Origin: Halorhodospira halochloris
GTDB taxonomy: Bacteria > Pseudomonadota > Gammaproteobacteria > Nitrococcales > Halorhodospiraceae
Reading direction: 5' to 3'
Assembly: GCF_002356555.2 (NCBI RefSeq)
Contig: NZ_AP017372.2
Coordinates: 1,714,501-1,778,500, forward strand
Length of the DNA: 64,000 nt
Below are positions 1 through 64,000 of the stretch, piece by piece. The stretch's first letter is position 1. Every line of letters begins with the position of its first letter. The notes below the pieces were generated by a model. It was not told where the DNA came from, made no database searches, and saw only the letters and a list, made by a program, of their open reading frames with translations. The position numbers and the translations under genes are program-made.

Positions 1-141
1 GCTGCATGTGTCTATTCGGATCCTGCTGACTAAGCTGATAGGAAAACCAGGCGTTAGCTACGCCGCCCCCGCCCAAGACAAGTAATGCTCCAAAAAAAGC
101 ACCGCACCGTCAGATCTTTTAACTTTTATGGCGGATTTCAT
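1..141 (-). pseudogene. Third gene of curli-like operon, 5' part only, with a frameshift
   Basis: An ATG at 141 overlaps the TGA of the upstream csgE-like gene (ATGA), as in a translationally coupled operon. Translation gives MKSAIKVKRSDGAVLF, then in the literal frame soon reaches a stop. One extra T in the run of seven T (plus-strand A at 92-98) would restore a good membrane/signal segment, GALLVLGGGGVANAWF, that stays open to the window edge. So the gene carries a one-base deletion, needs slippage on the homopolymer, or there is a sequence error. Its position after csgE suggests csgF or another curli secretion gene, but the visible part is too short to identify. Confidence 0.5.
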
Positions 142-857
142 AGCTCCTCCCCAGCTAAATCAGGATCATAGCCGCCCATAAATCTTTGAGCTACGCGCTG
201 AGCAACTCGATCCGTCACTGGTGATATAGCTGCCTCAGCTACTTTTTCGGGTGATGGCTTATGTGGGCGTACATGCGCTGAAAACATCACTTGGCGTTCG
301 TATACTACTCTGATCAGAGTGCCTTGATTAAAGGCCGGTTGCTCCTCAATTGTCAGCACTCCGCGGATGTCATACACCCCATGAGCACTCCACAACGAGC
401 TGAACTCCCTGTAGAAACGATCACCAAGATGGGTAGTAGTCCGCCGTATCACAACATTACTTAGAGCATCTGCAAGGCCCTCTTGGACTCGCTCCAAGGG
501 AGCCAAGCTCTCTAATGGCTTCTGCTCTGACTCAAACCCCTGAGCAGGCGTGATTACGACGGCTACGCATAAACCTAGCCCTGTGGTTATACACCTGCGC
601 CAAACTACAACGGATGCCGTCCGGAGCGCATTTAAAAACTTCCCCCAGGGTCTCTCTAAAAACTCCGCCGTTGAGCCTAGCTGCCTTGGTATGGAGGGCT
701 CTGTAAATCCATCACCGGAGGCTTCATGGCGCCATCCTTGACGCCAACACCTCCACGCCAAGGCAGCTAGGCTCAACGGCGGAGTTTTTAGAGAAGTCCT
801 CCAAGACGGCCTAACTGATGCGTCATACAAGACAACATTAGTAGTCTTTGAAGACAT
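138..857 (-). CDS. csgE: CsgE-like curli assembly protein with a repeat-derived N-terminal part
   Basis: Residues from about 130 to 225 match the CsgE pattern: a THLGDRFYREFSSLW segment, then LTIEEQPAF and a VMFSAHVRP segment, as in the E. coli protein (GHDFYRAFSDKW, LTINERPSA, VIFQTFLFP). CsgE is a periplasmic accessory factor that works with the CsgG outer-membrane pore in curli subunit export. A hydrophobic signal-like stretch (TTGLGLCVAVVITPAQG) lies at about residues 91-107 instead of at the N terminus. The preceding ~80 residues are mostly translated from a palindromic repeat at 651-796. No ATG, GTG or TTG lies in frame between the repeat and the signal segment, so the repeat seems to have split the start from the signal peptide. 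The ORF start overlaps the end of the csgD-like gene by 20 nt. Confidence 0.7.
   Translation of the reverse strand: MSSKTTNVVLYDASVRPSWRTSLKTPPLSLAALAWRCWRQGWRHEASGDGFTEPSIPRQLGSTAEFLERPWGKFLNALRTASVVVWRRCITTGLGLCVAVVITPAQGFESEQKPLESLAPLERVQEGLADALSNVVIRRTTTHLGDRFYREFSSLWSAHGVYDIRGVLTIEEQPAFNQGTLIRVVYERQVMFSAHVRPHKPSPEKVAEAAISPVTDRVAQRVAQRFMGGYDPDLAGEEL
651..796. repeat. Palindromic element copy R1 (inside csgE 5' region)
   Basis: Perfect 37-bp inverted arms at 653-689 and 758-794; the variable arm segment reads TTGAGCCTAG next to CTGCCTTGG. The centre is in the GACGCC...ATCC orientation but somewhat diverged. A second left-end-like sequence (TTTAAAAACTTCCCCC) lies just outside at 631-646, suggesting an older copy beside it. 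Confidence 0.85.
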
Positions 858-1698
858 TTTGGCGAGCCCACATAGCCGCTTCGACCCGATTGCTTACTCC
901 GAGTTTGCGGTAAAGATTATAGATATGCGTTTTAACCGTATGCTTGCTTACGTAAAGCTTAGTAGCGATAGCTTCATTACTTGCGCCTTCACCGAGAGCC
1001 TTGAGCACAGCAAGTTCTTTCTCGGTAAGTAAATCAACTTGTTGACTTTCAAAAGGCCTGCTGTACTGCTTGCGGGTTCTATCGAGATAGCGATGCAGTG
1101 CTACGCGAGGGAACCAGTACTCGCCACTCAGCATCGCATCTATCCCTCGTATAAGTTGCTCTGGGGAAGCATCTTCGCGAAATATCCCAACTAAACCATC
1201 TATGCGCAGATAGGGCTCTACATTCATGCCTAGTGGAATGTTGATCAATGCCGAAAAAACTTTTTGCTGTGCCAGCGCAGACAGGCCCTGCACAAAATAT
1301 AAGCTTTCTAACTCAAATCCAGTAGAGCATGTATCGACAAGCAACAGAGCTGGCGCATTTTTGCGCACGTATGCCTCTAATTTTTCAATAGTAATAGAAT
1401 TGCAGTTACAGGCCAGCGACGAATTGATATGCTCAGCAAGTAACAGATTGTGTAGGCCTTCCTGACCAACTAGGTAGACTAAGGGCTTTTGACTCACATC
1501 ACTTTCTCCAACCCCACCAAAAACGTAACCATGATGTTTGCTGCCTCTCTCCTGGTCCAGTAGCGCAAAAACTGCCCCCCCCGCTTCTACCCGCATGGCT
1601 TCATCCTCCAGGATCAACAGTTTAGATCGAAATTTGCCGTCTACACAGGTCAAACTAACCACCTGGTAAGTATAGTTCAAATGCCACACAAAAAACAC
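838..1698 (-). CDS. csgD: CsgD-like LuxR-family transcriptional regulator
   Basis: The 286-residue product ends in a LuxR/FixJ helix-turn-helix (about residues 223-280: LLTEKELAVLKALGEGASNEAIA, then KHTVKTHIYNLYRKLGV), closely resembling the CsgD C terminus (LLTHREKEILNKL, NTVKTHLYNLFKKI). Upstream is a receiver-like domain with the MLSGEYWFP segment that matches CsgD's VLRGECYFT. CsgD activates curli and biofilm matrix genes and in enterobacteria responds to the c-di-GMP state. Here it is the first gene of a minus-strand unit followed by csgE. The true start may be later than 1698 (an in-frame ATG follows at residue 35). I am confident of the family; direct control of the neighbouring curli genes is inferred. 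Confidence 0.72.
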   Translation of the reverse strand: MFFVWHLNYTYQVVSLTCVDGKFRSKLLILEDEAMRVEAGGAVFALLDQERGSKHHGYVFGGVGESDVSQKPLVYLVGQEGLHNLLLAEHINSSLACNCNSITIEKLEAYVRKNAPALLLVDTCSTGFELESLYFVQGLSALAQQKVFSALINIPLGMNVEPYLRIDGLVGIFREDASPEQLIRGIDAMLSGEYWFPRVALHRYLDRTRKQYSRPFESQQVDLLTEKELAVLKALGEGASNEAIATKLYVSKHTVKTHIYNLYRKLGVSNRVEAAMWARQNVFKDY

Positions 1699-1740
1699 AA
1701 CATATTAGTTTCAAAAAAATGCCTTACACCACCCCCAAAA

Positions 1741-1782
1741 GAGGCGCCTAATAATTTTAGGTGAGACTATTAGCCGCGCCTC
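1741..1782. promoter_or_regulatory. Inverted repeat in the csgD upstream region
   Basis: GAGGCGC plus CTAATA pairs with TATTAG plus GCGCCTC, a 13-bp stem with a 2-nt bulge and 14-nt loop. It lies 43 bp upstream of the csgD-like ORF, between divergent genes. It could be a leader hairpin, an operator or a terminator; the T-rich stretch after it lies on the plus-strand side, where no gene ends. Confidence 0.4.
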
Positions 1783-1892
1783 TCATACTTTTTTCTAAGT
1801 TTTTTGGTCTCTCTTCTTTGGAGTGCACGCCCACCACCTGAGTGCCTCCTAAGGTACTGCTAAACCCCGTTTGAGGTTACCTGTTGCAATCC

Positions 1893-1921
1893 TTGCATAT
1901 CTATGCAATAGTTATTATATT
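1893..1921 (+). promoter_or_regulatory. Candidate sigma-70 promoter overlapped by an operator-like palindrome
   Basis: TTGCAT (1893-1898), a 17-nt spacer and TATATT (1916-1921) precede the VKOR-family gene by about 45 bp. A perfect inverted repeat TTGCATA-TC-TATGCAA (1893-1908) covers the -35 box, as expected of a repressor operator. Confidence 0.4.
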
Positions 1922-1967
1922 AGCACATATGCATACACCATTGCTCGCACTAGTTACGGAGGCAACT

Positions 1968-2597
1968 ATGGCTACTGAGAACACAGCTAGCAGACCCGAA
2001 GGCTTCACCACAAACTGGGAATACTCGCCCAGCGTATCCAGCTTATTCGGCACGTTTATGGGGGTAGCCGTATTCGGCTGGCTGGTAAGCGTATTCCTGA
2101 GCGTAATCCACTTCTGGGCCCTGCCTCAGATACCAGAAGGAGCCGAGGTGGCGGGTAGCCTCAAGGTTATCATGAGTGACTGGGGATATGTGCTGGGAGT
2201 TCCCTTGGCCACCCTCGGTGCGCTCTACTACTTGGCTACAATAGCCTTAGCGGCTTGGTGGTTCGATACGCGCCACCCGCTGATAATCAAGATACTCACC
2301 CCGATAACTGCTACCGGGGTAATCGCCTCAGCCTACTTCGTCTGGCTGCAGTTAGTACCGATCGGCGAGATCTGCCCATTCTGCATGATTTCCGCTGCTG
2401 CGACTGTTGTGCTCTTTGCGCTGGAGCTGATGATCCTCCGCGCCAGCGATGCACCCAGCGCCAAGGAGCTATGGCAAGATGCGGGCAACCTCTGGCAACA
2501 AAGTGCCATGAAGTGGCCGATGCTGCTGCTCAGCGTCGGGGGATTAACCCTGTTGGTGGTATGGGCGGCGACTTTCGCACCTGTACCTGGCACCTGA
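1968..2597 (+). CDS. VKOR-family membrane protein
   Basis: A 209-residue protein with about five membrane spans and a CPFC pair (C136, C139) at the end of one span, the redox motif of vitamin K epoxide reductase homologues, which pass electrons from periplasmic thiols to quinone. The LGVPLATLGALYY segment and the conserved Ser of MSDWGYVLGVP are also typical. The upstream loop cysteine pair that VKOR proteins use to shuttle electrons is missing (no Cys before CPFC). ATG 1968 is chosen over an ATG 84 nt upstream because a GGAGG site (1958-1962) precedes it. It is a stand-alone gene with its own terminator. Confidence 0.72.
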   Translation: MATENTASRPEGFTTNWEYSPSVSSLFGTFMGVAVFGWLVSVFLSVIHFWALPQIPEGAEVAGSLKVIMSDWGYVLGVPLATLGALYYLATIALAAWWFDTRHPLIIKILTPITATGVIASAYFVWLQLVPIGEICPFCMISAAATVVLFALELMILRASDAPSAKELWQDAGNLWQQSAMKWPMLLLSVGGLTLLVVWAATFAPVPGT

Positions 2598-2613
2598 GAT
2601 GGCCGCCACCCTG

Positions 2614-2650
2614 CCGCGTGAGCAGTTCCCTGCTCTCGCGGTTGTTTTTT
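2614..2650 (+). terminator. Rho-independent terminator after the VKOR gene
   Basis: CCGCGTGAGCAG (2614-2625) and CTGCTCTCGCGG (2630-2641) form a near-perfect stem with a TTCC loop, followed by TTGTTTTTT. It starts 17 nt after the stop codon. Confidence 0.85.
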
Positions 2651-2670
2651 CAACGCCAGGGATGGAAACT

Positions 2671-2806
2671 TCTATAAACTTCCCCGGCGCCATCTTCTGT
2701 CCCGGCGTGGAGGACGCCGTGAATCCAACTCTGGAGGCTTCATGGCGCCATCCCCAGGCGCCATGAGCTCCACAGAAGATGGCGCCGGGGAAGCTTTAGA
2801 GGCGCC
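2671..2806. repeat. Palindromic element copy R2
   Basis: Left arm 2671-2700 and right arm 2772-2800, with the variable segment GGCGCCATCTT. The centre is in the GACGCC orientation. The right arm has lost the CACACCGGGG portion, so the copy is asymmetric. An isolated left-end-like remnant (GGGAACCGCTAAA) lies at about 2891-2903. Confidence 0.8.
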
Positions 2807-2948
2807 CTAAAGAGCTACAACGGCGCCTGCGATAAAAAGCAGCGGAGCTTAAAAGTTTTTTACAATCTTCTATTAAGCCAGGTTAGTAAAGGGAACCGCT
2901 AAAGGCTGCTTAGACCGAATATTAAGCTCCCAAAACAATAGATTTTGA

Positions 2949-2978
2949 TTGACAGCTCACGCTCTGACCAAGTATATT
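2949..2978 (+). promoter_or_regulatory. Candidate sigma-70 promoter for the GGDEF gene
   Basis: TTGACA (2949-2954), 18-nt spacer, TATATT (2973-2978). The next plus-strand gene starts at 3290, so a transcript would have a leader of about 300 nt that contains palindromic copy R3. Nothing else recognisable lies in 2811-3113. Confidence 0.45.
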
Positions 2979-3113
2979 TTAGGTCGGGGTATGCGGATTA
3001 TCAAATAGACTAGCCAGCTCTATTTTTAAAGGCACTGCCGTTGTGCCAAATTGTATTCCCGGTTAGGTTATTGGCACCACGGAGAGCGACTAAAACATAT
3101 TGCAGCATTCCAT

Positions 3114-3266
3114 GGGGAACTCCTAAAACTCCCCACTGAGCCTAGAACTGCCCCGGTGTGTAAATCTTTTGACGCCAGAGATGCTGCCACGAAGCCTCCA
3201 GGGATGGGCTCACGGCGTCCTCCACACCGGAGCAGCCAGTCTTAGTGGGGAGTTTTTAGAAGCTCC
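3114..3266. repeat. Palindromic element copy R3
   Basis: Ends GGGGAACTCCTAAAACTCCC and GGGGAGTTTTTAGAAGCTCC; the inner arms pair at CGGTGTG/CACACCGG. The middle of the arms has drifted and no longer pairs fully. The centre is in the GCCTCCAGGGATGG orientation. It sits directly before the GGDEF gene. Confidence 0.75.
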
Positions 3267-3289
3267 TCATGGCAGCGGGGGGAGATAGC

Positions 3290-4474
3290 ATGGAGCTCCA
3301 TTACTCGACATTGGGGCTCGTCCTCTGGACAGTCAGCATAATTGCCACCGCCGTACTGGTAATTGTCTGGCGTATTAATCGCAATGAGCGGGGACCGGCA
3401 CTGTGGGCCGCCAGCTGCTTATTTATGGCGTTTAGCTTCATTCCGCTATGGTTCAAAGAGGACCTAGTAAGTGGACTGCTGCTAGTCAACAACATCGCGA
3501 GTGCCTTGGCAGTATTGCTGCTTCTCGAAGGCGTTTTACGCTTTAAGGGACTAGGAAACGAACATCGCAGGCTACCCTGGCATGGGGCGTACATGGCAGT
3601 TCTGGCTAGCCTTATCTATCTTGCTATCGCCATTGAAAACCACCAACTGCGCTACCTAATATTAGATGCCAATATAGCCGCTATACTCATCCTCACCGCC
3701 TTCTTTCTAGCCTGGCGCAGCACGGGGCTAGAACGACTACTGTACAGTTGCACAGCCGCGGCATTTGTATTCCTGGCAGCTGCGGTATTATACCGCTGGG
3801 GGCAAGCAGCTACCGGCGTCATCACACCGGATGATCGGGTCAACGAGGCTAGCCAATTAATCATCTTCGCCAGCATACCCTGGATGCTGGCCTGGACGTA
3901 CGGCCTGACCATAGCTGCCAACCTGCGCGCACAACGCACCATAGAACATATGGCGCAGCACGACCCGCTGACTGGGCTAGCAAACCGGCGTTTTTTGAGC
4001 GCAACCATGGAACGGATGACGCTGCGTTGTAAACGCAGCGCCGAGGCACAGCAACATGGCTTTGGGGTGGTCGCCCTCGATGTGAATGGCTTCAAAGAGA
4101 TTAACGATAAATACGGTCACGCATTTGGTGACACGGCCCTGACCACGCTGGCACAGTTGCTAGTCAACGCCCTGCGCCCCGAGGATGAGGTCGTGCGCCT
4201 AGGTGGAGATGAGTTTATTCTCCTGCTCCGCGGGGTATCCGACCGGGCGGATCTGGATAGGCTCTGTGGACGAGTTCTGGAGGTATTGGCAACACCGACA
4301 CCCATCAAGGGCTGTATGGCCAGATTTTCGGTCAGCATGGGCAGTTCACTCTGCCCGCATGACGGCACCAATGCCGAGCAACTAATAGCGCTAGCCGACC
4401 AGCGCATGTACGCCAGCAAGACGGATAAACAAGCCGACTCTGCAGTTTGGTCGGCGGTACCCACAGAGTGCTGA
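3290..4474 (+). CDS. Membrane-bound diguanylate cyclase (GGDEF)
   Basis: About six membrane helices in the first 210 residues are followed by a GGDEF domain starting at HDPLTGLANRRFL. The active-site GGDEF is at residues 305-309, and an RPED inhibitory-site motif lies exactly five residues before it, so the enzyme should make c-di-GMP from two GTP and be product-inhibited. Start ATG 3290 has a GGGGGGAG ribosome site; the ATG at 3269 abuts the palindromic element and is less likely. The gene converges on the hybrid kinase gene. The signal sensed by the membrane part is unknown. Confidence 0.88.
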   Translation: MELHYSTLGLVLWTVSIIATAVLVIVWRINRNERGPALWAASCLFMAFSFIPLWFKEDLVSGLLLVNNIASALAVLLLLEGVLRFKGLGNEHRRLPWHGAYMAVLASLIYLAIAIENHQLRYLILDANIAAILILTAFFLAWRSTGLERLLYSCTAAAFVFLAAAVLYRWGQAATGVITPDDRVNEASQLIIFASIPWMLAWTYGLTIAANLRAQRTIEHMAQHDPLTGLANRRFLSATMERMTLRCKRSAEAQQHGFGVVALDVNGFKEINDKYGHAFGDTALTTLAQLLVNALRPEDEVVRLGGDEFILLLRGVSDRADLDRLCGRVLEVLATPTPIKGCMARFSVSMGSSLCPHDGTNAEQLIALADQRMYASKTDKQADSAVWSAVPTEC

Positions 4475-4549
4475 CTGCAGCATGTCCTGTTGGAAGGCTG
4501 TCATAGCAGGAGTATGACGGAAGTTCCGCATGACGGCGCCAAGCTCTAC

Positions 4550-6940
4550 TCAGTTAAAGCGCCGCAGCACTTCGACTAGCTCCTTAATCTCGAGCGGCTT
4601 GTGCAAGTAGTCATCTACATCAAGACTCTCTTCTGCGTTTGGCCTATCCCCAGGGGCATACCCAGAGAGGATGATTAGTGGTGTACGGGTCAAGCAGTTT
4701 GCCTGCTCATGTTCGCGCACGGCAGACACTAGATCTTTGCCGCTTAGCCTGGGCAGTGCCAGGTCGGTAAACACAATATCGAATTCGGCATCCTGCCAGA
4801 CGCTCAGCGCCTGCTCGCCGTTAAATGCCCCAGTCACCTCGGCACCTAGCTGCTCGAGCAATGTTCTGAATAGCATAGCGCTAACTGGTTCATCTTCAAC
4901 TATAAGAACTTTGAGTCCCGCGCCCGGGTACACTACGCTGTACTCATTAGCTGCTATCTGAGCAGAGCCGCAATCACTAAAGACCGGTTCATTGGCCTTT
5001 TGTCGACTTACATTAGCGACACTATCTGCATCCTCACCATGATATGCCGTATAACCGGATGAGTATGTAAAAGGCACCTTAAAGTAGAAAGTCGACCCCT
5101 CTCCGGGGAGACTATTCAGCCACAGACTACCTCCCATCTGTTTGAGCAGCTCACGGCTTATTGAAAGACCGAGACCAAACCCACGATTTCCTGCGCCAGC
5201 GCTAGCCGCAAGATCACCGGGTTTTTCTTGCTCAAAGGCATCGAGAATTGCCTGTTGGCGTTGCGGAGCTATCCCAGCGCCGGTATCCCTAACCGCAAAG
5301 CGCAAAACCTGCGGCTCAGACTGGGTTACTTCTACCTGCACTGAGCCTTGATCAGTAAATTTAATAGCGTTAATGACTAAATTGGCTAGAACCTGACCTA
5401 AGCGCAGGCGATCTACCTCTACCCTCTCAGGAACACCGGCATCAATATGATGGCTCAACTCCAAGTCTTTCTCTTTCGCTTGCACACCGAAAAGCTGCAT
5501 CTGCTCGTCCAAAAAGTAGTGCAAACTTAACGATTCGTAGTTGAGTTCGACGTAGCCGGCCTCTGAGCGGGCCATGAGCAGCAAGGTGTCAAGCAGGCCA
5601 AGGGATTGCATTGCGGCACTGCGACAGAGTTGTAGCTGATGCACTTGCCATGGAGTGAGGGGCGTCGCCAATAGCGACTCCATAACGCCAAGCATCGCAC
5701 TTAGCGGTGTACGCATATCGTGGCTAATGGCATGCAGATAAAAGGTCTTCGACTTAAGGGCTTGCTGCAACTGCTGTTGCAGGGCCATAAAGGGTGAGAC
5801 ATCTCGAGCAGTTCCGACGCTACGAGCTACTTCGCCTTGCTCGTTGTAGATAGGCATGCACCGCGCATGAAGCCAGCACTGCTCATTGGTATCAGGTCTT
5901 ATGAAGCGAAAAACCTCATCAAAGTACGCCCCGCCCCCAGCGCTATCATTGACCTTGGCCGCTATTGCCTCCCGGTCATCTGGGTGAATATGATCTATGA
6001 AGCCGTCAGGGTTGGCATAAGCGCTTTCCCGCGTCAGGCCGGTTTGACGTTCAAACGCCGGATTGAGATAGAGCATCTTATCCGCGGTTCGAACCCAAAA
6101 TATCTCATCGATATTCTCGGCCATTTCCCGAAACCGTTTCTCGCTATCACGCAAAGCTTGCTCGGCCTGGCGACGCTCGGTCGTATCAATCCCAACCGCC
6201 TGGAAATAGATTAGCTCTGCGTTCTCATCGAAGTAGGCCTTATTGGTCCAGTGGATCCAGCGCATCTCACCGTCAGCACGCTGCTGAGCAAGCTCTACTG
6301 AGTGGACTGGCTCCTGAGGCGTGAACCGAGCAAGGTAGCAACGGGCGACTTCGCGCTCCTGAGCCGGAATCATTGCCATCCAGCGCCGCCCTATCATCTG
6401 CTCAGGGGCGCAGCCAAAGAAGTCGGCTTGCGCCTGGTTAACGAATAGAATCGTGGTGTCAGGTCGATACCGGCCTATTAAGTGAGGGTGATTCTCCACC
6501 AACTCACGATGCTCGCGCTCAAGACGTTTACGCTCTGAGATATCGTGAAAGGATACCACTGCACCGCTGATGCGACGGTGTTCATCAAACAGCGCTGCGG
6601 CATGTATCGTCACCTCCAAAATGCCGCCATCTCGGCGCACAAAGTAATCTTCCTCAGCCTGAGAGGGCTCTCCGGTACGCAAGGCATGCAAGGTTGGGCA
6701 TGTTTTAGGGCCACTAGTAAAATTCGCATGACACGCCCTGCCATGAATAAGGTCGTGGCTATACTTGCCTAACAGGTCATCTGGTCGCTCATAGCCCATC
6801 AGATTACAAGCGGCTGGATTGAGGTAAGTGAAGTTGCCCTGCACATCCACGCAAAATACACCTTCAGGCAAACTATCGATAACCTGACTGGATAAGCAGG
6901 CTGTACCACATAGCCCCCCATAGCTGTCCGAATGCGCCAT
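4550..6940 (-). CDS. Hybrid sensor histidine kinase with three PAS domains and a receiver
   Basis: 796 residues. PAS domains lie at about 15-135, 145-255 and 265-380, each ending in a DxxxR/TTER-type linker. The kinase core has phospho-acceptor H407 in AISHDMRTPL, an N box LVINAIKF, and glycine-rich DTGAGI and GFGLGLSI boxes. A C-terminal receiver has its phospho-acceptor at D726 (VFTDLALPR) and a conserved KP pair near the end. No membrane span is seen, so the sensor is probably cytosolic. The first PAS has several cysteines (RACHANF, KTCPTL) that might hold a cofactor. A Ner-like regulator gene lies 22 nt upstream on the same strand and probably shares the transcript. The output partner is not visible. 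Confidence 0.88.
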   Translation of the reverse strand: MAHSDSYGGLCGTACLSSQVIDSLPEGVFCVDVQGNFTYLNPAACNLMGYERPDDLLGKYSHDLIHGRACHANFTSGPKTCPTLHALRTGEPSQAEEDYFVRRDGGILEVTIHAAALFDEHRRISGAVVSFHDISERKRLEREHRELVENHPHLIGRYRPDTTILFVNQAQADFFGCAPEQMIGRRWMAMIPAQEREVARCYLARFTPQEPVHSVELAQQRADGEMRWIHWTNKAYFDENAELIYFQAVGIDTTERRQAEQALRDSEKRFREMAENIDEIFWVRTADKMLYLNPAFERQTGLTRESAYANPDGFIDHIHPDDREAIAAKVNDSAGGGAYFDEVFRFIRPDTNEQCWLHARCMPIYNEQGEVARSVGTARDVSPFMALQQQLQQALKSKTFYLHAISHDMRTPLSAMLGVMESLLATPLTPWQVHQLQLCRSAAMQSLGLLDTLLLMARSEAGYVELNYESLSLHYFLDEQMQLFGVQAKEKDLELSHHIDAGVPERVEVDRLRLGQVLANLVINAIKFTDQGSVQVEVTQSEPQVLRFAVRDTGAGIAPQRQQAILDAFEQEKPGDLAASAGAGNRGFGLGLSISRELLKQMGGSLWLNSLPGEGSTFYFKVPFTYSSGYTAYHGEDADSVANVSRQKANEPVFSDCGSAQIAANEYSVVYPGAGLKVLIVEDEPVSAMLFRTLLEQLGAEVTGAFNGEQALSVWQDAEFDIVFTDLALPRLSGKDLVSAVREHEQANCLTRTPLIILSGYAPGDRPNAEESLDVDDYLHKPLEIKELVEVLRRFN

Positions 6941-6962
6941 CTTGCCCCCCTGCAGATGCTAA

Positions 6963-7250
6963 TCAAGATTTTTTAGTAGTGCCTTTTCGATGATACTTGT
7001 ACCCACTGGTGCTATTATCGAAAACATATCGGCTGGGCCATATAGTCTTTGGCTCTACTCCGATCGCCGACGCGATCAGACGCTCGCCCTTCGGCCAGGG
7101 CCGGGTCAGTGCCGTAGCGAGTGTGGTAGGTGAAGAGTAACCGTGGTGGGTAGCTAGGCTGCGCAGACTCCACCCGGATTTACGCAGTGCCGCGACTATG
7201 TCAGCACGATGCCAGTCCTGCGGTAGTTTTTGGTTTTTCTTTTCATACAT
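6963..7250 (-). CDS. Ner-like (Nlp/SfsB family) DNA-binding protein
   Basis: The 95-residue product fits the Mu Ner / Nlp family: DWHRADIVAALRKSGWSLRSLATHHGYS forms the helix-turn-helix, then RPWPKGERLIASAIGV and TIWPSRY, the usual C-terminal signature. Phage Ner is a repressor; bacterial Nlp/SfsB proteins are regulators. There are no phage genes nearby, so this is a chromosomal family member. It precedes the hybrid kinase gene by 22 nt and may regulate it or itself. The ribosome site is weak. Confidence 0.75.
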   Translation of the reverse strand: MYEKKNQKLPQDWHRADIVAALRKSGWSLRSLATHHGYSSPTTLATALTRPWPKGERLIASAIGVEPKTIWPSRYVFDNSTSGYKYHRKGTTKKS

Positions 7251-7572
7251 GTGATACTGCTCTTACTTAACAAGCTATCATATTGGGAACAATAAGGATG
7301 TATCTGCTCTTCTCCCCTACATCATATATGAGATAAGACAGGAGTGCCAAAATAACATCAACTAAACCATAAATGTATATGGACAAAAATCAAAGCAGCG
7401 CACCCAAAACCCTCAAAACCGCTACCGCTAACGGTTATATCAGGTGCGGCATAGGAGCGCGGACAGATAAGGTAGATGAAGGTGTTATACCGTCACTTTG
7501 CCGCGCGTCTGGAATTACACTGCAGGGAGGAATTCAATAACTTTATCGATTTGGTTATATAATGAAACAGAG
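7251..7572. other. Gene-poor AT-rich spacer
   Basis: No convincing gene is seen. A 55-codon plus-strand ORF (7373-7540) has no ribosome site and a nondescript product. The region holds the upstream side of the Ner-like gene and its promoter presumably lies here. Confidence 0.4.
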
Positions 7573-7717
7573 CCCCTGCCCCCACCCTGAGCCGCTTAGT
7601 TGCCTCGGCGTGGAGGTCTTGGTGCCCCATGGGATGGCACCATAAAACCTTCAGGTATGGACTCGCGGCGCCCTCTAAACCGTTACAACGAAGCGACTCA
7701 GGTGGGAGGCGAGAGAC
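7573..7717. repeat. Palindromic element copy R4 (diverged)
   Basis: Arms around 7581-7602 and 7687-7707 pair imperfectly (CCTGAGCCGCTTAGTTG against CAACGAAGCGACTCAGG). The centre is in the GGTCTTGGTGCC orientation with several substitutions. This is an older copy downstream of phhB. Confidence 0.7.
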
Positions 7718-7758
7718 ACCCCCCCCTGCCCTCAATTCTCTCTTTGCCGGCGCCCCCC

Positions 7759-8082
7759 CTATAGCTGGTCAATCTTCGCGGCCAAGATAAAGTCGTTCTC
7801 GTGAAGCCCACCTATTTTGTGAGTGTGAACCCAGATCTCGGCGTATCCATAGCCAAGGACTATATCAGGATGATGGTCTTGCCCTTCGGCGGTTTCAGCA
7901 ACTCGGTTCACAAAGGATACGGCAGCCATAAAATCGCGAAATTTGAAGTTGCGGAAAATACGCTTACCTGCTTCATCAATGGACCAGCCGGGCAACTCCT
8001 GGAGCATTTCATTAGCCTGGGAATAATCCATGGGTAAATCGCCACCCTGACATGGAACGCAGTTCCTCGTGGCAAGATTCAT
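7759..8082 (-). CDS. phhB: Pterin-4-alpha-carbinolamine dehydratase
   Basis: The 107-residue product has the family signature: LPGWSIDEAGKRIFRNFKFRDFMAAVSFVNRVA, then EGQDHHPDIVLGYGYAEIWVHTH with the catalytic histidines, and GGLHENDFILAAKID. The enzyme dehydrates 4a-hydroxytetrahydropterin to regenerate the cofactor of aromatic amino acid hydroxylases. No hydroxylase gene (phhA) is adjacent, so it may have a recycling or housekeeping role. ATG 8082 is preceded by GGAGG; an in-frame GTG 12 nt upstream lies within that ribosome site. Confidence 0.92.
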   Translation of the reverse strand: MNLATRNCVPCQGGDLPMDYSQANEMLQELPGWSIDEAGKRIFRNFKFRDFMAAVSFVNRVAETAEGQDHHPDIVLGYGYAEIWVHTHKIGGLHENDFILAAKIDQL

Positions 8083-8213
8083 AGGCACCTCCACTGCAAA
8101 AAGGCCCCTTCTAACAGCTTTCTTCTAGCGCATCAAAGTGTGATCGGAATACAGCTGTGACTCACAGCTTGCGGGAAATAGCGGTGAAGGTAACGGCATG
8201 CTATTGACCATAA

Positions 8214-8288
8214 TGGTGGGCGGCGCTGGGATCGAACCAGCGACCCCTGCCGTGTGAAGGCAGTGCTCTCCCGCTGAGCTAGCCGCCC
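8214..8288 (-). tRNA. tRNA-Val (anticodon CAC)
   Basis: On the minus strand, GGGCGGC pairs with GCCGCCC as acceptor stem. The D arm has TAGCTCAGCGGGAGAGCA. The anticodon stem CTGCC/GGCAG encloses TTCACAC, so the anticodon is CAC. The T arm contains GGTTCGATCC, and the encoded 3' end is ACCA. The cloverleaf is complete. Confidence 0.97.
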
Positions 8289-8384
8289 CTAGAAGTCGAG
8301 TTTCCTCGATAGTAAACCTACATATTGGCCACAGTCAACGGCAACCTCTATCTAACTGTAACCCCCCCCCTAGAAACCACTAAA

Positions 8385-8461
8385 CTCCCCTGAGCCATGT
8401 GGTTGCCCCAGGGTGCCGCTAAAAACTTCGCCGGTTACGCCACCATCCCCCCCGGAGCCGA
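8385..8461. repeat. Degenerate palindromic element remnants R5
   Basis: Two left-end-like pieces lie in tandem: ACTAAACTCCCCTGAGCCA (about 8388-8406) and GGGTGCCGCTAAAAACTTCG (8411-8430) followed by CCGG. No matching right arms or conserved centre follow. They lie between the tRNA and the 3' end of the PAS-GGDEF-EAL gene. Confidence 0.6.
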
Positions 8462-8470
8462 TGCCAAAGA

Positions 8471-10894
8471 TTAATCAGCGCCAAGCCCTGCTGAAAAATC
8501 AAGCTTTTCCACAGGACACGGACGGGAAAAAAGGTAGCCCTGTCCCTGCCTGCAGCCTTCTTCGATAAGTGTTTTGCGCTGCCGCTCAGTCTCAACACCC
8601 TCAGCTATAACCTCAAAGCCGAGACTATCACCAAGCCCGATGATAGCCCGTGTTATAGCTGTCACACGGCTCTCCTCAGGCAAACCATCAACAAATGAAC
8701 GGTCTATCTTGAGCCGATCTATGGGCAAATCACGCAGATAGCTAAGCGCCGAATAACCGGTGCCAAAATCATCTATGGCCACCGACAACCCCTGCCTACG
8801 CAGCTCTTGCAGGCTATCAATTGTTTCAGCATGAGGATCGACGAATAGGCTTTCGGTTATCTCCATCTCTACGTACCGTGGTGGCAACCCAGTTCGCTCA
8901 AGGACATCCAAGACTTTAGGAACCAAATCTGGACTTGCCAACTCAGGGGCAGCAAAGTTCACCCCCAGCTTACCGAAGTCATAGCCGGCATCCAGCCACT
9001 TACGAGCGTCACTGCAAGCCCGTTCAAAGACCCAGTCGCCAATACGCACAACCAGGCCGACCCGCTCGGCAACTGGAATAAACCTGCCGGGGGATACCCA
9101 CCCGCGCTCCGCGTGAGGCCATCGCGCCAGGGCTTCGAGGCCGATCCAGCGGCCACTGATCAAATCGACCTGGGGCTGATAATGTACTGTCAAGCCGTCC
9201 TCTTCCAAGGCATGGCGCAACTCCGAGCCAAGCTGGACACGCTCACGGGCCATTTCGGTAAGTTCTTGACTATAAAAGCGGTAAGTTACCGCCTCGCTCT
9301 TCGCCTGTGCCATAGCTGCGCTGGCCTGCTCTAGCAGCTCTCCTGCATTTACATTTTGATCAGGATAGGTGCTCAAGCCAATACTGAGGTAGACGTGGAG
9401 CTCTTCTCCAGAGACAAAGAACGGCTGCCGCACGGCTTCGGAGATACGCTCTGCGGTCGCCGCAGCTTCATCGACATCCACCAACCCCGGGCACAGGATG
9501 CCGAACTCATCACCCCCAAGCCGAGCGATAGTATCCTCTGGGCGCAGAACTTCCTGCAAACGCTGACTCAGCGACTGCAGCAGTGAGTCCCCCATCACAT
9601 GCCCCATACTGAAGTTGATCGACTTCAGATCATTAATATCAATCGAGATAACCGCCAACACCCCACTACTACGCTGCATACCTACCACCGCCTGCTCGAG
9701 CCTATCGCGGAACAGCAGACGATTCGGCAGCCCAGTAAGCGGATCAGCATGCATCAACCGTTCTAGCTGGCTTTGATATTCCTTAATCCGGGATATATCA
9801 GAGAAAACCGCTAAGTAGTGAGTCCTGCGGTCGAGCTCATCGCGGATATCGCGGATGGTGACTAGACCGGCAAAGGAACTGCCATCACGGCATTCACCCC
9901 AAAGCTCTCCGGTCCAGTAGCCGTATCTGTCGACAGAATCGCAGACAGCAGCATAGGTGGCCTCATCATGAAACCCTGAGAAGACAAAATTCCAAGGCTT
10001 GCCTTCGACCTCTTGCCGGGAATAACCGGTAATGTCTGAATAGGCACGATTTACCGCTATAACATTTTTGTCGGCATCAGCGATTACTATTCCTTCATGC
10101 GCCTCGTCGAAGACGATTGCTGCCTGGCGCAAGTCATCTTCAACCCGCTTGCGTTCAGTTACATCACGCAAATTAAGCAGATGTGCCGGGCTCGCGTGCC
10201 ACTGCACATCGCGGATGCGCATCTCAACCGTGCGCGCCTCGCCACTAGCGGTACGCAAATCAATTTCTTGAGCATCCGGACCGCCAACCGGCAAACCGAG
10301 GACCTCACCAATAACCTCTTCCGAACTGCGCGCAAATAAATGCGCCGCTGCCGGATTGGCATAGGCTACACGACCCTCATCATCGACAACCAGTACTCCC
10401 TCGGTCATGTTAGCGAACAACTGATTGAGCTGAGACTCACGTTCACGGAGCGTCGCGGCGATACGCGCATTCTCACGACTCAACCACCGGCTCTCGGTGA
10501 CATCTTCGAGTAAATGCACGGAATGGATATAATTGCCGTCGCCGTCTCTTACTACAAAAGACCTAGAGACAATCACTTCACCGCTATCAAGCTTCAGCTC
10601 CTCAACCGATTCACTCTTACAGCCATCGGCATCGGCAGACTCAAGCGCCCTCTCCAAGCCTTCCCGGCAGCTCGGCAGAGGCCCCTCCAAGCGGGGATAG
10701 GCTTGCCAATAGGGTAAGCCAACCAGCTCTTCGCGCGAGAGGCCGGAGCGCTCAATATATGCCTGATTGGCATCAATAATTCGGTAGTTTTCATCATGGA
10801 TAAAAACTAAAGGATCTATGGCATCAATAGCCGCGCGCCAGTCACATTCACCTGAAGCGCAATTAATCGAATCCTGGAATGCTGAATAGTGCAT
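8471..10894 (-). CDS. PAS-PAS-PAS-GGDEF-EAL bifunctional c-di-GMP protein
   Basis: 807 residues. Three PAS domains (about 18-135, 150-250, 255-370) precede a GGDEF domain that starts HADPLTGLPNRLLF and has an intact LGGDEF with an RPED inhibitory motif five residues before it. The EAL domain (about 550-800) has EALARW, EITES, DDFGTGYS and a GVETE segment, so the catalytic residues for c-di-GMP hydrolysis look complete. Both activities could therefore be real, with PAS signals choosing between them. It follows the GGEEF gene by about 57 nt and probably shares its transcript. No membrane segment is seen. Confidence 0.9.
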   Translation of the reverse strand: MHYSAFQDSINCASGECDWRAAIDAIDPLVFIHDENYRIIDANQAYIERSGLSREELVGLPYWQAYPRLEGPLPSCREGLERALESADADGCKSESVEELKLDSGEVIVSRSFVVRDGDGNYIHSVHLLEDVTESRWLSRENARIAATLRERESQLNQLFANMTEGVLVVDDEGRVAYANPAAAHLFARSSEEVIGEVLGLPVGGPDAQEIDLRTASGEARTVEMRIRDVQWHASPAHLLNLRDVTERKRVEDDLRQAAIVFDEAHEGIVIADADKNVIAVNRAYSDITGYSRQEVEGKPWNFVFSGFHDEATYAAVCDSVDRYGYWTGELWGECRDGSSFAGLVTIRDIRDELDRRTHYLAVFSDISRIKEYQSQLERLMHADPLTGLPNRLLFRDRLEQAVVGMQRSSGVLAVISIDINDLKSINFSMGHVMGDSLLQSLSQRLQEVLRPEDTIARLGGDEFGILCPGLVDVDEAAATAERISEAVRQPFFVSGEELHVYLSIGLSTYPDQNVNAGELLEQASAAMAQAKSEAVTYRFYSQELTEMARERVQLGSELRHALEEDGLTVHYQPQVDLISGRWIGLEALARWPHAERGWVSPGRFIPVAERVGLVVRIGDWVFERACSDARKWLDAGYDFGKLGVNFAAPELASPDLVPKVLDVLERTGLPPRYVEMEITESLFVDPHAETIDSLQELRRQGLSVAIDDFGTGYSALSYLRDLPIDRLKIDRSFVDGLPEESRVTAITRAIIGLGDSLGFEVIAEGVETERQRKTLIEEGCRQGQGYLFSRPCPVEKLDFSAGLGAD

Positions 10895-10951
10895 TAGCTC
10901 TCCCTGGGTAAGGGGATCGTGTGTAGCATAGCAGAGCGCCAGCCAAAAAAC

Positions 10952-12184
10952 TTACTCCGAAACGTTGTTTCTGCCCTTTTCCTTGGCTCGGTAGAGGGCC
11001 TGATCGGCTGCCTGCACCACTTCTGAGGGTTCAGCAGACTGGCCGCTGGGTTCGGCTACACCTATGCTGATAGTTATCTGCACCTGTTTACCCTTATCCT
11101 TCCGCACACCCCGATGTTTTTGGCCTCGCTCAGGATCGTCGGGACGATCAGGCTCACGCACCATAAAGGGAGTATCTGCAATCTGCTCACGCAGCTCGTC
11201 GAGCTCTTCGCTAACCGCCTCGATATTCCGACCGGGGAAAATGACCGAAAACTCCTCGCCCCCGTAACGAAACGGCCTACCGCCCTCACCAACTTGTTCT
11301 ATCACTCTAGCTACCCGACACAGCACCTGATCTCCAACCTCGTGTCCGTAAGTGTCGTTAAACTTCTTAAAGTGATCGACATCCATCATGGCAATGGCAT
11401 AGCGACTACCAAGGCGCTGTAACATAGAGTCCATGGCTCGACGATTAGGCAGCCCAGTCAAGCCATCGCGGAAAGCCAGGCTATGAACCTCCTGTAAGAT
11501 AGCGATCAAAAACACCAACAAGGCTATAGTAAAAAGTGCCGCCGCAGTTGCGCTAGCAGGATCCTGGGCTAGCTGATTGATGGCCAGGGCACTTATCAGC
11601 ATTGCTGTCAGGGTTCCTATTACCATTGGCACCCTTTCATAGCAAGCAAGAAAAACTAGCATTCCTGACGATACTGCCAATAGCGCCAAACCCTGATCAG
11701 GTAAAGCCAGCCAAGCGGTCAAAAACTCCGGGAATATCTTGTTTTGAGTTAGTAGGGATAAAATATCGGGTTGCCTGTCGAATAAGGCAACGACTAATAC
11801 GGCCTGGGCACAGACAATCGCAAGCCTTATAAGACCCGGAGGGCCCAAGAGCCCCCTCTCCTCCATTAAGGCAAAGATAAGAAGATTGAGGGGGACTACA
11901 ATAGCTATAGCGGCAACCGCAAGCTGACTATTTGCATTTACCACCCACAGGTAGGAGACCATCAGAACGGCCGCCTTAAATGCCGTATTGGCACTTTGGT
12001 AAAGCAGCGCCAGAATTACTACCAACCCACCAGCCGTTAGCACCAACTCTGAGTTGTGATCGACCAACACGCCACTGATCTCTTGAGGCAGCGGAGTGCC
12101 CAGTTTTAGCCACAATACCACCGCCGCGAAGACTATCAGATGAAGTAGCCAAGTGGAGCTAAGCAGGCGATTGAGAAATAGCAT
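10952..12184 (-). CDS. Membrane-bound diguanylate cyclase (GGEEF)
   Basis: A 410-residue protein. The first ~235 residues are hydrophobic with about seven to eight predicted spans. The GGDEF-family domain follows (FRDGLTGLPNRRAM, MMDVDHFKKFND, FRYGGEEFSVIFPG). The GGEEF form is catalytically competent in this family. No RxxD inhibitory motif lies at the usual place. A hydrophilic insert rich in charged residues (EPDRPDDPERGQKHRGVRKD) separates the active site from the last strands. A GTG lies one codon before the ATG used here. It starts 33 nt after the HD-GYP-like gene, as the second gene of a c-di-GMP operon. Confidence 0.88.
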   Translation of the reverse strand: MLFLNRLLSSTWLLHLIVFAAVVLWLKLGTPLPQEISGVLVDHNSELVLTAGGLVVILALLYQSANTAFKAAVLMVSYLWVVNANSQLAVAAIAIVVPLNLLIFALMEERGLLGPPGLIRLAIVCAQAVLVVALFDRQPDILSLLTQNKIFPEFLTAWLALPDQGLALLAVSSGMLVFLACYERVPMVIGTLTAMLISALAINQLAQDPASATAAALFTIALLVFLIAILQEVHSLAFRDGLTGLPNRRAMDSMLQRLGSRYAIAMMDVDHFKKFNDTYGHEVGDQVLCRVARVIEQVGEGGRPFRYGGEEFSVIFPGRNIEAVSEELDELREQIADTPFMVREPDRPDDPERGQKHRGVRKDKGKQVQITISIGVAEPSGQSAEPSEVVQAADQALYRAKEKGRNNVSE

Positions 12185-12217
12185 CACGCCTCACGGTTTA
12201 AAAGCAGTCCGCCAAAA

Positions 12218-13381
12218 CTACGCATCATAACCCCATAACGAGGCCAACTGATACCTTTTTGCAACGCTCGGTGTAGGCTCGAGGGAGACAACGCCTGGAA
12301 CATCATCAATACTAGTGTCACGCAGCAAAGGGCGCGTGGTAGGTTGACCATTGGCTTTGATAATTGCCGCCACCACCGGACTGGCACCTTTAGATCCTCT
12401 GTGGATGACCACGCCCTTTTCGCCATTTTCCAACGAAACAAAGCTCCCCGCCGGATATATCCCTATAGTGTTGATAAATCCTGAAAGGATGTCGCGATCG
12501 TACTTGACGCCGCTTTGATCAAGCAGCTCAAGCAAGGCCTCGCGCACTGCAGTAGCCCCCTTATAGCCCCGGTTAGTTATCATGGCCATATAGGTATCGG
12601 AGATCATCAGCAGCCTGGCTCCGCGGCAAATATCCCGGCTGCGTAGCCCCTCCGGATAACCACTGCCATCCAGACGCTCGTGATGTTCGGAGACGACCCG
12701 CAGGCAGAGCCTATCCTCCATACCCTCTGCCAGCAGTCTTTCTACAGAGCGGCGGGGATGATTACGAACTACCTCCCACTGATACTCATCAAGGGGGGCT
12801 CGCTGCTGATCGAACTCTTCTTGATACTCGATCATGCCTATATTGGCCGTCAGGGCCGCAGTTACTATGGAGCGCCGTTCTTGATCGGGTATTTCCATCC
12901 GCGCGGCTACGGTATCACTTAGCAACGCCTTGCGCAGCGGGTGGCGGATAAAATAGGGAAACTCCTCATCGAGATGAGCTGCACCGATAGAAGCATCGGG
13001 ATCATGTTCAATGATATTGCCTATGCGGCTGACTAGGATATCCAAGCGGCGCATAAACTTGCCCCGACCGAGCCACTTGAATGTCTCCTGGAGCGCTAAT
13101 GAGATGCGGTAGAGTTCATCAAAGGGGTTAAGAAACTGCGCAGCGGGGTCGTTTCTACGTTTGGTTACACCACCACTCTGGCTGCGGCGGGAGGCTACAT
13201 TATATGGCTTTCTGCCAATATGTATTAATCTTTGGCGCTGTTCTTCACTCTCCAGCCTCGCCCCACGACTTAACAGCAAATGCCCGTATGCATCTTCAAT
13301 ATCGTAAGGCACCGGCCTGCCAACTTGGACATCCTGGGGCTGAACTCGCGCTCTCTTTGTCTGAATAGTGACCTGGTTCAT
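12218..13381 (-). CDS. HD-GYP-like protein with a degenerate HD pair
   Basis: 387 residues. The N-terminal part (VGRPVPYDIEDAYGHLLLSRGARL) is a domain often found before HD-GYP. The HD-GYP region keeps the NHP histidine (RNHPRRSVERLL), HHERLDGSGYPEGL and a version of the ISD motif. The core HD pair is lost: where LLHDIGK is expected the sequence reads ALTANIGM. It probably binds or senses c-di-GMP without hydrolysing it, or acts as a scaffold. ATG 13381 is chosen over an upstream TTG. It is the first gene of the run ending with PAS-GGDEF-EAL. Confidence 0.8.
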   Translation of the reverse strand: MNQVTIQTKRARVQPQDVQVGRPVPYDIEDAYGHLLLSRGARLESEEQRQRLIHIGRKPYNVASRRSQSGGVTKRRNDPAAQFLNPFDELYRISLALQETFKWLGRGKFMRRLDILVSRIGNIIEHDPDASIGAAHLDEEFPYFIRHPLRKALLSDTVAARMEIPDQERRSIVTAALTANIGMIEYQEEFDQQRAPLDEYQWEVVRNHPRRSVERLLAEGMEDRLCLRVVSEHHERLDGSGYPEGLRSRDICRGARLLMISDTYMAMITNRGYKGATAVREALLELLDQSGVKYDRDILSGFINTIGIYPAGSFVSLENGEKGVVIHRGSKGASPVVAAIIKANGQPTTRPLLRDTSIDDVPGVVSLEPTPSVAKRYQLASLWGYDA

Positions 13382-13454
13382 TCTTTCTATTATTCCAGCG
13401 TAAAGCAATCAGTCTGGGAGCGGCTTTCTAGGGACAGGCCTAAAAGTTGCTATA

Positions 13455-13607
13455 GGTGCACCTCTAAAGATTTTCCCGGAGCCATTATCTGCCCCGGGGT
13501 GGAAGTCTTGGCAACAGGGATGGCGTCCTGAAGCCTCCAGGGATGGATTCACGGCGTCCCCGACATCGGGGCAGATAATGGCTCCGGAAAAATCTTTAGA
13601 GGTTCCC
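13455..13607. repeat. Palindromic element copy R6
   Basis: Arms 13461-13496 and 13567-13602 pair over 36 bp with one mismatch; the variable segment is GGAGCCATTAT. The terminal part reads CCTCTAAAGATTTT instead of the usual CCTCTAAAAACTTC, and the other arm has changed to match. Its right end supplies the TAA stop of the next gene. Confidence 0.88.
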
Positions 13608-14792
13608 ATAGGTTTCACGGATAGCGTTTATCTGCTGTTCAGCAACTAGAAACGCATCGACGCAATCTGGACATAACTTGCCGGCATTCGCTTCGCTCCT
13701 GAGTAGATCTGCTGCTTCTTGAAAACTCCACATGGGCTTATAAACTCTCTTCGAGGTTAACGCATCAAAGACATCAGCCACTGCTACGATACGGCCCTCC
13801 AAAGGTATCTGATCGCCGACCATACCGGCCGGATAACCGGAGCCGTCCATCCTCTCATGATGGTAGGCGACTATGCTGCGCATCATATCAGCCCGCCTAT
13901 CTCCCTCAAGATCAAGCTGCTCTGCAATAGATATAATCATTGCCACCCCTCGGGTCACATGCTCGCGCATCTGAGCAAATTCATCCGGGTCCAGGCGACC
14001 GGGCTTAAGCAGTATCGAATCCGGCACTGCTACCTTCCCGACATCATGAACCGGGGCAAACTGATAGAGCATTTCAACGTACTCATCTGAAAGCTCGTAT
14101 TTATCAGCAAGATTGCGCGCTATGAGGCGAGAATAAGATGCCATCCGCTGTAAATGATCACCCGTCTCATCGTCCCGGGCCCGGCCGAACATTATCGCCG
14201 TTTGCGCCGCCCCCCTTAGAACTCGCGTCTTACGTATGGAGGTAACCGCAAGCAGGCGGCAGATATCGGCATATGGAGCGAATTGCTCCATCAGTGGCCG
14301 ATTAAAATAACCGGGGGCGAAGGAATTAAAGAACACGAAACCATAAAACTGATGTTCAAAGTTCAGTGGCATGATCAGCGCTGAACGAAACCCCGCTTGG
14401 CGTATCTTGCGAGTGTGTTCCTGGGTGCTAGGATGCTGCTGATATTCGTCTATCACCCGAGGCTTACCGGTACGAGCAACCTCGCTCAAGCTGGGGACCT
14501 TAGCAATCTCAATCTCATATAGCCCTAAAGGCTGCTGCCCCTGGCCAGCCGCGGCGTATGTCTTCAGCCGCCCACCCTCGGGCTCGTAGATGGCAACTGC
14601 AATACGATGCAAGCCGTCTTCACCGAGTTGTGAATTGATATGCTCCAGCAACCTGCTCAGCCGCTCCTTGAGATTCATATCAGAATTCTGCGTCTGCAGA
14701 GGGAGGGCAGAGAGCAAGGTTTGCCCATCCCTATCGACATCGGCACCCCGAAGGGCATACACAGACAGTTCCTGAGAGTTACGCTTTTTCAT
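13596..14792 (-). CDS. GAF-HD-GYP c-di-GMP phosphodiesterase
   Basis: 398 residues. A GAF-like sensor domain lies at about 25-175. A complete HD-GYP domain follows: APVHDVGKVAVPDSILLKPG, the H of REHVTRGVAMI, YHHERMDGSGYPAGM and VADVFDALTSKRVYKP. It should degrade c-di-GMP to pGpG or GMP. ATG 14792 (MKKRNSQEL) is chosen; the open frame extends upstream only through a palindromic element. The stop codon TAA (13596-13598) lies inside the terminal repeat of copy R6, so the last residues (GNL) come from element sequence. Confidence 0.9.
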   Translation of the reverse strand: MKKRNSQELSVYALRGADVDRDGQTLLSALPLQTQNSDMNLKERLSRLLEHINSQLGEDGLHRIAVAIYEPEGGRLKTYAAAGQGQQPLGLYEIEIAKVPSLSEVARTGKPRVIDEYQQHPSTQEHTRKIRQAGFRSALIMPLNFEHQFYGFVFFNSFAPGYFNRPLMEQFAPYADICRLLAVTSIRKTRVLRGAAQTAIMFGRARDDETGDHLQRMASYSRLIARNLADKYELSDEYVEMLYQFAPVHDVGKVAVPDSILLKPGRLDPDEFAQMREHVTRGVAMIISIAEQLDLEGDRRADMMRSIVAYHHERMDGSGYPAGMVGDQIPLEGRIVAVADVFDALTSKRVYKPMWSFQEAADLLRSEANAGKLCPDCVDAFLVAEQQINAIRETYGNL

Positions 14793-14820
14793 GTAAAACC
14801 AGTCAACTCCAAGCCAACAA

Positions 14821-15034
14821 GGAACCCCAAAAACTCCCCCGGCGCAGATTGGCTCCGCGGGGGAAACCTCTAAACTTCCCCGGCGCCATCTTCTGCCCCG
14901 GTGTGGAGGACGCCGTGAATCCATCCCTGGAGGCTTCACGGCGCCATCCCTGGCGCCAAGCTCTCCAAAACGGGGCAGAAGATGGCACCGGGGAAGTTTT
15001 TAAAGGCACCCCGGGGAAGTTTTTCGAGGCGCCC
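14821..15034. repeat. Nested palindromic elements R7
   Basis: An inner copy (about 14866-15012) has the variable segment GGCGCCATCTT and the GACGCC orientation. It is bracketed by ends of an outer copy: GGAACCCCAAAAACTCCCCC on the left (14821) and GGGGAAGTTTTTCGAGGCGCC on the right (to 15034). The outer copy's own centre is missing. This suggests insertion of one copy in another, followed by loss. Confidence 0.8.
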
Positions 15035-15083
15035 AACGGCTCTATTTTACCCGTATTGAATCCAAAGGGAACTTGCACTATGT

Positions 15084-15776
15084 TCAATCTTCGCTGCGAG
15101 GCGGATCCGCTTGCTTGATGGCGCGCTGGCGAACCTGCACTACCCTCTCGCTCACGCTATAGAACAGGCGCTTGGCATCGGCAAACAGGCCCAGGCTGCT
15201 CTCTATCTCACTACGATCAGCCTGCCCGGCGCGGATAAGCAAGGCCCCGGCGAGTATCAAGGCTAGGCTCATAAGCAGCCCGACCAAAGATATCACTATG
15301 GTCAGTGCCCCGACGCCGTAGGCCGCCAGATGCAGATATCCCTCCAGACCATCGTCGCGGTGGGCTTCTTGAGGATTGCTAGCCGAACAAGCAATTCGCA
15401 CCGGACTGCCCTTCGCCGGAGGCCGGATAGTCCGGATTGAGGCCGGCTGAGTATAGCGCTTGCCGTTAACTTCGTAAGCGTATATGGGGCGAAAGCGCGG
15501 CCCGCTGCGCGCGCGCTGCAACTCGACAAAATCTGCTACTTCACCCTTTACTATGAGCTCATCTTCATAATCAGGCGGCTCTAACTGACTGCCTATGTAA
15601 AGCAGTAGGCCGCCCACCAGAGCCCCTACCGCTAGCCCCGAGACCTCACCTAAGGCACTAAACACACCAGCGACAATCAACAGCACGCCAACCAACACCT
15701 TAGCAGCACCACGGCCGGCAGCATCATCCGCCCAGTGGACACGCAGTGCAGTAAGAAAATGTCTGATCCGTTTCAT
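15084..15776 (-). CDS. Membrane protein with DUF3592-like domain
   Basis: A 230-residue protein with two hydrophobic segments near residues 25-65 and another pair near 150-190. Between them is a beta-rich part: VKGEVADFVELQ, RPIYAYEVNGKRYTQPASIRT, PPAKGSPVRIACSASNPQEAHRDDG. This matches the DUF3592 pattern of a conversion domain flanked by membrane segments. No function is known. ATG 15776 has GGAGGG upstream. It is divergent from parA, with its 3' end next to repeat R7. Confidence 0.65.
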   Translation of the reverse strand: MKRIRHFLTALRVHWADDAAGRGAAKVLVGVLLIVAGVFSALGEVSGLAVGALVGGLLLYIGSQLEPPDYEDELIVKGEVADFVELQRARSGPRFRPIYAYEVNGKRYTQPASIRTIRPPAKGSPVRIACSASNPQEAHRDDGLEGYLHLAAYGVGALTIVISLVGLLMSLALILAGALLIRAGQADRSEIESSLGLFADAKRLFYSVSERVVQVRQRAIKQADPPRSED

Positions 15777-15839
15777 CGGACCCTCCGCTGCCGGTAGAAT
15801 GCTCAACATCGAGTCTCAACAGACCTGTGGGAGCACTAA

Positions 15840-16616
15840 ATGAGGCGGGTAATATTCAATCAAAAAGGCGGTGTCGGCAAATCGACCATAACATGCAACT
15901 TAGCCGCAATAAGCGCCAATCAAGGCTTACGAACCCTTGTTGTCGACCTCGACCCACAGGGCAACGCTACTCGCTACCTGCTTGGCGAGGCTGCAGATGA
16001 CTGCGATCACACCATGGCCGAATTCTTCGCCTCGACTTTAGGGTTTCGCATAGGGCCGCGCAAACCCCCTGAGTTGAGTCTCTATGTTGGCGAGACTGAT
16101 TTCGCCAATCTCTCTGTCTTGCCAGCCAACCGCGAGCTTGAAAGCCTACAGACCAAACTTGAATCGCGCTACAAGATTTACAAACTGCGTGATGCCCTGG
16201 AGACCTTGCAGGATCAATTCGATGCGATATACATCGACACACCGCCGGCACTAAACTTTTTCAGCCGTTCGGCACTAATCGCTGCCAATCGCTGCCTGAT
16301 ACCCTTTGATTGTGACGACTTTTCGCGCCGGGCCCTATATGAACTACTCGAGCACATTCATGAGATCCAGGAGGATCACAATGAGTCACTGCAGATTGAA
16401 GGAGTAGTAGTAAATCACTATCAATCAGCAGCCAAGCTACCGCGCAACGTCGTCCAAGAACTAATCGATGAGGGGCTACCGATACTCGACGCCTATCTCT
16501 CCGCTTCAGTCAAGGTGCGCGAATCACATCAAAACGCCAAGCCCCTTATCCACCATGCCCCACGTCATAAGCTTACCGAAGAGTACCGGGCACTTTTCGC
16601 TGCCCTAGGGGGATAG
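15840..16616 (+). CDS. ParA/MinD-family ATPase
   Basis: A 258-residue protein with a deviant Walker A (QKGGVGKST, residues 8-16), a LVVDLDPQGNAT switch I and IDTPPALN switch II. Such ATPases position chromosomes, plasmids or protein clusters. No parB or parS is next to it, so it is an orphan whose cargo is unknown. It lies 5 nt before apbC, which belongs to the same superfamily, and shares its strand with the ccm genes downstream. Confidence 0.85.
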   Translation: MRRVIFNQKGGVGKSTITCNLAAISANQGLRTLVVDLDPQGNATRYLLGEAADDCDHTMAEFFASTLGFRIGPRKPPELSLYVGETDFANLSVLPANRELESLQTKLESRYKIYKLRDALETLQDQFDAIYIDTPPALNFFSRSALIAANRCLIPFDCDDFSRRALYELLEHIHEIQEDHNESLQIEGVVVNHYQSAAKLPRNVVQELIDEGLPILDAYLSASVKVRESHQNAKPLIHHAPRHKLTEEYRALFAALGG

Positions 16617-16621
16617 TATCG

Positions 16622-17710
16622 ATGAGTCTTGAGCGCGAAAGCATACTTGAGTGCCTTAGTAATTTTACCGAGCCACATCTGCTTTGCGACCTACCGAGCG
16701 CTGGCTGTATAAAGCAACTCGAGATCAGTGACGAGCTGATCGATATTGTGATTGAACTCGGCTTTCCCACCCATCAAGCCTATCGCGACTACCTTAGATC
16801 TGAGTTGGCTGAGCATTTGACGAGCTTAACAGATCACGATCATATCAATATTACCATCGACTCTAAGATTAATTCTCACGCCGTCCAAGCTGGTGTAAAG
16901 CCCCTTAACGAGATCAAGAACATAATCGCAGTAGCCTCCGGCAAAGGAGGCGTCGGCAAGTCGACTGTGGCCGCTAATATTGCCCTTGCCTTGCAGCTCG
17001 AAGGCGCTCGCGTCGGAGTTCTCGATGCCGACATCTACGGCCCTAGCCAAACCCGCATGCTCGGTATCCGCACTGCACCCGAGGCCAAGGACGAAAAGCA
17101 CATGCTGCCGCTGGATGGTCACGGCCTTCAGGTCATGTCTGCCGGGGCGCTGATAGATGAAGATACGCCGATGATATGGCGCGGCCCCATGGTCACACGG
17201 GCCCTGGAGCAATTGGTAAGCGAAACCGCATGGCAGGGTCTCGACTACTTGATAGTGGACATGCCTCCGGGCACGGGCGACATTCAGCTCACTCTGGCCC
17301 AGAGAGTACCGGTTAGTGGCGCCGTGATAGTAACTACTCCGCAAGATATAGCCTTACTTGATGCCCGCAAAGGGCTAAAGATGTTTGAGAAGGTCGGCGT
17401 CGAGGTGCTGGGCATAATCGAAAATATGGGCCTACATATATGCTCTAACTGCGGCCATGAGGAGCCGATCTTTGGTAGCGGCGGGGGGCAACAGATGGCC
17501 GCTCAATACGGTGTTCAACTGCTCGGATCGCTGCCGCTGGATATAACTATCCGCGAGCAAACCGACAGCGGTAAACCGACGGTAATTGCCACGCCTGAGA
17601 GCCGAATTGCCGAGGACTACCGGCGCACAGCTCGCCAAGTAGCTGCTCAACTGTCGCTGCGCAAACTTAGCAGCGGCAGCGCCTTCCCGGACATTCAGCC
17701 AGGCAAATAG
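16622..17710 (+). CDS. apbC: Iron-sulfur cluster carrier protein ApbC/Mrp
   Basis: 362 residues. An N-terminal MIP18-like region (about 1-85) precedes a P-loop domain with GKGGVGKST at 107-115, a DADIYGPSQ segment, MPPGTGD and an ENMGLHICSNCGHEE segment whose C274 and C277 bind a bridging Fe-S cluster. The protein carries and transfers Fe-S clusters in the cytosol. It follows parA by 5 nt. Supply of Fe-S or redox assembly would be consistent with the neighbouring cytochrome genes, but ApbC is usually a general factor. Confidence 0.93.
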   Translation: MSLERESILECLSNFTEPHLLCDLPSAGCIKQLEISDELIDIVIELGFPTHQAYRDYLRSELAEHLTSLTDHDHINITIDSKINSHAVQAGVKPLNEIKNIIAVASGKGGVGKSTVAANIALALQLEGARVGVLDADIYGPSQTRMLGIRTAPEAKDEKHMLPLDGHGLQVMSAGALIDEDTPMIWRGPMVTRALEQLVSETAWQGLDYLIVDMPPGTGDIQLTLAQRVPVSGAVIVTTPQDIALLDARKGLKMFEKVGVEVLGIIENMGLHICSNCGHEEPIFGSGGGQQMAAQYGVQLLGSLPLDITIREQTDSGKPTVIATPESRIAEDYRRTARQVAAQLSLRKLSSGSAFPDIQPGK

Positions 17711-17797
17711 CTACAGGCTAGGCAAGCTGGTGAGTACATGCGACAATCACACGCAGTTTGGCATCCCACTGCAACAGGATGGAGAAGCAAATAACCT

Positions 17798-18511
17798 ATG
17801 AGCCCCCCGCTCGGCACAGTGCTCGCAGCAATCCCTGCAGCCCCCTCTTCTCTTTCTCAGTCGGATAATGTCACTGCCGATCCCGCTAGCGCTAACCGTC
17901 GCTTGCAAGCTGAGGCCTTAGCCTGTCGCCGCGGCGACCAAAACCTGTTCAGGAATGTCGATATCGACATCACAACCGGGGATCTTTTGTTCGTGCGTGG
18001 CCGCAACGGTAGCGGCAAGACCACGCTGCTGCGCGCCTTATGCGGTCTCACCGAACCGGCAGCCGGAGCGGTTTATTGGCATGGCCAGAACATCCGCCAT
18101 CTTGATGAGAACCTGCGCCGTGACATCCTCTACCTGGGGCACCGTGATGCGGTCAAGGACGAGCTAAGCCCGCTGGAGAACCTTGCCATACATTTAGGCA
18201 TCCGTGGCGAGCACGCCGATCTCGATACCCAGCTCGACGCCCTAGAGCAGGCGGGGTTGGGCGGTCGGGAGGATATCCCGGTACGCTATCTTTCCCAGGG
18301 CCAAAGGCGGCGCAGCGCCCTAGCGCGATTACTAATATCACCTTGCTGGTTATGGATACTAGATGAGCCCCTAACCGCTCTGGATAAGCGCGCAGTTGCC
18401 TGGCTTTTCGAGCGCATTGCTGATCACCTAAACCGGGGTGGCATGGTCATAACTACAAGTCATCAATCCATCGACGGCTTACCTGAGCCGCTCACCCTCG
18501 ACCTGGACTAA
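17798..18511 (+). CDS. ccmA: Heme exporter ATP-binding protein CcmA
   Basis: 237 residues with Walker A GRNGSGKTT (68-76), the ABC signature LSQGQRRRSALARLL and Walker B LWILDEPL. CcmA drives release of holo-CcmE from CcmC in cytochrome c maturation. Compared with E. coli CcmA the N terminus is about 35 residues longer (SPPLGTVLAAIPAAPSS...), and the true start could be internal. It is the first gene of the ccmABCDEFGHI operon. Confidence 0.92.
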   Translation: MSPPLGTVLAAIPAAPSSLSQSDNVTADPASANRRLQAEALACRRGDQNLFRNVDIDITTGDLLFVRGRNGSGKTTLLRALCGLTEPAAGAVYWHGQNIRHLDENLRRDILYLGHRDAVKDELSPLENLAIHLGIRGEHADLDTQLDALEQAGLGGREDIPVRYLSQGQRRRSALARLLISPCWLWILDEPLTALDKRAVAWLFERIADHLNRGGMVITTSHQSIDGLPEPLTLDLD

Positions 18512-18520
18512 GAATCGACT

Positions 18521-19189
18521 ATGGGAAGGTCACTCTGGACCCTAATGCAACGCGACGTATCCTTAATAGTGATGCGGCGCCAAGATGTACTGACAGTTGT
18601 TGCGTTTTTCATAATAGTCATCACCTTGTTCCCGCTCACTATCGGCCCGGAACCGGAAAAACTGCGCACTATCGCTCCGGGGGCGGTTTGGGTGGCAGCG
18701 GCCCTGGCAAGCCTGATATCCCTTGATAGGCTATTTGCTGATGACTGGCGCGACGGCACTCTAGAGCAGCTCGCCCTATCACCACAGCCTCTCGCCCTGG
18801 TTGCCCTGGCCAAGGTCGCAGCCCATTGGTGTTCACTGAGTCTACCTTTAGTGGCACTCTCCCCTGCGCTAGGCTACTCATTGGGCATGCAGGGACTGGA
18901 ATTGGCTGTATTAGCGCTATCGCTTCTTATCGGCACCCCTGTGCTGAGCCTCATCGGCGCCATTGGCGCGGCGCTGACGTTAGGGGTCAGGGCTGGAGGG
19001 GCGCTGATGGCACTTCTCATCCTGCCGCTCTACGTGCCGGTTCTAGTCCTCGGCGCCGGAGCAGTCACCGAAGCAATGTATGACAGTATCTTCCACGCCC
19101 ACCTCTCATTGCTCGGCGCCGGACTGGCCTTGGCCCTACCGCTAGCCCCCCTGGCAATAGCCGGGGCACTGCGCATAGCATTGGACTGA
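18521..19189 (+). CDS. ccmB: Heme exporter protein CcmB
   Basis: A 222-residue protein with six membrane spans and the family motifs LFADDWRDGTLEQL and LSLIGAIGAALTLG. It is the membrane subunit of the CcmAB complex that uses ATP to release heme-loaded CcmE. It follows ccmA by 9 nt. Confidence 0.93.
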   Translation: MGRSLWTLMQRDVSLIVMRRQDVLTVVAFFIIVITLFPLTIGPEPEKLRTIAPGAVWVAAALASLISLDRLFADDWRDGTLEQLALSPQPLALVALAKVAAHWCSLSLPLVALSPALGYSLGMQGLELAVLALSLLIGTPVLSLIGAIGAALTLGVRAGGALMALLILPLYVPVLVLGAGAVTEAMYDSIFHAHLSLLGAGLALALPLAPLAIAGALRIALD

Positions 19190-19222
19190 AAGACAAGATC
19201 AGGATTACAGGAGTATAAAGCC

Positions 19223-20077
19223 ATGAGTTCGCGTTCCATCCCCTGGCTCAAATATGCAGCACCGCCGAACTTCTACGCCCTAGCCGATCGCCTCACCCCG
19301 TGGCTATGGGGTTTGGCAGGCATCACGGTAGTGATAGGCCTCTACATAGGCTTCTTCGTTGCCCCAGTGGACTACCAGCAAGGCAACAGCTATAGGATTA
19401 TGTTCATCCACGTGCCCACCGCCTGGATGGGTATGTTCCTTTACCTGCTAATGGCTGTTTACGGCGCCATATTCATCATCTGGCGTATCCGCATGGCTGA
19501 TGTCATGGCCCGAGCAATCGCCCCGACGGGCGCCTTGATGACGTTCCTCGCCCTGTGGACCGGTGCCCTCTGGGGGGCTCCTACCTGGGGAACATTTTGG
19601 GTCTGGGATGCCCGGTTAACTTCGACCCTTATTCTGTTCTTCCTCTTTCTAGGCTATATTGCTCTGCATGCAGCATCCGACGATCGCGATAAGGGCGGGC
19701 GTTCCGCTTCGCTGCTGGCTATCATTGGAGCGGTAAACGTGCCCATCATCTACTTCTCGGTCAACTGGTGGTACACCCTCCACCAAGGCGCCTCAGTAAT
19801 GCGCGCCGACGGGCCGAGTATGGCACCGGAGATGCTAGCTGCCTTACTGGTAATGACTGCAGCATTCTGGATCTACTGTGCGGCCATCGTTCTGCGCCGC
19901 GCCCAGGCCGAAGCCCTGGAACGGGAGCCGGGGGCAGAATGGGCACAGGCTGCTGCAGCTGGCAGACTGACTCGCGAGCAACGGGAACGCGCCGCAGCGG
20001 CTGCGGATATCGGCGACATTGGCGAACAGCAAGCGGACGATAGCACTACAACTGCGCAGCAGGAGGGCAGAAGCTGA
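19223..20077 (+). CDS. ccmC: Heme handling protein CcmC
   Basis: 284 residues with six spans, the tryptophan-rich WWD motif (TWGTFWVWDARLTS) and flanking histidines (IFIHVPTAWM; WWYTLHQGAS) that hold heme for transfer to CcmE. After the last span there is a hydrophilic tail of about 50 residues (REPGAEWAQAAAAGRLTREQRE...QEGRS), longer than in E. coli CcmC. A ribosome site AGGAG precedes the ATG. Its TGA overlaps the ATG of ccmD. Confidence 0.95.
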   Translation: MSSRSIPWLKYAAPPNFYALADRLTPWLWGLAGITVVIGLYIGFFVAPVDYQQGNSYRIMFIHVPTAWMGMFLYLLMAVYGAIFIIWRIRMADVMARAIAPTGALMTFLALWTGALWGAPTWGTFWVWDARLTSTLILFFLFLGYIALHAASDDRDKGGRSASLLAIIGAVNVPIIYFSVNWWYTLHQGASVMRADGPSMAPEMLAALLVMTAAFWIYCAAIVLRRAQAEALEREPGAEWAQAAAAGRLTREQRERAAAAADIGDIGEQQADDSTTTAQQEGRS

Positions 20078-20235
20078 TGTGGGACGGAGTTGGGGATTTT
20101 CTCGCCATGGGCGGACATGCCCCCTACGTTTGGGGCTCTTTCGGCATGGTTGCGGCAGTAATAATTGCTGAGTGGCTGTTGCTGCGTCGCCGCCGCAACC
20201 GTATTTTTTCACGCCTGGGACGACGCTCACGCTAA
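20077..20235 (+). CDS. ccmD: Heme exporter protein CcmD
   Basis: A 52-residue ORF starts on the A of the ccmC stop codon. MGGHAPYVWGSFGMVAAVIIAEWLLLRRRRNR gives the characteristic CcmD start, one membrane span and a strongly basic cytosolic end. CcmD is needed to release holo-CcmE from the CcmABC complex. Its position between ccmC and ccmE supports the call. Confidence 0.92.
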   Translation: MWDGVGDFLAMGGHAPYVWGSFGMVAAVIIAEWLLLRRRRNRIFSRLGRRSR

Positions 20236-20268
20236 GCCAGTGCGTCTTCTTCTAAGGAGGAGGCCAGT

Positions 20269-20718
20269 ATGAAACCTCGCCACAAAAGACTATTTCTGGT
20301 TCTAGGCATAGTTGCCGGGGTCAGTATCTCTACTGCGCTGGTGCTAAATGCCTTTCGCGATAACATGACCTTCTTTATCACCCCCTCGGAGGTGATGGCT
20401 AAATCGGAGATGCCCGAGCGCCGCTTTCGTATCGGCGGCATAGTAGAAGAGGGAACTGTGCAAAGGGATAGCGAGTCTACCCGGGTGGAGTTTGGGGTAA
20501 CCGACACCAAGAGCAGTGTCAAGGTAACCTACTACGGCATATTGCCGGACCTGTTTCGTGAGGGCCAGGGCGTTGTTGTCGAAGGCCGCATAACCGATGA
20601 GGGCACATTCGACGCAGATAACGTGATGGCCCGTCACGACGAGAACTACATGCCCGCCGAGGCAGAGGAAGCTATCAAGCGTGCCGGCGGTGACCCAAGC
20701 GAATTCGTGGATTACTAG
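20269..20718 (+). CDS. ccmE: Periplasmic heme chaperone CcmE
   Basis: 149 residues: an N-terminal membrane anchor, an OB-fold domain (RRFRIGGIVEEGTV, VVVEGRITDEGTF) and the heme-attachment site VMARHDENYMP with His123 and Tyr127. It holds heme covalently and passes it to the CcmF/CcmH ligase. A strong AAGGAGGAGG site precedes the ATG. Confidence 0.96.
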   Translation: MKPRHKRLFLVLGIVAGVSISTALVLNAFRDNMTFFITPSEVMAKSEMPERRFRIGGIVEEGTVQRDSESTRVEFGVTDTKSSVKVTYYGILPDLFREGQGVVVEGRITDEGTFDADNVMARHDENYMPAEAEEAIKRAGGDPSEFVDY

Positions 20719-20723
20719 GGATT

Positions 20724-22751
20724 ATGCTTCTAGGACAAATAGGCAACTTTGCACTTGTATTAGCTTTTTGCTTGGCAGTAATACAATCTGTCTTACCTTT
20801 AGTGGGCACCTACCTAGCAGATGAGCGGCTGATGCGATCAGGCCGCTCACTTGCTGTTGGTCAGTTCGCCTTTCTCCTGATCGCCTACTTAGCCTTGACC
20901 TGGGCGTTCATCAGCGATGACTTCTCCCTCGCCTACGTCTACAGTAACTCGGCCCAGGATTTGCCGCTTGTCTATAAGATCACGGCAGTCTGGGGCGGTC
21001 ACGAGGGATCGATGCTCTTCTGGGTGCTCACCCTCGGCATCTGGGGCGTTGCTGTAGCTACCTTTAGTCGCGCCCTACCGCGGGAGATGCTGGCCCGGGT
21101 CCTAGCAGTAATGGGTATGGTGGGGGTCGGCTTCATCGGCTTTACCGTCTTTACCTCCAATCCGTTCGACACCCTCTTCCCGATTCCACCCGAGGGGACT
21201 GACCTGAATCCTCTGCTCCAGGATCCAGGCATGATCATCCACCCACCGCTGCTCTTTATCGGCTACACCGGCTTGGCAGTAGCCTTCGCCTTCGCCATGG
21301 CGGCACTGATCGGCGGCCGGCTCGACGCTGCCTGGGCACGCTGGTCGCGGCCCTGGACGACCGCCGCATGGGGATTTCTTACCTTAGGTATCGGCCTGGG
21401 CTCATGGTGGGCCTACTATGAACTCGGTTGGGGCGGCTGGTGGTTCTGGGATCCAGTCGAAAACGCCTCGCTGCTACCCTGGTTGACCGCTACCGCGCTG
21501 ATCCACTCTCTAGCAGTAACCGAGAAGCGTGGCGGCTTTAAGGTCTGGACGGTAATGCTCGCCATCGTCAGTTTTGCCCTGACCATCTTCGGCGGCTTCC
21601 TGGTGCGCTCCGGCGTGATTACCTCGGTCCACGCCTTCGCCACAGACCCTGATCGCGGCGTCTTCATCCTCGGCCTTCTTGCCGTTACCCTACTCGGTTC
21701 CTTGGCTCTCTACGCCTGGCGAGCACCTAAGGTTGGGTTAGGCGGCGCCTTCAGCTGGTACTCCCGCGAATCGCTCTTGCTGGCCAATAACGTACTGTTA
21801 ACGGTTGCATGTGCTGCGGTTCTGGTCGGCACACTTTACCCGGTAGCCGTCGATGCGCTGGGACTGGGCAAGATTTCGGTAGGTCCGCCCTATTTCGATG
21901 CCGTATTCATGCCGCTCATGCTACCGCTGCTGTTCCTGATCGGGATTGGCCCCTTAGTTTCATGGAAGCACTCTTCTCCCTATGAAACATATCGGCAACT
22001 GCGTTGGATATTTCTCGTCTGCGTGGTAATCGGCGGTCTGTGGCCGTTGACCATGGGGGCCTGGAATCCGCTCACCGCGATCGGTCTGATGATTGTGGTA
22101 TGGATTCTTACCACCGCCGGCATGGACTTTTACAAGCGGGTAAACAGGCGCCTCGACATGGGCTGGGGACCGGCAATCCGCGGTGCCTTGCGACCCAATT
22201 TCTTTGGTATGCACGCCGCGCATGCTGGACTCGCCCTGATCGTCATGGCCATAGCGATGGTCAACACCTATGAGGTAGAGCGCGACGTCCGCCTGGAACC
22301 AGGGCAGAGCGAGATGGTACGCGATTATGAGTTCACTATGACCGGTACCTCAGAGGTGCGCGGCGCCAACTTTACCGCCCAGCAAGCAGAGATTGAGGTA
22401 CGCCGTAATGGCCGGGTAATTAATACTCTCTATCCACAGCTCAGGTACTACGACAAAAGCCCACAGCAACCAATGCACCAGGCTTCCCTGGACCGCGGCT
22501 TGATACGCGACGTCTATGTCGCCCTTGGCGACCATCTTGGTGGCGAGGCGTGGACCATGCGCCTATACTACAAGCCTTATATGACTTGGATGTGGGCAGG
22601 CTGCCTGCTGATGGCGTTTGGCGGGTTCCTCGCTGCAGGTGACCGACGGTATCGCATGCAAGGAGATCGTCGCTCTGTCTCTGAGAAAAACATTGACAGT
22701 TCAGATAACACAGTCAAAAAACCGGCTCGCTCGGAGGTGGGCAATTCATGA
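20724..22751 (+). CDS. ccmF: Cytochrome c heme lyase subunit CcmF
   Basis: 675 residues with about 15 spans, the WWD heme-handling motif GWGGWWFWDPVENASLLPW, and the conserved VWGGHEGSMLFW and DPGMIIHPPLLFIGY segments. It joins heme to apocytochrome c at the periplasmic face. It starts 5 nt after ccmE and its stop overlaps the start of ccmG by 4 nt. Confidence 0.97.
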   Translation: MLLGQIGNFALVLAFCLAVIQSVLPLVGTYLADERLMRSGRSLAVGQFAFLLIAYLALTWAFISDDFSLAYVYSNSAQDLPLVYKITAVWGGHEGSMLFWVLTLGIWGVAVATFSRALPREMLARVLAVMGMVGVGFIGFTVFTSNPFDTLFPIPPEGTDLNPLLQDPGMIIHPPLLFIGYTGLAVAFAFAMAALIGGRLDAAWARWSRPWTTAAWGFLTLGIGLGSWWAYYELGWGGWWFWDPVENASLLPWLTATALIHSLAVTEKRGGFKVWTVMLAIVSFALTIFGGFLVRSGVITSVHAFATDPDRGVFILGLLAVTLLGSLALYAWRAPKVGLGGAFSWYSRESLLLANNVLLTVACAAVLVGTLYPVAVDALGLGKISVGPPYFDAVFMPLMLPLLFLIGIGPLVSWKHSSPYETYRQLRWIFLVCVVIGGLWPLTMGAWNPLTAIGLMIVVWILTTAGMDFYKRVNRRLDMGWGPAIRGALRPNFFGMHAAHAGLALIVMAIAMVNTYEVERDVRLEPGQSEMVRDYEFTMTGTSEVRGANFTAQQAEIEVRRNGRVINTLYPQLRYYDKSPQQPMHQASLDRGLIRDVYVALGDHLGGEAWTMRLYYKPYMTWMWAGCLLMAFGGFLAAGDRRYRMQGDRRSVSEKNIDSSDNTVKKPARSEVGNS

Positions 22752-23281
22752 CCAAGCGCATCGTCATTCCGACAGTAATAGCTCTAAGTGTGCTCGGACT
22801 GTTGTACGTTGGCTTGCAGATGGAAGATCGCGGTTTACCTTCGCCACTGGTGGGCAAGCCCGCTCCGGCGTTTGAGCTTGAATCGCTGCGCGATCCCGAT
22901 AAGATAATCACCGAGGAAGATTTCCTCGGTGAGGTCGCCATCGTCAATGTCTGGGCCTCTTGGTGCGATGTCTGTCGTACCGAGCATGAGCACTGGCGCA
23001 GACTGTCTGAGCGCGGCACGCCTATCCACGCCATCAACTATCGCGATACAAGGGCCAATGCCCAGCGCTACCTGGATCAGTTCGGCGATCCTTTTGAGAA
23101 GATAGCCTTCGACCCAGAGGCTCGAGCAGGGATGGACTGGGGAGTCTACGCCACCCCTGAGACGTATATACTCGACGCCGATGGCACCATTGAGTACAAA
23201 CACATCGGCCCCGTTAATGATGAGATAGTAAGAGAGGAAATTCTGCCATTAATCGAAGAGTTGGAGGCAGGGCAGTCATGA
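22748..23281 (+). CDS. ccmG: Thiol:disulfide oxidoreductase CcmG/DsbE
   Basis: 177 residues with a membrane anchor at 5-22 and a thioredoxin fold whose active site is WASWCDVCRTEH (C73, C76); the cis-proline region YATPETYIL is present. It keeps apocytochrome CXXCH cysteines reduced. ATGA overlaps join it to ccmF and to ccmH. Confidence 0.95.
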   Translation: MTKRIVIPTVIALSVLGLLYVGLQMEDRGLPSPLVGKPAPAFELESLRDPDKIITEEDFLGEVAIVNVWASWCDVCRTEHEHWRRLSERGTPIHAINYRDTRANAQRYLDQFGDPFEKIAFDPEARAGMDWGVYATPETYILDADGTIEYKHIGPVNDEIVREEILPLIEELEAGQS

Positions 23282-23811
23282 TGCGCATAACCTCTTCCAG
23301 TTTCTGGCGTTGGCGCGTTGCCAACCCAGGGTGGATGGCTTTGCAGATGGTAGGGGTAGCATTTGCCCTGATGCTCGGTTTGGCTCTGGCTGCTCCGGCA
23401 AACGCGATATCCATTGGTGAGCCCCTGGAATTCGAGACAGAAGAGCAGCGAGAACAATACTACACCCTGGTGCGCGAACTGCGCTGTACCGTTTGTCAGA
23501 CTGAGACAATATACGAGTCGCCGGCCGATCTCGCTGCTGATATGCGTCGGCGCGTCTATGAAATGACTGTAGACGGCTACAGCAAGGAAGAGATAATCGA
23601 ATTTATGACTCACCGCTACGGCGACTATGTGCGCTACCGGCCACCGATGCAACTAAACACCGCCCTACTCTGGGTCAGCCCCTTCCTGTTGCTGGTTATC
23701 GGGGTTATAACCTGGCTGCAGGTCGTAAGGCGGCGTAAGCAGCTAGCTGCACGCGGCGAGCTTACCGAATCGGAGCGCCGTGCCTTAGAGCGTTTTCGGC
23801 GTGGCTATTGA
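23278..23811 (+). CDS. ccmH: Cytochrome c maturation protein CcmH
   Basis: A 177-residue product with a signal peptide and the redox motif ELRCTVCQTETI (C70, C73), the RxxV.EM...KEEI.EFM..RYGDYVRYRPP pattern and a C-terminal membrane anchor. This is the short CcmH of organisms with a separate ccmI. It reduces apocytochrome thiols with CcmG. It overlaps ccmG by 4 nt. Confidence 0.94.
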   Translation: MMRITSSSFWRWRVANPGWMALQMVGVAFALMLGLALAAPANAISIGEPLEFETEEQREQYYTLVRELRCTVCQTETIYESPADLAADMRRRVYEMTVDGYSKEEIIEFMTHRYGDYVRYRPPMQLNTALLWVSPFLLLVIGVITWLQVVRRRKQLAARGELTESERRALERFRRGY

Positions 23812-23853
23812 ACATGGGATTGAGTACTGAATACTCATCTTCCCGGAGGGTAT

Positions 23854-24675
23854 ATGTACACAAGCTTCGTATTGATTTTGCTCGGATTCTGCCTGTTAGC
23901 GCTAGGTTTCATCCTCTTCCCGCTAATCCGCGATGCAGCGAGCCGTGCTAAGCAACAGTCGCGCCGCGAGGTAAACACACAGATCCACTACGATCGGGTG
24001 CGCGAGCTGGAGCAGGATCTGGAAAACGGCACCCTCAGCCGTGAACAGTTCGATCAGGCGATGTATGACCTGGAACGCGATCTAGTACAGAGCGGAGCCA
24101 TCGATCCGGACGACGAGGAAGGTACGCAGATGGCCCGCGGCAATCGAACAGCGGTGGTCACAGCTGCGCTAGTAAGCTGCATTGCCCTGCCCGCCATGGC
24201 CTTCTCAGTCTATGGCATGGTTGGCGATCCTGATGCGGCTACACCAAGCAGCGAACGTGCTTCACAGCAGGTAAACCTCGCGCAGCGAGTCGCTTGGCAA
24301 GGCTTTACAGCTCAGGATCGGGAAAAGATCGCAGAGGCAGAACGCCTTTATGAGATCGCCATGCGCATCGGCGCACGTAAAGATGCAGACTTGCTGACCT
24401 ACTATGCCGATTTTCTTGCCACTTTGCAGAATGCCGATTTTCTTGCCACTTTGCAGAATGGCGATTTCCGCGGGCGCCTCGATGAGCTGATCGACGAAAT
24501 CCTTGACATGGATCCAAACCACGTCATGGGGCTGCGTCTGGCCGCTAATTCGGCATATAACAAGGGCGATTTCGAGACTGCGCGTAGTTATTTACAGCAG
24601 GCCTTAGATAACGCCCGCGAAGGCTCTCAGGTGGCCCGACAGATCGAGAACGAGCTACAACGGTTACCGGATTAA
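23854..24675 (+). CDS. ccmI: Cytochrome c biogenesis TPR protein CcmI (short form)
   Basis: 273 residues. Two membrane segments (about 4-24 and 98-120) flank a cytosolic coiled region (RVRELEQDLENGTLSREQFDQAMYDLERDL), the CcmI-1 pattern. The periplasmic part has about two to three TPR-like helices and is shorter than the usual 400-residue protein. It holds apocytochrome c for CcmFH. A tandem 27-nt duplication gives the repeated peptide ADFLATLQN-ADFLATLQN. It ends the ccm operon, 42 nt after ccmH. Confidence 0.85.
   Translation: MYTSFVLILLGFCLLALGFILFPLIRDAASRAKQQSRREVNTQIHYDRVRELEQDLENGTLSREQFDQAMYDLERDLVQSGAIDPDDEEGTQMARGNRTAVVTAALVSCIALPAMAFSVYGMVGDPDAATPSSERASQQVNLAQRVAWQGFTAQDREKIAEAERLYEIAMRIGARKDADLLTYYADFLATLQNADFLATLQNGDFRGRLDELIDEILDMDPNHVMGLRLAANSAYNKGDFETARSYLQQALDNAREGSQVARQIENELQRLPD
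24406..24459 (+). repeat. 27-nt exact tandem duplication inside ccmI
   Basis: GCCGATTTTCTTGCCACTTT plus GCAGAAT occurs twice in a row without mismatch and in frame, adding nine residues. A third partial start (GGCGATTTCC) follows. Exact identity points to a recent slippage event. Confidence 0.95.
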
Positions 24676-24732
24676 AGGGTTAAGAACAACAGAAAAATTA
24701 GCAAAAACCACTTTGCGGATAACTCAAAACAG

Positions 24733-24865
24733 CCCTTGGGCAATTTAACTGTTCCGGTATAGGGGGGTTGCGCCAGGGATGGCGCCCTGAAGCCTCCAGG
24801 AATGGATCCACGGCTTCCTTCACACCTAGGCAGCAAATTGCTCAGAGGGAGCCCTAGAGGTGCCC
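24733..24865. repeat. Diverged palindromic element copy R8
   Basis: The centre is well kept (GCGCCAGGGATGGCGCC, then GAAGCCTCCAGGAATGG), but the arms pair only in short stretches (GGGCAATTT against AAATTGCTC). The right end TAGAGGTGCCC is recognisable. It lies between the convergent ccmI and ptrB genes. Confidence 0.75.
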
Positions 24866-24883
24866 ATCCCCCTCCGCGGCACT

Positions 24884-26983
24884 CTAGTCACATCTACCAA
24901 AGACCCACAACAAAAACGCAAACCGCAGCGCCACCTCGTGCAGATAATCAAACCGTCCCCCAGGCCCAGAGTGGCCAGAGCTCATATGCGTCCAGAGTAA
25001 CAACGGATTATCATCAGTCTTAAGTGCACGCAGCCGGGCCACCCATTTGGCTGGCTCCCAGTAAGTTACACGCGGATCGGAGACCCCAGCGGTTACCAGT
25101 AACGGTGGGTATTCCTGCGCACAGACATTCTCATAAGGCGAGTAGCTAGATATATTCCGATAGGCCTGCTCATCCTCAATCGGGTTGCCCCACTCCGGCC
25201 ATTCAGGCGGCGTCAGGGGCAGCGTTGGATCGCTCATGGTATTAAGGACATCGACAAAAGGCACATCAGCGACAGCAGCACCGAACAACTCCGGGCGTTG
25301 ATTTAGCACCGCTCCTACTAGCATCCCGCCAGCCGATCCACCATGGACGATAAGCTTGCCAGCACTGGTGTAACCGGATTCAATTAAGTGCTCGGCGCAG
25401 GCAACATAGTCGCTAAAAGTATTCTGTTTGGCGAGCAGTTTCCCTTCCCGGTACCATCTGAAGCCGCGCTCTTTGCCGCCACGCACATGGGCAATGGCAA
25501 AAACAAAGCCACGATCCACAAGAGAGAAACGGTGCGGGGAAAAGCCGGCTGGCTGACTGATGCCATAAGCTCCATAACCGCTCAGTAGCACAGGAGTATC
25601 AGGTCCGGGCGTTAAGTCAGCTCGATATAGTAGAGAAACTGGCACCATTTCACCGTCGGGAGAATAAGCGTTAACTCGCTTGGCAACATAATCCGACGGG
25701 TCATGGCCACTAGGTATTTGCTGCTCCTTGCGCAGCTCCCGTTCCCCGGTGTCCATATCGTAATCAAAGACTTGGGTTGGTGTAGTCAATGACGAGTATT
25801 TGAAGCGCAGTATAGAGGTATCGAATTCGAGCCCGGGATCTAGGGCCAAGGCATAGGCCTGCTCGCTGAATTCCACCGTATGCTCTAGCCCATCCTCTAG
25901 GCCCCTGATGACAATCCGCGGTAGGGCATCTTCGCTCTCTAGACGCACTAGATAATCACTAAACAAAAGCATGTCATGAATCAAAACCCCCGAGCGGTGG
26001 GCAACCAACTCGTCCCATTCAGTCGCGGCCTCACCTCCCAGTTCCGCGCTGACAATACGAAAATCCTCAGCATTATGGTTGGTCAGAATCAGCCAGTGCT
26101 CACCGCAATCAGTGACGCTGTACTCCACGTCTTTTTGACGTGGAATAAGGCATCTAAAACCTGCCTCCGGCACCTCGGCAGGAGCTACATGGACCTCTGA
26201 GGTCGTATGATCATGAGTCTCTATGAGCAGAAAACGGCGACTTTCGGTACGCCCTAAATTGACAAAAAAACCGGCGTCGCGCTCTTCATAGACTAGGGTA
26301 TCGTGGCGGGAGTTATCCCCAATCCGGTGACGATAGACCCATCGCGGGCGATGTGAGTCATCGAGAACGGTATACAGTATAGTATCTGATCGGCTCGACC
26401 AGACAATATCGCCGCGCGCCTGCTCGATGCTGTCGCTCAGTAGTTCACCGCTGAAGAGATCCTTGATACGGATGGTATATGATTCTGCTCCGGTAGTATC
26501 TATGGCAAAGGCAAGATAACGGTGATCATCACTATGTACACACTCACCAATATCGAAGTAGTCATATCCAGAAGCCTCAGCATCACCATCAAGCAGAATC
26601 TCTTCAAACTGCTCACCCATGCCTGCTTTACGCCGACAAATTAATGGATGCTGCCCTCCCTCGCGGTAGCGAGTATAATATTCATAGTACCCATCGGGCT
26701 CAGGAACCGAAGAGTCTGCCTCTTTTATCCGTCCTCGCAGTTCGCTGAATAGTCTTTCGCGGAGATCTTTTTGGCCGCGGAGAACAGCTTCGGTATAGCT
26801 ATTTTCAGCCTCCAGGTAGCTACGAATATCCTCCTGCAGACGGCTCGGATCGAGCATGGCGGCTCGCCAGTCGGGATCTCGTAGCCAAGCGTAAGGGTCA
26901 CTGCGCTGCTCGCCGAACTGCTCAATAGTGTGCTGCTGCTGTGCCGCTCGCGGCGGCCGGGAAGGTGGTAAGTGTTGACTCAT
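24884..26983 (-). CDS. ptrB: Oligopeptidase B (S9A prolyl oligopeptidase family)
   Basis: 699 residues: an N-terminal beta-propeller (about 75-410) and a C-terminal alpha/beta hydrolase. The catalytic triad is S550 (HGGSAGG), D636 (GVSDPRVTYWEPAKW) and H671 (MSSGHSG). The acidic residues around the active site and the WEP.KW motif fit oligopeptidase B, which cleaves short peptides after Arg or Lys in the cytosol. No signal peptide is seen. It is monocistronic, with repeat copies R8 and R9 at its two ends. Confidence 0.9.
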   Translation of the reverse strand: MSQHLPPSRPPRAAQQQHTIEQFGEQRSDPYAWLRDPDWRAAMLDPSRLQEDIRSYLEAENSYTEAVLRGQKDLRERLFSELRGRIKEADSSVPEPDGYYEYYTRYREGGQHPLICRRKAGMGEQFEEILLDGDAEASGYDYFDIGECVHSDDHRYLAFAIDTTGAESYTIRIKDLFSGELLSDSIEQARGDIVWSSRSDTILYTVLDDSHRPRWVYRHRIGDNSRHDTLVYEERDAGFFVNLGRTESRRFLLIETHDHTTSEVHVAPAEVPEAGFRCLIPRQKDVEYSVTDCGEHWLILTNHNAEDFRIVSAELGGEAATEWDELVAHRSGVLIHDMLLFSDYLVRLESEDALPRIVIRGLEDGLEHTVEFSEQAYALALDPGLEFDTSILRFKYSSLTTPTQVFDYDMDTGERELRKEQQIPSGHDPSDYVAKRVNAYSPDGEMVPVSLLYRADLTPGPDTPVLLSGYGAYGISQPAGFSPHRFSLVDRGFVFAIAHVRGGKERGFRWYREGKLLAKQNTFSDYVACAEHLIESGYTSAGKLIVHGGSAGGMLVGAVLNQRPELFGAAVADVPFVDVLNTMSDPTLPLTPPEWPEWGNPIEDEQAYRNISSYSPYENVCAQEYPPLLVTAGVSDPRVTYWEPAKWVARLRALKTDDNPLLLWTHMSSGHSGPGGRFDYLHEVALRFAFLLWVFGRCD

Positions 26984-27032
26984 GTTGTTCTTGTTCCTCC
27001 TGTGAGACTAGGGAGTTTTGAGATGCCCCTTA

Positions 27033-27180
27033 GGGAACCTCTAACCCCCCCCCTGAGCCACTCATCTGCCCCGGTGTGGAGATCTTGGCGCCAGGGATGG
27101 CACCATGAAACCTCCAGGGATGGAGTGAAGGCGAGCTCCACACCGGGGCGATAGGTGGCTCCGGGTAGTTCGAGGTTCAT
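27033..27180. repeat. Palindromic element copy R9
   Basis: The left end is GGGAACCTCTAAC followed by a run of C, with variable segment TGAGCCACTCAT. The inner arms (CCCCGGTGTGGAG against CTCCACACCGGGG) pair perfectly and the outer arms imperfectly. The centre is in the TCTTGGCGCCAGGG orientation. It lies between the ptrB start and the thioesterase stop. Confidence 0.82.
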
Positions 27181-27193
27181 CTTAGGAAAAACA

Positions 27194-27655
27194 TTATTCC
27201 GGTGGAGTGAGCAGAAAATGACCGCGAGCAGCCGCGATCGGTCGCTGCCTGTTGCCTTGCCACGCTAGCGCATGAACATTAGCAACTCGCCTCCCCTGTC
27301 GGCGGATCTCTACACCAGCAAAGGTCTTCTCCTGCGCCCCGCGACGTAAGTAATCAATGTGAAAGTTGACTATCCGAGGCAAATACCGGCTCTCCCCGTT
27401 CCATAGGATCTGCACAATCGAGGCGTGCTCGAGGAAGGCACCCAGCAAACCACCGTGTAGAGAGCCGCTCCCAGGCCGGCCGATAAGATCATCCCGATAG
27501 GGCATGCTCATCAGCAGCTGCCCCGGATCCGCACCCGAGCATTCATCTGGCTCTACCTCAATACCAATCAGACTAGCGTAAGGGAACATTCGAGATAGCG
27601 CCGAGTAATCTTCCTCAGCGCGGGCAGCACGCACCTGTTCAAGCAACTCAACCAT
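27194..27655 (-). CDS. PaaI-family hotdog thioesterase
   Basis: A 153-residue protein with the hotdog-fold signature SLHGGLLGAFLEHASIVQ, an active-site-type loop in this family, and DYLRRGAQEKTFAGVEIRRQGRRVANVHA. Such enzymes hydrolyse acyl-CoA or aryl-CoA thioesters. It overlaps the end of a second thioesterase gene by 8 nt, so the pair may form one functional unit. The substrate cannot be told from sequence. Confidence 0.8.
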   Translation of the reverse strand: MVELLEQVRAARAEEDYSALSRMFPYASLIGIEVEPDECSGADPGQLLMSMPYRDDLIGRPGSGSLHGGLLGAFLEHASIVQILWNGESRYLPRIVNFHIDYLRRGAQEKTFAGVEIRRQGRRVANVHALAWQGNRQRPIAAARGHFLLTPPE

Positions 27656-28226
27656 TCTGTGCTACCTCATCTCTCAGGCGCATGAAGGCACTCATGCTAG
27701 TCGCAAATGGATATGCCGGGTCTTCTTGGTAAGCCGAACAACGGGCAAAGGCAACTTCACGGCCAACCCGGTAACACTCAGCACGGGCATAAACGTCACG
27801 CCCCGGAGCTGCCGGGCGCAGATGATCAATCCGCAAATCAAGGGTTACTATTCCCTCTTGGCCGCCTGTAGCGAGCATGACCGAGGCCCCGCTGCTCTGA
27901 TCTATAATGGTAGTTATAACCCCACCGTGGAGGTATCCTGTTTGCGGATTGCCCACTAACTCGGGGCGGTATGCCACTTTTGAGACCACAAAATCGCTGC
28001 CCAAATCGACTAGCTCTAGACCTATCAGTGAGCCGTGGGGTGAGTCCTGAAACAGTCTACGGGCTATCTCAAACTCTACCGGGGGGTCTTCAGTAGGATA
28101 ACCGCAATCCTGTGTGGGTTGGTGATTACCTCGCTCTCTCAAAATTGGTTCCCTTTTTGCTAATGGGGTAGTAACAAGTAGTCTTGTCCTACTCTGAAGT
28201 ATCTTCGGGGGCCTCGGTAAGAACAA
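27648..28226 (-). CDS. PaaI-family hotdog thioesterase
   Basis: The product carries YLHGGVITTIIDQSSGASVML and DHLRPAAPGRDVYARAECYRVGREVAFA, the same hotdog pattern as its neighbour, and PYRPELVGN before it. The open frame begins at 28226 and overlaps motB by 38 nt. A TTG at 28142 preceded by AAGGG would give a 164-residue protein of normal family length and may be the true start. The two tandem paralogues probably arose by duplication and may form a heteromer. Confidence 0.78.
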   Translation of the reverse strand: MFLPRPPKILQSRTRLLVTTPLAKREPILRERGNHQPTQDCGYPTEDPPVEFEIARRLFQDSPHGSLIGLELVDLGSDFVVSKVAYRPELVGNPQTGYLHGGVITTIIDQSSGASVMLATGGQEGIVTLDLRIDHLRPAAPGRDVYARAECYRVGREVAFARCSAYQEDPAYPFATSMSAFMRLRDEVAQNG

Positions 28227-28932
28227 CTTCTACACGGCGATTCTTGGCCCTATTCTCATCACTAGTGTTTGGCACCAGCGGTCGCGTATCGGCATGCCCC
28301 TGAGCCACCATTCGTCGCGACGGCAGTCCACTTTCTTGAAAGACGTGAACTACCGATACCGCCCTGGCCGAAGATAGTTCAAAGTTAGAGCGAAAACGAT
28401 CTGTCTGAATGGGAAGATCGTCTGTGTGTCCTGCAACTCTTATAATACCGGGAGTCTCTGCCAATACACCGGCGATCCTCTCGAGCACCGGTAAGAAATC
28501 ATCCTGCAGTTCCTTTCTGCCTAACTCAAATGCCGCATGGTCCTCGAAACGCAACAACACTCCCTCATCATCTTCCCCTAATTGAATTACCCCATCTTCG
28601 ATGTCATCTGCCAAGGCTTCGCGTAAGGCGTCCCGAATCTCATCGAGCTGGGTATATTCTGGCTGATCAATGTCATTTATTTGGGGTCTTTCAATAGATG
28701 CAAAATCACCATCAAAATCTACCAATGAGGGGGCCGGACGAGGGGTATCATCCCCTACCGCGGACGGACCAAGCACTTCACGCAAAGAGTCAGCCATCTG
28801 CTGATAGCGCAAATTATCTATGGTTGACATCGAGTAAAGCATAACAAAAAACACTACCAGCACCGCCATTAAGTCGGCAAAAGTCGTCATCCACCGCGGC
28901 GCCCCTGCGTCTTTTCTGCCCCATATCTTCAT
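28189..28932 (-). CDS. motB: MotB/PomB-type flagellar stator protein
   Basis: 247 residues. A single span (APRWMTTFADLMAVLVVFFVMLYSMS) includes the ion-binding Asp of TFADLM. A linker follows, then an OmpA-like peptidoglycan-binding domain (IRVAGHTDDLPI, NFELSSARAVSVVHVF, RMVAQGHADTRPLVPN, NRRVEVVL). It anchors the stator to the wall and forms the ion channel with MotA. The short N terminus and TFADLM resemble PomB, so Na+ coupling is possible but not proven. ATG 28932 is chosen; the upstream frame is element sequence. Confidence 0.9.
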   Translation of the reverse strand: MKIWGRKDAGAPRWMTTFADLMAVLVVFFVMLYSMSTIDNLRYQQMADSLREVLGPSAVGDDTPRPAPSLVDFDGDFASIERPQINDIDQPEYTQLDEIRDALREALADDIEDGVIQLGEDDEGVLLRFEDHAAFELGRKELQDDFLPVLERIAGVLAETPGIIRVAGHTDDLPIQTDRFRSNFELSSARAVSVVHVFQESGLPSRRMVAQGHADTRPLVPNTSDENRAKNRRVEVVLTEAPEDTSE

Positions 28933-28934
28933 AA

Positions 28935-29011
28935 GGGAACCCCTAAAACTCCCCTGGTAGCCTCCCAACTGCCCCGGTGTGGAGGCCTTATCGCCAGGGA
29001 TGGCACCATGA
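28935..29011. repeat. Truncated palindromic element R10a (left half)
   Basis: Left end GGGAACCCCTAAAACTCCCC, the inner arm CTGCCCCGGTGTGGAGG and the first part of the centre up to GGGATGGCACCATGA, where copy R10b begins. The right arm is missing apart from a short GAAGCGTCCAG-like remnant after R10b. Confidence 0.85.
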
Positions 29012-29163
29012 GGGAACCTCTAAAAACTTCGCCGGCGCCATCATCTGCCCCGGAGTGGAGGTCTTGGCACCATGGACGGCGCCATGAAGCCTCCAGGGAT
29101 GGATTCACGGCGTCCTCCACTCCGGGGCAGATGATGGCGCCGGCGAAGTTTTTAGAGGCACCT
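29012..29163. repeat. Palindromic element R10b, intact, nested in R10a
   Basis: The arms 29017-29061 and 29114-29158 are perfectly complementary over 45 bp around a 52-nt centre. The variable segment is GGCGCCATCAT. ATGA occurs directly on both sides (29008-29011 and 29164-29167), a candidate target duplication. It lies between the motA stop and motB start. Confidence 0.92.
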
Positions 29164-29199
29164 ATGAAGCGTCCAGATTAACGAAAGTCAGCATGCCAC

Positions 29200-30009
29200 T
29201 CATCTTCCACCCTGATTCGGATCAAATGCCTGATTACCTTCGGCTCCCTGCCCAGGGACATCTAAACCGCGATGATTGCGGGGCAGGTAATTGGACAGCA
29301 ACTCGTCAACCAAGCGTGAATTATAGCGGTTGTGGATGCAATCTACTGCTTCAATAATAAGAGATTGATTAACATACTCATTCTGAGCACGCATCTCCAG
29401 ATTGTCAGCTATAGGAATGGCGATTAGTTGGGCAAAGACCGCCCCGTACAGGGTTGTCAGCAGCGCTACAGCCATTCCTGGACCAATCGCTTCAGGGTCT
29501 TCCAGATTGCCGAGCATTTGCACCAAGCCAACCAGGGTACCAATCATACCGAAAGCAGGTGCCTGCTCACCGATACTGCGAAATATTCTCTGCCCTACCT
29601 CATGACGCTGAGTCGAAAGCTCCTGCTCTTCGCGCAGTATCTTTTGGATAAGCTGCAGATCGACTCCATCTACTAGTAGGTCAATGGCCTTGCGGAAAAA
29701 AGGGTTGCGGATGTCAACATCTTCCAGGGCCAATATGCCATGCTTGCGCGCTACTGCTGTTAACTCTTTGGTCTGCTCAATCAACTCACGAGGCTCTTCC
29801 TTCTGAGTAGTAAAGGCTAAAGATGCCAGTTTTACCGAGTTGATTACTTGCCAAAAGGAAAACTTTATCAAGGTTGCCGAGAAGGTACCCCCGAAGACGA
29901 TCAGCACTGCCGGCAAATATAAAAACTGAGCACCCTCACCGCTGGCGGCAATGGCCGTAAATATAACCGTTATGCCAACCAACAACCCGGTAAAGGACGC
30001 TTTATCCAA
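29200..30009 (-). CDS. motA: MotA/PomA-type flagellar stator protein
   Basis: 269 residues with four spans, the LPAVLIVFGGTFSATLIKF segment, a large cytosolic loop (REEQELSTQRHEVGQRIFRSIGEQAPAFGMIGTLVGLVQML) and GPGMAVALLTTLYGAVFAQLIAIPIADNLE, the PomA/MotA channel signature. It forms the stator ion channel with MotB and generates torque at the rotor. It precedes motB, from which it is separated by about 267 bp of nested palindromic repeat. Confidence 0.92.
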   Translation of the reverse strand: MDKASFTGLLVGITVIFTAIAASGEGAQFLYLPAVLIVFGGTFSATLIKFSFWQVINSVKLASLAFTTQKEEPRELIEQTKELTAVARKHGILALEDVDIRNPFFRKAIDLLVDGVDLQLIQKILREEQELSTQRHEVGQRIFRSIGEQAPAFGMIGTLVGLVQMLGNLEDPEAIGPGMAVALLTTLYGAVFAQLIAIPIADNLEMRAQNEYVNQSLIIEAVDCIHNRYNSRLVDELLSNYLPRNHRGLDVPGQGAEGNQAFDPNQGGR

Positions 30010-30059
30010 ATCATACCCCCTAGATCAAATATATGATCTGTTTTCCATTCCAATCATAA

Positions 30060-30614
30060 TCAGGAGTCTAGAACCTTAATAGCAGCTCGCAGATAGGCGA
30101 AGGCAGAGTAGAGAGTAAGGATTGCTGCCAACCAGATCAGCACCACTCCAAATTCCGGTATGGGCACCCCGGCGATAGGCTCGCCATAGAGCAACATCAT
30201 TATTGCCGCCATCTGTGCAGCTGTCTTTACCTTACCTAGCTGACTCACAGCGACACTGGCCCTCTTGCCGAGTTCGGCCATCCACTCGCGCAGCGCCGAT
30301 ACCGCTATCTCACGTCCTATGATAACGGCTGCAGGAATCGCCATCCACAGACCGGGATAGAGGGCTACCAAAGCAACCAGCGCCACAGCAACCATCAGCT
30401 TATCCGCAACCGGATCAAGAAAGGCGCCAAATTCAGATGACTGTTCAAGGCGTCGTGCAAGGTAGCCATCCAACCAATCAGTAATTGCTGCTAAAGCAAA
30501 TACCGCTACCGTCAAGATATTGGTCCATGGTGCGGGCAACAGAAAGCACAGCCCAAAGACGGGTATCAGTGCTATCCGCATTAGTGTTAAGGCGGTAGGC
30601 AATGTTATCTGCAT
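30060..30614 (-). CDS. pgsA: CDP-diacylglycerol--glycerol-3-phosphate 3-phosphatidyltransferase
   Basis: 184 residues with the CDP-alcohol phosphotransferase motif DWLDGYLARRLEQSSEFGAFLDPVADK and about four spans. It makes phosphatidylglycerol phosphate, the committed step to PG and cardiolipin. ATG 30614 is used; the frame opens at a TTG six nt earlier. It follows uvrC by 9 nt, the usual gammaproteobacterial uvrC-pgsA order. Confidence 0.95.
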   Translation of the reverse strand: MQITLPTALTLMRIALIPVFGLCFLLPAPWTNILTVAVFALAAITDWLDGYLARRLEQSSEFGAFLDPVADKLMVAVALVALVALYPGLWMAIPAAVIIGREIAVSALREWMAELGKRASVAVSQLGKVKTAAQMAAIMMLLYGEPIAGVPIPEFGVVLIWLAAILTLYSAFAYLRAAIKVLDS

Positions 30615-30623
30615 TGTCAAATC

Positions 30624-32438
30624 CTAGCCATGTAACGCATCGTAGATTCGCTGTGCAAGCGAGCGGCTTATGCCGGGCACCGCTGTTAAATCATCGACTC
30701 CGGCCTGACGCACACCCTGAACCCCGCCAAAACGCTTAAGCAGATTTTGGCGGCGTTTCGGCCCAAGCCCCGGAATCTCTTCCAACATCGACTCGCGCCG
30801 ACTCTTCGCCCGCCGCTGGCGATGCCCACCGAGAGCGAAGCGGTGCGCCTCGTCACGAATTTGCTGTAACAGGTGCAGTGCCGGAGAATCCGAGGACAAC
30901 TCCACTTCTATACTGCCATTAGCAAGCAACAAGGTCTCCTCGCCTGGGCGGCGTTCCGGCCCTTTAGCAATCCCCATCGTCGCTACCCCCTCTACGCCTA
31001 GCTCGTCGAGCACACCCTGCGCGCGAGCCAATTGACCCTTGCCACCATCAATTAAGAGCAGATCGGGTAGTGCCACATCACCGCTCTTTACCCTCTGATA
31101 GCGCCGCCGCAAAGCCTGTTCCATGGCTGCATAGTCATCTCCTGGCTCAATCCCCCGAATATTGAAGCGCCGGTAATCACTTTTCAACGGCCCGTCCTGA
31201 TTGAAAACCACACATGAGGCTACTGTTGCCTCACCGCCGGTATGGCTGATATCGAAACACTCGATTCGCTGCGGCGGGCTATCCACATCCAGCACCTCGG
31301 CCAGGGCATTATAGCGCTTTCGCTGATTAGCTGCCGAAGCACTCCGTGAAGCGAGTGCATAGCGGGCGTTCTCCTCTGCCATCTCGACCCACCGCCGCCG
31401 CTGGCCGCGCACCCGATATCGAATTGCCACCTGTGCTCCGCTCGACGTTCGCAGCACCTCGCTGAGTAGCTTTCGATGCGGGACTGGGCTATTGAGCACC
31501 AGTTCTGTCGGTACTTCGCGATCTAAGTAGTATTGCGCCAAAAAACCGGCCAGCACCTCCGCTTCACGCGCCCCGGGCGGAACCCGCGGGAAGAAACTTT
31601 GATTACCCAAACCACTGCCCGAACGCACGAAAAAAACCTGGATGCAGGCACTATCCCCCTCCATTACGCAGGCTACAACATCCATATCATCGTCGCGATC
31701 ACGGGCCACATACTGCTGCTGCTGAATCTGCTGCAGAGTAGCGATGCGATCACGCAGTCGGGCTGCATCCTCGAAGCGTAACTGCTCGGCAGCCTCGTCC
31801 ATTCGTGCCGCCAACTCATCAATAACTTGTGCCGAGCGCCCCTCTAGAAAACCAATAACGTGTCTTACCTCTTGAGCATAGTCTTGCTCATTAATATAAC
31901 CCACACAAGGTGCAGTACAACGTCTTATTTGATACTGCAAGCAGGGTCGCGACCGATTATTGAAAAAACTGTCCCGACACTGACGAATCGGAAACACTTT
32001 CTGGAGATAGGCGAGTGTCTGGCGAACCGCATTAGAGCTTGGATACGGACCAAAATAACGCCCCTTAGTGCCACGCGCACCACGGTGGAAAGCCAGTCGC
32101 GGGAAGGGATGATTGGTAGAAAGGTATATATAGGGGTATGACTTATCGTCTCTTAGTAAGACATTGTAGCGGGGATGGTGCTCCTTAATCAGATGGCTCT
32201 CGAGTATAAGCGCTTCAGCTTCAGTATGGGTTACAGTGACCTCGAGATCGGCAATGCGCTCAACCATTCGGGCTGTCTTGATCGGCTTATTGGCAGTATT
32301 GAAATAACTAGCAACGCGGCGACGCAGACTCCGTGCTTTACCAACGTATATAACCTCGCCATCCTGGGCCAGCATCCTGTACACCCCGGGCCGCTCAGGC
32401 AGATTGCGCACCTTTTCTCTAAGCTCAGGACTGTACAC
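30624..32438 (-). CDS. uvrC: Excinuclease ABC subunit C
   Basis: 604 residues. GIY-YIG nuclease domain at the N terminus (GVYRMLAQDGEVIYVGKARSL), a UvrB-binding UVR segment (about 200-235), the RNase H-like endonuclease domain (ECFDISHTGGEATVASCVVF, LLIDGGKGQL) and a C-terminal helix-hairpin-helix pair (IPGLGPKRRQNLLKRFGG). It makes the 3' and 5' incisions in nucleotide excision repair. It is followed by pgsA and preceded by the GacA/UvrY-like gene, with a palindromic element between. Confidence 0.97.
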   Translation of the reverse strand: MYSPELREKVRNLPERPGVYRMLAQDGEVIYVGKARSLRRRVASYFNTANKPIKTARMVERIADLEVTVTHTEAEALILESHLIKEHHPRYNVLLRDDKSYPYIYLSTNHPFPRLAFHRGARGTKGRYFGPYPSSNAVRQTLAYLQKVFPIRQCRDSFFNNRSRPCLQYQIRRCTAPCVGYINEQDYAQEVRHVIGFLEGRSAQVIDELAARMDEAAEQLRFEDAARLRDRIATLQQIQQQQYVARDRDDDMDVVACVMEGDSACIQVFFVRSGSGLGNQSFFPRVPPGAREAEVLAGFLAQYYLDREVPTELVLNSPVPHRKLLSEVLRTSSGAQVAIRYRVRGQRRRWVEMAEENARYALASRSASAANQRKRYNALAEVLDVDSPPQRIECFDISHTGGEATVASCVVFNQDGPLKSDYRRFNIRGIEPGDDYAAMEQALRRRYQRVKSGDVALPDLLLIDGGKGQLARAQGVLDELGVEGVATMGIAKGPERRPGEETLLLANGSIEVELSSDSPALHLLQQIRDEAHRFALGGHRQRRAKSRRESMLEEIPGLGPKRRQNLLKRFGGVQGVRQAGVDDLTAVPGISRSLAQRIYDALHG

Positions 32439-32474
32439 TTAGCCCGATCCTCCCGACACTTATGACTCCTTGAA

Positions 32475-32623
32475 GGAACCTCTAAAATCGCCGGCGTCAC
32501 CATCTGCCCCGGTGTGGAGGTCTTGGCGCCAGGGATGGCGCCATGAAGCCTCCAGGGATGGATTCACGGCATCCTCCACACCGGGGCAGATGGTGACGCC
32601 GGCGAAGTTTTTAGAGGTTCCCT
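32475..32623. repeat. Palindromic element copy R11
   Basis: The arms 32489-32520 and 32573-32604 are perfectly complementary over 32 bp, with a 52-nt centre and the variable segment GGCGTCACCAT. The left terminal part has a small deletion (TCTAAAATCGCC against GGCGAAGTTTTTAGA). It separates the uvrY-like gene from uvrC. Confidence 0.92.
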
Positions 32624-32649
32624 TAAGGACAAATTCTATTTATCAACAG

Positions 32650-33312
32650 CTAGTTATTATTCCTAAGCAGAGCAGCGCCAGGCGAAACGTCCATGCCGTA
32701 TTCAATTGCTAGGCGCACTAACTCAGCCTGATTTTTTACCTTGAGCCTTTCAAAGAGCTTTGCCTTATGGTTGCTGACAGTCTTTGGGCTCAGACACAGG
32801 TCAGCAGCAATATGGGCATTTTTATAGCCACTTATTATCCCCATAAGCACTTCACACTGGCGTTTTGATAAGCCATCAAAAGGGTTGCTTACCTCACCAG
32901 CCAGGCTTCTAATAGAGAACCATTGAGTAATACGCGGATCTATGTGCGGCTGCCCCATAGATAGATCTCGAATTGCTGCCCAAAGGTCTTCTTGTCGGCA
33001 GTTCTTTGTCAAACATCCAATCGCTCCTGCCCGAAGGGCCAGGGTTGCAAACGAATTCTGCACATTATTTATAATCACTAGTATGGCAGCATCTGGGGCA
33101 TGACGAATAATGGCTTGCGTCGCTTCTAAGCCCCTCTGTGGATCACTCCAATCTATCACAACCACATTTGGTTGGCTCTCTCTTACCCTAGCAGTAGCTT
33201 CGTTGATGCTGCTCGACATCGCCGTTACTTCAATATCTGCTTGTGAACAGATAAGATTTCCTAGTGCATCACAGTTGAGCTGATGCCAATCAACGACTAC
33301 TACTCTGATCAT
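32650..33312 (-). CDS. uvrY: GacA/UvrY-like response regulator with altered receiver pocket
   Basis: 220 residues: an N-terminal receiver and a LuxR-type HTH (about 148-205: GLSKRQCEVLMGIISGYKNAHIAADLCLSPKTVSNHKAKLFERL). LCLSPKTV and synteny with uvrC-pgsA mark it as the GacA/UvrY orthologue, which in gammaproteobacteria activates small RNAs of the Csr/Rsm system. The phospho-acceptor D54 and K103 remain, but the acidic pair DD is DW (D8, W9) and the usual Thr is in an IINN segment. Metal binding or phosphorylation may be altered. Confidence 0.8.
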   Translation of the reverse strand: MIRVVVVDWHQLNCDALGNLICSQADIEVTAMSSSINEATARVRESQPNVVVIDWSDPQRGLEATQAIIRHAPDAAILVIINNVQNSFATLALRAGAIGCLTKNCRQEDLWAAIRDLSMGQPHIDPRITQWFSIRSLAGEVSNPFDGLSKRQCEVLMGIISGYKNAHIAADLCLSPKTVSNHKAKLFERLKVKNQAELVRLAIEYGMDVSPGAALLRNNN

Positions 33313-33447
33313 CCAAGCACTCCTTACTTACTCAAGGCTTGCTGTGAAGAAACCTGCAACCACCGCTTGCAGGAAGTGTCGCGCTCATGGGATTTCCCCA
33401 TAAAAAAAGAGCGCACATTCTCCAAATTTTGCCTAGGAGACGCAATA

Positions 33448-34302
33448 ATGGCCTACACGCCTATAAACACAGGCGATGTTATCGAGCTAGATCAAGCAAA
33501 GTGCACTAGTCATCCACTGAAAGACCTGTACATAGACAAAATCCCCCCTCCAGCAGTGGACCAACAAATCTGGTGTTATATGAGCTTCATCACCAGTCTG
33601 GATGGCCGGATCAGCCTCGATTTCGGCAAGGGCGCCTGTAGAGTTCCGCCACATCTCGCCAACCCCCGCGATTGGCGACTGTTTCAAGAATTGGCAGCAC
33701 ACAGCGACTGCCTGGTCACAACGAGTCGCTATCTGCGCGATCTACAAGCCGGCACGGCGCAAGCCCCACTACCTGTGGACGTGGCTTATCAGGATCTTAT
33801 CTATTGGCGACTCGACAACGGGCTCAACAAACAACCTGATGTGGCCGTAATCGGCAGCTCAAGCGACTTTACACTACCCGCAGAATGGTTTGATCAAGGC
33901 AGACTGGTTTGGCTCTTTGCTCCCTCTAACACTGAAGCAGACAACCTCAGGCGACACCACAGCCTAGGCGCTCAAGTGGCTGCTTACTTCACAGGCAACC
34001 GCGCAGGAGGTAAGACCATAACCAGTACCCTATCGAGGCTAGGTTATCGGCGGGTGTTTTTTATCGGCGGCCCCCAACTATCACACTCACTGCTCGCAGA
34101 TGACGCCCTCGATACGCTTTTTTTGACGATACGCCAGCGCATAATCGGCGGCCAACAAGGCAGCTACGAGAGCATTGTCGAAGGTCCAGCTTTAGAGCTG
34201 GGGTTAGATTTCGAGTTACGCTGGATATTTCTTGACACCGCAGCGGGCAATGAAGCCGGGCAGCTATTTACCCGTTACGACCGAATTCGCCATTCGGTAT
34301 AA
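33448..34302 (+). CDS. RibD C-terminal/dihydrofolate reductase-like protein
   Basis: 284 residues. MSFITSLDGRISL is the start of the RibD-C fold, followed by DCLVTTSRYLRDL, PDVAVIGSSSDF, TSTLSRLGYRRVFFIGGPQLSHSLL and TLFLTIRQRIIGG, the usual pattern for NADPH-binding reductases related to pyrimidine reductase. The N-terminal 50 residues are unlike RibD and there is no deaminase domain. Its substrate is unknown. ATG 33448 has TAGGAG upstream; the open frame begins at 33283. It is divergent from the uvrY-like gene. Confidence 0.75.
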   Translation: MAYTPINTGDVIELDQAKCTSHPLKDLYIDKIPPPAVDQQIWCYMSFITSLDGRISLDFGKGACRVPPHLANPRDWRLFQELAAHSDCLVTTSRYLRDLQAGTAQAPLPVDVAYQDLIYWRLDNGLNKQPDVAVIGSSSDFTLPAEWFDQGRLVWLFAPSNTEADNLRRHHSLGAQVAAYFTGNRAGGKTITSTLSRLGYRRVFFIGGPQLSHSLLADDALDTLFLTIRQRIIGGQQGSYESIVEGPALELGLDFELRWIFLDTAAGNEAGQLFTRYDRIRHSV

Positions 34303-34438
34303 AGCGGTTTGCCGGTGCCACTCATCTGCCCCGGTGAGGAGGTCTCGGCGCCAGGGATGGCGCCATGAATCCTCCAAGGATGGATTGACGGCGTCCTCCA
34401 CGCCGGGGCAGATGAGTGGCACCTGGGGAACCTGCTTA
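34302..34438. repeat. Palindromic element copy R12, shortened arms
   Basis: GGTGCCACTCATCTGCCCCG (34314-34333) pairs perfectly with 34404-34423; the outer ends AAGCGGTTTGCC and GGGGAACCTGCTT pair only partly and lack the CTCTAAAAAC terminus. The centre is in the TCTCGGCGCCAGGG orientation. It lies between the convergent RibD-like and fumC genes, starting at the last base of the stop codon. Confidence 0.85.
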
Positions 34439-34451
34439 GCTCAGGCCGGCA

Positions 34452-37300
<2,849 letters not shown>

Positions 37301-37304
37301 GTGC

Positions 37305-37898
37305 CTATTGCGCAATGAAGTTGTCATAAAAAAACCTGACCTTACCCTCTGAGACGTGGTCAGCTATCGACTGGGCATAAGGGTGGCCATAACCGAAGCG
37401 CCGCGAACCGCGTAAGCCCTCATTGTAAGCTATGAGGGTTTCGCGCCAGCTGAGTCCCTGGTTTTGCAGATGGGCTAGATAGCAGGCTGCCACCTGCATG
37501 TTCCAGTGGTGGTCATATAGCAACTTAGCTATTATCTCTTCGTCCGTTGATAGCCCCTCATCCAGCTCAGGGCAGATAAAACTGATGACATCCTTGGCCG
37601 TGTGGAGTTTAAGCTGCATTACACCGTAGCTGCGCTTGCCGAAGCCGTGACGCCGATCACCTACCGGGCCAAAGCGGCCCATCCGCGTCTCTTGCACCAG
37701 AACACCCATCATTGCCATCCCTAGATCGTGGGGTTTACCCAACTCATAGGCTTGGCGCATAAGCTGTTCTTCATGATCGTTGAACCGAAAGTGCTGCGCG
37801 GTGACTGAACTAGATCCAAGCATTACACCGCTTACGAAGAAGAAGATTGCATACAACTTCAGGGTATCCGAGCATATAAATCTATTTTTATATATCAT
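37305..37898 (-). CDS. SLT-type lytic transglycosylase-like protein
   Basis: A protein of about 197 residues with an N-terminal hydrophobic signal (TLKLYAIFFFVSGVMLGSSSVTA) and a lysozyme-like domain: VLVQETRMGRFGPVGD holds the likely catalytic Glu, followed by SYGVMQLKLHTAKDV, HHWNMQVAACYLAHLQNQG and AYNEG. It probably cuts peptidoglycan in the periplasm. ATG 37898 has AAGAGG upstream; a GTG at 37913 overlaps the nudix stop codon and is the alternative. Confidence 0.72.
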   Translation of the reverse strand: MIYKNRFICSDTLKLYAIFFFVSGVMLGSSSVTAQHFRFNDHEEQLMRQAYELGKPHDLGMAMMGVLVQETRMGRFGPVGDRRHGFGKRSYGVMQLKLHTAKDVISFICPELDEGLSTDEEIIAKLLYDHHWNMQVAACYLAHLQNQGLSWRETLIAYNEGLRGSRRFGYGHPYAQSIADHVSEGKVRFFYDNFIAQ

Positions 37899-37909
37899 TC
37901 CAGGCCTCT

Positions 37910-38551
37910 TCACTGATCCTCTTCAGTCCACAAGCTCTCGGACCAACTCCCCCCGGTCCACTCTTTGCGCAGTCGCTGCCGATTGAGGGCCAACCACTGC
38001 AAAGCGATGATCGGCATTGCTGACCGCATACCACCCGAGAGTGCCTGCTCAATCGCCTCGTCAGCGCCTAGTACATGACTGAGGATATCCTCATTCTCGC
38101 CTGCAAGGCCGTGCACCCCGCCAGCTTGGCTACTATCACAGCGCCCGCAATAGATCATAACCCGCTCCGTGCTCCCGCCAGGACTAGGCAGGTAGTCCGC
38201 TATCAACTCCAGGTCACTAATCTCTAACCCGGCCTCTTCTTGTGCCTCACGATAAGCCACGCTGCGCGGCTCCTCGCCCGCCTCAGCTATACCGGCCACG
38301 GTCTCAATAAGCCAGGCACCGCGCGGATCATCAATGCATCCAACCCGAAACTGCTCAACCAATACGACCTCATCGCGCTCAGGATCGTATGGCAAAACGG
38401 CTACCGCTAGATCGCGAACCAAACACTCTCGAGTCAGCTCCGGGGTCATACCACCAGCAAACAAAGCATGGCGCAAACGGATACGCTCCATGCTCATGAT
38501 GGCACCCTTAAAGAAGCACTCACGCTGCAAGATCTCATAACGATGGGCCAT
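37910..38551 (-). CDS. nudF: ADP-ribose pyrophosphatase (Nudix)
   Basis: 213 residues with the Nudix box GIAEAGEEPRSVAYREAQEEAGL and the ADPRase-specific Pro-rich context DYLPSPGGSTERVMIYCGRCD. The N terminus FKGAIMSMERIRLRHALFAGGMTPELTRECLVRDLAVAVLPYDP fits NudF. It hydrolyses ADP-ribose to AMP and ribose-5-phosphate. It overlaps the transglycosylase frame by 3-4 nt. An internal ATG 54 nt downstream is another possible start. Confidence 0.9.
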   Translation of the reverse strand: MAHRYEILQRECFFKGAIMSMERIRLRHALFAGGMTPELTRECLVRDLAVAVLPYDPERDEVVLVEQFRVGCIDDPRGAWLIETVAGIAEAGEEPRSVAYREAQEEAGLEISDLELIADYLPSPGGSTERVMIYCGRCDSSQAGGVHGLAGENEDILSHVLGADEAIEQALSGGMRSAMPIIALQWLALNRQRLRKEWTGGSWSESLWTEEDQ

Positions 38552-38575
38552 ACTCTCCCCCGCAGTTACTCTTTA

Positions 38576-39898
38576 TCAGTTGTGCCGATCCAGCACGGCA
38601 AAGCTTTCTACATGGGCAGTGTGCGGGAACATATCCATTATCCCTGCCGCACTAAGCTTAAACCCGTATTTATTAACTAGCGTACCGACATCACGAGCCA
38701 ATGTGGCAGGGGCACAGGAGCAATAGACAACTCGCTCGGCACCGGTAGCAGCAACCGCACTTATCATCTGCGCCGCTCCCGAGCGCGGCGGATCGAGCAG
38801 CACCGCATCATATTGACCACGAAACTGCTCAATCGCGGCTTGCTCAGTCAGATCGGCGACAGCAAAGCTGGCGCTAACACTATTGGCAGCAGCATTCTGC
38901 TCGGCCCGTGCAACTAGAGCAGCATCTCCCTCAATTCCCGTCACTGCGCAGCCGGACTTGGCTAGCGGCAAGGTAAAGTTACCGAGCCCGCAAAACAGAT
39001 CGAGTATCCGTCGTCCTGAGGCGGGTTGCAGCCACTCCAGAGCGCGCCCCACCATGGCAGCGTTGATCTGGGCATTTATCTGAGTGAAATCGGTCGGCTC
39101 AAAACTCAACTCGATACCGATCTGGTCTATGGCGTAGGACAATCTTGGCTGCTCCGGAAAGACCGGGGTAACTGTGCTCTCATCGCCGGGTTGACGCAGC
39201 ACAGCCAAACCAGTTGTGGCGGCAAATTCACTAAGCCGCTGCAGATCAGCCTCACTCAGCGACTCTAAATGACGAAAGACCAGAGCTGCCTGCTCATCAC
39301 CACAAGCTACCTCTATCTGCGGTATCTTATCTGGTATAGAAAGCGATTCAATAAGTCGAGCTAGCTCGCCTATTCGCTCGCCTACCCGGGGATCGAGGAC
39401 TGGGCATGACTGTAGCGGGGCAACCAGAGGGCTGTGCTTTTCGCGAAAGCCAACCAAGACGCCACCTTTTTTGGGCACTAATCGCACCGCCAGCCTAGCC
39501 TTACGCCGATACCCCCAACTAGGCCCTGTCAACGCTGGCAGCCATTGCTCCGGACTGACGCCGCCAATCCTCTCGAGCTGCTCGCTTAGCACCCGCTCCT
39601 TATGCTCTATCTGCGCCTGGGCAGGGATATGCTGCAAGGCGCAGCCGCCACATACTCCAAAATGTGGGCAGCCTGGCTCTATGCGCTCTGCTGCAGGCTC
39701 AATAATCTCAACTGCGCATGCTTCGGCCAGCGAGCGGCGCAGCTTGGTATAACGATAGCGCACCAATTCATCTTCAAGGGCAAAGTCAACAAAGACCGGC
39801 CTGCCTTTATCATCATGAGTTATACCGCGACCCTCATGACTGAATCCGCTTATCCGCGCCTCAACAAGCTCTTTAGGTAAGCGCCTCTTACGTCCCAC
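38576..39898 (-). CDS. rlmD: 23S rRNA (uracil-1939-C5)-methyltransferase RlmD
   Basis: 440 residues: an N-terminal TRAM domain (VEARISGFSHEGRGI), the 4Fe-4S cysteines of PGCPHFGVCGGCALQH, a SAM-binding motif LDLFCGLGNFTLPLA and the catalytic loop VYCSCAPATLARDV. GTG 39898, preceded by GGAGG, is chosen; it lies inside the 3' end of the exonuclease gene (11-nt overlap). The longer open frame is a shadow of that gene. Confidence 0.95.
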   Translation of the reverse strand: MGRKRRLPKELVEARISGFSHEGRGITHDDKGRPVFVDFALEDELVRYRYTKLRRSLAEACAVEIIEPAAERIEPGCPHFGVCGGCALQHIPAQAQIEHKERVLSEQLERIGGVSPEQWLPALTGPSWGYRRKARLAVRLVPKKGGVLVGFREKHSPLVAPLQSCPVLDPRVGERIGELARLIESLSIPDKIPQIEVACGDEQAALVFRHLESLSEADLQRLSEFAATTGLAVLRQPGDESTVTPVFPEQPRLSYAIDQIGIELSFEPTDFTQINAQINAAMVGRALEWLQPASGRRILDLFCGLGNFTLPLAKSGCAVTGIEGDAALVARAEQNAAANSVSASFAVADLTEQAAIEQFRGQYDAVLLDPPRSGAAQMISAVAATGAERVVYCSCAPATLARDVGTLVNKYGFKLSAAGIMDMFPHTAHVESFAVLDRHN

Positions 39899-40667
39899 AC
39901 CAAGCCTCCAGAAAGGCCTGCAGGTGGGGCTTGTCGGTGGACTCGCCCAGAGCTGTAGCCACTCGCTCCGTCTCCAACTTATATTCAGCAGCATCGAGTG
40001 CGCCGCGAAAATGCTGAAAGCGTAGATATAGCAGGTAAGTATTCAACACATCGGTCTCACAATAATCACGCACTTGCCCAAGCTCACCGCGGGCTACGGC
40101 ATCTGCCACATCTGCCCCGCTCATCCCCATCTTGCCCGGCAGCCCACACATGGTTGCTATTTGATCAAGCGGCGCGGCACCGCGTAACTGATAGCAAGAG
40201 AGGACATCCATAAGATCGGTATGGCGCTCGTGATAGCGGTTTATGTAATTGTTAAAGCGAAAGCTACTATCGCCTTGACCATTCTCCCAGTAACGCGGGG
40301 CAGTTACTGCATGGATAAGAGCGCGGTGGTGGATCACGGGGATATCGAAACCGCTACCATTCCAAGAGACCAGATCAGGGACAAAACGCTCAAGACCATC
40401 GAAAAAGCGCTCAATGAGCTGTTTTTCCCCATCTTCTAGGTCGCCCAATGACCAGACCCTAAACCGACCATTAATCACCCCGGCGAGAGATATGGCCACT
40501 ATCTTGTGAAGATGCAAACGGTGGAACTCGCTGCCAATCTCCTGACGGCGCCGGGCAGCCATGGCGCGCGCCACATCTTCGTCCTGCAAATCGTCGAGAC
40601 CAAAGACCAACCGTCCCCCTTCAAGGTCGGGAACAGTCTCGATATCAAAGGCTAGAACATTTCCCAC
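39888..40667 (-). CDS. DEDDy-type 3'-5' exonuclease
   Basis: 259 residues with AFDIETVPDLEG (DxE), SWNGSGFDIPVIHHRALIH, and DYCETDVLNTYLLYLRF (Y..TD), the three Exo motifs of PolB-type proofreading nucleases. It stands alone without a polymerase domain. It probably acts on DNA or RNA ends, substrate unknown. It is coupled to rlmD by overlap. Confidence 0.85.
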   Translation of the reverse strand: MGNVLAFDIETVPDLEGGRLVFGLDDLQDEDVARAMAARRRQEIGSEFHRLHLHKIVAISLAGVINGRFRVWSLGDLEDGEKQLIERFFDGLERFVPDLVSWNGSGFDIPVIHHRALIHAVTAPRYWENGQGDSSFRFNNYINRYHERHTDLMDVLSCYQLRGAAPLDQIATMCGLPGKMGMSGADVADAVARGELGQVRDYCETDVLNTYLLYLRFQHFRGALDAAEYKLETERVATALGESTDKPHLQAFLEAWCGT

Positions 40668-40687
40668 GCGTTTCTGCTCCTACCAGG

Positions 40688-41077
40688 TTAATTTTGCCCC
40701 GCAACTATAATCACGAACGCCACAGCGTAATCGCGTTCATCGCTAAGGCTCAAATGAATTTCACTTACCTTGAGAGCCTCGCCGCGTTTAGCCGCACCAT
40801 CAAGCAGCCGCAACCCAGGCTTACCAAGTCTGTCATGCCCTACCTCCAAGCTGCGCAGCCCGACCCCATCGCGAAAACCGGTACCCAACGCCTTGGCTGC
40901 GGCCTCTTTCGCCGCAAAGCGGCGGGCTAAAAAGGCGACCTCATTGGCAACGCAGGAATCGAACAGATCAAACTCATGGGGAGTAAGAATGCGCTGAGCC
41001 AGCCTTTCGCCATGACGCTGCCAGGCCTTGCGCATGCGCTCAATTGCCACAATATCTGTGCCAATGCCTGCAATCAT
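40688..41077 (-). CDS. acpS: Holo-[acyl-carrier-protein] synthase
   Basis: 129 residues with [12 protein letters not shown] and the [14 protein letters not shown] motif; D8 and the KE pair bind Mg2+ and CoA. It attaches 4'-phosphopantetheine to acyl carrier protein. Its ATG overlaps the TGA of pdxJ by 4 nt. Confidence 0.96.
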
Positions 41078-41805
41078 GCGAATCTCATCAGCCGTTTCAT
41101 CTCTGCGACTGCTGGCGCTAGGCCGGTGAAGATAGCCCGGGCAACTATGGCATGACCGATATTAAGCTCAGCCACTTGAGGCCAAGCCGCTATGGCTTCG
41201 ACATTGTGGTAATGCAAACCGTGTCCGGCGTTAACCTGTAGACCAAGTTGCCCTGCATACTCAACTGCTCGCTGCAAACGCGCTAGTTCCTTACCTCGCG
41301 CTTGCAGGTCCGGGGCATCTGCATATGCACCAGTGTGCAGTTCTATCACCGGAGCCCCGACATTCAGCGCAGCATCAATTTGCTCGCTTTCCGGATCGAT
41401 GAACAGAGACACCCGTATGCCAGCCTCTGCAAGTTGCTGACAAGCGCGGCGCACCCTTTCCGGATCGGCTGCCACATCCAGCCCGCCCTCAGTGGTAAGC
41501 TCCTCACGCCGCTCCGGAACAAGGCAGCAGTCGGTGGGCTGCAGAGACCTGGCAATACCGACCATCTCCTCAGTGACTGCCATTTCGAGATTAACGCGGG
41601 TCTGGACGTGGCGCAGTAGCTCCTCGACATCACGATCTTGGATATGCCGTCGGTCTTCGCGCAGGTGAACGGTAATGGCATCGGCCCCACCGCGCTCAGC
41701 CTCGGCAGCAGCGTATAGTATATTTGGATAACGGGTACCCCTAGCCTGGCGAAGAGTGGCGACGTGATCTATATTTACACCGAGTTGGATTGGAGTCGTA
41801 CGCAT
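41074..41805 (-). CDS. pdxJ: Pyridoxine 5'-phosphate synthase
   Basis: 243 residues with the family landmarks [53 protein letters not shown] and [11 protein letters not shown]. It condenses amino-acetone phosphate and deoxyxylulose phosphate in vitamin B6 synthesis. It sits between recO and acpS as in E. coli. Confidence 0.97.
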
Positions 41806-41865
41806 TTGAGCTAGTCTTTGCTCCGCTGGTTGAATTCTAGCTTGTTATCGATGTATCAATTGGGA

Positions 41866-42624
41866 TTAACCTGACAGGCCCCGCCTAGAGGCAACGCCCC
41901 TAAACATCTCCCGGCTATGTAGTCGCTTGCCATTAAGGTGCTTATCGATAACCGCGCGCAGCAGTTGGCGCGACTCTAGGCGCCCCGGATCCTGCCCTAA
42001 ATAATCTTTATCCCCCTCAGCTAGGGCCAGCAGAGTGGCCCCGCCAACCATCACGGCAACATCACCAGCACGGGAGTGGCCTTGAGCTGCCGCGGCCGCA
42101 ACCGGCACCGGGCCGCGTTGAGGGTAGTATAAGTAACTCGCTGATCTTTGTATCTGGGCACCGTGGACATCTTCATGCACGGCCAATCCGTAGCCACACT
42201 CCTCCAGCAAGGCAACCTCAAAACAGCGCAAAAGTGGTTCTCGCCGCTGATCCATAATACCATCCAGGGCTATACCATAAGCTTGCCAGGTCCGGGGATG
42301 AGGATCCTCACGACGAGTAAGAGCCATAATCAGCTCTGCCATATAGAAGCCACAGGCAAGAGCAACCCCGCTGAGCCGATACGATCTTCCTGCCTGTTCC
42401 AGATCGTTGATACTTTTCAACTCACTACGGCCACCCCAACTCACCCGAAGCGGCACAAAAGGCTCGATAAGAGCGCTCCAGCCGCGATTTTTGACTCCCC
42501 GCGCTACCGCTCCCAAACGGCCATGCTCATAGGTAAAAAGCTCCAGCAGGGCGCTGGTCTCACGGTAAGGCCGCCTATGCAGAATCCATGCTGGTTGCTG
42601 CTCAATCCGTGTAGCCAAATTCAT
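41866..42624 (-). CDS. recO: DNA repair protein RecO
   Basis: 252 residues with an N-terminal OB fold (WILHRRPYRETSALLELFTYEHGRLGAVARGVK). RecO loads RecA onto SSB-coated DNA with RecR. It overlaps the era 3' end by 23 nt. The zinc cysteines seen in some RecO proteins are absent here, as in other gammaproteobacteria. Confidence 0.93.
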   Translation of the reverse strand: MNLATRIEQQPAWILHRRPYRETSALLELFTYEHGRLGAVARGVKNRGWSALIEPFVPLRVSWGGRSELKSINDLEQAGRSYRLSGVALACGFYMAELIMALTRREDPHPRTWQAYGIALDGIMDQRREPLLRCFEVALLEECGYGLAVHEDVHGAQIQRSASYLYYPQRGPVPVAAAAAQGHSRAGDVAVMVGGATLLALAEGDKDYLGQDPGRLESRQLLRAVIDKHLNGKRLHSREMFRGVASRRGLSG

Positions 42625-43489
42625 GCAAAGCGCGCCGATCGTCGGTCCAATGCTCTTTGACCTTGACCCACAATTCTAGATGTGCCTGCTGTTCGAGCAG
42701 TTCTTCGATCTGTTGGCGTGCCAAACTGCCGACTTTTTTTAGGCGTTTTCCTCCTTGGCCAATAACTATAGGTTTCTGTGCTGAGCGCTCCACCCAAACC
42801 ACTGCACCGATCCGAGTCAAACTCTCTCCAATCTGCAGCTCTTCTATCTGCACCGTGGTCGAATAGGGTAGCTCATCACCAAGGGCAACTATCAACTGTT
42901 CCCTGATCAGCTCACCGATTCGAAAGGCCGTGTCTCTATCGGTGATCTGCTCAGCAGGAAAGAGTGCCGGCCCCTGCGGCAAACGCTTCACCACCTCTAG
43001 CTGTAATTCTTCCAGATTGGTCCCGCGAGTTGCTGAAACCGGGACCACGGCTGCGAAATCACGCAATTTCGTGAGCCGCTCTAAATGGGGCAAAAGCTTG
43101 CGCTTGTCTTTTACCCGATCAACTTGATTGACCGCGAGTATGACCGGAACGTCAACGCCTTCTAGCGCCCCCAGAGCGCTATCATCCGCATCCCGCCACT
43201 CCAAGCCACAGCAGACAAAGAGAGCTAGATCGATATCTTCCAGTGCCCCCAAGGCAGCGCGATTGAGCTGACGATTGAGTGCTCGTTTTTCATGTTGATG
43301 CAAGCCTGGGGTGTCGACAAATACGACTTGCGTACCGCCACCATTGAGCACTCCGAGAATACGGTGTCGGGTAGTCTGCGGCTTGCGCGTCGCTATGCTG
43401 ACCTTCTCACCTAGCAGGGCATTGAGCAGGGTCGACTTGCCGACATTGGGCCGGCCCAGAATAGCGCACATTCCGCTATGCTCTAGCAT
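42602..43489 (-). CDS. era: GTPase Era
   Basis: 295 residues: a G domain with GRPNVGKSTLLNALLG, VDTPGLH and NQVDRV, then a KH domain with VWVERSAQKPIVIGQGGKRLKKVG. It binds 16S rRNA and assists 30S assembly. It lies between rnc and recO in the conserved cluster. Confidence 0.97.
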   Translation of the reverse strand: MLEHSGMCAILGRPNVGKSTLLNALLGEKVSIATRKPQTTRHRILGVLNGGGTQVVFVDTPGLHQHEKRALNRQLNRAALGALEDIDLALFVCCGLEWRDADDSALGALEGVDVPVILAVNQVDRVKDKRKLLPHLERLTKLRDFAAVVPVSATRGTNLEELQLEVVKRLPQGPALFPAEQITDRDTAFRIGELIREQLIVALGDELPYSTTVQIEELQIGESLTRIGAVVWVERSAQKPIVIGQGGKRLKKVGSLARQQIEELLEQQAHLELWVKVKEHWTDDRRALHEFGYTD

Positions 43490-43521
43490 TAATTTTGCCC
43501 TCTTGAGTTCTCCATGGACTA

Positions 43522-44202
43522 CTACGCCTCTTCACCACCCAAAACCCCCAACATCGTCGCTGCAGCCTGCTGCTCTGCCTGCCTTCTGCTCCCCGCCTCG
43601 CCAACACTCCTCTGCTCAGAGTCGACCAGCCGACACTCAACGCGAAACATTTGGTGATGGGCACGGCCACTGACATCGAGGACCTGGTACTCCGGCAAGG
43701 GCCGACGGGTTGACTGCAGCTTTTCCTGCAGGCGTGTTTTTGGGTCCTTGAGCAGACCTTCATCAGGCAGAGAATCGAGCCGCTCTCTATAAAGGGCAAC
43801 TACCATCGCTGCCACCGAGTAAAAATCACTATCTAAGTACGCGGCACCTATAACGGCCTCGAGGGTATCGGCCAGGATTGAATCGCGACGATGGCCACCG
43901 CTCTTCAATTCGCCCCCGCCCAAGCGCAGATGAGAGCCTAAATTCAGCCCCCGAGCAATCTCAGCCAATGTCGAACGATTTACCAAACTCGCCCTCAGCC
44001 GCGACAAAGAACCTTCGCTATCCTGCGGCCGGCGGCGAAATATCTCCTGAGCAATCACGAAGTTAAGAACAGAATCACCCAGAAACTCCAAACGCTCATT
44101 GTGCCTAGCCGCGGCACTGCGATGGGTTAGAGCCTCCTGCAGTAGACCGATCTCATTAAAACGGTATCCTAGCTGGTGCTGCAGCTCTTGAAGATCTGAC
44201 AT
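43522..44202 (-). CDS. rnc: Ribonuclease III
   Basis: 226 residues with the catalytic signature NERLEFLGDSVLNFVIA, a second acidic site (TLEAVIGAAYLDSD) and a C-terminal dsRNA-binding domain (TRLQEKLQSTRRPLPEYQVL...AEQQAAATML). It processes rRNA and cuts long duplex RNA. This matters here, since transcripts of the palindromic elements would be long perfect hairpins. Confidence 0.97.
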   Translation of the reverse strand: MSDLQELQHQLGYRFNEIGLLQEALTHRSAAARHNERLEFLGDSVLNFVIAQEIFRRRPQDSEGSLSRLRASLVNRSTLAEIARGLNLGSHLRLGGGELKSGGHRRDSILADTLEAVIGAAYLDSDFYSVAAMVVALYRERLDSLPDEGLLKDPKTRLQEKLQSTRRPLPEYQVLDVSGRAHHQMFRVECRLVDSEQRSVGEAGSRRQAEQQAAATMLGVLGGEEA

Positions 44203-44208
44203 ACTTGG

Positions 44209-44964
44209 CTACTCAATGCGCTGACCGATGCGATCCCAGGCTAATCCGCCCTCCTCACTATCCCAACTCATCCATATCATCATTGCCCGACCCGCCAAAT
44301 AGTCATCCGACACAGGCCCCCATACCCGGCTATCAGCACTCCGATCCCGATTATCGCCGACGGTAAAGTAGTGGCCTTCAGGAACCGTATATGTAAAGCT
44401 ACCAGTCGCCGGCTCCTCATGATGGATTATACGGTACTCGTTATCATCAGCCTGCTCTCTGTAGACGCGAGCCGAGCCCCCTGCGTCGGAGCGCTGATAA
44501 GGGCCGACATGGCTCTGCTCGAGAGGCTCGCCGTTAACATAGAATACCCGGTTCTGATAGCTGATTTCATCACCAGGCAGGCCAATCACGCGCTTTATAT
44601 AATCCTGGCTAGGATCGCGCGGATACCGAAAGACCGCCACCTCACCACGCTCAGGCTCACCTTCACCAAACAGCCGAGTGCGCAGCAACGGCAAGCGGAT
44701 TCCGTATGCCGACTTATTCACCAGGATAAAATCACCCGCCTGCAGGGTCGGCAACATCGACCCAGAGGGGATGCGAAACGGCTCAGCAATAAACGAGCGC
44801 AACAGCAAAACAATAAGGATAATAGGGAACAGCGAGCGAGGCAGATCGATATACCACGGATCTTGAGAACGATCTACGCCCTCACGCTCGCGCAACCACT
44901 TATCCCACCCCCACACCAGAGCGGTCAATATAGTCAGGACTACCAGCAACAACTCAAAGTTCAT
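44209..44964 (-). CDS. lepB: Signal peptidase I
   Basis: 251 residues with two N-terminal spans and the Ser/Lys dyad S69 (RIPSGSMLPTL) and K124 (DYIKRVIGLPGD), plus GDNRDRSADSRVWG. It removes signal peptides at the periplasmic face. It is immediately downstream of lepA. Confidence 0.97.
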   Translation of the reverse strand: MNFELLLVVLTILTALVWGWDKWLREREGVDRSQDPWYIDLPRSLFPIILIVLLLRSFIAEPFRIPSGSMLPTLQAGDFILVNKSAYGIRLPLLRTRLFGEGEPERGEVAVFRYPRDPSQDYIKRVIGLPGDEISYQNRVFYVNGEPLEQSHVGPYQRSDAGGSARVYREQADDNEYRIIHHEEPATGSFTYTVPEGHYFTVGDNRDRSADSRVWGPVSDDYLAGRAMMIWMSWDSEEGGLAWDRIGQRIE

Positions 44965-45010
44965 GGCGTTTCCAGTTATTCTAAGGTTATTGGGGATTGG
45001 CTAATCCGGC

Positions 45011-46810
45011 TCACTCTTTAGCACTGTCAACTCGCAACACCGCAAGGAAGGCATCCTGAGGTATCTCCACCTTGCCAACTTGCTTCATGCGTTTTTTACC
45101 CTCTTTTTGTTTCTCCAGCAGCTTGCGTTTGCGGGTCACGTCACCGCCGTAGCATTTAGCCGTAACGTTTTTACGCATCGCCTTAACCGTGCTGCGGGCA
45201 ATTATCTGGTTACCTATAGCCGCTTGAATAGCCACCTCAAACATCTGTCGCGGGATTATCTCCTTGAGCTTTTCAACCAAAGAGCGTCCCCTGTGGTATG
45301 AATGCTCGCGATGGACTATGTTCGACAGTGCATCTACCTTGTCGCCATTTATTAATACGTCCAGCTTGACTAGGTCATCGCCTTGGAAGCGCTTCAGCTC
45401 ATAGTCAAAAGAGGCGAACCCCCGGGTAGCCGATTTCAAGCGGTCGAAGAAGTCCAGCACCACTTCACTTAGCGGCATCTCATAGATCAAGGAGATCTGC
45501 TGCCCGACATACTGCATCTCTTTCTGAACCCCGCGCTTCTCCTCACACAGGGCCAAGACATTACCAACCAACTCCTGTGGCACCAGGATACTGGCTTCGA
45601 TGATTGGTTCACGGATCTCCTCAATCTCCCCTATCGGCGGTAGATTGGCCGGATTATCAATCTCTAGCTGCTGACCATCTTTGGTTATTACGTGGTGAAC
45701 AACGGTCGGCGCGGTAGTCACTAAATCGAGGCCGTACTCTCGCTCCAAGCGCTCCTGGATAATTTCCATATGGAGCATACCGAGAAAACCGACCCGGAAG
45801 CCAAAGCCGAGTGCCTGCGAGCTCTCCGGCTCGTAGTTTAAGGCTGAATCGTTTAGGCGCAGTTTTCCTAGGGCGTTGCGCAAGGCCTCAAAGTCATCAG
45901 AAGAACTTGGGAAGAGCCCAGCAAAGACTCGTGGCTGGACCTGTTTAAAACCGGGGACCGGATCGGCAGCCGGACGGGACTGATGGGTAAGGGTAGCGCC
46001 CACCGGAGCGCCATCAATATCCTTAATGCCAGCCACAACATAGCCGACCTGACCGGGTAAAAGCCGCTCACAAGGCGTTCTCTTGGGAGTAAAGATGCCG
46101 ATCTCGTCGACCTGAAACTCCCGACCCGTAGCCATTACCTGAATCTTATCGCCTTTGCGCAGCTCGCCGTCAAAGACCCGCGCCAAGGTAACCACACCCA
46201 GATAATTATCGAACCAGGAGTCCATTATTAGCGCCTTAAGCGGCTCCTGCGGCTGCCCTTTGGGCGGGGGAATCCTAGCTACCAAGGCCTCAAGCAGGTC
46301 ATCGACACCCTCGCCGGTCTTAGCACTAACCATAAGCGCTTCACTGGCATCTAGGCCGATTATCTCCTCAATTTGCTCTAGCACCCGCTCTGGCTCGGCC
46401 GAGGGCAAGTCGATCTTATTGAGTACCGGAATCACCTCAAGATCTTGCTCAATTGCGGTATAACAATTGGCCACGCTCTGCGCCTCCACTCCTTGTGACG
46501 CATCGACTACGAGCAGGGCACCCTCACAGGCAGCCAAGGAGCGTGACACCTCATAGGAGAAGTCGACGTGGCCGGGGGTATCGATAAAATTCAATTCGTA
46601 GGTCTGACCATCCCGCGCTTTATACTGGAGCGAGACACTCTGCGCTTTAATGGTAATACCCCTTTCGCGCTCCAGATCCATGGAATCCAGAACCTGTTCG
46701 TTCATCTCACGGTCGGTAAGGGTTCCAGCCATTTGGATGAACCGATCAGATAAGGTGGATTTACCATGGTCGATGTGGGCAATAATCGAGAAGTTGCGGA
46801 TGTTCTCCAT
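45011..46810 (-). CDS. lepA: Elongation factor 4 (LepA)
   Basis: 599 residues: G domain [22 protein letters not shown] and [13 protein letters not shown]-like domains and the LepA-specific C terminus ([28 protein letters not shown]). It is a ribosome-associated GTPase. It precedes lepB and lies about 100 nt after htrA. Confidence 0.98.
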
Positions 46811-46839
46811 ACCTGGCGCGTCCTATTTGTCGCCGTCAC

Positions 46840-46880
46840 AAAAACAAAAAAACGCCCCGCACTTGAGCAAAGGCGCTCAT
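46840..46880 (-). terminator. Possible terminator between htrA and lepA
   Basis: Reading the minus strand, GAGCGCC and GGGGCG arms are followed by TTTTTTTGTTTTT. The stem is short and bulged, so the call is tentative. It would separate lepA from the rpoE-rseA-htrA unit. Confidence 0.4.
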
Positions 46881-46913
46881 ATTCTACCTTTTTAAGGTCC
46901 CTATGGGAGACTA

Positions 46914-48383
46914 TCAGGGCACTTGCAGAGCGAGGAAACTCGGCTGCCCGTCGCGGATAACTAGCACCGGTACCGAACTGCCGCTCTCTAAGTCCTCGGC
47001 CAGGGTGGCAAATTCTTCTGCGGATGAGACCGGCTGATGATCTAGAGTAACCAAGATATCGCCAGGCTGGAACCCGGCATCTATCGCCTCCTGACCGCTA
47101 ACCTCTGTTACAAGCACACCCCCGTCACTCTTTTCGAGATCTAATCTAGAGCGCTCCTCTTCCCGCAAAGGCTCAACTCTAATCCCAACAGCACTTGCCT
47201 CTCCTTGCTCTACATTACCCTGCTCGTCATCCGCAGCGGGCTCAGCGATTCGGCTATCATCGGGCAGAGGCTTTATATCTACCTCAACACTCTTCTTTTC
47301 ACCATCGCGCAAAACTACGACTTCAACAGTAGAACCGACCTCCGCCCTACCTACTATTGGCGGCAATGCTGCAGAGCTATCCACTGAACGGCCTGCAAAC
47401 TCAAGTATAACATCACCGCTCTTGATTCCAGCGTCCGCGGCTGGGCCATCTTCTAGCAATTCTGCGACTAGTGCCCCATACGGCCTATCAAGGCCGAACC
47501 CCGCCGCCAGTTCGCGGGTAACATCTTGAATCATTACTCCTAACCAACCGCGCTGCACCTGGCCAGTCTCTTGCAGCTGCTCTGCAACCTCCATTGCCAA
47601 TTCAATGGGTATGGCGAACGAGAGCCCCATGAAACCGCCTGTGCGGCTATAGATCTGCGAGTTGATTCCTACCACCTCGCCGTCGAGATTAAACAGAGGG
47701 CCGCCGGAATTGCCGGGATTTATAGCAACATCTGTCTGGATGTAAGGTACGTAGTTACCATGAGGCAAGGAGCGACCCTTGGCCGATACTATCCCTGATG
47801 TAACTGAATGCTCAAAGCCGAATGGCGACCCGATGGCAAGCACCCATTCGCCAACCGCCAAGTCTTCGCCACTGCCGATACTGACGGTCGGCAGAGACTC
47901 GGCGTCGATCTGCAACACTGCCAAATCGGTACGCTCATCGGCCCCTATGACCTCGGCCTCAAGCTCACGACCATCGGAGAGGCGTACAATGATCTCTTGC
48001 GCACGGGCAGTTACGTGGTCATTGGTGAGGATGATACCGTCGCTGCCGATGATAAAACCTGACCCCAGCGACTCGCCATCCTTCCCAAACGGATCCGGCA
48101 TTGGCTGCCCGTGAGGATGGCCCGGAGTGCCTTCGGGCATACCTTGACGTGGGGCTTGATGCGGGTCAGGCAATGACTCCTGTCCAGGATCTAATCCCTC
48201 TGGAAGAAAATCGTACTGCTGAAACTGTTGACGGGTACTTATATTAACGACAGCGGCGCGATTCTCGCGCACCAGATCGACGAAATCAGGCAATTGAGCG
48301 AGACAGGACGGGCTGAAAAAGAACATAGCCAGCAGGGCGAAGGCTGTCCAACCCTGCCAAAACCCGTGCCTAATTCCATTCAT
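46914..48383 (-). CDS. Periplasmic serine protease of the DegP/HtrA family (MucD-like)
   Basis: 489 residues. A signal peptide leads, then a trypsin-like domain with H123 (LTNDHVTA), D153 (ERTDLAVLQ) and S226 (NPGNSGGPL), and two PDZ domains. A proline/histidine-rich stretch follows the first strand. It degrades misfolded envelope proteins. Its place after rpoE-rseA parallels mucD of Pseudomonas. ATG 48383 is chosen over an upstream TTG. Position suggests sigma-E control. Confidence 0.92.
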   Translation of the reverse strand: MNGIRHGFWQGWTAFALLAMFFFSPSCLAQLPDFVDLVRENRAAVVNISTRQQFQQYDFLPEGLDPGQESLPDPHQAPRQGMPEGTPGHPHGQPMPDPFGKDGESLGSGFIIGSDGIILTNDHVTARAQEIIVRLSDGRELEAEVIGADERTDLAVLQIDAESLPTVSIGSGEDLAVGEWVLAIGSPFGFEHSVTSGIVSAKGRSLPHGNYVPYIQTDVAINPGNSGGPLFNLDGEVVGINSQIYSRTGGFMGLSFAIPIELAMEVAEQLQETGQVQRGWLGVMIQDVTRELAAGFGLDRPYGALVAELLEDGPAADAGIKSGDVILEFAGRSVDSSAALPPIVGRAEVGSTVEVVVLRDGEKKSVEVDIKPLPDDSRIAEPAADDEQGNVEQGEASAVGIRVEPLREEERSRLDLEKSDGGVLVTEVSGQEAIDAGFQPGDILVTLDHQPVSSAEEFATLAEDLESGSSVPVLVIRDGQPSFLALQVP

Positions 48384-48480
48384 GCGCTTGCAGACCTCCA
48401 ATAAGCGAAGGTCAACTCACTCTCACTCCGTCTATCCAGGTGTCAGCTAATTTTGCCAACAAAAAGCACAACTAGACGGC

Positions 48481-49194
48481 TCAAGGCGCAGCTGCACGTT
48501 GACCTTCAAATGACTCGTACGACTCTATAGGGTCATCGCTACCAGGCACAACCTCTGGCACACCAGGATACCCATGATATTTACTTCTATCCCCGCTCTG
48601 CTCGGCTTGTGGCGGTTGGCGACGCTCTAGCTCTGCCCCACTGACACGCTCGACATTGTGCCAAGGTTCAGCAAAACCGACGTCAGCACCTACTGGCATA
48701 GTCGCGCCGCCACTGCTCACAGCCTGACTTTCAGCAGGCTGTTGCTGCTCAGCTGCAGGACGGCCAGATTGACTCTCCGTACCTATATCAGCCTGCTGCT
48801 GAGCAGGGGGTGGCTGCGGCACCTCACCTGCCTGATCACCCGCATACTGCATATTTCCCTGCCACCATAACACGGATACGAGCGCAACGCTCGCTGCTAT
48901 GGATCCGCCTAAAGCAGGGCGACGCCAATTGAAGGCGGAACTACCACTGTGCCCAGGCTTCGCCTCGTGCTCCAATGCGGCATGTACCCGCTCGGCCAAA
49001 CCTGCTCGTGGATATTCTGGGAGGTTGCGCTGCAATGCATCGCGCATCACGAAATAACGAGCCAGGCGCTCACGGACCGACCTGTCGTGACCTATACGGC
49101 GAAGAACAAAAGCCTGCTCCTCTTTGCTCAACTCACCGTCGACCAGGGCCGATAGCTGCTCGTCGAGACGATCCTGTTCATCTTTTGTGGACAT
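48481..49194 (-). CDS. rseA: Anti-sigma-E factor RseA (MucA-like)
   Basis: 237 residues: the N-terminal sigma-binding domain (EQLSALVDGELSKEEQAFVLRRI, LARYFVMRDALQRNL), one span near residues 95-112 (GGSIAASVALVSVLWWQ) and a Gln/Pro-rich periplasmic part. It holds RpoE inactive until cleaved on envelope stress. No rseB/mucB gene follows; htrA is next. ATG 49194 has GGGAGGGG upstream. Confidence 0.88.
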   Translation of the reverse strand: MSTKDEQDRLDEQLSALVDGELSKEEQAFVLRRIGHDRSVRERLARYFVMRDALQRNLPEYPRAGLAERVHAALEHEAKPGHSGSSAFNWRRPALGGSIAASVALVSVLWWQGNMQYAGDQAGEVPQPPPAQQQADIGTESQSGRPAAEQQQPAESQAVSSGGATMPVGADVGFAEPWHNVERVSGAELERRQPPQAEQSGDRSKYHGYPGVPEVVPGSDDPIESYESFEGQRAAAP

Positions 49195-49216
49195 AACCAA
49201 CCCCTCCCGTTACACC

Positions 49217-49801
49217 TCAGCGTTGCTCGGCAAGCGGCCGCAAACGCTTATCTATGGCCTCGCGGGCTCGAAATATCCGCGACCGAACAGTACCGACAGG
49301 GCAATCCATTACCTGCGATATCTCCTGATAGCTCAAGCCTTCAAGCTCGCGCAGAGTGATTGCTGTTTGCAGCTCTTCAGGCAAGGCCTCAATGGCCCCC
49401 ACTACCGCACGCTCTATCTCCTCTCGAGCAACTTCTGCCTCCGGCGTATCTTGATCCCGTAAAACGGTATCTATATCAAATCGCTCTGCATCCTCTGCAT
49501 CGACGTCAGAATCCGGAGGCCGGCGATTCTGCGCCACAAGATGATTCTTCGCCGTGTTAACGCCTATCCTGTACAACCAGGTATAAAAACTACTGTCGCC
49601 TCTGAAGCTGTCCAAGGCACGATAGGCCTTTATAAAGGCCTCTTGACCGACATCCTGAGCCTCTTGCGGATCCCGCACGTAGCGCCCTATCAGCTTGACA
49701 AGCTTCTGCTGATAGCGCAGCACCAAAACGTCATAGGCTTGTTTATCGCCAGCCTGGGCTCGCTTAACAAGCTCTCTGTCCGCTTCCCTGGATATGGTCA
49801 C
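49217..49801 (-). CDS. rpoE: RNA polymerase sigma-E factor
   Basis: 194 residues with region 2 (YVRDPQEAQDVGQEAFIKAYRALDSFRGDSSFYTWLYRIGVNTAKN) and region 4 (LPEELQTAITLRELEGLSYQEISQVMDCPVGTVRSRIFRARE), closely matching RpoE/AlgU. It directs the envelope-stress regulon. GTG 49801 with AGGAGGGG is chosen over upstream ATGs. It is divergent from nadB, as in other gammaproteobacteria. Confidence 0.96.
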   Translation of the reverse strand: MTISREADRELVKRAQAGDKQAYDVLVLRYQQKLVKLIGRYVRDPQEAQDVGQEAFIKAYRALDSFRGDSSFYTWLYRIGVNTAKNHLVAQNRRPPDSDVDAEDAERFDIDTVLRDQDTPEAEVAREEIERAVVGAIEALPEELQTAITLRELEGLSYQEISQVMDCPVGTVRSRIFRAREAIDKRLRPLAEQR

Positions 49802-49917
49802 TACCGGTCCCCTCCTGTGCTCGCGCAACATGCCCCACACGTACGCTGCACATTAAGGGAGAGCGGAGCCGACAGCAACTGGGCCCAAAGCCGCTCAATC
49901 CTAGATCTGCTATGCTT

Positions 49918-49946
49918 GTAGACACTCTGGCAAGGCGTGAGTTCGC
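49918..49946 (-). promoter_or_regulatory. Sigma-E-type promoter of rpoE
   Basis: On the minus strand GCGAACTC (49946-49939), a 15-nt spacer and GTCTAC (49923-49918) match the sigma-E consensus GGAACTT-N15-GTCTAA well. It lies about 115 nt before the rpoE start, so the sigma factor probably stimulates its own operon. Confidence 0.7.
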
Positions 49947-50053
49947 ACACTATCAAAAATTATCGGTGATTTGAGGATGGGTGATTTGCCGCGGTCAACC
50001 CGACCATGCGAAGCTTGGCAGACTATCCGATGCATGTACAGTAGCGCAAGTAA

Positions 50054-51694
50054 ATGGCAAAACAACGCAAAGCATACGATGTCTTAATCATTGGCACCGG
50101 TTTGGCGGGGCTAACCGTCGCCCTCCAACTGCCGGAGAGATTGCGTATAGGGATCCTGTCCAAGGGCGCTATGACCGACGGGGCAACGCCTTATGCCCAG
50201 GGCGGGGTCTCTGCGGCCATTGATGCCACTGACTCGGTCGATGCCCATGTCGAGGACACCCTTGAGGCAGGTGCCGGACTGAGTGACCACTATATCAGCC
50301 GATTAGTCGCGACACAGGCGCGTGAGGCTATCGAGTGGCTGATCGACAAGCAGGTTCCTTTCTCGCGTATTCACCCCGGCGCCGGAACAACCGGACTGCA
50401 CCTCCACCAGGAAGGTGGCCACAGCCATCGCCGCGTTGTCCACGCTGAAGACGCTACGGGCTTGGCAATATCGCATACCCTGACATCGATCATCGAGCGG
50501 CGGGCAAACATAGAGCTGCTCGAGGGACGCTACGCGATAGACTTAATAACTGGTTCACGCCTAGGACTGGCTCAAGATCGTTGCTACGGGGCATACGTCT
50601 ATAACTCTGCAACGGAATTGGTCGAATTGATCCACTCCCCCTGCGCGGTCCTGGCTTGTGGAGGAGCAAGCAAGGTCTACCTTTACTCGACCAGCCCCTA
50701 TGCCGCAACCGGTGATGGCATTGCCATGGCCTGGCGCGCCGGCTGCCGTGTTGCCAACCTGGAATTCAACCAGTTTCACCCCACCTGCCTTTATCACCCC
50801 CAGGAGCGCTCGTTCCTGATTAGCGAAGCGGTAAGAGGTGAGGGAGGAAAACTCCTTTTGCCTGATGGCCAAAGGTTTATGGACCGCTTCGATGAGCGCG
50901 GCGAACTGGCACCTCGCGACGTGGTGGCCCGCGCCATTGACCATGAGATGAAGCGACTAGGGGCGGATTGCCTATACCTAGATATCAGCCACCGCCCTGC
51001 AGAATTAATCCGCGAGCGCTTTCCGAACATCCACAAGCGCTGCCTCGAACTCGGTCTGGATATGACCCGGGATCCACTGCCAGTTGTGCCTGCAGCCCAC
51101 TATACCTGCGGCGGGGTGGTCACCGATGAGGCTGGGCGCACCGGCGTCCCCGGGCTATATGCAGTTGGGGAGACCGCCTGTACCGGCCTGCACGGGGCCA
51201 ATCGACTGGCTAGCAATTCGCTGCTTGAGTGCCTGATATTCGGTTCAGCTGCAGCGCGGGATATAGCCGCTAGCGGAGCGCGCCATGAGTCTCTTCCGCA
51301 ACTACCCGCCTGGGATGAAAGCCGAGTAACAGATTCTGATGAGCAGGTCGTTGTCAGCCACAACTGGGCAGAAATCCGGCGCGCGATGTGGAATTATGTT
51401 GGTATTGTCCGAACCGACCGGCGATTAGAGAGAGCGAGCCGCAGGATCGATCTACTAATGCGGGAAGTTCATGAATTTTATACCCACTTCCGGGTCAGCG
51501 GCGATCTGATCGAACTGCGCAACCTCATCCTGGTAGCTCAACTAACCGTCCGCTGTGCCGCGCGCCGTCGCGAAAGCCGGGGACTGCACTACACCCTGGA
51601 TTTTCCATCCCCCGATGAGGCACAGAAGTCGAGTACCTTGCTTGTGCCGGCACGGCCGCGACCTTTTGCACATTTGCGCAGCCGGGGCAGATAA
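50054..51694 (+). CDS. nadB: L-aspartate oxidase
   Basis: 546 residues: FAD-binding [33 protein letters not shown], the substrate loop HEGGHSHRR-type motif (QEGGHSHRRVVHAEDATG), and YTCGGVVTDEAGRT. It oxidises L-aspartate to iminoaspartate, the first step to NAD. It is related in fold to SdhA. It is convergent with ygfX. Confidence 0.96.
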   Translation: MAKQRKAYDVLIIGTGLAGLTVALQLPERLRIGILSKGAMTDGATPYAQGGVSAAIDATDSVDAHVEDTLEAGAGLSDHYISRLVATQAREAIEWLIDKQVPFSRIHPGAGTTGLHLHQEGGHSHRRVVHAEDATGLAISHTLTSIIERRANIELLEGRYAIDLITGSRLGLAQDRCYGAYVYNSATELVELIHSPCAVLACGGASKVYLYSTSPYAATGDGIAMAWRAGCRVANLEFNQFHPTCLYHPQERSFLISEAVRGEGGKLLLPDGQRFMDRFDERGELAPRDVVARAIDHEMKRLGADCLYLDISHRPAELIRERFPNIHKRCLELGLDMTRDPLPVVPAAHYTCGGVVTDEAGRTGVPGLYAVGETACTGLHGANRLASNSLLECLIFGSAAARDIAASGARHESLPQLPAWDESRVTDSDEQVVVSHNWAEIRRAMWNYVGIVRTDRRLERASRRIDLLMREVHEFYTHFRVSGDLIELRNLILVAQLTVRCAARRRESRGLHYTLDFPSPDEAQKSSTLLVPARPRPFAHLRSRGR

Positions 51695-51707
51695 AGGCCC
51701 TTTGGCA

Positions 51708-52133
51708 TCACCGACGGATGGCGCAAACCCTCTCGCGGAGCGCCCTATGGCAGTTCTCAGCAAACAGAAAACGCGGTAGTGTAAGGCAGTAGAGCTGCTT
51801 ATCACTCGCTCGCAAGCAGATGACAACTAAGTATGGATGGACAAAAGAGGCCCTCAGGGTTGCTACCATGCGCCTGCCGGACTTGGTGCGCAAATAGATC
51901 ATGCCATTAGGAGCGAAATGGCAGGTATCAACCCGCTCTGCCCTCCGCCATAACCTGTAATCCGGGAAAAGGGCAGCTGTGACAGCGAGTATGAAGAGCA
52001 CAACCAGCCAGCCGTTGGCCGCACCCAGCAATGGGAATGTCAGGGCTGTTAGCAGTGCAACAGACAGCGCAGCCAACAAGACTACCCCATTACCTTTAGG
52101 ACTTATACATAGATTGCCTGATCCGCTCGACAA
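51708..52133 (-). CDS. ygfX: YgfX-family membrane protein
   Basis: 141 residues with two adjacent spans (about 18-52) and a C-terminal domain. Its place directly after sdhE identifies it as the YgfX (CptA) family. In E. coli the pair was first described as toxin-antitoxin (CptAB), while SdhE is now known as a flavinylation factor. It overlaps the sdhE 3' end by 38 nt. Confidence 0.7.
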   Translation of the reverse strand: MSSGSGNLCISPKGNGVVLLAALSVALLTALTFPLLGAANGWLVVLFILAVTAALFPDYRLWRRAERVDTCHFAPNGMIYLRTKSGRRMVATLRASFVHPYLVVICLRASDKQLYCLTLPRFLFAENCHRALRERVCAIRR

Positions 52134-52341
52134 TTCTGGCTAACTCCCCTTCCGTGGGATCGCTACCGAAGATCAACCACTCCTGGAGCAGGTGATCTTC
52201 CTGCTCAAGCAGGTCATAAAAGGCAGCTTGACCTGAGGCGTCAAGCTGCTCAAATCCACCTTCTTCGACGAACCTACCTAGGACCAAATCCAGCTCTTTG
52301 GTCCCGCGCCGGCATCGCCAGCGCAACTGCTGCAGTGTCAA
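52096..52341 (-). CDS. sdhE: FAD assembly factor SdhE
   Basis: 81 residues with the essential RGxxE motif (RRGTKELDLVLGRFVE) and the FYDLLEQEDHLLQEWLIF core. It promotes covalent FAD attachment to SdhA. It is placed directly after sdhB in the same operon. Confidence 0.94.
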   Translation of the reverse strand: MTLQQLRWRCRRGTKELDLVLGRFVEEGGFEQLDASGQAAFYDLLEQEDHLLQEWLIFGSDPTEGELARIVERIRQSMYKS

Positions 52342-52345
52342 CAGA

Positions 52346-53128
52346 TCAAACCTCGCGCTCGGCGAGCAAACGCTTCACCTTTGCTATGGCCTTGCCCGGA
52401 TTCAAGCCCTTAGGACAAGTAGCCGTACAGTTCATGATGGTATGGCAGCGGAACAGCCGGTAGGCATCGTTAGCCAAGTCGAGCCGCTCCTCTGTTGCCT
52501 CATCCCGACTATCGGCAATCCACCGATAAAGCTGCAGCAGTGCCGCGGGGCCCAGATAACGATCACTGTTCCACCAATAGCTTGGGCAAGATGCCGAGCA
52601 GCAGGCACAAAGGATGCATTCGTAAAGCCCGTCCAGGGCTTCACGCTCCTCTTTGGACTGATACCGTTCATGATCTGGTGGGGTGGCAGTCTGCGTCTTG
52701 ATCCACGGCTCAAGGGCTGCGTACTGGCCGTAGAAGTGGGTCATATCCGGCACCAAATCCTTGATTACATGCAGATGAGGCAATGGATAGACCTTTACAT
52801 CCCCCTTTATCTCCTCAAGCTCCTTAGTACAAGCTAGCGTATTGACACCATCGATATTCATCGCGCAGGAGCCACAGATGCCTTCACGGCAGGAGCGCCG
52901 GAAGGTCAAAGTCGGATCAATCTCATCCTTTATCTTAAGCAAAACGTCCAGAACCTTGGCGCCGGTGCGATTGGCATCAAGGATGAAGGTGTCCATCCGC
53001 GGATTATCGCCACTCTCCGGATCATAGCGGTAGATACGCACCCGCCGCGTCTCGCCACCGCCCTCCGCGGCATCGTAGACCTTGCCCTTGCGAACCCGGG
53101 AGTTGGCCGGAAGTATGAACTGTGCCAT
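52346..53128 (-). CDS. sdhB: Succinate dehydrogenase iron-sulfur subunit
   Basis: 260 residues: 2Fe-2S ligands in [16 protein letters not shown] and 4Fe-4S / 3Fe-4S ligands in [16 protein letters not shown] and [18 protein letters not shown]. It carries electrons from SdhA to quinone. It lies 20 nt after sdhA. Confidence 0.97.
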
Positions 53129-53148
53129 TGCTCTCTTCCCTTAGCTGA

Positions 53149-54939
53149 TCAGTATACCCGCGCCTGCAGCGGGACGCTCTCTACTTCGTCGGTCAGAGTG
53201 TTGAGATGGACCGGACGCTCATCAAGGCTAACCTTGCCGTTTTGCTGCAGGCTAGCGAGGGAGTGTTTCAACCAATTCTGGTCATCGCGCTCGGGGAAGT
53301 CCTCACGCGCATGGGCCCCTCTACTCTCCTGGCGATTACGTGCCGAGTGGATAGTGGTAACTGCGCAACCGAGGAGATTTTCCAGCTCCAGAGTCTCGAT
53401 CAAATCCGAGTTCCAGATCAATGAGCGGTCGCGAACCGCAACATCCTCAAAAGACTTCAGTACTTTGTCCATGCGCTTGCAGCCCTCGTCCAGGACTTCA
53501 CCGGTGCGGAAGACCGCAGCGTATTGCTGCATGGTATGTTGCATATCATCCCGTATCTGCGCCGTAGACTTGCTGCCATCGGCGTAGAGCAGGCGTTCCA
53601 AACGCTCTAGCGCCGGGTCTGCGCTGCCCTCAGGCAGACGCTGGTGCGGTTTGCCGCGACCACCAATGACCTCAGCGGCCCGATGCGCTGCAGCGCGGCC
53701 AAAGACGACCAGATCAAGCAGGGAGTTGGAACCCAAGCGGTTTGCACCGTGCACAGAGACACAAGCAGCTTCACCAATCGCCATTAGCCCTGGCACCACC
53801 GCATCAGGGTTATCGCCGTCACGGCGCACTACCTCGCCGTAGTGGTTGGTAGGAATACCGCCCATATTGTAGTGGACAGTAGGGATAACCGGTATGGGCT
53901 CCTTGGTAACATCAACCCCGGCAAATATGCGGGCCAGATCTGAGATACCAGGTAGGCGTTCGTGGATAACATCCTCGTCAAGGTGCTCAACATGCAGATA
54001 TATGTGGTCCCCTTTAGCTCCCACGCCCCGGCCTTCGCGGATCTCCATGGTCATTGACCGTGATACCACGTCACGCGAAGCGAGATCTTGGGCATTCGGC
54101 GCATACCGCGGCATGAACCTCTCACCCTTGGAGTTGGTCAAGTAACCACCCTCGCCGCGGACCCCCTCACTAATCAAGCAGCCGGCACCATAGATTCCGG
54201 TGGGGTGAAACTGGACAAACTCCATGTCCTGCAATGGCAGCCCGGCGCGCAGCACCATACCGTTACCATCTCCAGTGCAGGTGTGCGCTGAGGTGCAGGA
54301 GAAGTAAGCACGCCCGTAACCGCCGGTGGCGAGGACCACCTGATGGGCACGGAAGATGTGCACTGTCCCGGTCTCCATATCCAGCGTTACAACGCCGCGG
54401 CAGACGCCATCATCCATGATCAAGTCGATGGCAAAGTGCTCAATATAGAACTCGGCCCTGTGCTTGAGGGCCTGCTGATAAAGGGTGTGAAGGATTGCGT
54501 GACCTGTCCTATCCGCGGCTGCACAGGTGCGCTGCGCAGTGCCCTGGCCAAAATGGGTTGTCATGCCGCCGAACGGGCGCTGGTAAATCTTACCATCATC
54601 AGTGCGCGAAAAAGGCACGCCATAATGCTCAAGCTCAATTATCGCGGGGGCTGCCTCGCGACACATGTACTCAATGGCGTCCTGATCCCCGAGCCAATCG
54701 GAGCCTTTCACCGTGTCATACATATGCCAGCGCCAGTCGTCCTCGCCCATGTTCCCCAGCGCAGCGGAAACCCCGCCCTGAGCTGCGACAGTGTGGCTAC
54801 GAGTGGGAAAGACCTTGGTCACACAGGCAGTATTTAGGCCTTGCTCGGCCATACCGAAGGTGGCGCGGAGACCGGCCCCGCCAGCCCCGACAACGACTAC
54901 ATCGTAGGCGTGCTCAACCGTGTTTATCGCGTGAGTCAT
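53149..54939 (-). CDS. sdhA: Succinate dehydrogenase flavoprotein subunit
   Basis: 596 residues: [21 protein letters not shown]-binding site, [18 protein letters not shown] with the histidine for covalent FAD, and [14 protein letters not shown]. It oxidises succinate to fumarate. It is the third gene of sdhCDAB-sdhE-ygfX. Confidence 0.98.
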
Positions 54940-54946
54940 GTGCGCT

Positions 54947-55330
54947 TTAGCTCCCCAGTGCTATTCGAACTACCGCCAGGCTACCGGCTATGGTCAGCAA
55001 GAAACAGCCAAAGTGAACCAGGAGTATGCTGGCGGCCTTCAGTCCCTCGGTTTCGACGTAGTCTTCAATAATCACCTGGACACCTACCGCGGTATGGAAG
55101 AGCAACACCGCTAGGGTAGCGATCATGAGTACGCTGTTGATCGGATTTGCGATCCAGGCATGGGCTGTGGCGTGATCCGCGCCGGCCAAAAGCGCGACAA
55201 AGACGCCCAACCAGAGCAATAACGGGATCAGCAGTACTGCGCTAACGCGCTGGCGCCACCAAGCGATAAAGCCGTTCTTGGCAGAACCGAGACCAAGCGC
55301 CCGGTTTACTGCAGTTTGATAGCTACGCAT
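54947..55330 (-). CDS. sdhD: Succinate dehydrogenase membrane anchor subunit SdhD
   Basis: 127 residues with three spans and the heme/quinone region [18 protein letters not shown] 55330 gives the usual length; the open frame further upstream is a shadow of sdhC. It is 2 nt after sdhC. Confidence 0.93.
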
Positions 55331-55332
55331 GC

Positions 55333-55728
55333 TCAACCGACCTCCATTCCAGCGTAGGCTATGCCCCAAATCACTCCGGTCAGGACAAAGCTCATGACTA
55401 TTACTAGCCAGCCACCCCGATATACCGAAGAGATTTCCAGGCAGCGCCCGGTGTCCCATACCAGGTGACGAATGCCATTACAAAAATGGTAAGCGCTCAT
55501 CCAGGTGATACCCAGCAGGATCAGCTGGCCCAACCAACTACCCAACAGCTCCTTAGCCAGGGCGTAGGCCTCGGGACCCGCGGCAATGGTCATCAGCCAC
55601 ACCACAAGCAGTACCGCTCCAATACCCAGCGCCGCACCTGTACCGCGGTGAACGATAGAGAGCAACGAGGTGAGTTGGGGGCGGTAGATGAACAGGTGAG
55701 GTGAGAGCGGCCGGTCTTTGTTGTTCAT
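55333..55728 (-). CDS. sdhC: Succinate dehydrogenase cytochrome b556 subunit SdhC
   Basis: 131 residues with three spans, RPLSPHLFIYRPQLTSLLSIVHRGTG (SxxHRxTG signature) and HFCNGIRHLVWDTG holding the heme-ligand histidine. It is the first gene of the sdh operon. Confidence 0.95.
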   Translation of the reverse strand: MNNKDRPLSPHLFIYRPQLTSLLSIVHRGTGAALGIGAVLLVVWLMTIAAGPEAYALAKELLGSWLGQLILLGITWMSAYHFCNGIRHLVWDTGRCLEISSVYRGGWLVIVMSFVLTGVIWGIAYAGMEVG

Positions 55729-55824
55729 GTCTCCTCCGCTTAATGCCCAGCCCCGGGCCGGGCCGGTTTACGGTTGTCTGGCTGTACCGCGTGGCTGTTT
55801 CTGAGTCTTTAGTTGCGCTGCACG

Positions 55825-55854
55825 ATAATAATGTTTGTTTGACTCTATAAGCAA
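55825..55854 (-). promoter_or_regulatory. Candidate sigma-70 promoter of the sdh operon
   Basis: TTGCTT (minus, 55854-55849), 18-nt spacer, TATTAT (55830-55825), about 95 nt upstream of sdhC. The -35 match is moderate. Confidence 0.4.
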
Positions 55855-55880
55855 TAGGCGGAATGGGTTTTCCCATAGTA

Positions 55881-56025
55881 GCCTCGAAAAACTCCCCACT
55901 TAGCCTAGCTGCCTCGGTGTGGAGGACGCCGTGAACCCATCCCTAGAGGCCTCATGGCGCCATCCCTGGCGCCAAGACCTCCACACCGAGGCAGCTAGGC
56001 TAAGTGGGGAGTTTTTCGAGGCACC
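55881..56025. repeat. Palindromic element copy R13, intact
   Basis: The arms 55881-55925 and 55978-56022 are perfectly complementary over 45 bp around a 52-nt centre in the GACGCC orientation. The variable segment is ACTTAGCCTAG with CTGCCTCGG. The terminus is CCTCGAAAAAC, unlike the common CCTCTAAAAAC, and its partner arm carries the matching change. It lies between the sdh promoter and the lysS stop. Confidence 0.93.
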
Positions 56026-56039
56026 ACCACCAGAACCGC

Positions 56040-57563
56040 CTAGCAATCTCCAGCTGAACGCCCCTCCGGGCGCATCGCCGGAAACATGATTACATCACGT
56101 ATCGACTCACAGCCGCAGAGCAGCATCGCCAATCTATCAATGCCGATCCCTTCCCCAGCAGTTGGCGGCATGCCATATTCTAATGCTCTTATGTAATCAG
56201 CATCGTAATGCATTGCCTCATGGTCACCCGCCGCCAATTCTGCAGCTTGCGCCTTAAAGCGCTCGGCTTGATCCTCGGGGTCATTGAGCTCTGCAAAGCC
56301 GTTGGCTATCTCCCGACCCGCCACAATCAACTCAAAGCGTTCGGTAAAGAACGGATCATCATCGCGGGGTCGCGCCAGCGGCGAAACCTCCTTAGGGTAA
56401 TCGGTAACAAAGGCCGGGCCGACAAGGTTTCCCTCAGCCGTCTCCTCAAAGAGATTGGTTATAATGCGGCCCAACCCATCGGTCGGCTTCACCTCAATCC
56501 CGCAGGCCTGGGCGGCAGCAGCAGCACGCTCCCGGTCTTTCAAGTCCTCTACACCCAGCTGCGGGTTATAACGCAGGATTGCTTCACTGAGAGTCAGCCG
56601 CTCGAAACTGGCAGCAAAGTCGATCTCTTGCCCCTGCCAACTGATAGTTGAGCTGCCCACAACTTCGAGCGCTAAATGGCGCAGCAACCTCTCGGTCAGG
56701 GCCATCAAGTCACGATGATCGGCATAGGCCTGGTAAAGCTCAAGCATGGTAAATTCGGGGTTGTGTCGAGTAGAGACCCCCTCATTACGGAAGTTGCGAT
56801 TTATCTCATAGACGCTCTCAAAACCACCAACTATCAGCCGTTTTAAGTAGAGCTCTGGAGCTATGCGCAGGTAAAGGTCCCGCCCCAAGGCGTTGTGGTG
56901 GGTAATGAAGGGACGCGCCGCAGCACCACCGGGGATGGGGTGCATCATCGGTGTCTCCACCTCCATAAAGCCCTGCCCGTCTAGGTAACGCCGCAAAGCC
57001 GCAACGATGCGAGTCCGCAAGATAAAGACCTGGCGGCTGGTGTCATTGACCATTAGATCGACATAGCGCTGCCGATAGCGGGTCTCGGCATCGGTAAGCC
57101 CGTGCCATTTCTCCGGCAATGGCCGCAGTGACTTGGTCAGCAAACGGATCTCATCGCAGTGGATCGACAACTCACCCTTTTGGGTCCGGAACAGGACCCC
57201 GCTAGCCCCAACAATATCGCCTAAATCCCAGCCTTTAAATTCCTTGTACAGCCCCTCAGGCAGATCATCCCGGCGGACATAGAGTTGGATTTGACCGCTC
57301 ATATCCTTGATGTGGGCAAAACTTGCCTTGCCCATCACCCGCTGAGTCATCATCCTCCCAGCGACCGTCACCCTTACACCGGCCTGCTTAAGGCACTCGG
57401 CGTCATAATCGCCATAAGCCTCATGCAGATCTCCGGCTAGGCTGTCCCGGCGAAAGTCGTTAGGAAAGGCAATGCCTCTTTCCCGGAGTTCACCCAACTT
57501 GCTACGGCGTTGAGCGATAAGCTTATTTTCATCAGCGCTAGGGTTCTGTTGAGAATCTGTCAT
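56040..57563 (-). CDS. lysS: Lysyl-tRNA synthetase (class II)
   Basis: 507 residues: an N-terminal OB-fold anticodon-binding domain ([25 protein letters not shown]), class II motif 2 ([23 protein letters not shown]) and motif 3 ([13 protein letters not shown]). It charges tRNA-Lys. It follows prfB in the conserved prfB-lysS operon, with a 31-nt gap. Confidence 0.97.
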
Positions 57564-57594
57564 ATATCAGCTCAAAGCTCCATTTAAAAACCGG

Positions 57595-58690
57595 TTAGAC
57601 ACCGGCCTTGAGGCTGGCTTGGATGAAGGGATCCAAATGGCCGTCCAACACTGCCTGCGTATTGCCTATTTCTACCCCAGTGCGCAGGTCTTTAATCCTA
57701 GACTGGTCCAGGACGTAGGAACGAATCTGGCTCCCCCAACCAATATCCGCTTTACTATCTTCCTGCTCCTCGGCCTTGGCACGGCGTCTCTGCATCTCAA
57801 GCTCATAGAGCTTAGCGCGCAGCTGACTCATTGCAGTTGCACGGTTTTTGTGTTGCGAGCGGTCATTCTGCGACTGGACAACAATACCGGTTGGCTGGTG
57901 GGTTATACGTACCGCTGACTCGGTAGTATTGACGTGCTGACCACCGGCTCCTGAGGCACGAAAGACATCAACACGCAGATCAGATGGATCAATCTCGATG
58001 TCGACATCATCATCGATCTCGGGCGATACGAACACCGACGCAAACGAGGTGTGGCGCCGATTACCGGAGTCAAAAGGCGATTTGCGAACCAGCCGATGCA
58101 CACCGGTCTCGGTCCTCAGCCAGCCAAAGGCGTACTCGCCACTGAACTTGATGGTCGCGCTTTTAATCCCCGCTTCCTGACCCGCAGTTACCTCGATTAT
58201 CTCAGTGTCAAAGCCACGACTCTCGCCCCAGCGCAGGTACATGCGCAGGAGCATCTCTGCCCAATCCTGCGCTTCGGTGCCGCCCGAACCGGCCTGAATA
58301 TCAAGGAAGGCGTTGCAGTTATCCATCTCACCGGAGAACATCCGCTCCAGCTCCATGGTCTCAACCCGGGTGGTGACGCGCTCTACATCGGCGGCTATGG
58401 CCTCAAAGGTCTCAGCATCGCCCTCATCATGCGCCATTGCCAGCATCTCTGCGGCATCATCGAGTACCGCGGCCACCTCATCAATATTCTTTATGACCTT
58501 CTGTAGTTGAGACCTCTCCTGACTTAACTTCTGAGCCCGCTCCGGCTCCGCCCATACCTCGGGCATCTCCAACTCGCGGTTGACTTCCTCTAACCGCTCA
58601 CGCTTTTGAGTTTCGTCAAAGATACCCCCTCAGGGCTTGAAAACGCCCTTGGAGGTCATTGATCTTTTCTAAAAGCGGATTGATCTCCAT
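57595..58690 (-). CDS. prfB: Peptide chain release factor 2 (programmed +1 frameshift)
   Basis: Two frames join into a 364-residue protein. The first (ATG 58690) codes [24 protein letters not shown] and stops at UGA (58618-58616). The classic site AGGGGGTATCTTTGAC is present, with the Shine-Dalgarno-like AGGGGG at 58630-58625 and the slip codon CTT (58621-58619). After a +1 shift the frame runs from 58617 (DETQKRERL) to 57595. RF2 motifs are intact: SPF anticodon-type loop in KSPFDSG and GGQ in [20 protein letters not shown]2 reads UAA and UGA, and low RF2 promotes the shift. Confidence 0.97.
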
Positions 58691-58857
58691 GATTGCTTAC
58701 CTCTTGCCTCGACAACAGCACTCCTCGCGTGGAGCGCCGCGCATACTACAATATTTGCACACCTAATTGTGAGGTTCTCGCCCTGGGGCAGTTACTAAAG
58801 GCCCTCTCGGCGACCAACCAGCCCCGCTGCAGAGAAACTGCAAACCCTTACGCAGGA

Positions 58858-59010
58858 GTCCTTAATAGCGGCTTCCCTGAAGCCATTCAGCTGCCCCGGT
58901 GAGGAGGTCTTGGCGCCATGGATGGCGCCTTGAAGCCTCCAGGGATGGATTCACGGAGTCCTCCTCACCGGGGCAGCTGAATGGCTTCAGGGAAGCTTTC
59001 AAGGCACCCT
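58858..59010. repeat. Palindromic element copy R14
   Basis: The arms 58871-58907 and 58960-58996 are perfectly complementary over 37 bp around a 52-nt centre in the TCTTGGCGCC orientation. The variable segment is TGAAGCCATTCAG and the inner arm is GGTGAGGAGG. The outer ends (CTTAATAGCG and CTTTCAAGGCACCC) no longer pair well. It lies between the divergent prfB and PAS-GGDEF-EAL genes. Confidence 0.92.
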
Positions 59011-61095
59011 AACCTTGCAGAGAGATTTTTTCTATGCACTTATCGGTATAGAATAAAAGGCATAGGATCCCGCAATGAGGCGCTTCTAACATTGCCAACA
59101 AGACAGATCAGCCCAGACTGGGAAGCCGTTGTAAACGCCATTGAGGACCCCGTATTCGTCCATGACGTCGAATACCGTCTAGTAGGTGCCAACAGCGCCT
59201 ACCTCGAACAGGCCAACCTTAGCAGAGAGCAGGCCTTAGGGCGCCCCTACTGGGAAGTTTTCCCACAGCGCAACGGCCCCCTGCCCTCATGCCAAGAGGC
59301 TATGGCAGAACAGGATTCTCTGGCAACCAAGCAAGAACGCCTCGACTGCGGCCTTCACTCTACCGATAGGATAAAAAATCACCAAAATGGCCGAGTTTTC
59401 CTCTCGCGGGCATACCCACTAGCGGACCAACAAGGCAATTACAACTATTCAGTCCATGTACTGGATGACATCACCGAACGCGAAAACGCTCGCCACTCCC
59501 TGCAAGAACGAGACTGGCAATTCCAGCAGCTACTTGCCAACACTAGTGAAGGGATAATTATCACCGACAGCGAGGGCATTATTATATACGCCAACGCCGC
59601 TGCGGGCGAATTTTTCGGCAACTCGGCAAGCGCCCTTATCGGTGAAACATTCGCCAGCGAGACCGGCAAGGTCCAACCGCAACAGATCGAGCTGCAAACC
59701 CCTGGCTCTGGCACCAGAACGGTTGAGATCCGCGGTCGAGCAATTGAGTGGGAAGGCAAAAAGGCGTGGATGACCAACCTCCACGACGTAACCAACCGCG
59801 AATCGCTGCGCCTGTTATTCCAAGATCGCATCTCCCAAGCACTGCGCGCACTCCCCAGCGAGCAAAACAAGCTGGCGGTACTATTGATCGATATCAATGA
59901 TTTTAAGAGCATCAATGACAGTTTCGGCCAGCTCGTTGGCGATCTCGCCCTCAGACAGGTTGCAGACCGCTTAACTAGGGTGAAAAGTCCCCTTGGATTG
60001 GCGCCAATCGACTATATTGCCTCGCGCTTAGGCGGCGATGAGTTCGGCGTACTAATTCCCCACATCCAGGACGTTGGTGACCTGTCAGCAATAACCGAGC
60101 AGTTTGCACGCGCAGTAGAAACGCCAATAACAGTTGACGATAACGAGTTGCATGTCTCTGTCCGCATTGGCGTTAGCGTCTACCCGAATACGGCCAGCAG
60201 CGCCGCGGAGCTCATGCAACAGGCCGATACAGCGATGTATCAAGCCAAACGCGAGCAGTCCCGCCACCGCACCTTCAGCGAAGACCTGACAGTGGAGGCG
60301 CGCGAACGCTTGGAGCTTGGTGGCCACTTGCGTCAAGCCCTAGCCAACTCCGAACTGCACCTCGAATACCAGTTACAAGTAGACATGCAAAGCGGCTGCT
60401 GGGTAGGTAGTGAAGCCCTGTTGCGCTGGAATCATCCGCAGCGTGGCAGGATATCTCCAGGCCACTTCATCCCCATTGCCGAGCGCATCGGACTGATCGA
60501 CCAACTCGGCCAGTGGGTGCTGGAACAGGCCTGTCAGCAGGCCCACGCATGGCGCTGCGCCGGTTTGGACATGGCGAGCATATCGGTGAACATATCAGCA
60601 CCACAGATGACCCGCGGTGACCTGCCTGAGCAGGTAGAGAGGGCCCTTGAAAAAAGCGGCTTACCTGCGAGTGCGCTTAAACTTGAGATAACCGAGAGCA
60701 TCTTAATGGAGCAGGACTCTTGGGTAGTTGACCAATTACAGAGGCTTCGGGCCCAGGGGGTAAAGGTATCGCTCGACGACTTTGGCACCGGCTACTCCTC
60801 GCTGAGCTATCTAAAAGACCTGCCTGTAGATCAACTCAAAATCGACCGTTCGTTCATAAATGGCTTAGACACTGATCAGCAACTACTGAAGATAAACCGC
60901 GTTATCATAAATCTCGCAAGTAGTCTTGGCTTCTCATTGATCGCCGAAGGCATAGAGACCGAGGAGCAGGCCAGGATACTATTGGCTGAAGGCTGCCGTT
61001 ATGGGCAGGGTTTTTTCTACGCCCGCCCCTGCCCCACTCATGATATAGAGAAAATGCTCAAGGAACTGCTGCATGCAACGCATTCCCGAACCTGA
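58981..61095 (+). CDS. PAS-PAS-GGDEF-EAL protein with a shortened GGDEF domain
   Basis: Up to 704 residues. PAS domains at about 45-165 and 175-280 are followed by a GGDEF domain with intact SRLGGDEF but without the usual DPLTGLPNR start and without an RxxD inhibitory motif. The EAL domain (about 440-695) has SEALLRWNH, EITES, DDFGTGYSSLSY and GIETEEQ, so phosphodiesterase activity looks likely; the YQPQVD motif reads YQLQVD. It is a paralogue of the PAS-GGDEF-EAL protein at 8471-10894 (same DWEAV..IEDPVFVHD opening and PYWEVFP..GPLPSC). The only ATG in frame lies in the arm of repeat R14; a TTG at 59092 is the alternative start. Confidence 0.82.
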   Translation: MASGKLSRHPNLAERFFLCTYRYRIKGIGSRNEALLTLPTRQISPDWEAVVNAIEDPVFVHDVEYRLVGANSAYLEQANLSREQALGRPYWEVFPQRNGPLPSCQEAMAEQDSLATKQERLDCGLHSTDRIKNHQNGRVFLSRAYPLADQQGNYNYSVHVLDDITERENARHSLQERDWQFQQLLANTSEGIIITDSEGIIIYANAAAGEFFGNSASALIGETFASETGKVQPQQIELQTPGSGTRTVEIRGRAIEWEGKKAWMTNLHDVTNRESLRLLFQDRISQALRALPSEQNKLAVLLIDINDFKSINDSFGQLVGDLALRQVADRLTRVKSPLGLAPIDYIASRLGGDEFGVLIPHIQDVGDLSAITEQFARAVETPITVDDNELHVSVRIGVSVYPNTASSAAELMQQADTAMYQAKREQSRHRTFSEDLTVEARERLELGGHLRQALANSELHLEYQLQVDMQSGCWVGSEALLRWNHPQRGRISPGHFIPIAERIGLIDQLGQWVLEQACQQAHAWRCAGLDMASISVNISAPQMTRGDLPEQVERALEKSGLPASALKLEITESILMEQDSWVVDQLQRLRAQGVKVSLDDFGTGYSSLSYLKDLPVDQLKIDRSFINGLDTDQQLLKINRVIINLASSLGFSLIAEGIETEEQARILLAEGCRYGQGFFYARPCPTHDIEKMLKELLHATHSRT

Positions 61096-61735
61096 GTTAA
61101 TGGACGAGGAAAAACAGGCCCTAGCTTATGCCCAGGCCGATTTCGAAGAACCCAACAACCAGTTTGTTGAGACCTTCTTGAGCCTCTTTGGCCAGCCCAG
61201 CGGAACAATGCTCGACTTAGGCTGCGGGCCGGCCGATATCCCGCTGCGCTTTGCCCGCCAAGCGACCGAACTGCATATCATCGCGGTAGATGGCGCACCA
61301 GCCATGATTAAGTTAGCTAACCATACGCTGAGCCAAGATGCGGATGCCAAGGCTCGCATAGAGACGGTGTGCGCCAGCATTCAAGAACTACGATTACCGC
61401 CCCAGTCTTGCGACGCGGTAATCAGCAACAGTCTCTTACACCACCTGCATGAACCCTTAGCGTTCTGGGATACCATTCGCCATTGTGGTCGTACCGGGGC
61501 TGCGGTCTTGGTTATGGATCTCAGCCGCCCACAAGGCCGAGCCGAGGCGCAGGATATAGTAGACACTTACGCTGTTGACGAGCCCGCGGTACTGCGTAAA
61601 GATTTCTTCAATTCGCTGTTGGCGGCCTTTACCCCCGAAGAGGTGGAGCAGCAACTTACTGCGACTGGGCTTTGCGAACTGAGCGTAAAGCAGGCCAGTG
61701 ATAGGCACTGGATAGCTTATGGAGTACTGCAATAA
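61073..61735 (+). CDS. Class I SAM-dependent methyltransferase
   Basis: 220 residues with SAM motif I MLDLGCGPADIPLRFA, the acidic IAVDGAPAMIKLA, an ISNSLLHHLHEP motif IV-like segment and VLVMDLSRPQ. The substrate cannot be assigned. It overlaps the 3' end of the PAS-GGDEF-EAL gene by 23 nt, so the two are probably translated together. The stop codon is followed within 2 nt by palindromic element R15. Confidence 0.82.
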   Translation: MQRIPEPELMDEEKQALAYAQADFEEPNNQFVETFLSLFGQPSGTMLDLGCGPADIPLRFARQATELHIIAVDGAPAMIKLANHTLSQDADAKARIETVCASIQELRLPPQSCDAVISNSLLHHLHEPLAFWDTIRHCGRTGAAVLVMDLSRPQGRAEAQDIVDTYAVDEPAVLRKDFFNSLLAAFTPEEVEQQLTATGLCELSVKQASDRHWIAYGVLQ

Positions 61736-61737
61736 AT

Positions 61738-61882
61738 GCCCCTAAAACTTCCCCTGAGTCAATCAGCTGCCCCGGTATGGAGGACGCCGTGAATCCATCC
61801 CTGGAGGCTTCATGGCGCCATCCCTGGCGCCAAGACCTCCATACCGGGGCAGCTGATTGACTCAGGGGAAGTTTTAGAGGCA
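61738..61882. repeat. Palindromic element copy R15
   Basis: The arms 61741-61783 and 61836-61878 pair over 43 bp apart from the outermost position, around a 52-nt centre in the GACGCC orientation. The variable segment is TGAGTCAATCAG and the inner arm GGTATGGAGG. It starts 2 nt after the methyltransferase stop. Confidence 0.93.
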
Positions 61883-61958
61883 TCTCAAGGCAGGCGCCTT
61901 AAAATAGGTTTAGACTCATTGTCTTCCGAACAACAGCATTGTATGAGGAGTATAGATA

Positions 61959-62204
61959 ATGCCGACATACGATTACCGCTGCCCTAGTAACGGTGAGGTT
62001 ATAGAGGTGCGTCACTCAATGGATGAGCAGTTGACCACTTGGGGGGAGCTCTGCCAAGCCGCTGAACGCGACCTAGGCGACACCCCGGCGGATGCCCCGG
62101 TAGAGCGGCTTTTGTCCGCAGCATCGGTACTTAGCAGCGGCGCCCGCACCGAAACTGAACAGCCAGCGTGCTGCAGCCCCGAGGGAATGTGTGGCTGTCG
62201 CTAA
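61959..62204 (+). CDS. FmdB-like zinc-ribbon-type small protein
   Basis: 81 residues beginning MPTYDYRCPSNGEVIEVRHSM and containing LTTWGELCQAAERDLGDTPADAPVERLLS, the known pattern of the FmdB-type regulatory protein group. The C-terminal CCSPEGMCGCR is Cys-rich and may bind metal. The N-terminal ribbon keeps only one cysteine. Its function is not established. AGGAG precedes the ATG, and the stop overlaps the DUF1007 start by 1 nt. Confidence 0.75.
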   Translation: MPTYDYRCPSNGEVIEVRHSMDEQLTTWGELCQAAERDLGDTPADAPVERLLSAASVLSSGARTETEQPACCSPEGMCGCR

Positions 62205-62869
62205 TGAGCCGCCCAGGGATGAGCAGGATTAGAGCGCTAATCATCGCACTAGGGGTTTGGCTGCTCGGCGGGCTGAGCACAACAAGCGCTCACCCGCACT
62301 CCTGGATTGATCTACGGGTCATCGTGAAATTCAATGAAAATGGCGAAATAACGGCCCTAGAACAGCGCTGGCTGATGGATCCTTTTGCCAGCGCACTCTG
62401 GCTTGATGGCATGGACAGAGACATGCCTGAGGCGGCGCGCGAGGAGAAGCTCGATCAAGCTGCCGCAGAGGCTCTGGAGAGGGTATCCAGGCACGACTAT
62501 TTCACTAAAGTTAAGCACGGCGACGAAGAGATCCCTCACGCCAAAGCCAGGAACCCTAAACTTGAATCCGACCAGCGGCAACGTTTGCAGCTCCAATTCG
62601 AACTCGTCCTAGAAGAGCCAGTAGACCCCGGTAAGGCACCGTTACGTTACGCCGTATATGACCCGACCTATTACATCGAGATTCTTCATGCCGAGTCCGA
62701 TTCGATTAGGCTGCAAGGCGGTGGACTGCACTGCGATCTGCATATCGACTCGCCCTCCCCCGATCCCCAGAAGGTAGCCTACGCTGCATCTTTAGGAGTT
62801 GATGTGCAGCCTGATAGAGACCTCGGCCAACACTTCGCAGAGTGGGCAGAGATATCATGCGCGCAGTGA
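62204..62869 (+). CDS. DUF1007 family periplasmic protein
   Basis: 221 residues with a signal peptide ending ...STTSAHPHSWIDLRVIVKF, which is the conserved DUF1007 start. His-rich and acidic residues follow (MDRDMPEAAREE, RHDYFTKVKHGDEE), then APLRYAVYDPTYYIEI. Members are usually next to NicO/RcnA nickel-cobalt transporters, as here, and may bind the metal in the periplasm. It overlaps the transporter gene by 13 nt. A second ATG 15 nt downstream is possible. Confidence 0.82.
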   Translation: MSRPGMSRIRALIIALGVWLLGGLSTTSAHPHSWIDLRVIVKFNENGEITALEQRWLMDPFASALWLDGMDRDMPEAAREEKLDQAAAEALERVSRHDYFTKVKHGDEEIPHAKARNPKLESDQRQRLQLQFELVLEEPVDPGKAPLRYAVYDPTYYIEILHAESDSIRLQGGGLHCDLHIDSPSPDPQKVAYAASLGVDVQPDRDLGQHFAEWAEISCAQ

Positions 62870-63870
62870 TACTTGCCATCCTGCTCCTGCCGGCACTTGC
62901 TTGGGCCTCGCCCTTGTTTGAAGAGAGGCCAACCCAATCACCTGATGATGATGCTGCTAGCGAGCAGCGGGAGCAGGACGCTGCGCCACGCCCTGACCAA
63001 TCATCAGGCCAGCAACTGATCTCCTGGATAATTGTTCAGCAGCGCAAGCTCCACCGCCAGCTGGCTGAGGGGATTGAGCAGTTGCGCGACGCACCGACTG
63101 CAGCTGCGGCCGCCACACTTATCCTGACCAGTTTCCTGTATGGCGTTTTCCATGCCGTCGGACCTGGGCACGGCAAAGCGGTGATAACCACTTACCTGTT
63201 AACTCACCGTCAGCACCTGCGCCGCGGGATTGCGATGTCTTTCTTGGCCGCCCTGTTTCAAGGGTTAACCGCTATAGTTGCGGTAGGCCTAGTCCTATTC
63301 GTAGCCGGCCGAGCTGCAGGGGACGCCCTTGGCCAGACAGCCACGCTGGAGCAGGTGAGCTTTGCCCTCTTAACCTTGCTGGGGCTATGGCTAAGCGGCC
63401 GGGCGCTGCGCTCGCTCTGGCACCTGCGCGGGAAATCGACCGCAGATAAATCCCGTTCCACACCGGCCTGCTGTTCGGGCCATAACCACCACATTGACCC
63501 GCACTCAGCCGCTGTAACCGGCAACCGAGCAACTATGGCAGCAACCGTGCTTGCAGTAGGTGCAAGGCCGTGTGCTGGAGCTATATTAGTGCTGGTGGTG
63601 GGCCAATTAATGGGCATCTGGGCCGCCGGGGTGGCTGCTGTGATTGCTATGTCGGTGGGTACCGGTCTTACTGTCGCGGTGCTCGCCTCATTGGCCGTAT
63701 TGGCCAGACAGTGGGTTAGTAGCTACGCTAAAGAGAGCAGCGCGAAGGTTGCAGTTATCGCCCACGGATTTGCTCTGGCAGGAGGACTGCTTATCCTCGG
63801 TCTAGGTCTAATCCTGCTAACCGGTAGTTTCACTATACCCGCGCCACAGCATCCGCTAGGGAATTTCTAA
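62857..63870 (+). CDS. NicO-family nickel/cobalt transporter
   Basis: 337 residues with a signal peptide and about six spans. The motifs HAVGPGHGKAVITTYLLTHRQHLRRGI and VGARPCAGAILVLVVGQLMG are those of RcnA/NicO proteins; a His-rich loop (CCSGHNHHIDPHS) could bind Ni2+ or Co2+. RcnA exports these ions, while other members take them up, so direction is uncertain. ATG 62857 is chosen. Its TAA stop (63868-63870) lies in a sequence like the palindromic element terminus (GGGAATTTCTAAAAC). Confidence 0.88.
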   Translation: MRAVILAILLLPALAWASPLFEERPTQSPDDDAASEQREQDAAPRPDQSSGQQLISWIIVQQRKLHRQLAEGIEQLRDAPTAAAAATLILTSFLYGVFHAVGPGHGKAVITTYLLTHRQHLRRGIAMSFLAALFQGLTAIVAVGLVLFVAGRAAGDALGQTATLEQVSFALLTLLGLWLSGRALRSLWHLRGKSTADKSRSTPACCSGHNHHIDPHSAAVTGNRATMAATVLAVGARPCAGAILVLVVGQLMGIWAAGVAAVIAMSVGTGLTVAVLASLAVLARQWVSSYAKESSAKVAVIAHGFALAGGLLILGLGLILLTGSFTIPAPQHPLGNF

Positions 63871-63882
63871 AACTGCCTCAGT
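63859..63882. repeat. Possible palindromic element terminus remnant R16
   Basis: GGGAATTTCTAAAACTGCCT resembles the element end GGGAACCTCTAAAACT, but no right arm or centre follows in the remaining sequence. It overlaps the stop codon of the transporter gene. Confidence 0.35.
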
Positions 63883-63935
63883 CACAACTATCCAACAGCC
63901 CGTTGAAGTCGCATATACAAAACAAGGGAGGAACG

Positions 63936-64000
63936 ATGTCTGCTGACCTCGCCACCGGCCGGCAAAAACTCGCCTGGGCCCGTGCTCACATGCCCGTCCA
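63936..64000 (+). CDS. ahcY: Adenosylhomocysteinase, 5' end only
   Basis: An ATG with GGGAGGA upstream (63926-63932) opens MSADLATGRQKLAWARAHMPV, running off the window. The GRxKxxWAxxHMPV stretch is the N-terminal signature of S-adenosyl-L-homocysteine hydrolase, which splits SAH into homocysteine and adenosine. With only 21 codons seen the call is provisional. No SAH riboswitch was recognised in the 65 nt before it. Confidence 0.6.
   Translation, partial: MSADLATGRQKLAWARAHMPV

Follow-up and report, generated by a model that had tools for sequence, protein, structure and literature searches.

A 152-bp repeat nested in an older copy of its own family between motor genes of Halorhodospira halochloris: a probable IS5-type MITE with a YPAL-like core

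The window analysed here is a stretch of 64,000 nucleotides, positions 1714501-1778500 of the H. halochloris genome (a single contig of 2,834,560 bases). The locus of interest is framed by two genes on the reverse strand, a MotB-type motor gene at 28189..28932, presumably motB, as synteny also suggests, and upstream of it a MotA-type gene at 29200..30009, presumably motA. With its start taken as the ATG at 28932, motB lies 2 bp from R10a, the older host copy of a repeat family. The first half of R10a occupies 28935..29011 of the forward strand, starts with GGGAACC and aligns to positions 1-76 of the family consensus (nhmmer match 28936-29011); its last bases, ATGA at 29008..29011, are the left copy of a 4-bp target duplication. 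It is followed on the same strand by R10b, an intact inserted element of 152 bp at 29012..29163 (GGGAACCTCTAAAA ... TTTTAGAGGCACCT), in which a three-way-junction core is flanked by long terminal inverted repeats; the structural model R1 described below matched it at 29046-29129 on the reverse strand (85.1 bits, E 5.3e-21). The right ATGA at 29164..29167, also read on the forward strand, opens the remnant of R10a 3' of R10b (ATGAAGCGTCCAG, forward strand, 29164..29176, consensus 73-85) and is followed by AGCGTCCAG of R10a.

An earlier sequence-only reading had placed the interruption of the R10a centre by an intact 152-bp copy at 29011, and its coordinates hold. When R10b and one ATGA were taken out, R10a aligned to consensus 1-85 with a gap-free junction, and among removals of 0 to 8 bases that of 4 scored highest (103.5, against 98.5 for 3 and 94.0 for 0). 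The proposal that ATGA on both sides is a target duplication is thus borne out, since removal of 4 bases best restores the alignment of R10a to the consensus. R10a is an incomplete host, with only about 13 bases recognisable beyond the insertion. The element ends had been proposed as GGGAACC and GGCACCT; these are the correct ends, but the final T of R10b departs from the family, in which 55 of the 57 best-scoring copies carry C. A search of a plasmid collection with the 233-bp query gave no match.

The distance between motA and motB is 267 bp here (motB ATG at 28932), and in two related genomes, G002 and G003, the motA stop and the motB start overlap, so the R10a/R10b spacer is missing there. 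In a third relative, G001, about 254 bp of different sequence separate the two genes, and because of this different insert G001 is not a clean empty site. The G001 spacer (L222) contains an end-like sequence, GGGAACTTCGAAAAA, together with a tandem array of 9-bp GTGCCAGGC/GTGCCAAGC units.

The family was sampled by iterated profile searching of the window together with another 30 stretches of 20 kb each (664 kb in total), in which 148 copies were detected (112 of them at least 131 bp long, 15 within the window); the density is biased upward because the 20-kb stretches were picked around strong matches. Across the genome, with at most two mismatches allowed, a 27-nt pattern for the core was found at 204 places and the reversed control pattern at none, and extrapolation from the window density would give roughly 660 copies in the genome. 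Genes are mostly avoided, with 11 of the 148 copies lying mainly inside crude ORFs that make up 81% of the sample. For 137 of the 148 copies, the median distance to neighbouring ends was 41.5 bp for 3' ends (150 of them) and 107.5 bp for 5' ends (124), as measured from crude ORFs and with no random control. The orientation of copies beside tandem genes was weakly biased (46 opposite, 28 same).

In order to examine the flanks, 113 copies of at least 126 bp were aligned to a 152-bp consensus, which we wrote out with the pairing letter chosen at weak end positions, and were split into the 57 best-scoring copies and 56 others. The consensus arms pair over 50 bp, giving the terminal inverted repeats of a MITE, with pairs 4-149 and 5-148 unpaired in most copies. 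The prediction that 4-bp flanking duplications would recur at other copies proved right: exact duplications were present at 41 of the 57 best copies, where 1.35 were expected from all flank pairings, and at 11 of the remaining 56 (0.57 expected). This makes 52 of 113 copies in total, and 5 of the 12 aligned copies in the window, with 61 of 113 lacking an exact duplication (16 of the 57 best and 45 of the 56 others). Further copies of the window on the forward strand lie at 13456..13607 (duplication ATAG), 27033..27180 (CTTA) and 3115..3267 (CATG); one on the reverse strand, at 14862..15011, has CGGG at both flanks, and a near-full copy at 32474..32622 on the forward strand is flanked by TTGA and TTAA, with no exact duplication. 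Flank agreement exceeded expectation at exactly four positions and no excess was seen for the other duplication lengths tried at these ends, a constant length such as MITEs show. The duplicated sites share a context, C-NNNN-G, with C before the duplication in 42 and G after it in 40 of the 52.

The placement of the ends was examined by shifting them. The 41 exact matches among the 57 best copies fell to 33 and 32 when the ends were moved to either neighbouring position with unchanged spacing, and to 0-2 at the other one-base shifts; since the exact matches peak at these ends, the element boundary is not freely chosen. Pairs of such ends 40-900 bp apart and carrying an exact duplication numbered 46 in the 664 kb, of which 44 were known copies, and no MITE lacking the core but sharing these ends was found in that sample. 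One of the two extra pairs, L017 8385, looks like chance, and the other, L035 15925-16189, is made up of two copies. This 265-bp composite has CATA common to its outer ends, as if the fused pair had moved together.

Nested copies were sought by joining the flanks of each copy. A match across the junction was obtained for 14 of the 113, and 8 were accepted as nested, namely R10b in the window, L024 9912, L038 9253, L036 9716, L016 15871, L029 14137, L029 8315 and L015 9662. Not counted are five that lack an exact duplication (L015 9793, L035 16039, L019 5560, L028 4701 and L023 17765) and the window copy at 14862 (CGGG), which reached just 10.7 bits. All eight have an exact duplication, and when 0 to 8 bases were taken out the host alignment of each scored highest at 4; the margin over 3 removed bases is just 0.5 points in L038 and L029 8315, the latter being a weakly supported case. 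The nested copies supply internal empty sites, which stand in for a comparison of strains. The sequence-only reading of a mobile element had been staked on empty sites and on duplications elsewhere, and it came through on both, with the recurring exact duplications, the eight nested copies and the absence of the spacer in two relatives. As judged from sequence comparison, R10b was inserted with a 4-bp duplication, and such insertion is repeated across the family. The junctions of the nested copies lie at consensus 54-84 in seven of the eight and at 23 in one, and the same ATGA was struck in different hosts by R10b and L024 9912. New insertions may favour the core region of older copies, to judge from 7 of 8 nested cases with no null run.

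An explanation by recombination or replication slippage between neighbouring copies, with ATGA being merely shared repeat sequence, appears very improbable. ATGA does belong to the consensus at the junction, so that the repeat could supply it, and directly adjacent copies exist (L015 9662-9950). However, R10b is full-length with both ends present, and the exact duplications stand at the same junctions in 52 of 113 copies, only 9 of those 52 having matched the repeat across the joined flanks.

To look for an enzyme, the profile NF033581 (transpos_IS5_4) was used, and it detected a transposase over the cut-off in G001, one in G002 and a broken match in H. halochloris. The G001 element (L056 1256-3325) has the ends GGGCACCTCGAAAAACCA and CAGTTTTTCGAGCCTCCC, each with 3 mismatches against the 16 fixed positions of the MITE ends, a similarity that is short and imperfect, and it is flanked by CATT on both sides in the context C-CATT-G. 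It resembles the R10 family in its ends, its 4-bp duplication and its C-N4-G context, and so offers an IS of autonomous type with matching ends and duplication length, itself interrupted: two other ORFs, at 2141-2699, break its transposase, and we take these to resemble a BrnT/BrnA toxin-antitoxin pair. The G002 locus of NF033581 showed no pair of MITE-like ends. In H. halochloris, the broken match is followed by the right end CAGTTTATAGAGGCTCCC, 2 mismatches off, and no left end was recognised at this remnant.

Part of the L056 transposase used as a query found nothing in the H. halochloris genome, PF13586 gave no match there, and none of the six PF01609 loci examined showed a pair of matching ends (right-end-like matches at L053, one about 1.4 kb away at L048 and a five-mismatch left-like match at L049). 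An intact IS5-type helper was therefore not found in H. halochloris by the NF033581, PF01609, PF13586 and L056-transposase searches, and for this reason we make no claim of recent movement. An intact helper in the same genome is not strictly required of a MITE, and the helper is probably now broken or absent in H. halochloris.

Taken with the nested site, R10b is very probably a 152-bp non-autonomous MITE of IS5 type, inserted into R10a with a 4-bp duplication. We prefer this reading because the ends resemble those of a relative's IS5-type element which also has a 4-bp duplication. Unlike IS5-family elements, R10b at 152 bp is too short for a transposase. The enzyme class would accordingly be supplied by analogy: the resembling ends, the 4-bp duplication and the target context of L056 point to an IS5-type enzyme. 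A DDE transposase of this type would act in trans on the ends of R10b (GGGNNCCTCTAAAAACT...), a 4-bp staggered cut would be made at a C-NNNN-G-like target inside the older R10a, and gap repair would duplicate ATGA around the inserted element.

The core of the element is not confined to this genome. With the consensus as blastn query, 30 of 369 genomes of the class were hit, H. halochloris included, and elsewhere it was mainly the middle of the element that matched. The 27-nt core pattern occurred in 20 of 398 genomes of the phylum, all 20 in Gammaproteobacteria, and in at least 119 stretches of named genomes; among the 80 matches listed, the titles were those of gammaproteobacteria or unspecified Proteobacteria. 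These 80 loci yielded 76 core places with sufficient flank, and alignment A1 was made from the 38 that share the most frequent hairpin length; it folds into two hairpins and a stem whose arms vary. The core is characterised by these two hairpins with similar loops, a GTGAA bulge and a GCC/GGC stem. Model R1, for which 38 sequences were used with Yersinia and Sodalis excluded, matched 14 places in the window at E values down to 1.5e-22, one of these places being R10b, and it also matched three places in G001, one stretch of Yersinia (L155) and one of Sodalis (L110). At E 1e-6 or better it was found in 73 of 369 class genomes and 65 of 272 genera, by the E cut-off only. The stretches L103, L137 and L170 each carry two core copies with differing but self-complementary arms, so the arms vary within one genome.

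The arms were then compared for covariation. In H. halochloris, 85.2% of the cells of 50 arm pairs in 113 copies were Watson-Crick, against 75.2% with the arms dealt among copies, and 394 cells were compensated, against a mean of 128 and a maximum of 163 in 200 shuffles. Selection on the arms at the RNA level was considered and set aside, as the 195 G-T and 206 A-C cells, in the orientation used, showed no surplus of wobble pairs, although the test would be blurred if the direction of transcription were random. The covariation fits matching of the arms at the DNA level, or subfamily founders, better than RNA pairing, the copies being related by descent.

In A1, 90.2% of 1140 cells pair (59.4% shuffled), 383 cells are changed on both sides (127.5 shuffled) and the covariation score is 0.762 (0.209 shuffled), values reached by none of 500 shuffles; sliding the partners by one column lowered pairing to 39-50%. 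No excess was seen in A1 for the number of pairs with both-side change (25 against 23.8 shuffled, reached by 148 of 500) or for further pair types (68 against 73.9, reached by 491 of 500). The arms of A1 were positioned by complementarity, which favours helix 1, and the letters of the first hairpin were constrained by the search pattern; the second hairpin and pair 43-68 were not so placed. Pair 43-68, between CTYGA and ACR, is T-A in 20 sequences and C-G in 18, switching together in all 38, and apparently closes the second hairpin. Helix 1 holds 10 G-U and 32 A-C cells, which if anything favours the opposite strand, the sequences being related. Within the arms, 7 of 608 cells are changed on one side and 83 are unpaired, with few wobble intermediates.

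Repeats with this core have been known in Yersinia, as YPAL (Yersinia palindromic sequence) or RU-2, since 2006, and the study of that year reportedly found insertion directly 3' of stop codons. In the section of a 2007 review that deals with them, YPAL/RU-2 elements are about 168 bp long, with 3-26 bp duplications, internal inverted repeats and both empty and filled sites, and movement of such elements by a transposase is given as hypothesised without experimental support (PMC2229807). The relevant passages of other sources list YPAL families for Y. pestis (PMC2267715) and, in one review, place Ysr224 among the most prevalent sRNAs (PMC9029176), and the RU-2 sequence printed in a section of PMC2759123 has, by eye, the same core as its middle. 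The Rfam family Ysr224 (RF02770) exceeds its gathering score in the stretches of Yersinia (L155 5278-5384) and Sodalis (L110 7247-7352). Over window positions 26500-35000 its model reported two copies at 21.8 and 21.2 bits (E 0.25 and 0.36; gathering 70), and R10b was not reported at E up to 1. Another candidate, TwoAYGGAY, had no Rfam match in the Stenotrophomonas loci, which gave sub-threshold Ysr224 matches instead; until then, the two weak matches in the window had seemed to be noise.

YPAL/RU-2/Ysr224 and the R10 family share core sequence and fold, both are found by R1 and both are mostly intergenic. The R10 interior is probably a conserved three-way-junction core of the YPAL/RU-2/Ysr224 kind, carried between IS5-type ends in this lineage. 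In the open-licence literature, no paper was found that ties the core to other gammaproteobacteria or to IS5, and the main text of a 2024 review of MITEs is without YPAL (PMC10969869). The R10 family also resembles RUP, Correia/NEMIS and ERIC, which according to the section of the 2007 review on them are short, have inverted repeats and target duplications and occur in many copies, the RUP ends resembling those of an IS; these have terminal repeats of 7-24 bp and TA termini (PMC2229807), whereas R10 has arms that pair along some 50 bp around a class-wide core.

A possible but doubtful extension is that the real unit is the core and not the MITE, and that it has spread through Gammaproteobacteria within differing, largely complementary arms, carried by different mobilisers of which the IS5-type one acts in this lineage. 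With so few wobble intermediates in the arms, it would be as if the core had entered existing palindromes, or as if one arm had been recopied from the other.

That the repeats are moved by the mechanism of YPAL itself, with variable duplications and not by an IS5-type transposase, seems most unlikely in spite of the common core. YPAL is reported in the section cited (PMC2229807) to have inverted repeats that are internal and duplications that vary from 3 to 26 bp; neither was found in the R10 family, which has 4-bp duplications, repeats reaching the ends and IS5-like termini. In other genomes, the flanks of core copies, taken where we had set the arm ends, likewise gave no clear excess of duplications in 59 of the 76 rows, the 17 with short arms or long inserts being dropped: at least 7 shared flank bases were seen in 5 copies against 1.9 expected (null maximum 6), and at least 6 in 10 against 7.7. 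Variable duplications as in YPAL are still compatible with this flank test, since the arm ends were set by local alignment. That these are REP/REPIN-type palindromes mobilised by a Y1 (RAYT) transposase deserves almost no credence. Six Y1_Tnp matches do occur in the genome, and the elements are palindromes that mostly avoid crude ORFs, but duplications of 4 bp and ends like those of IS5 are typical of DDE enzymes, and Y1 enzymes are not known to make a target duplication.

For the IS5-type MITE reading, the combination of a YPAL-type core, candidate IS5-type ends, a 4-bp duplication and self-nesting provides a testable helper and target rule. The presence of the core in so many of the sampled genomes of the class (the 73 of 369 above) suggests that what Rfam lists as the sRNA Ysr224 is a mobile repeat spread over the class. 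Since the Ysr224 family matches the core of such a repeat, tallies of this sRNA per genome may in fact count repeats. In one genome of 5.1 Mb (G257), a first look with the consensus gave 432 candidates, 2 of which were scored, and these may represent a large expansion of core repeats.
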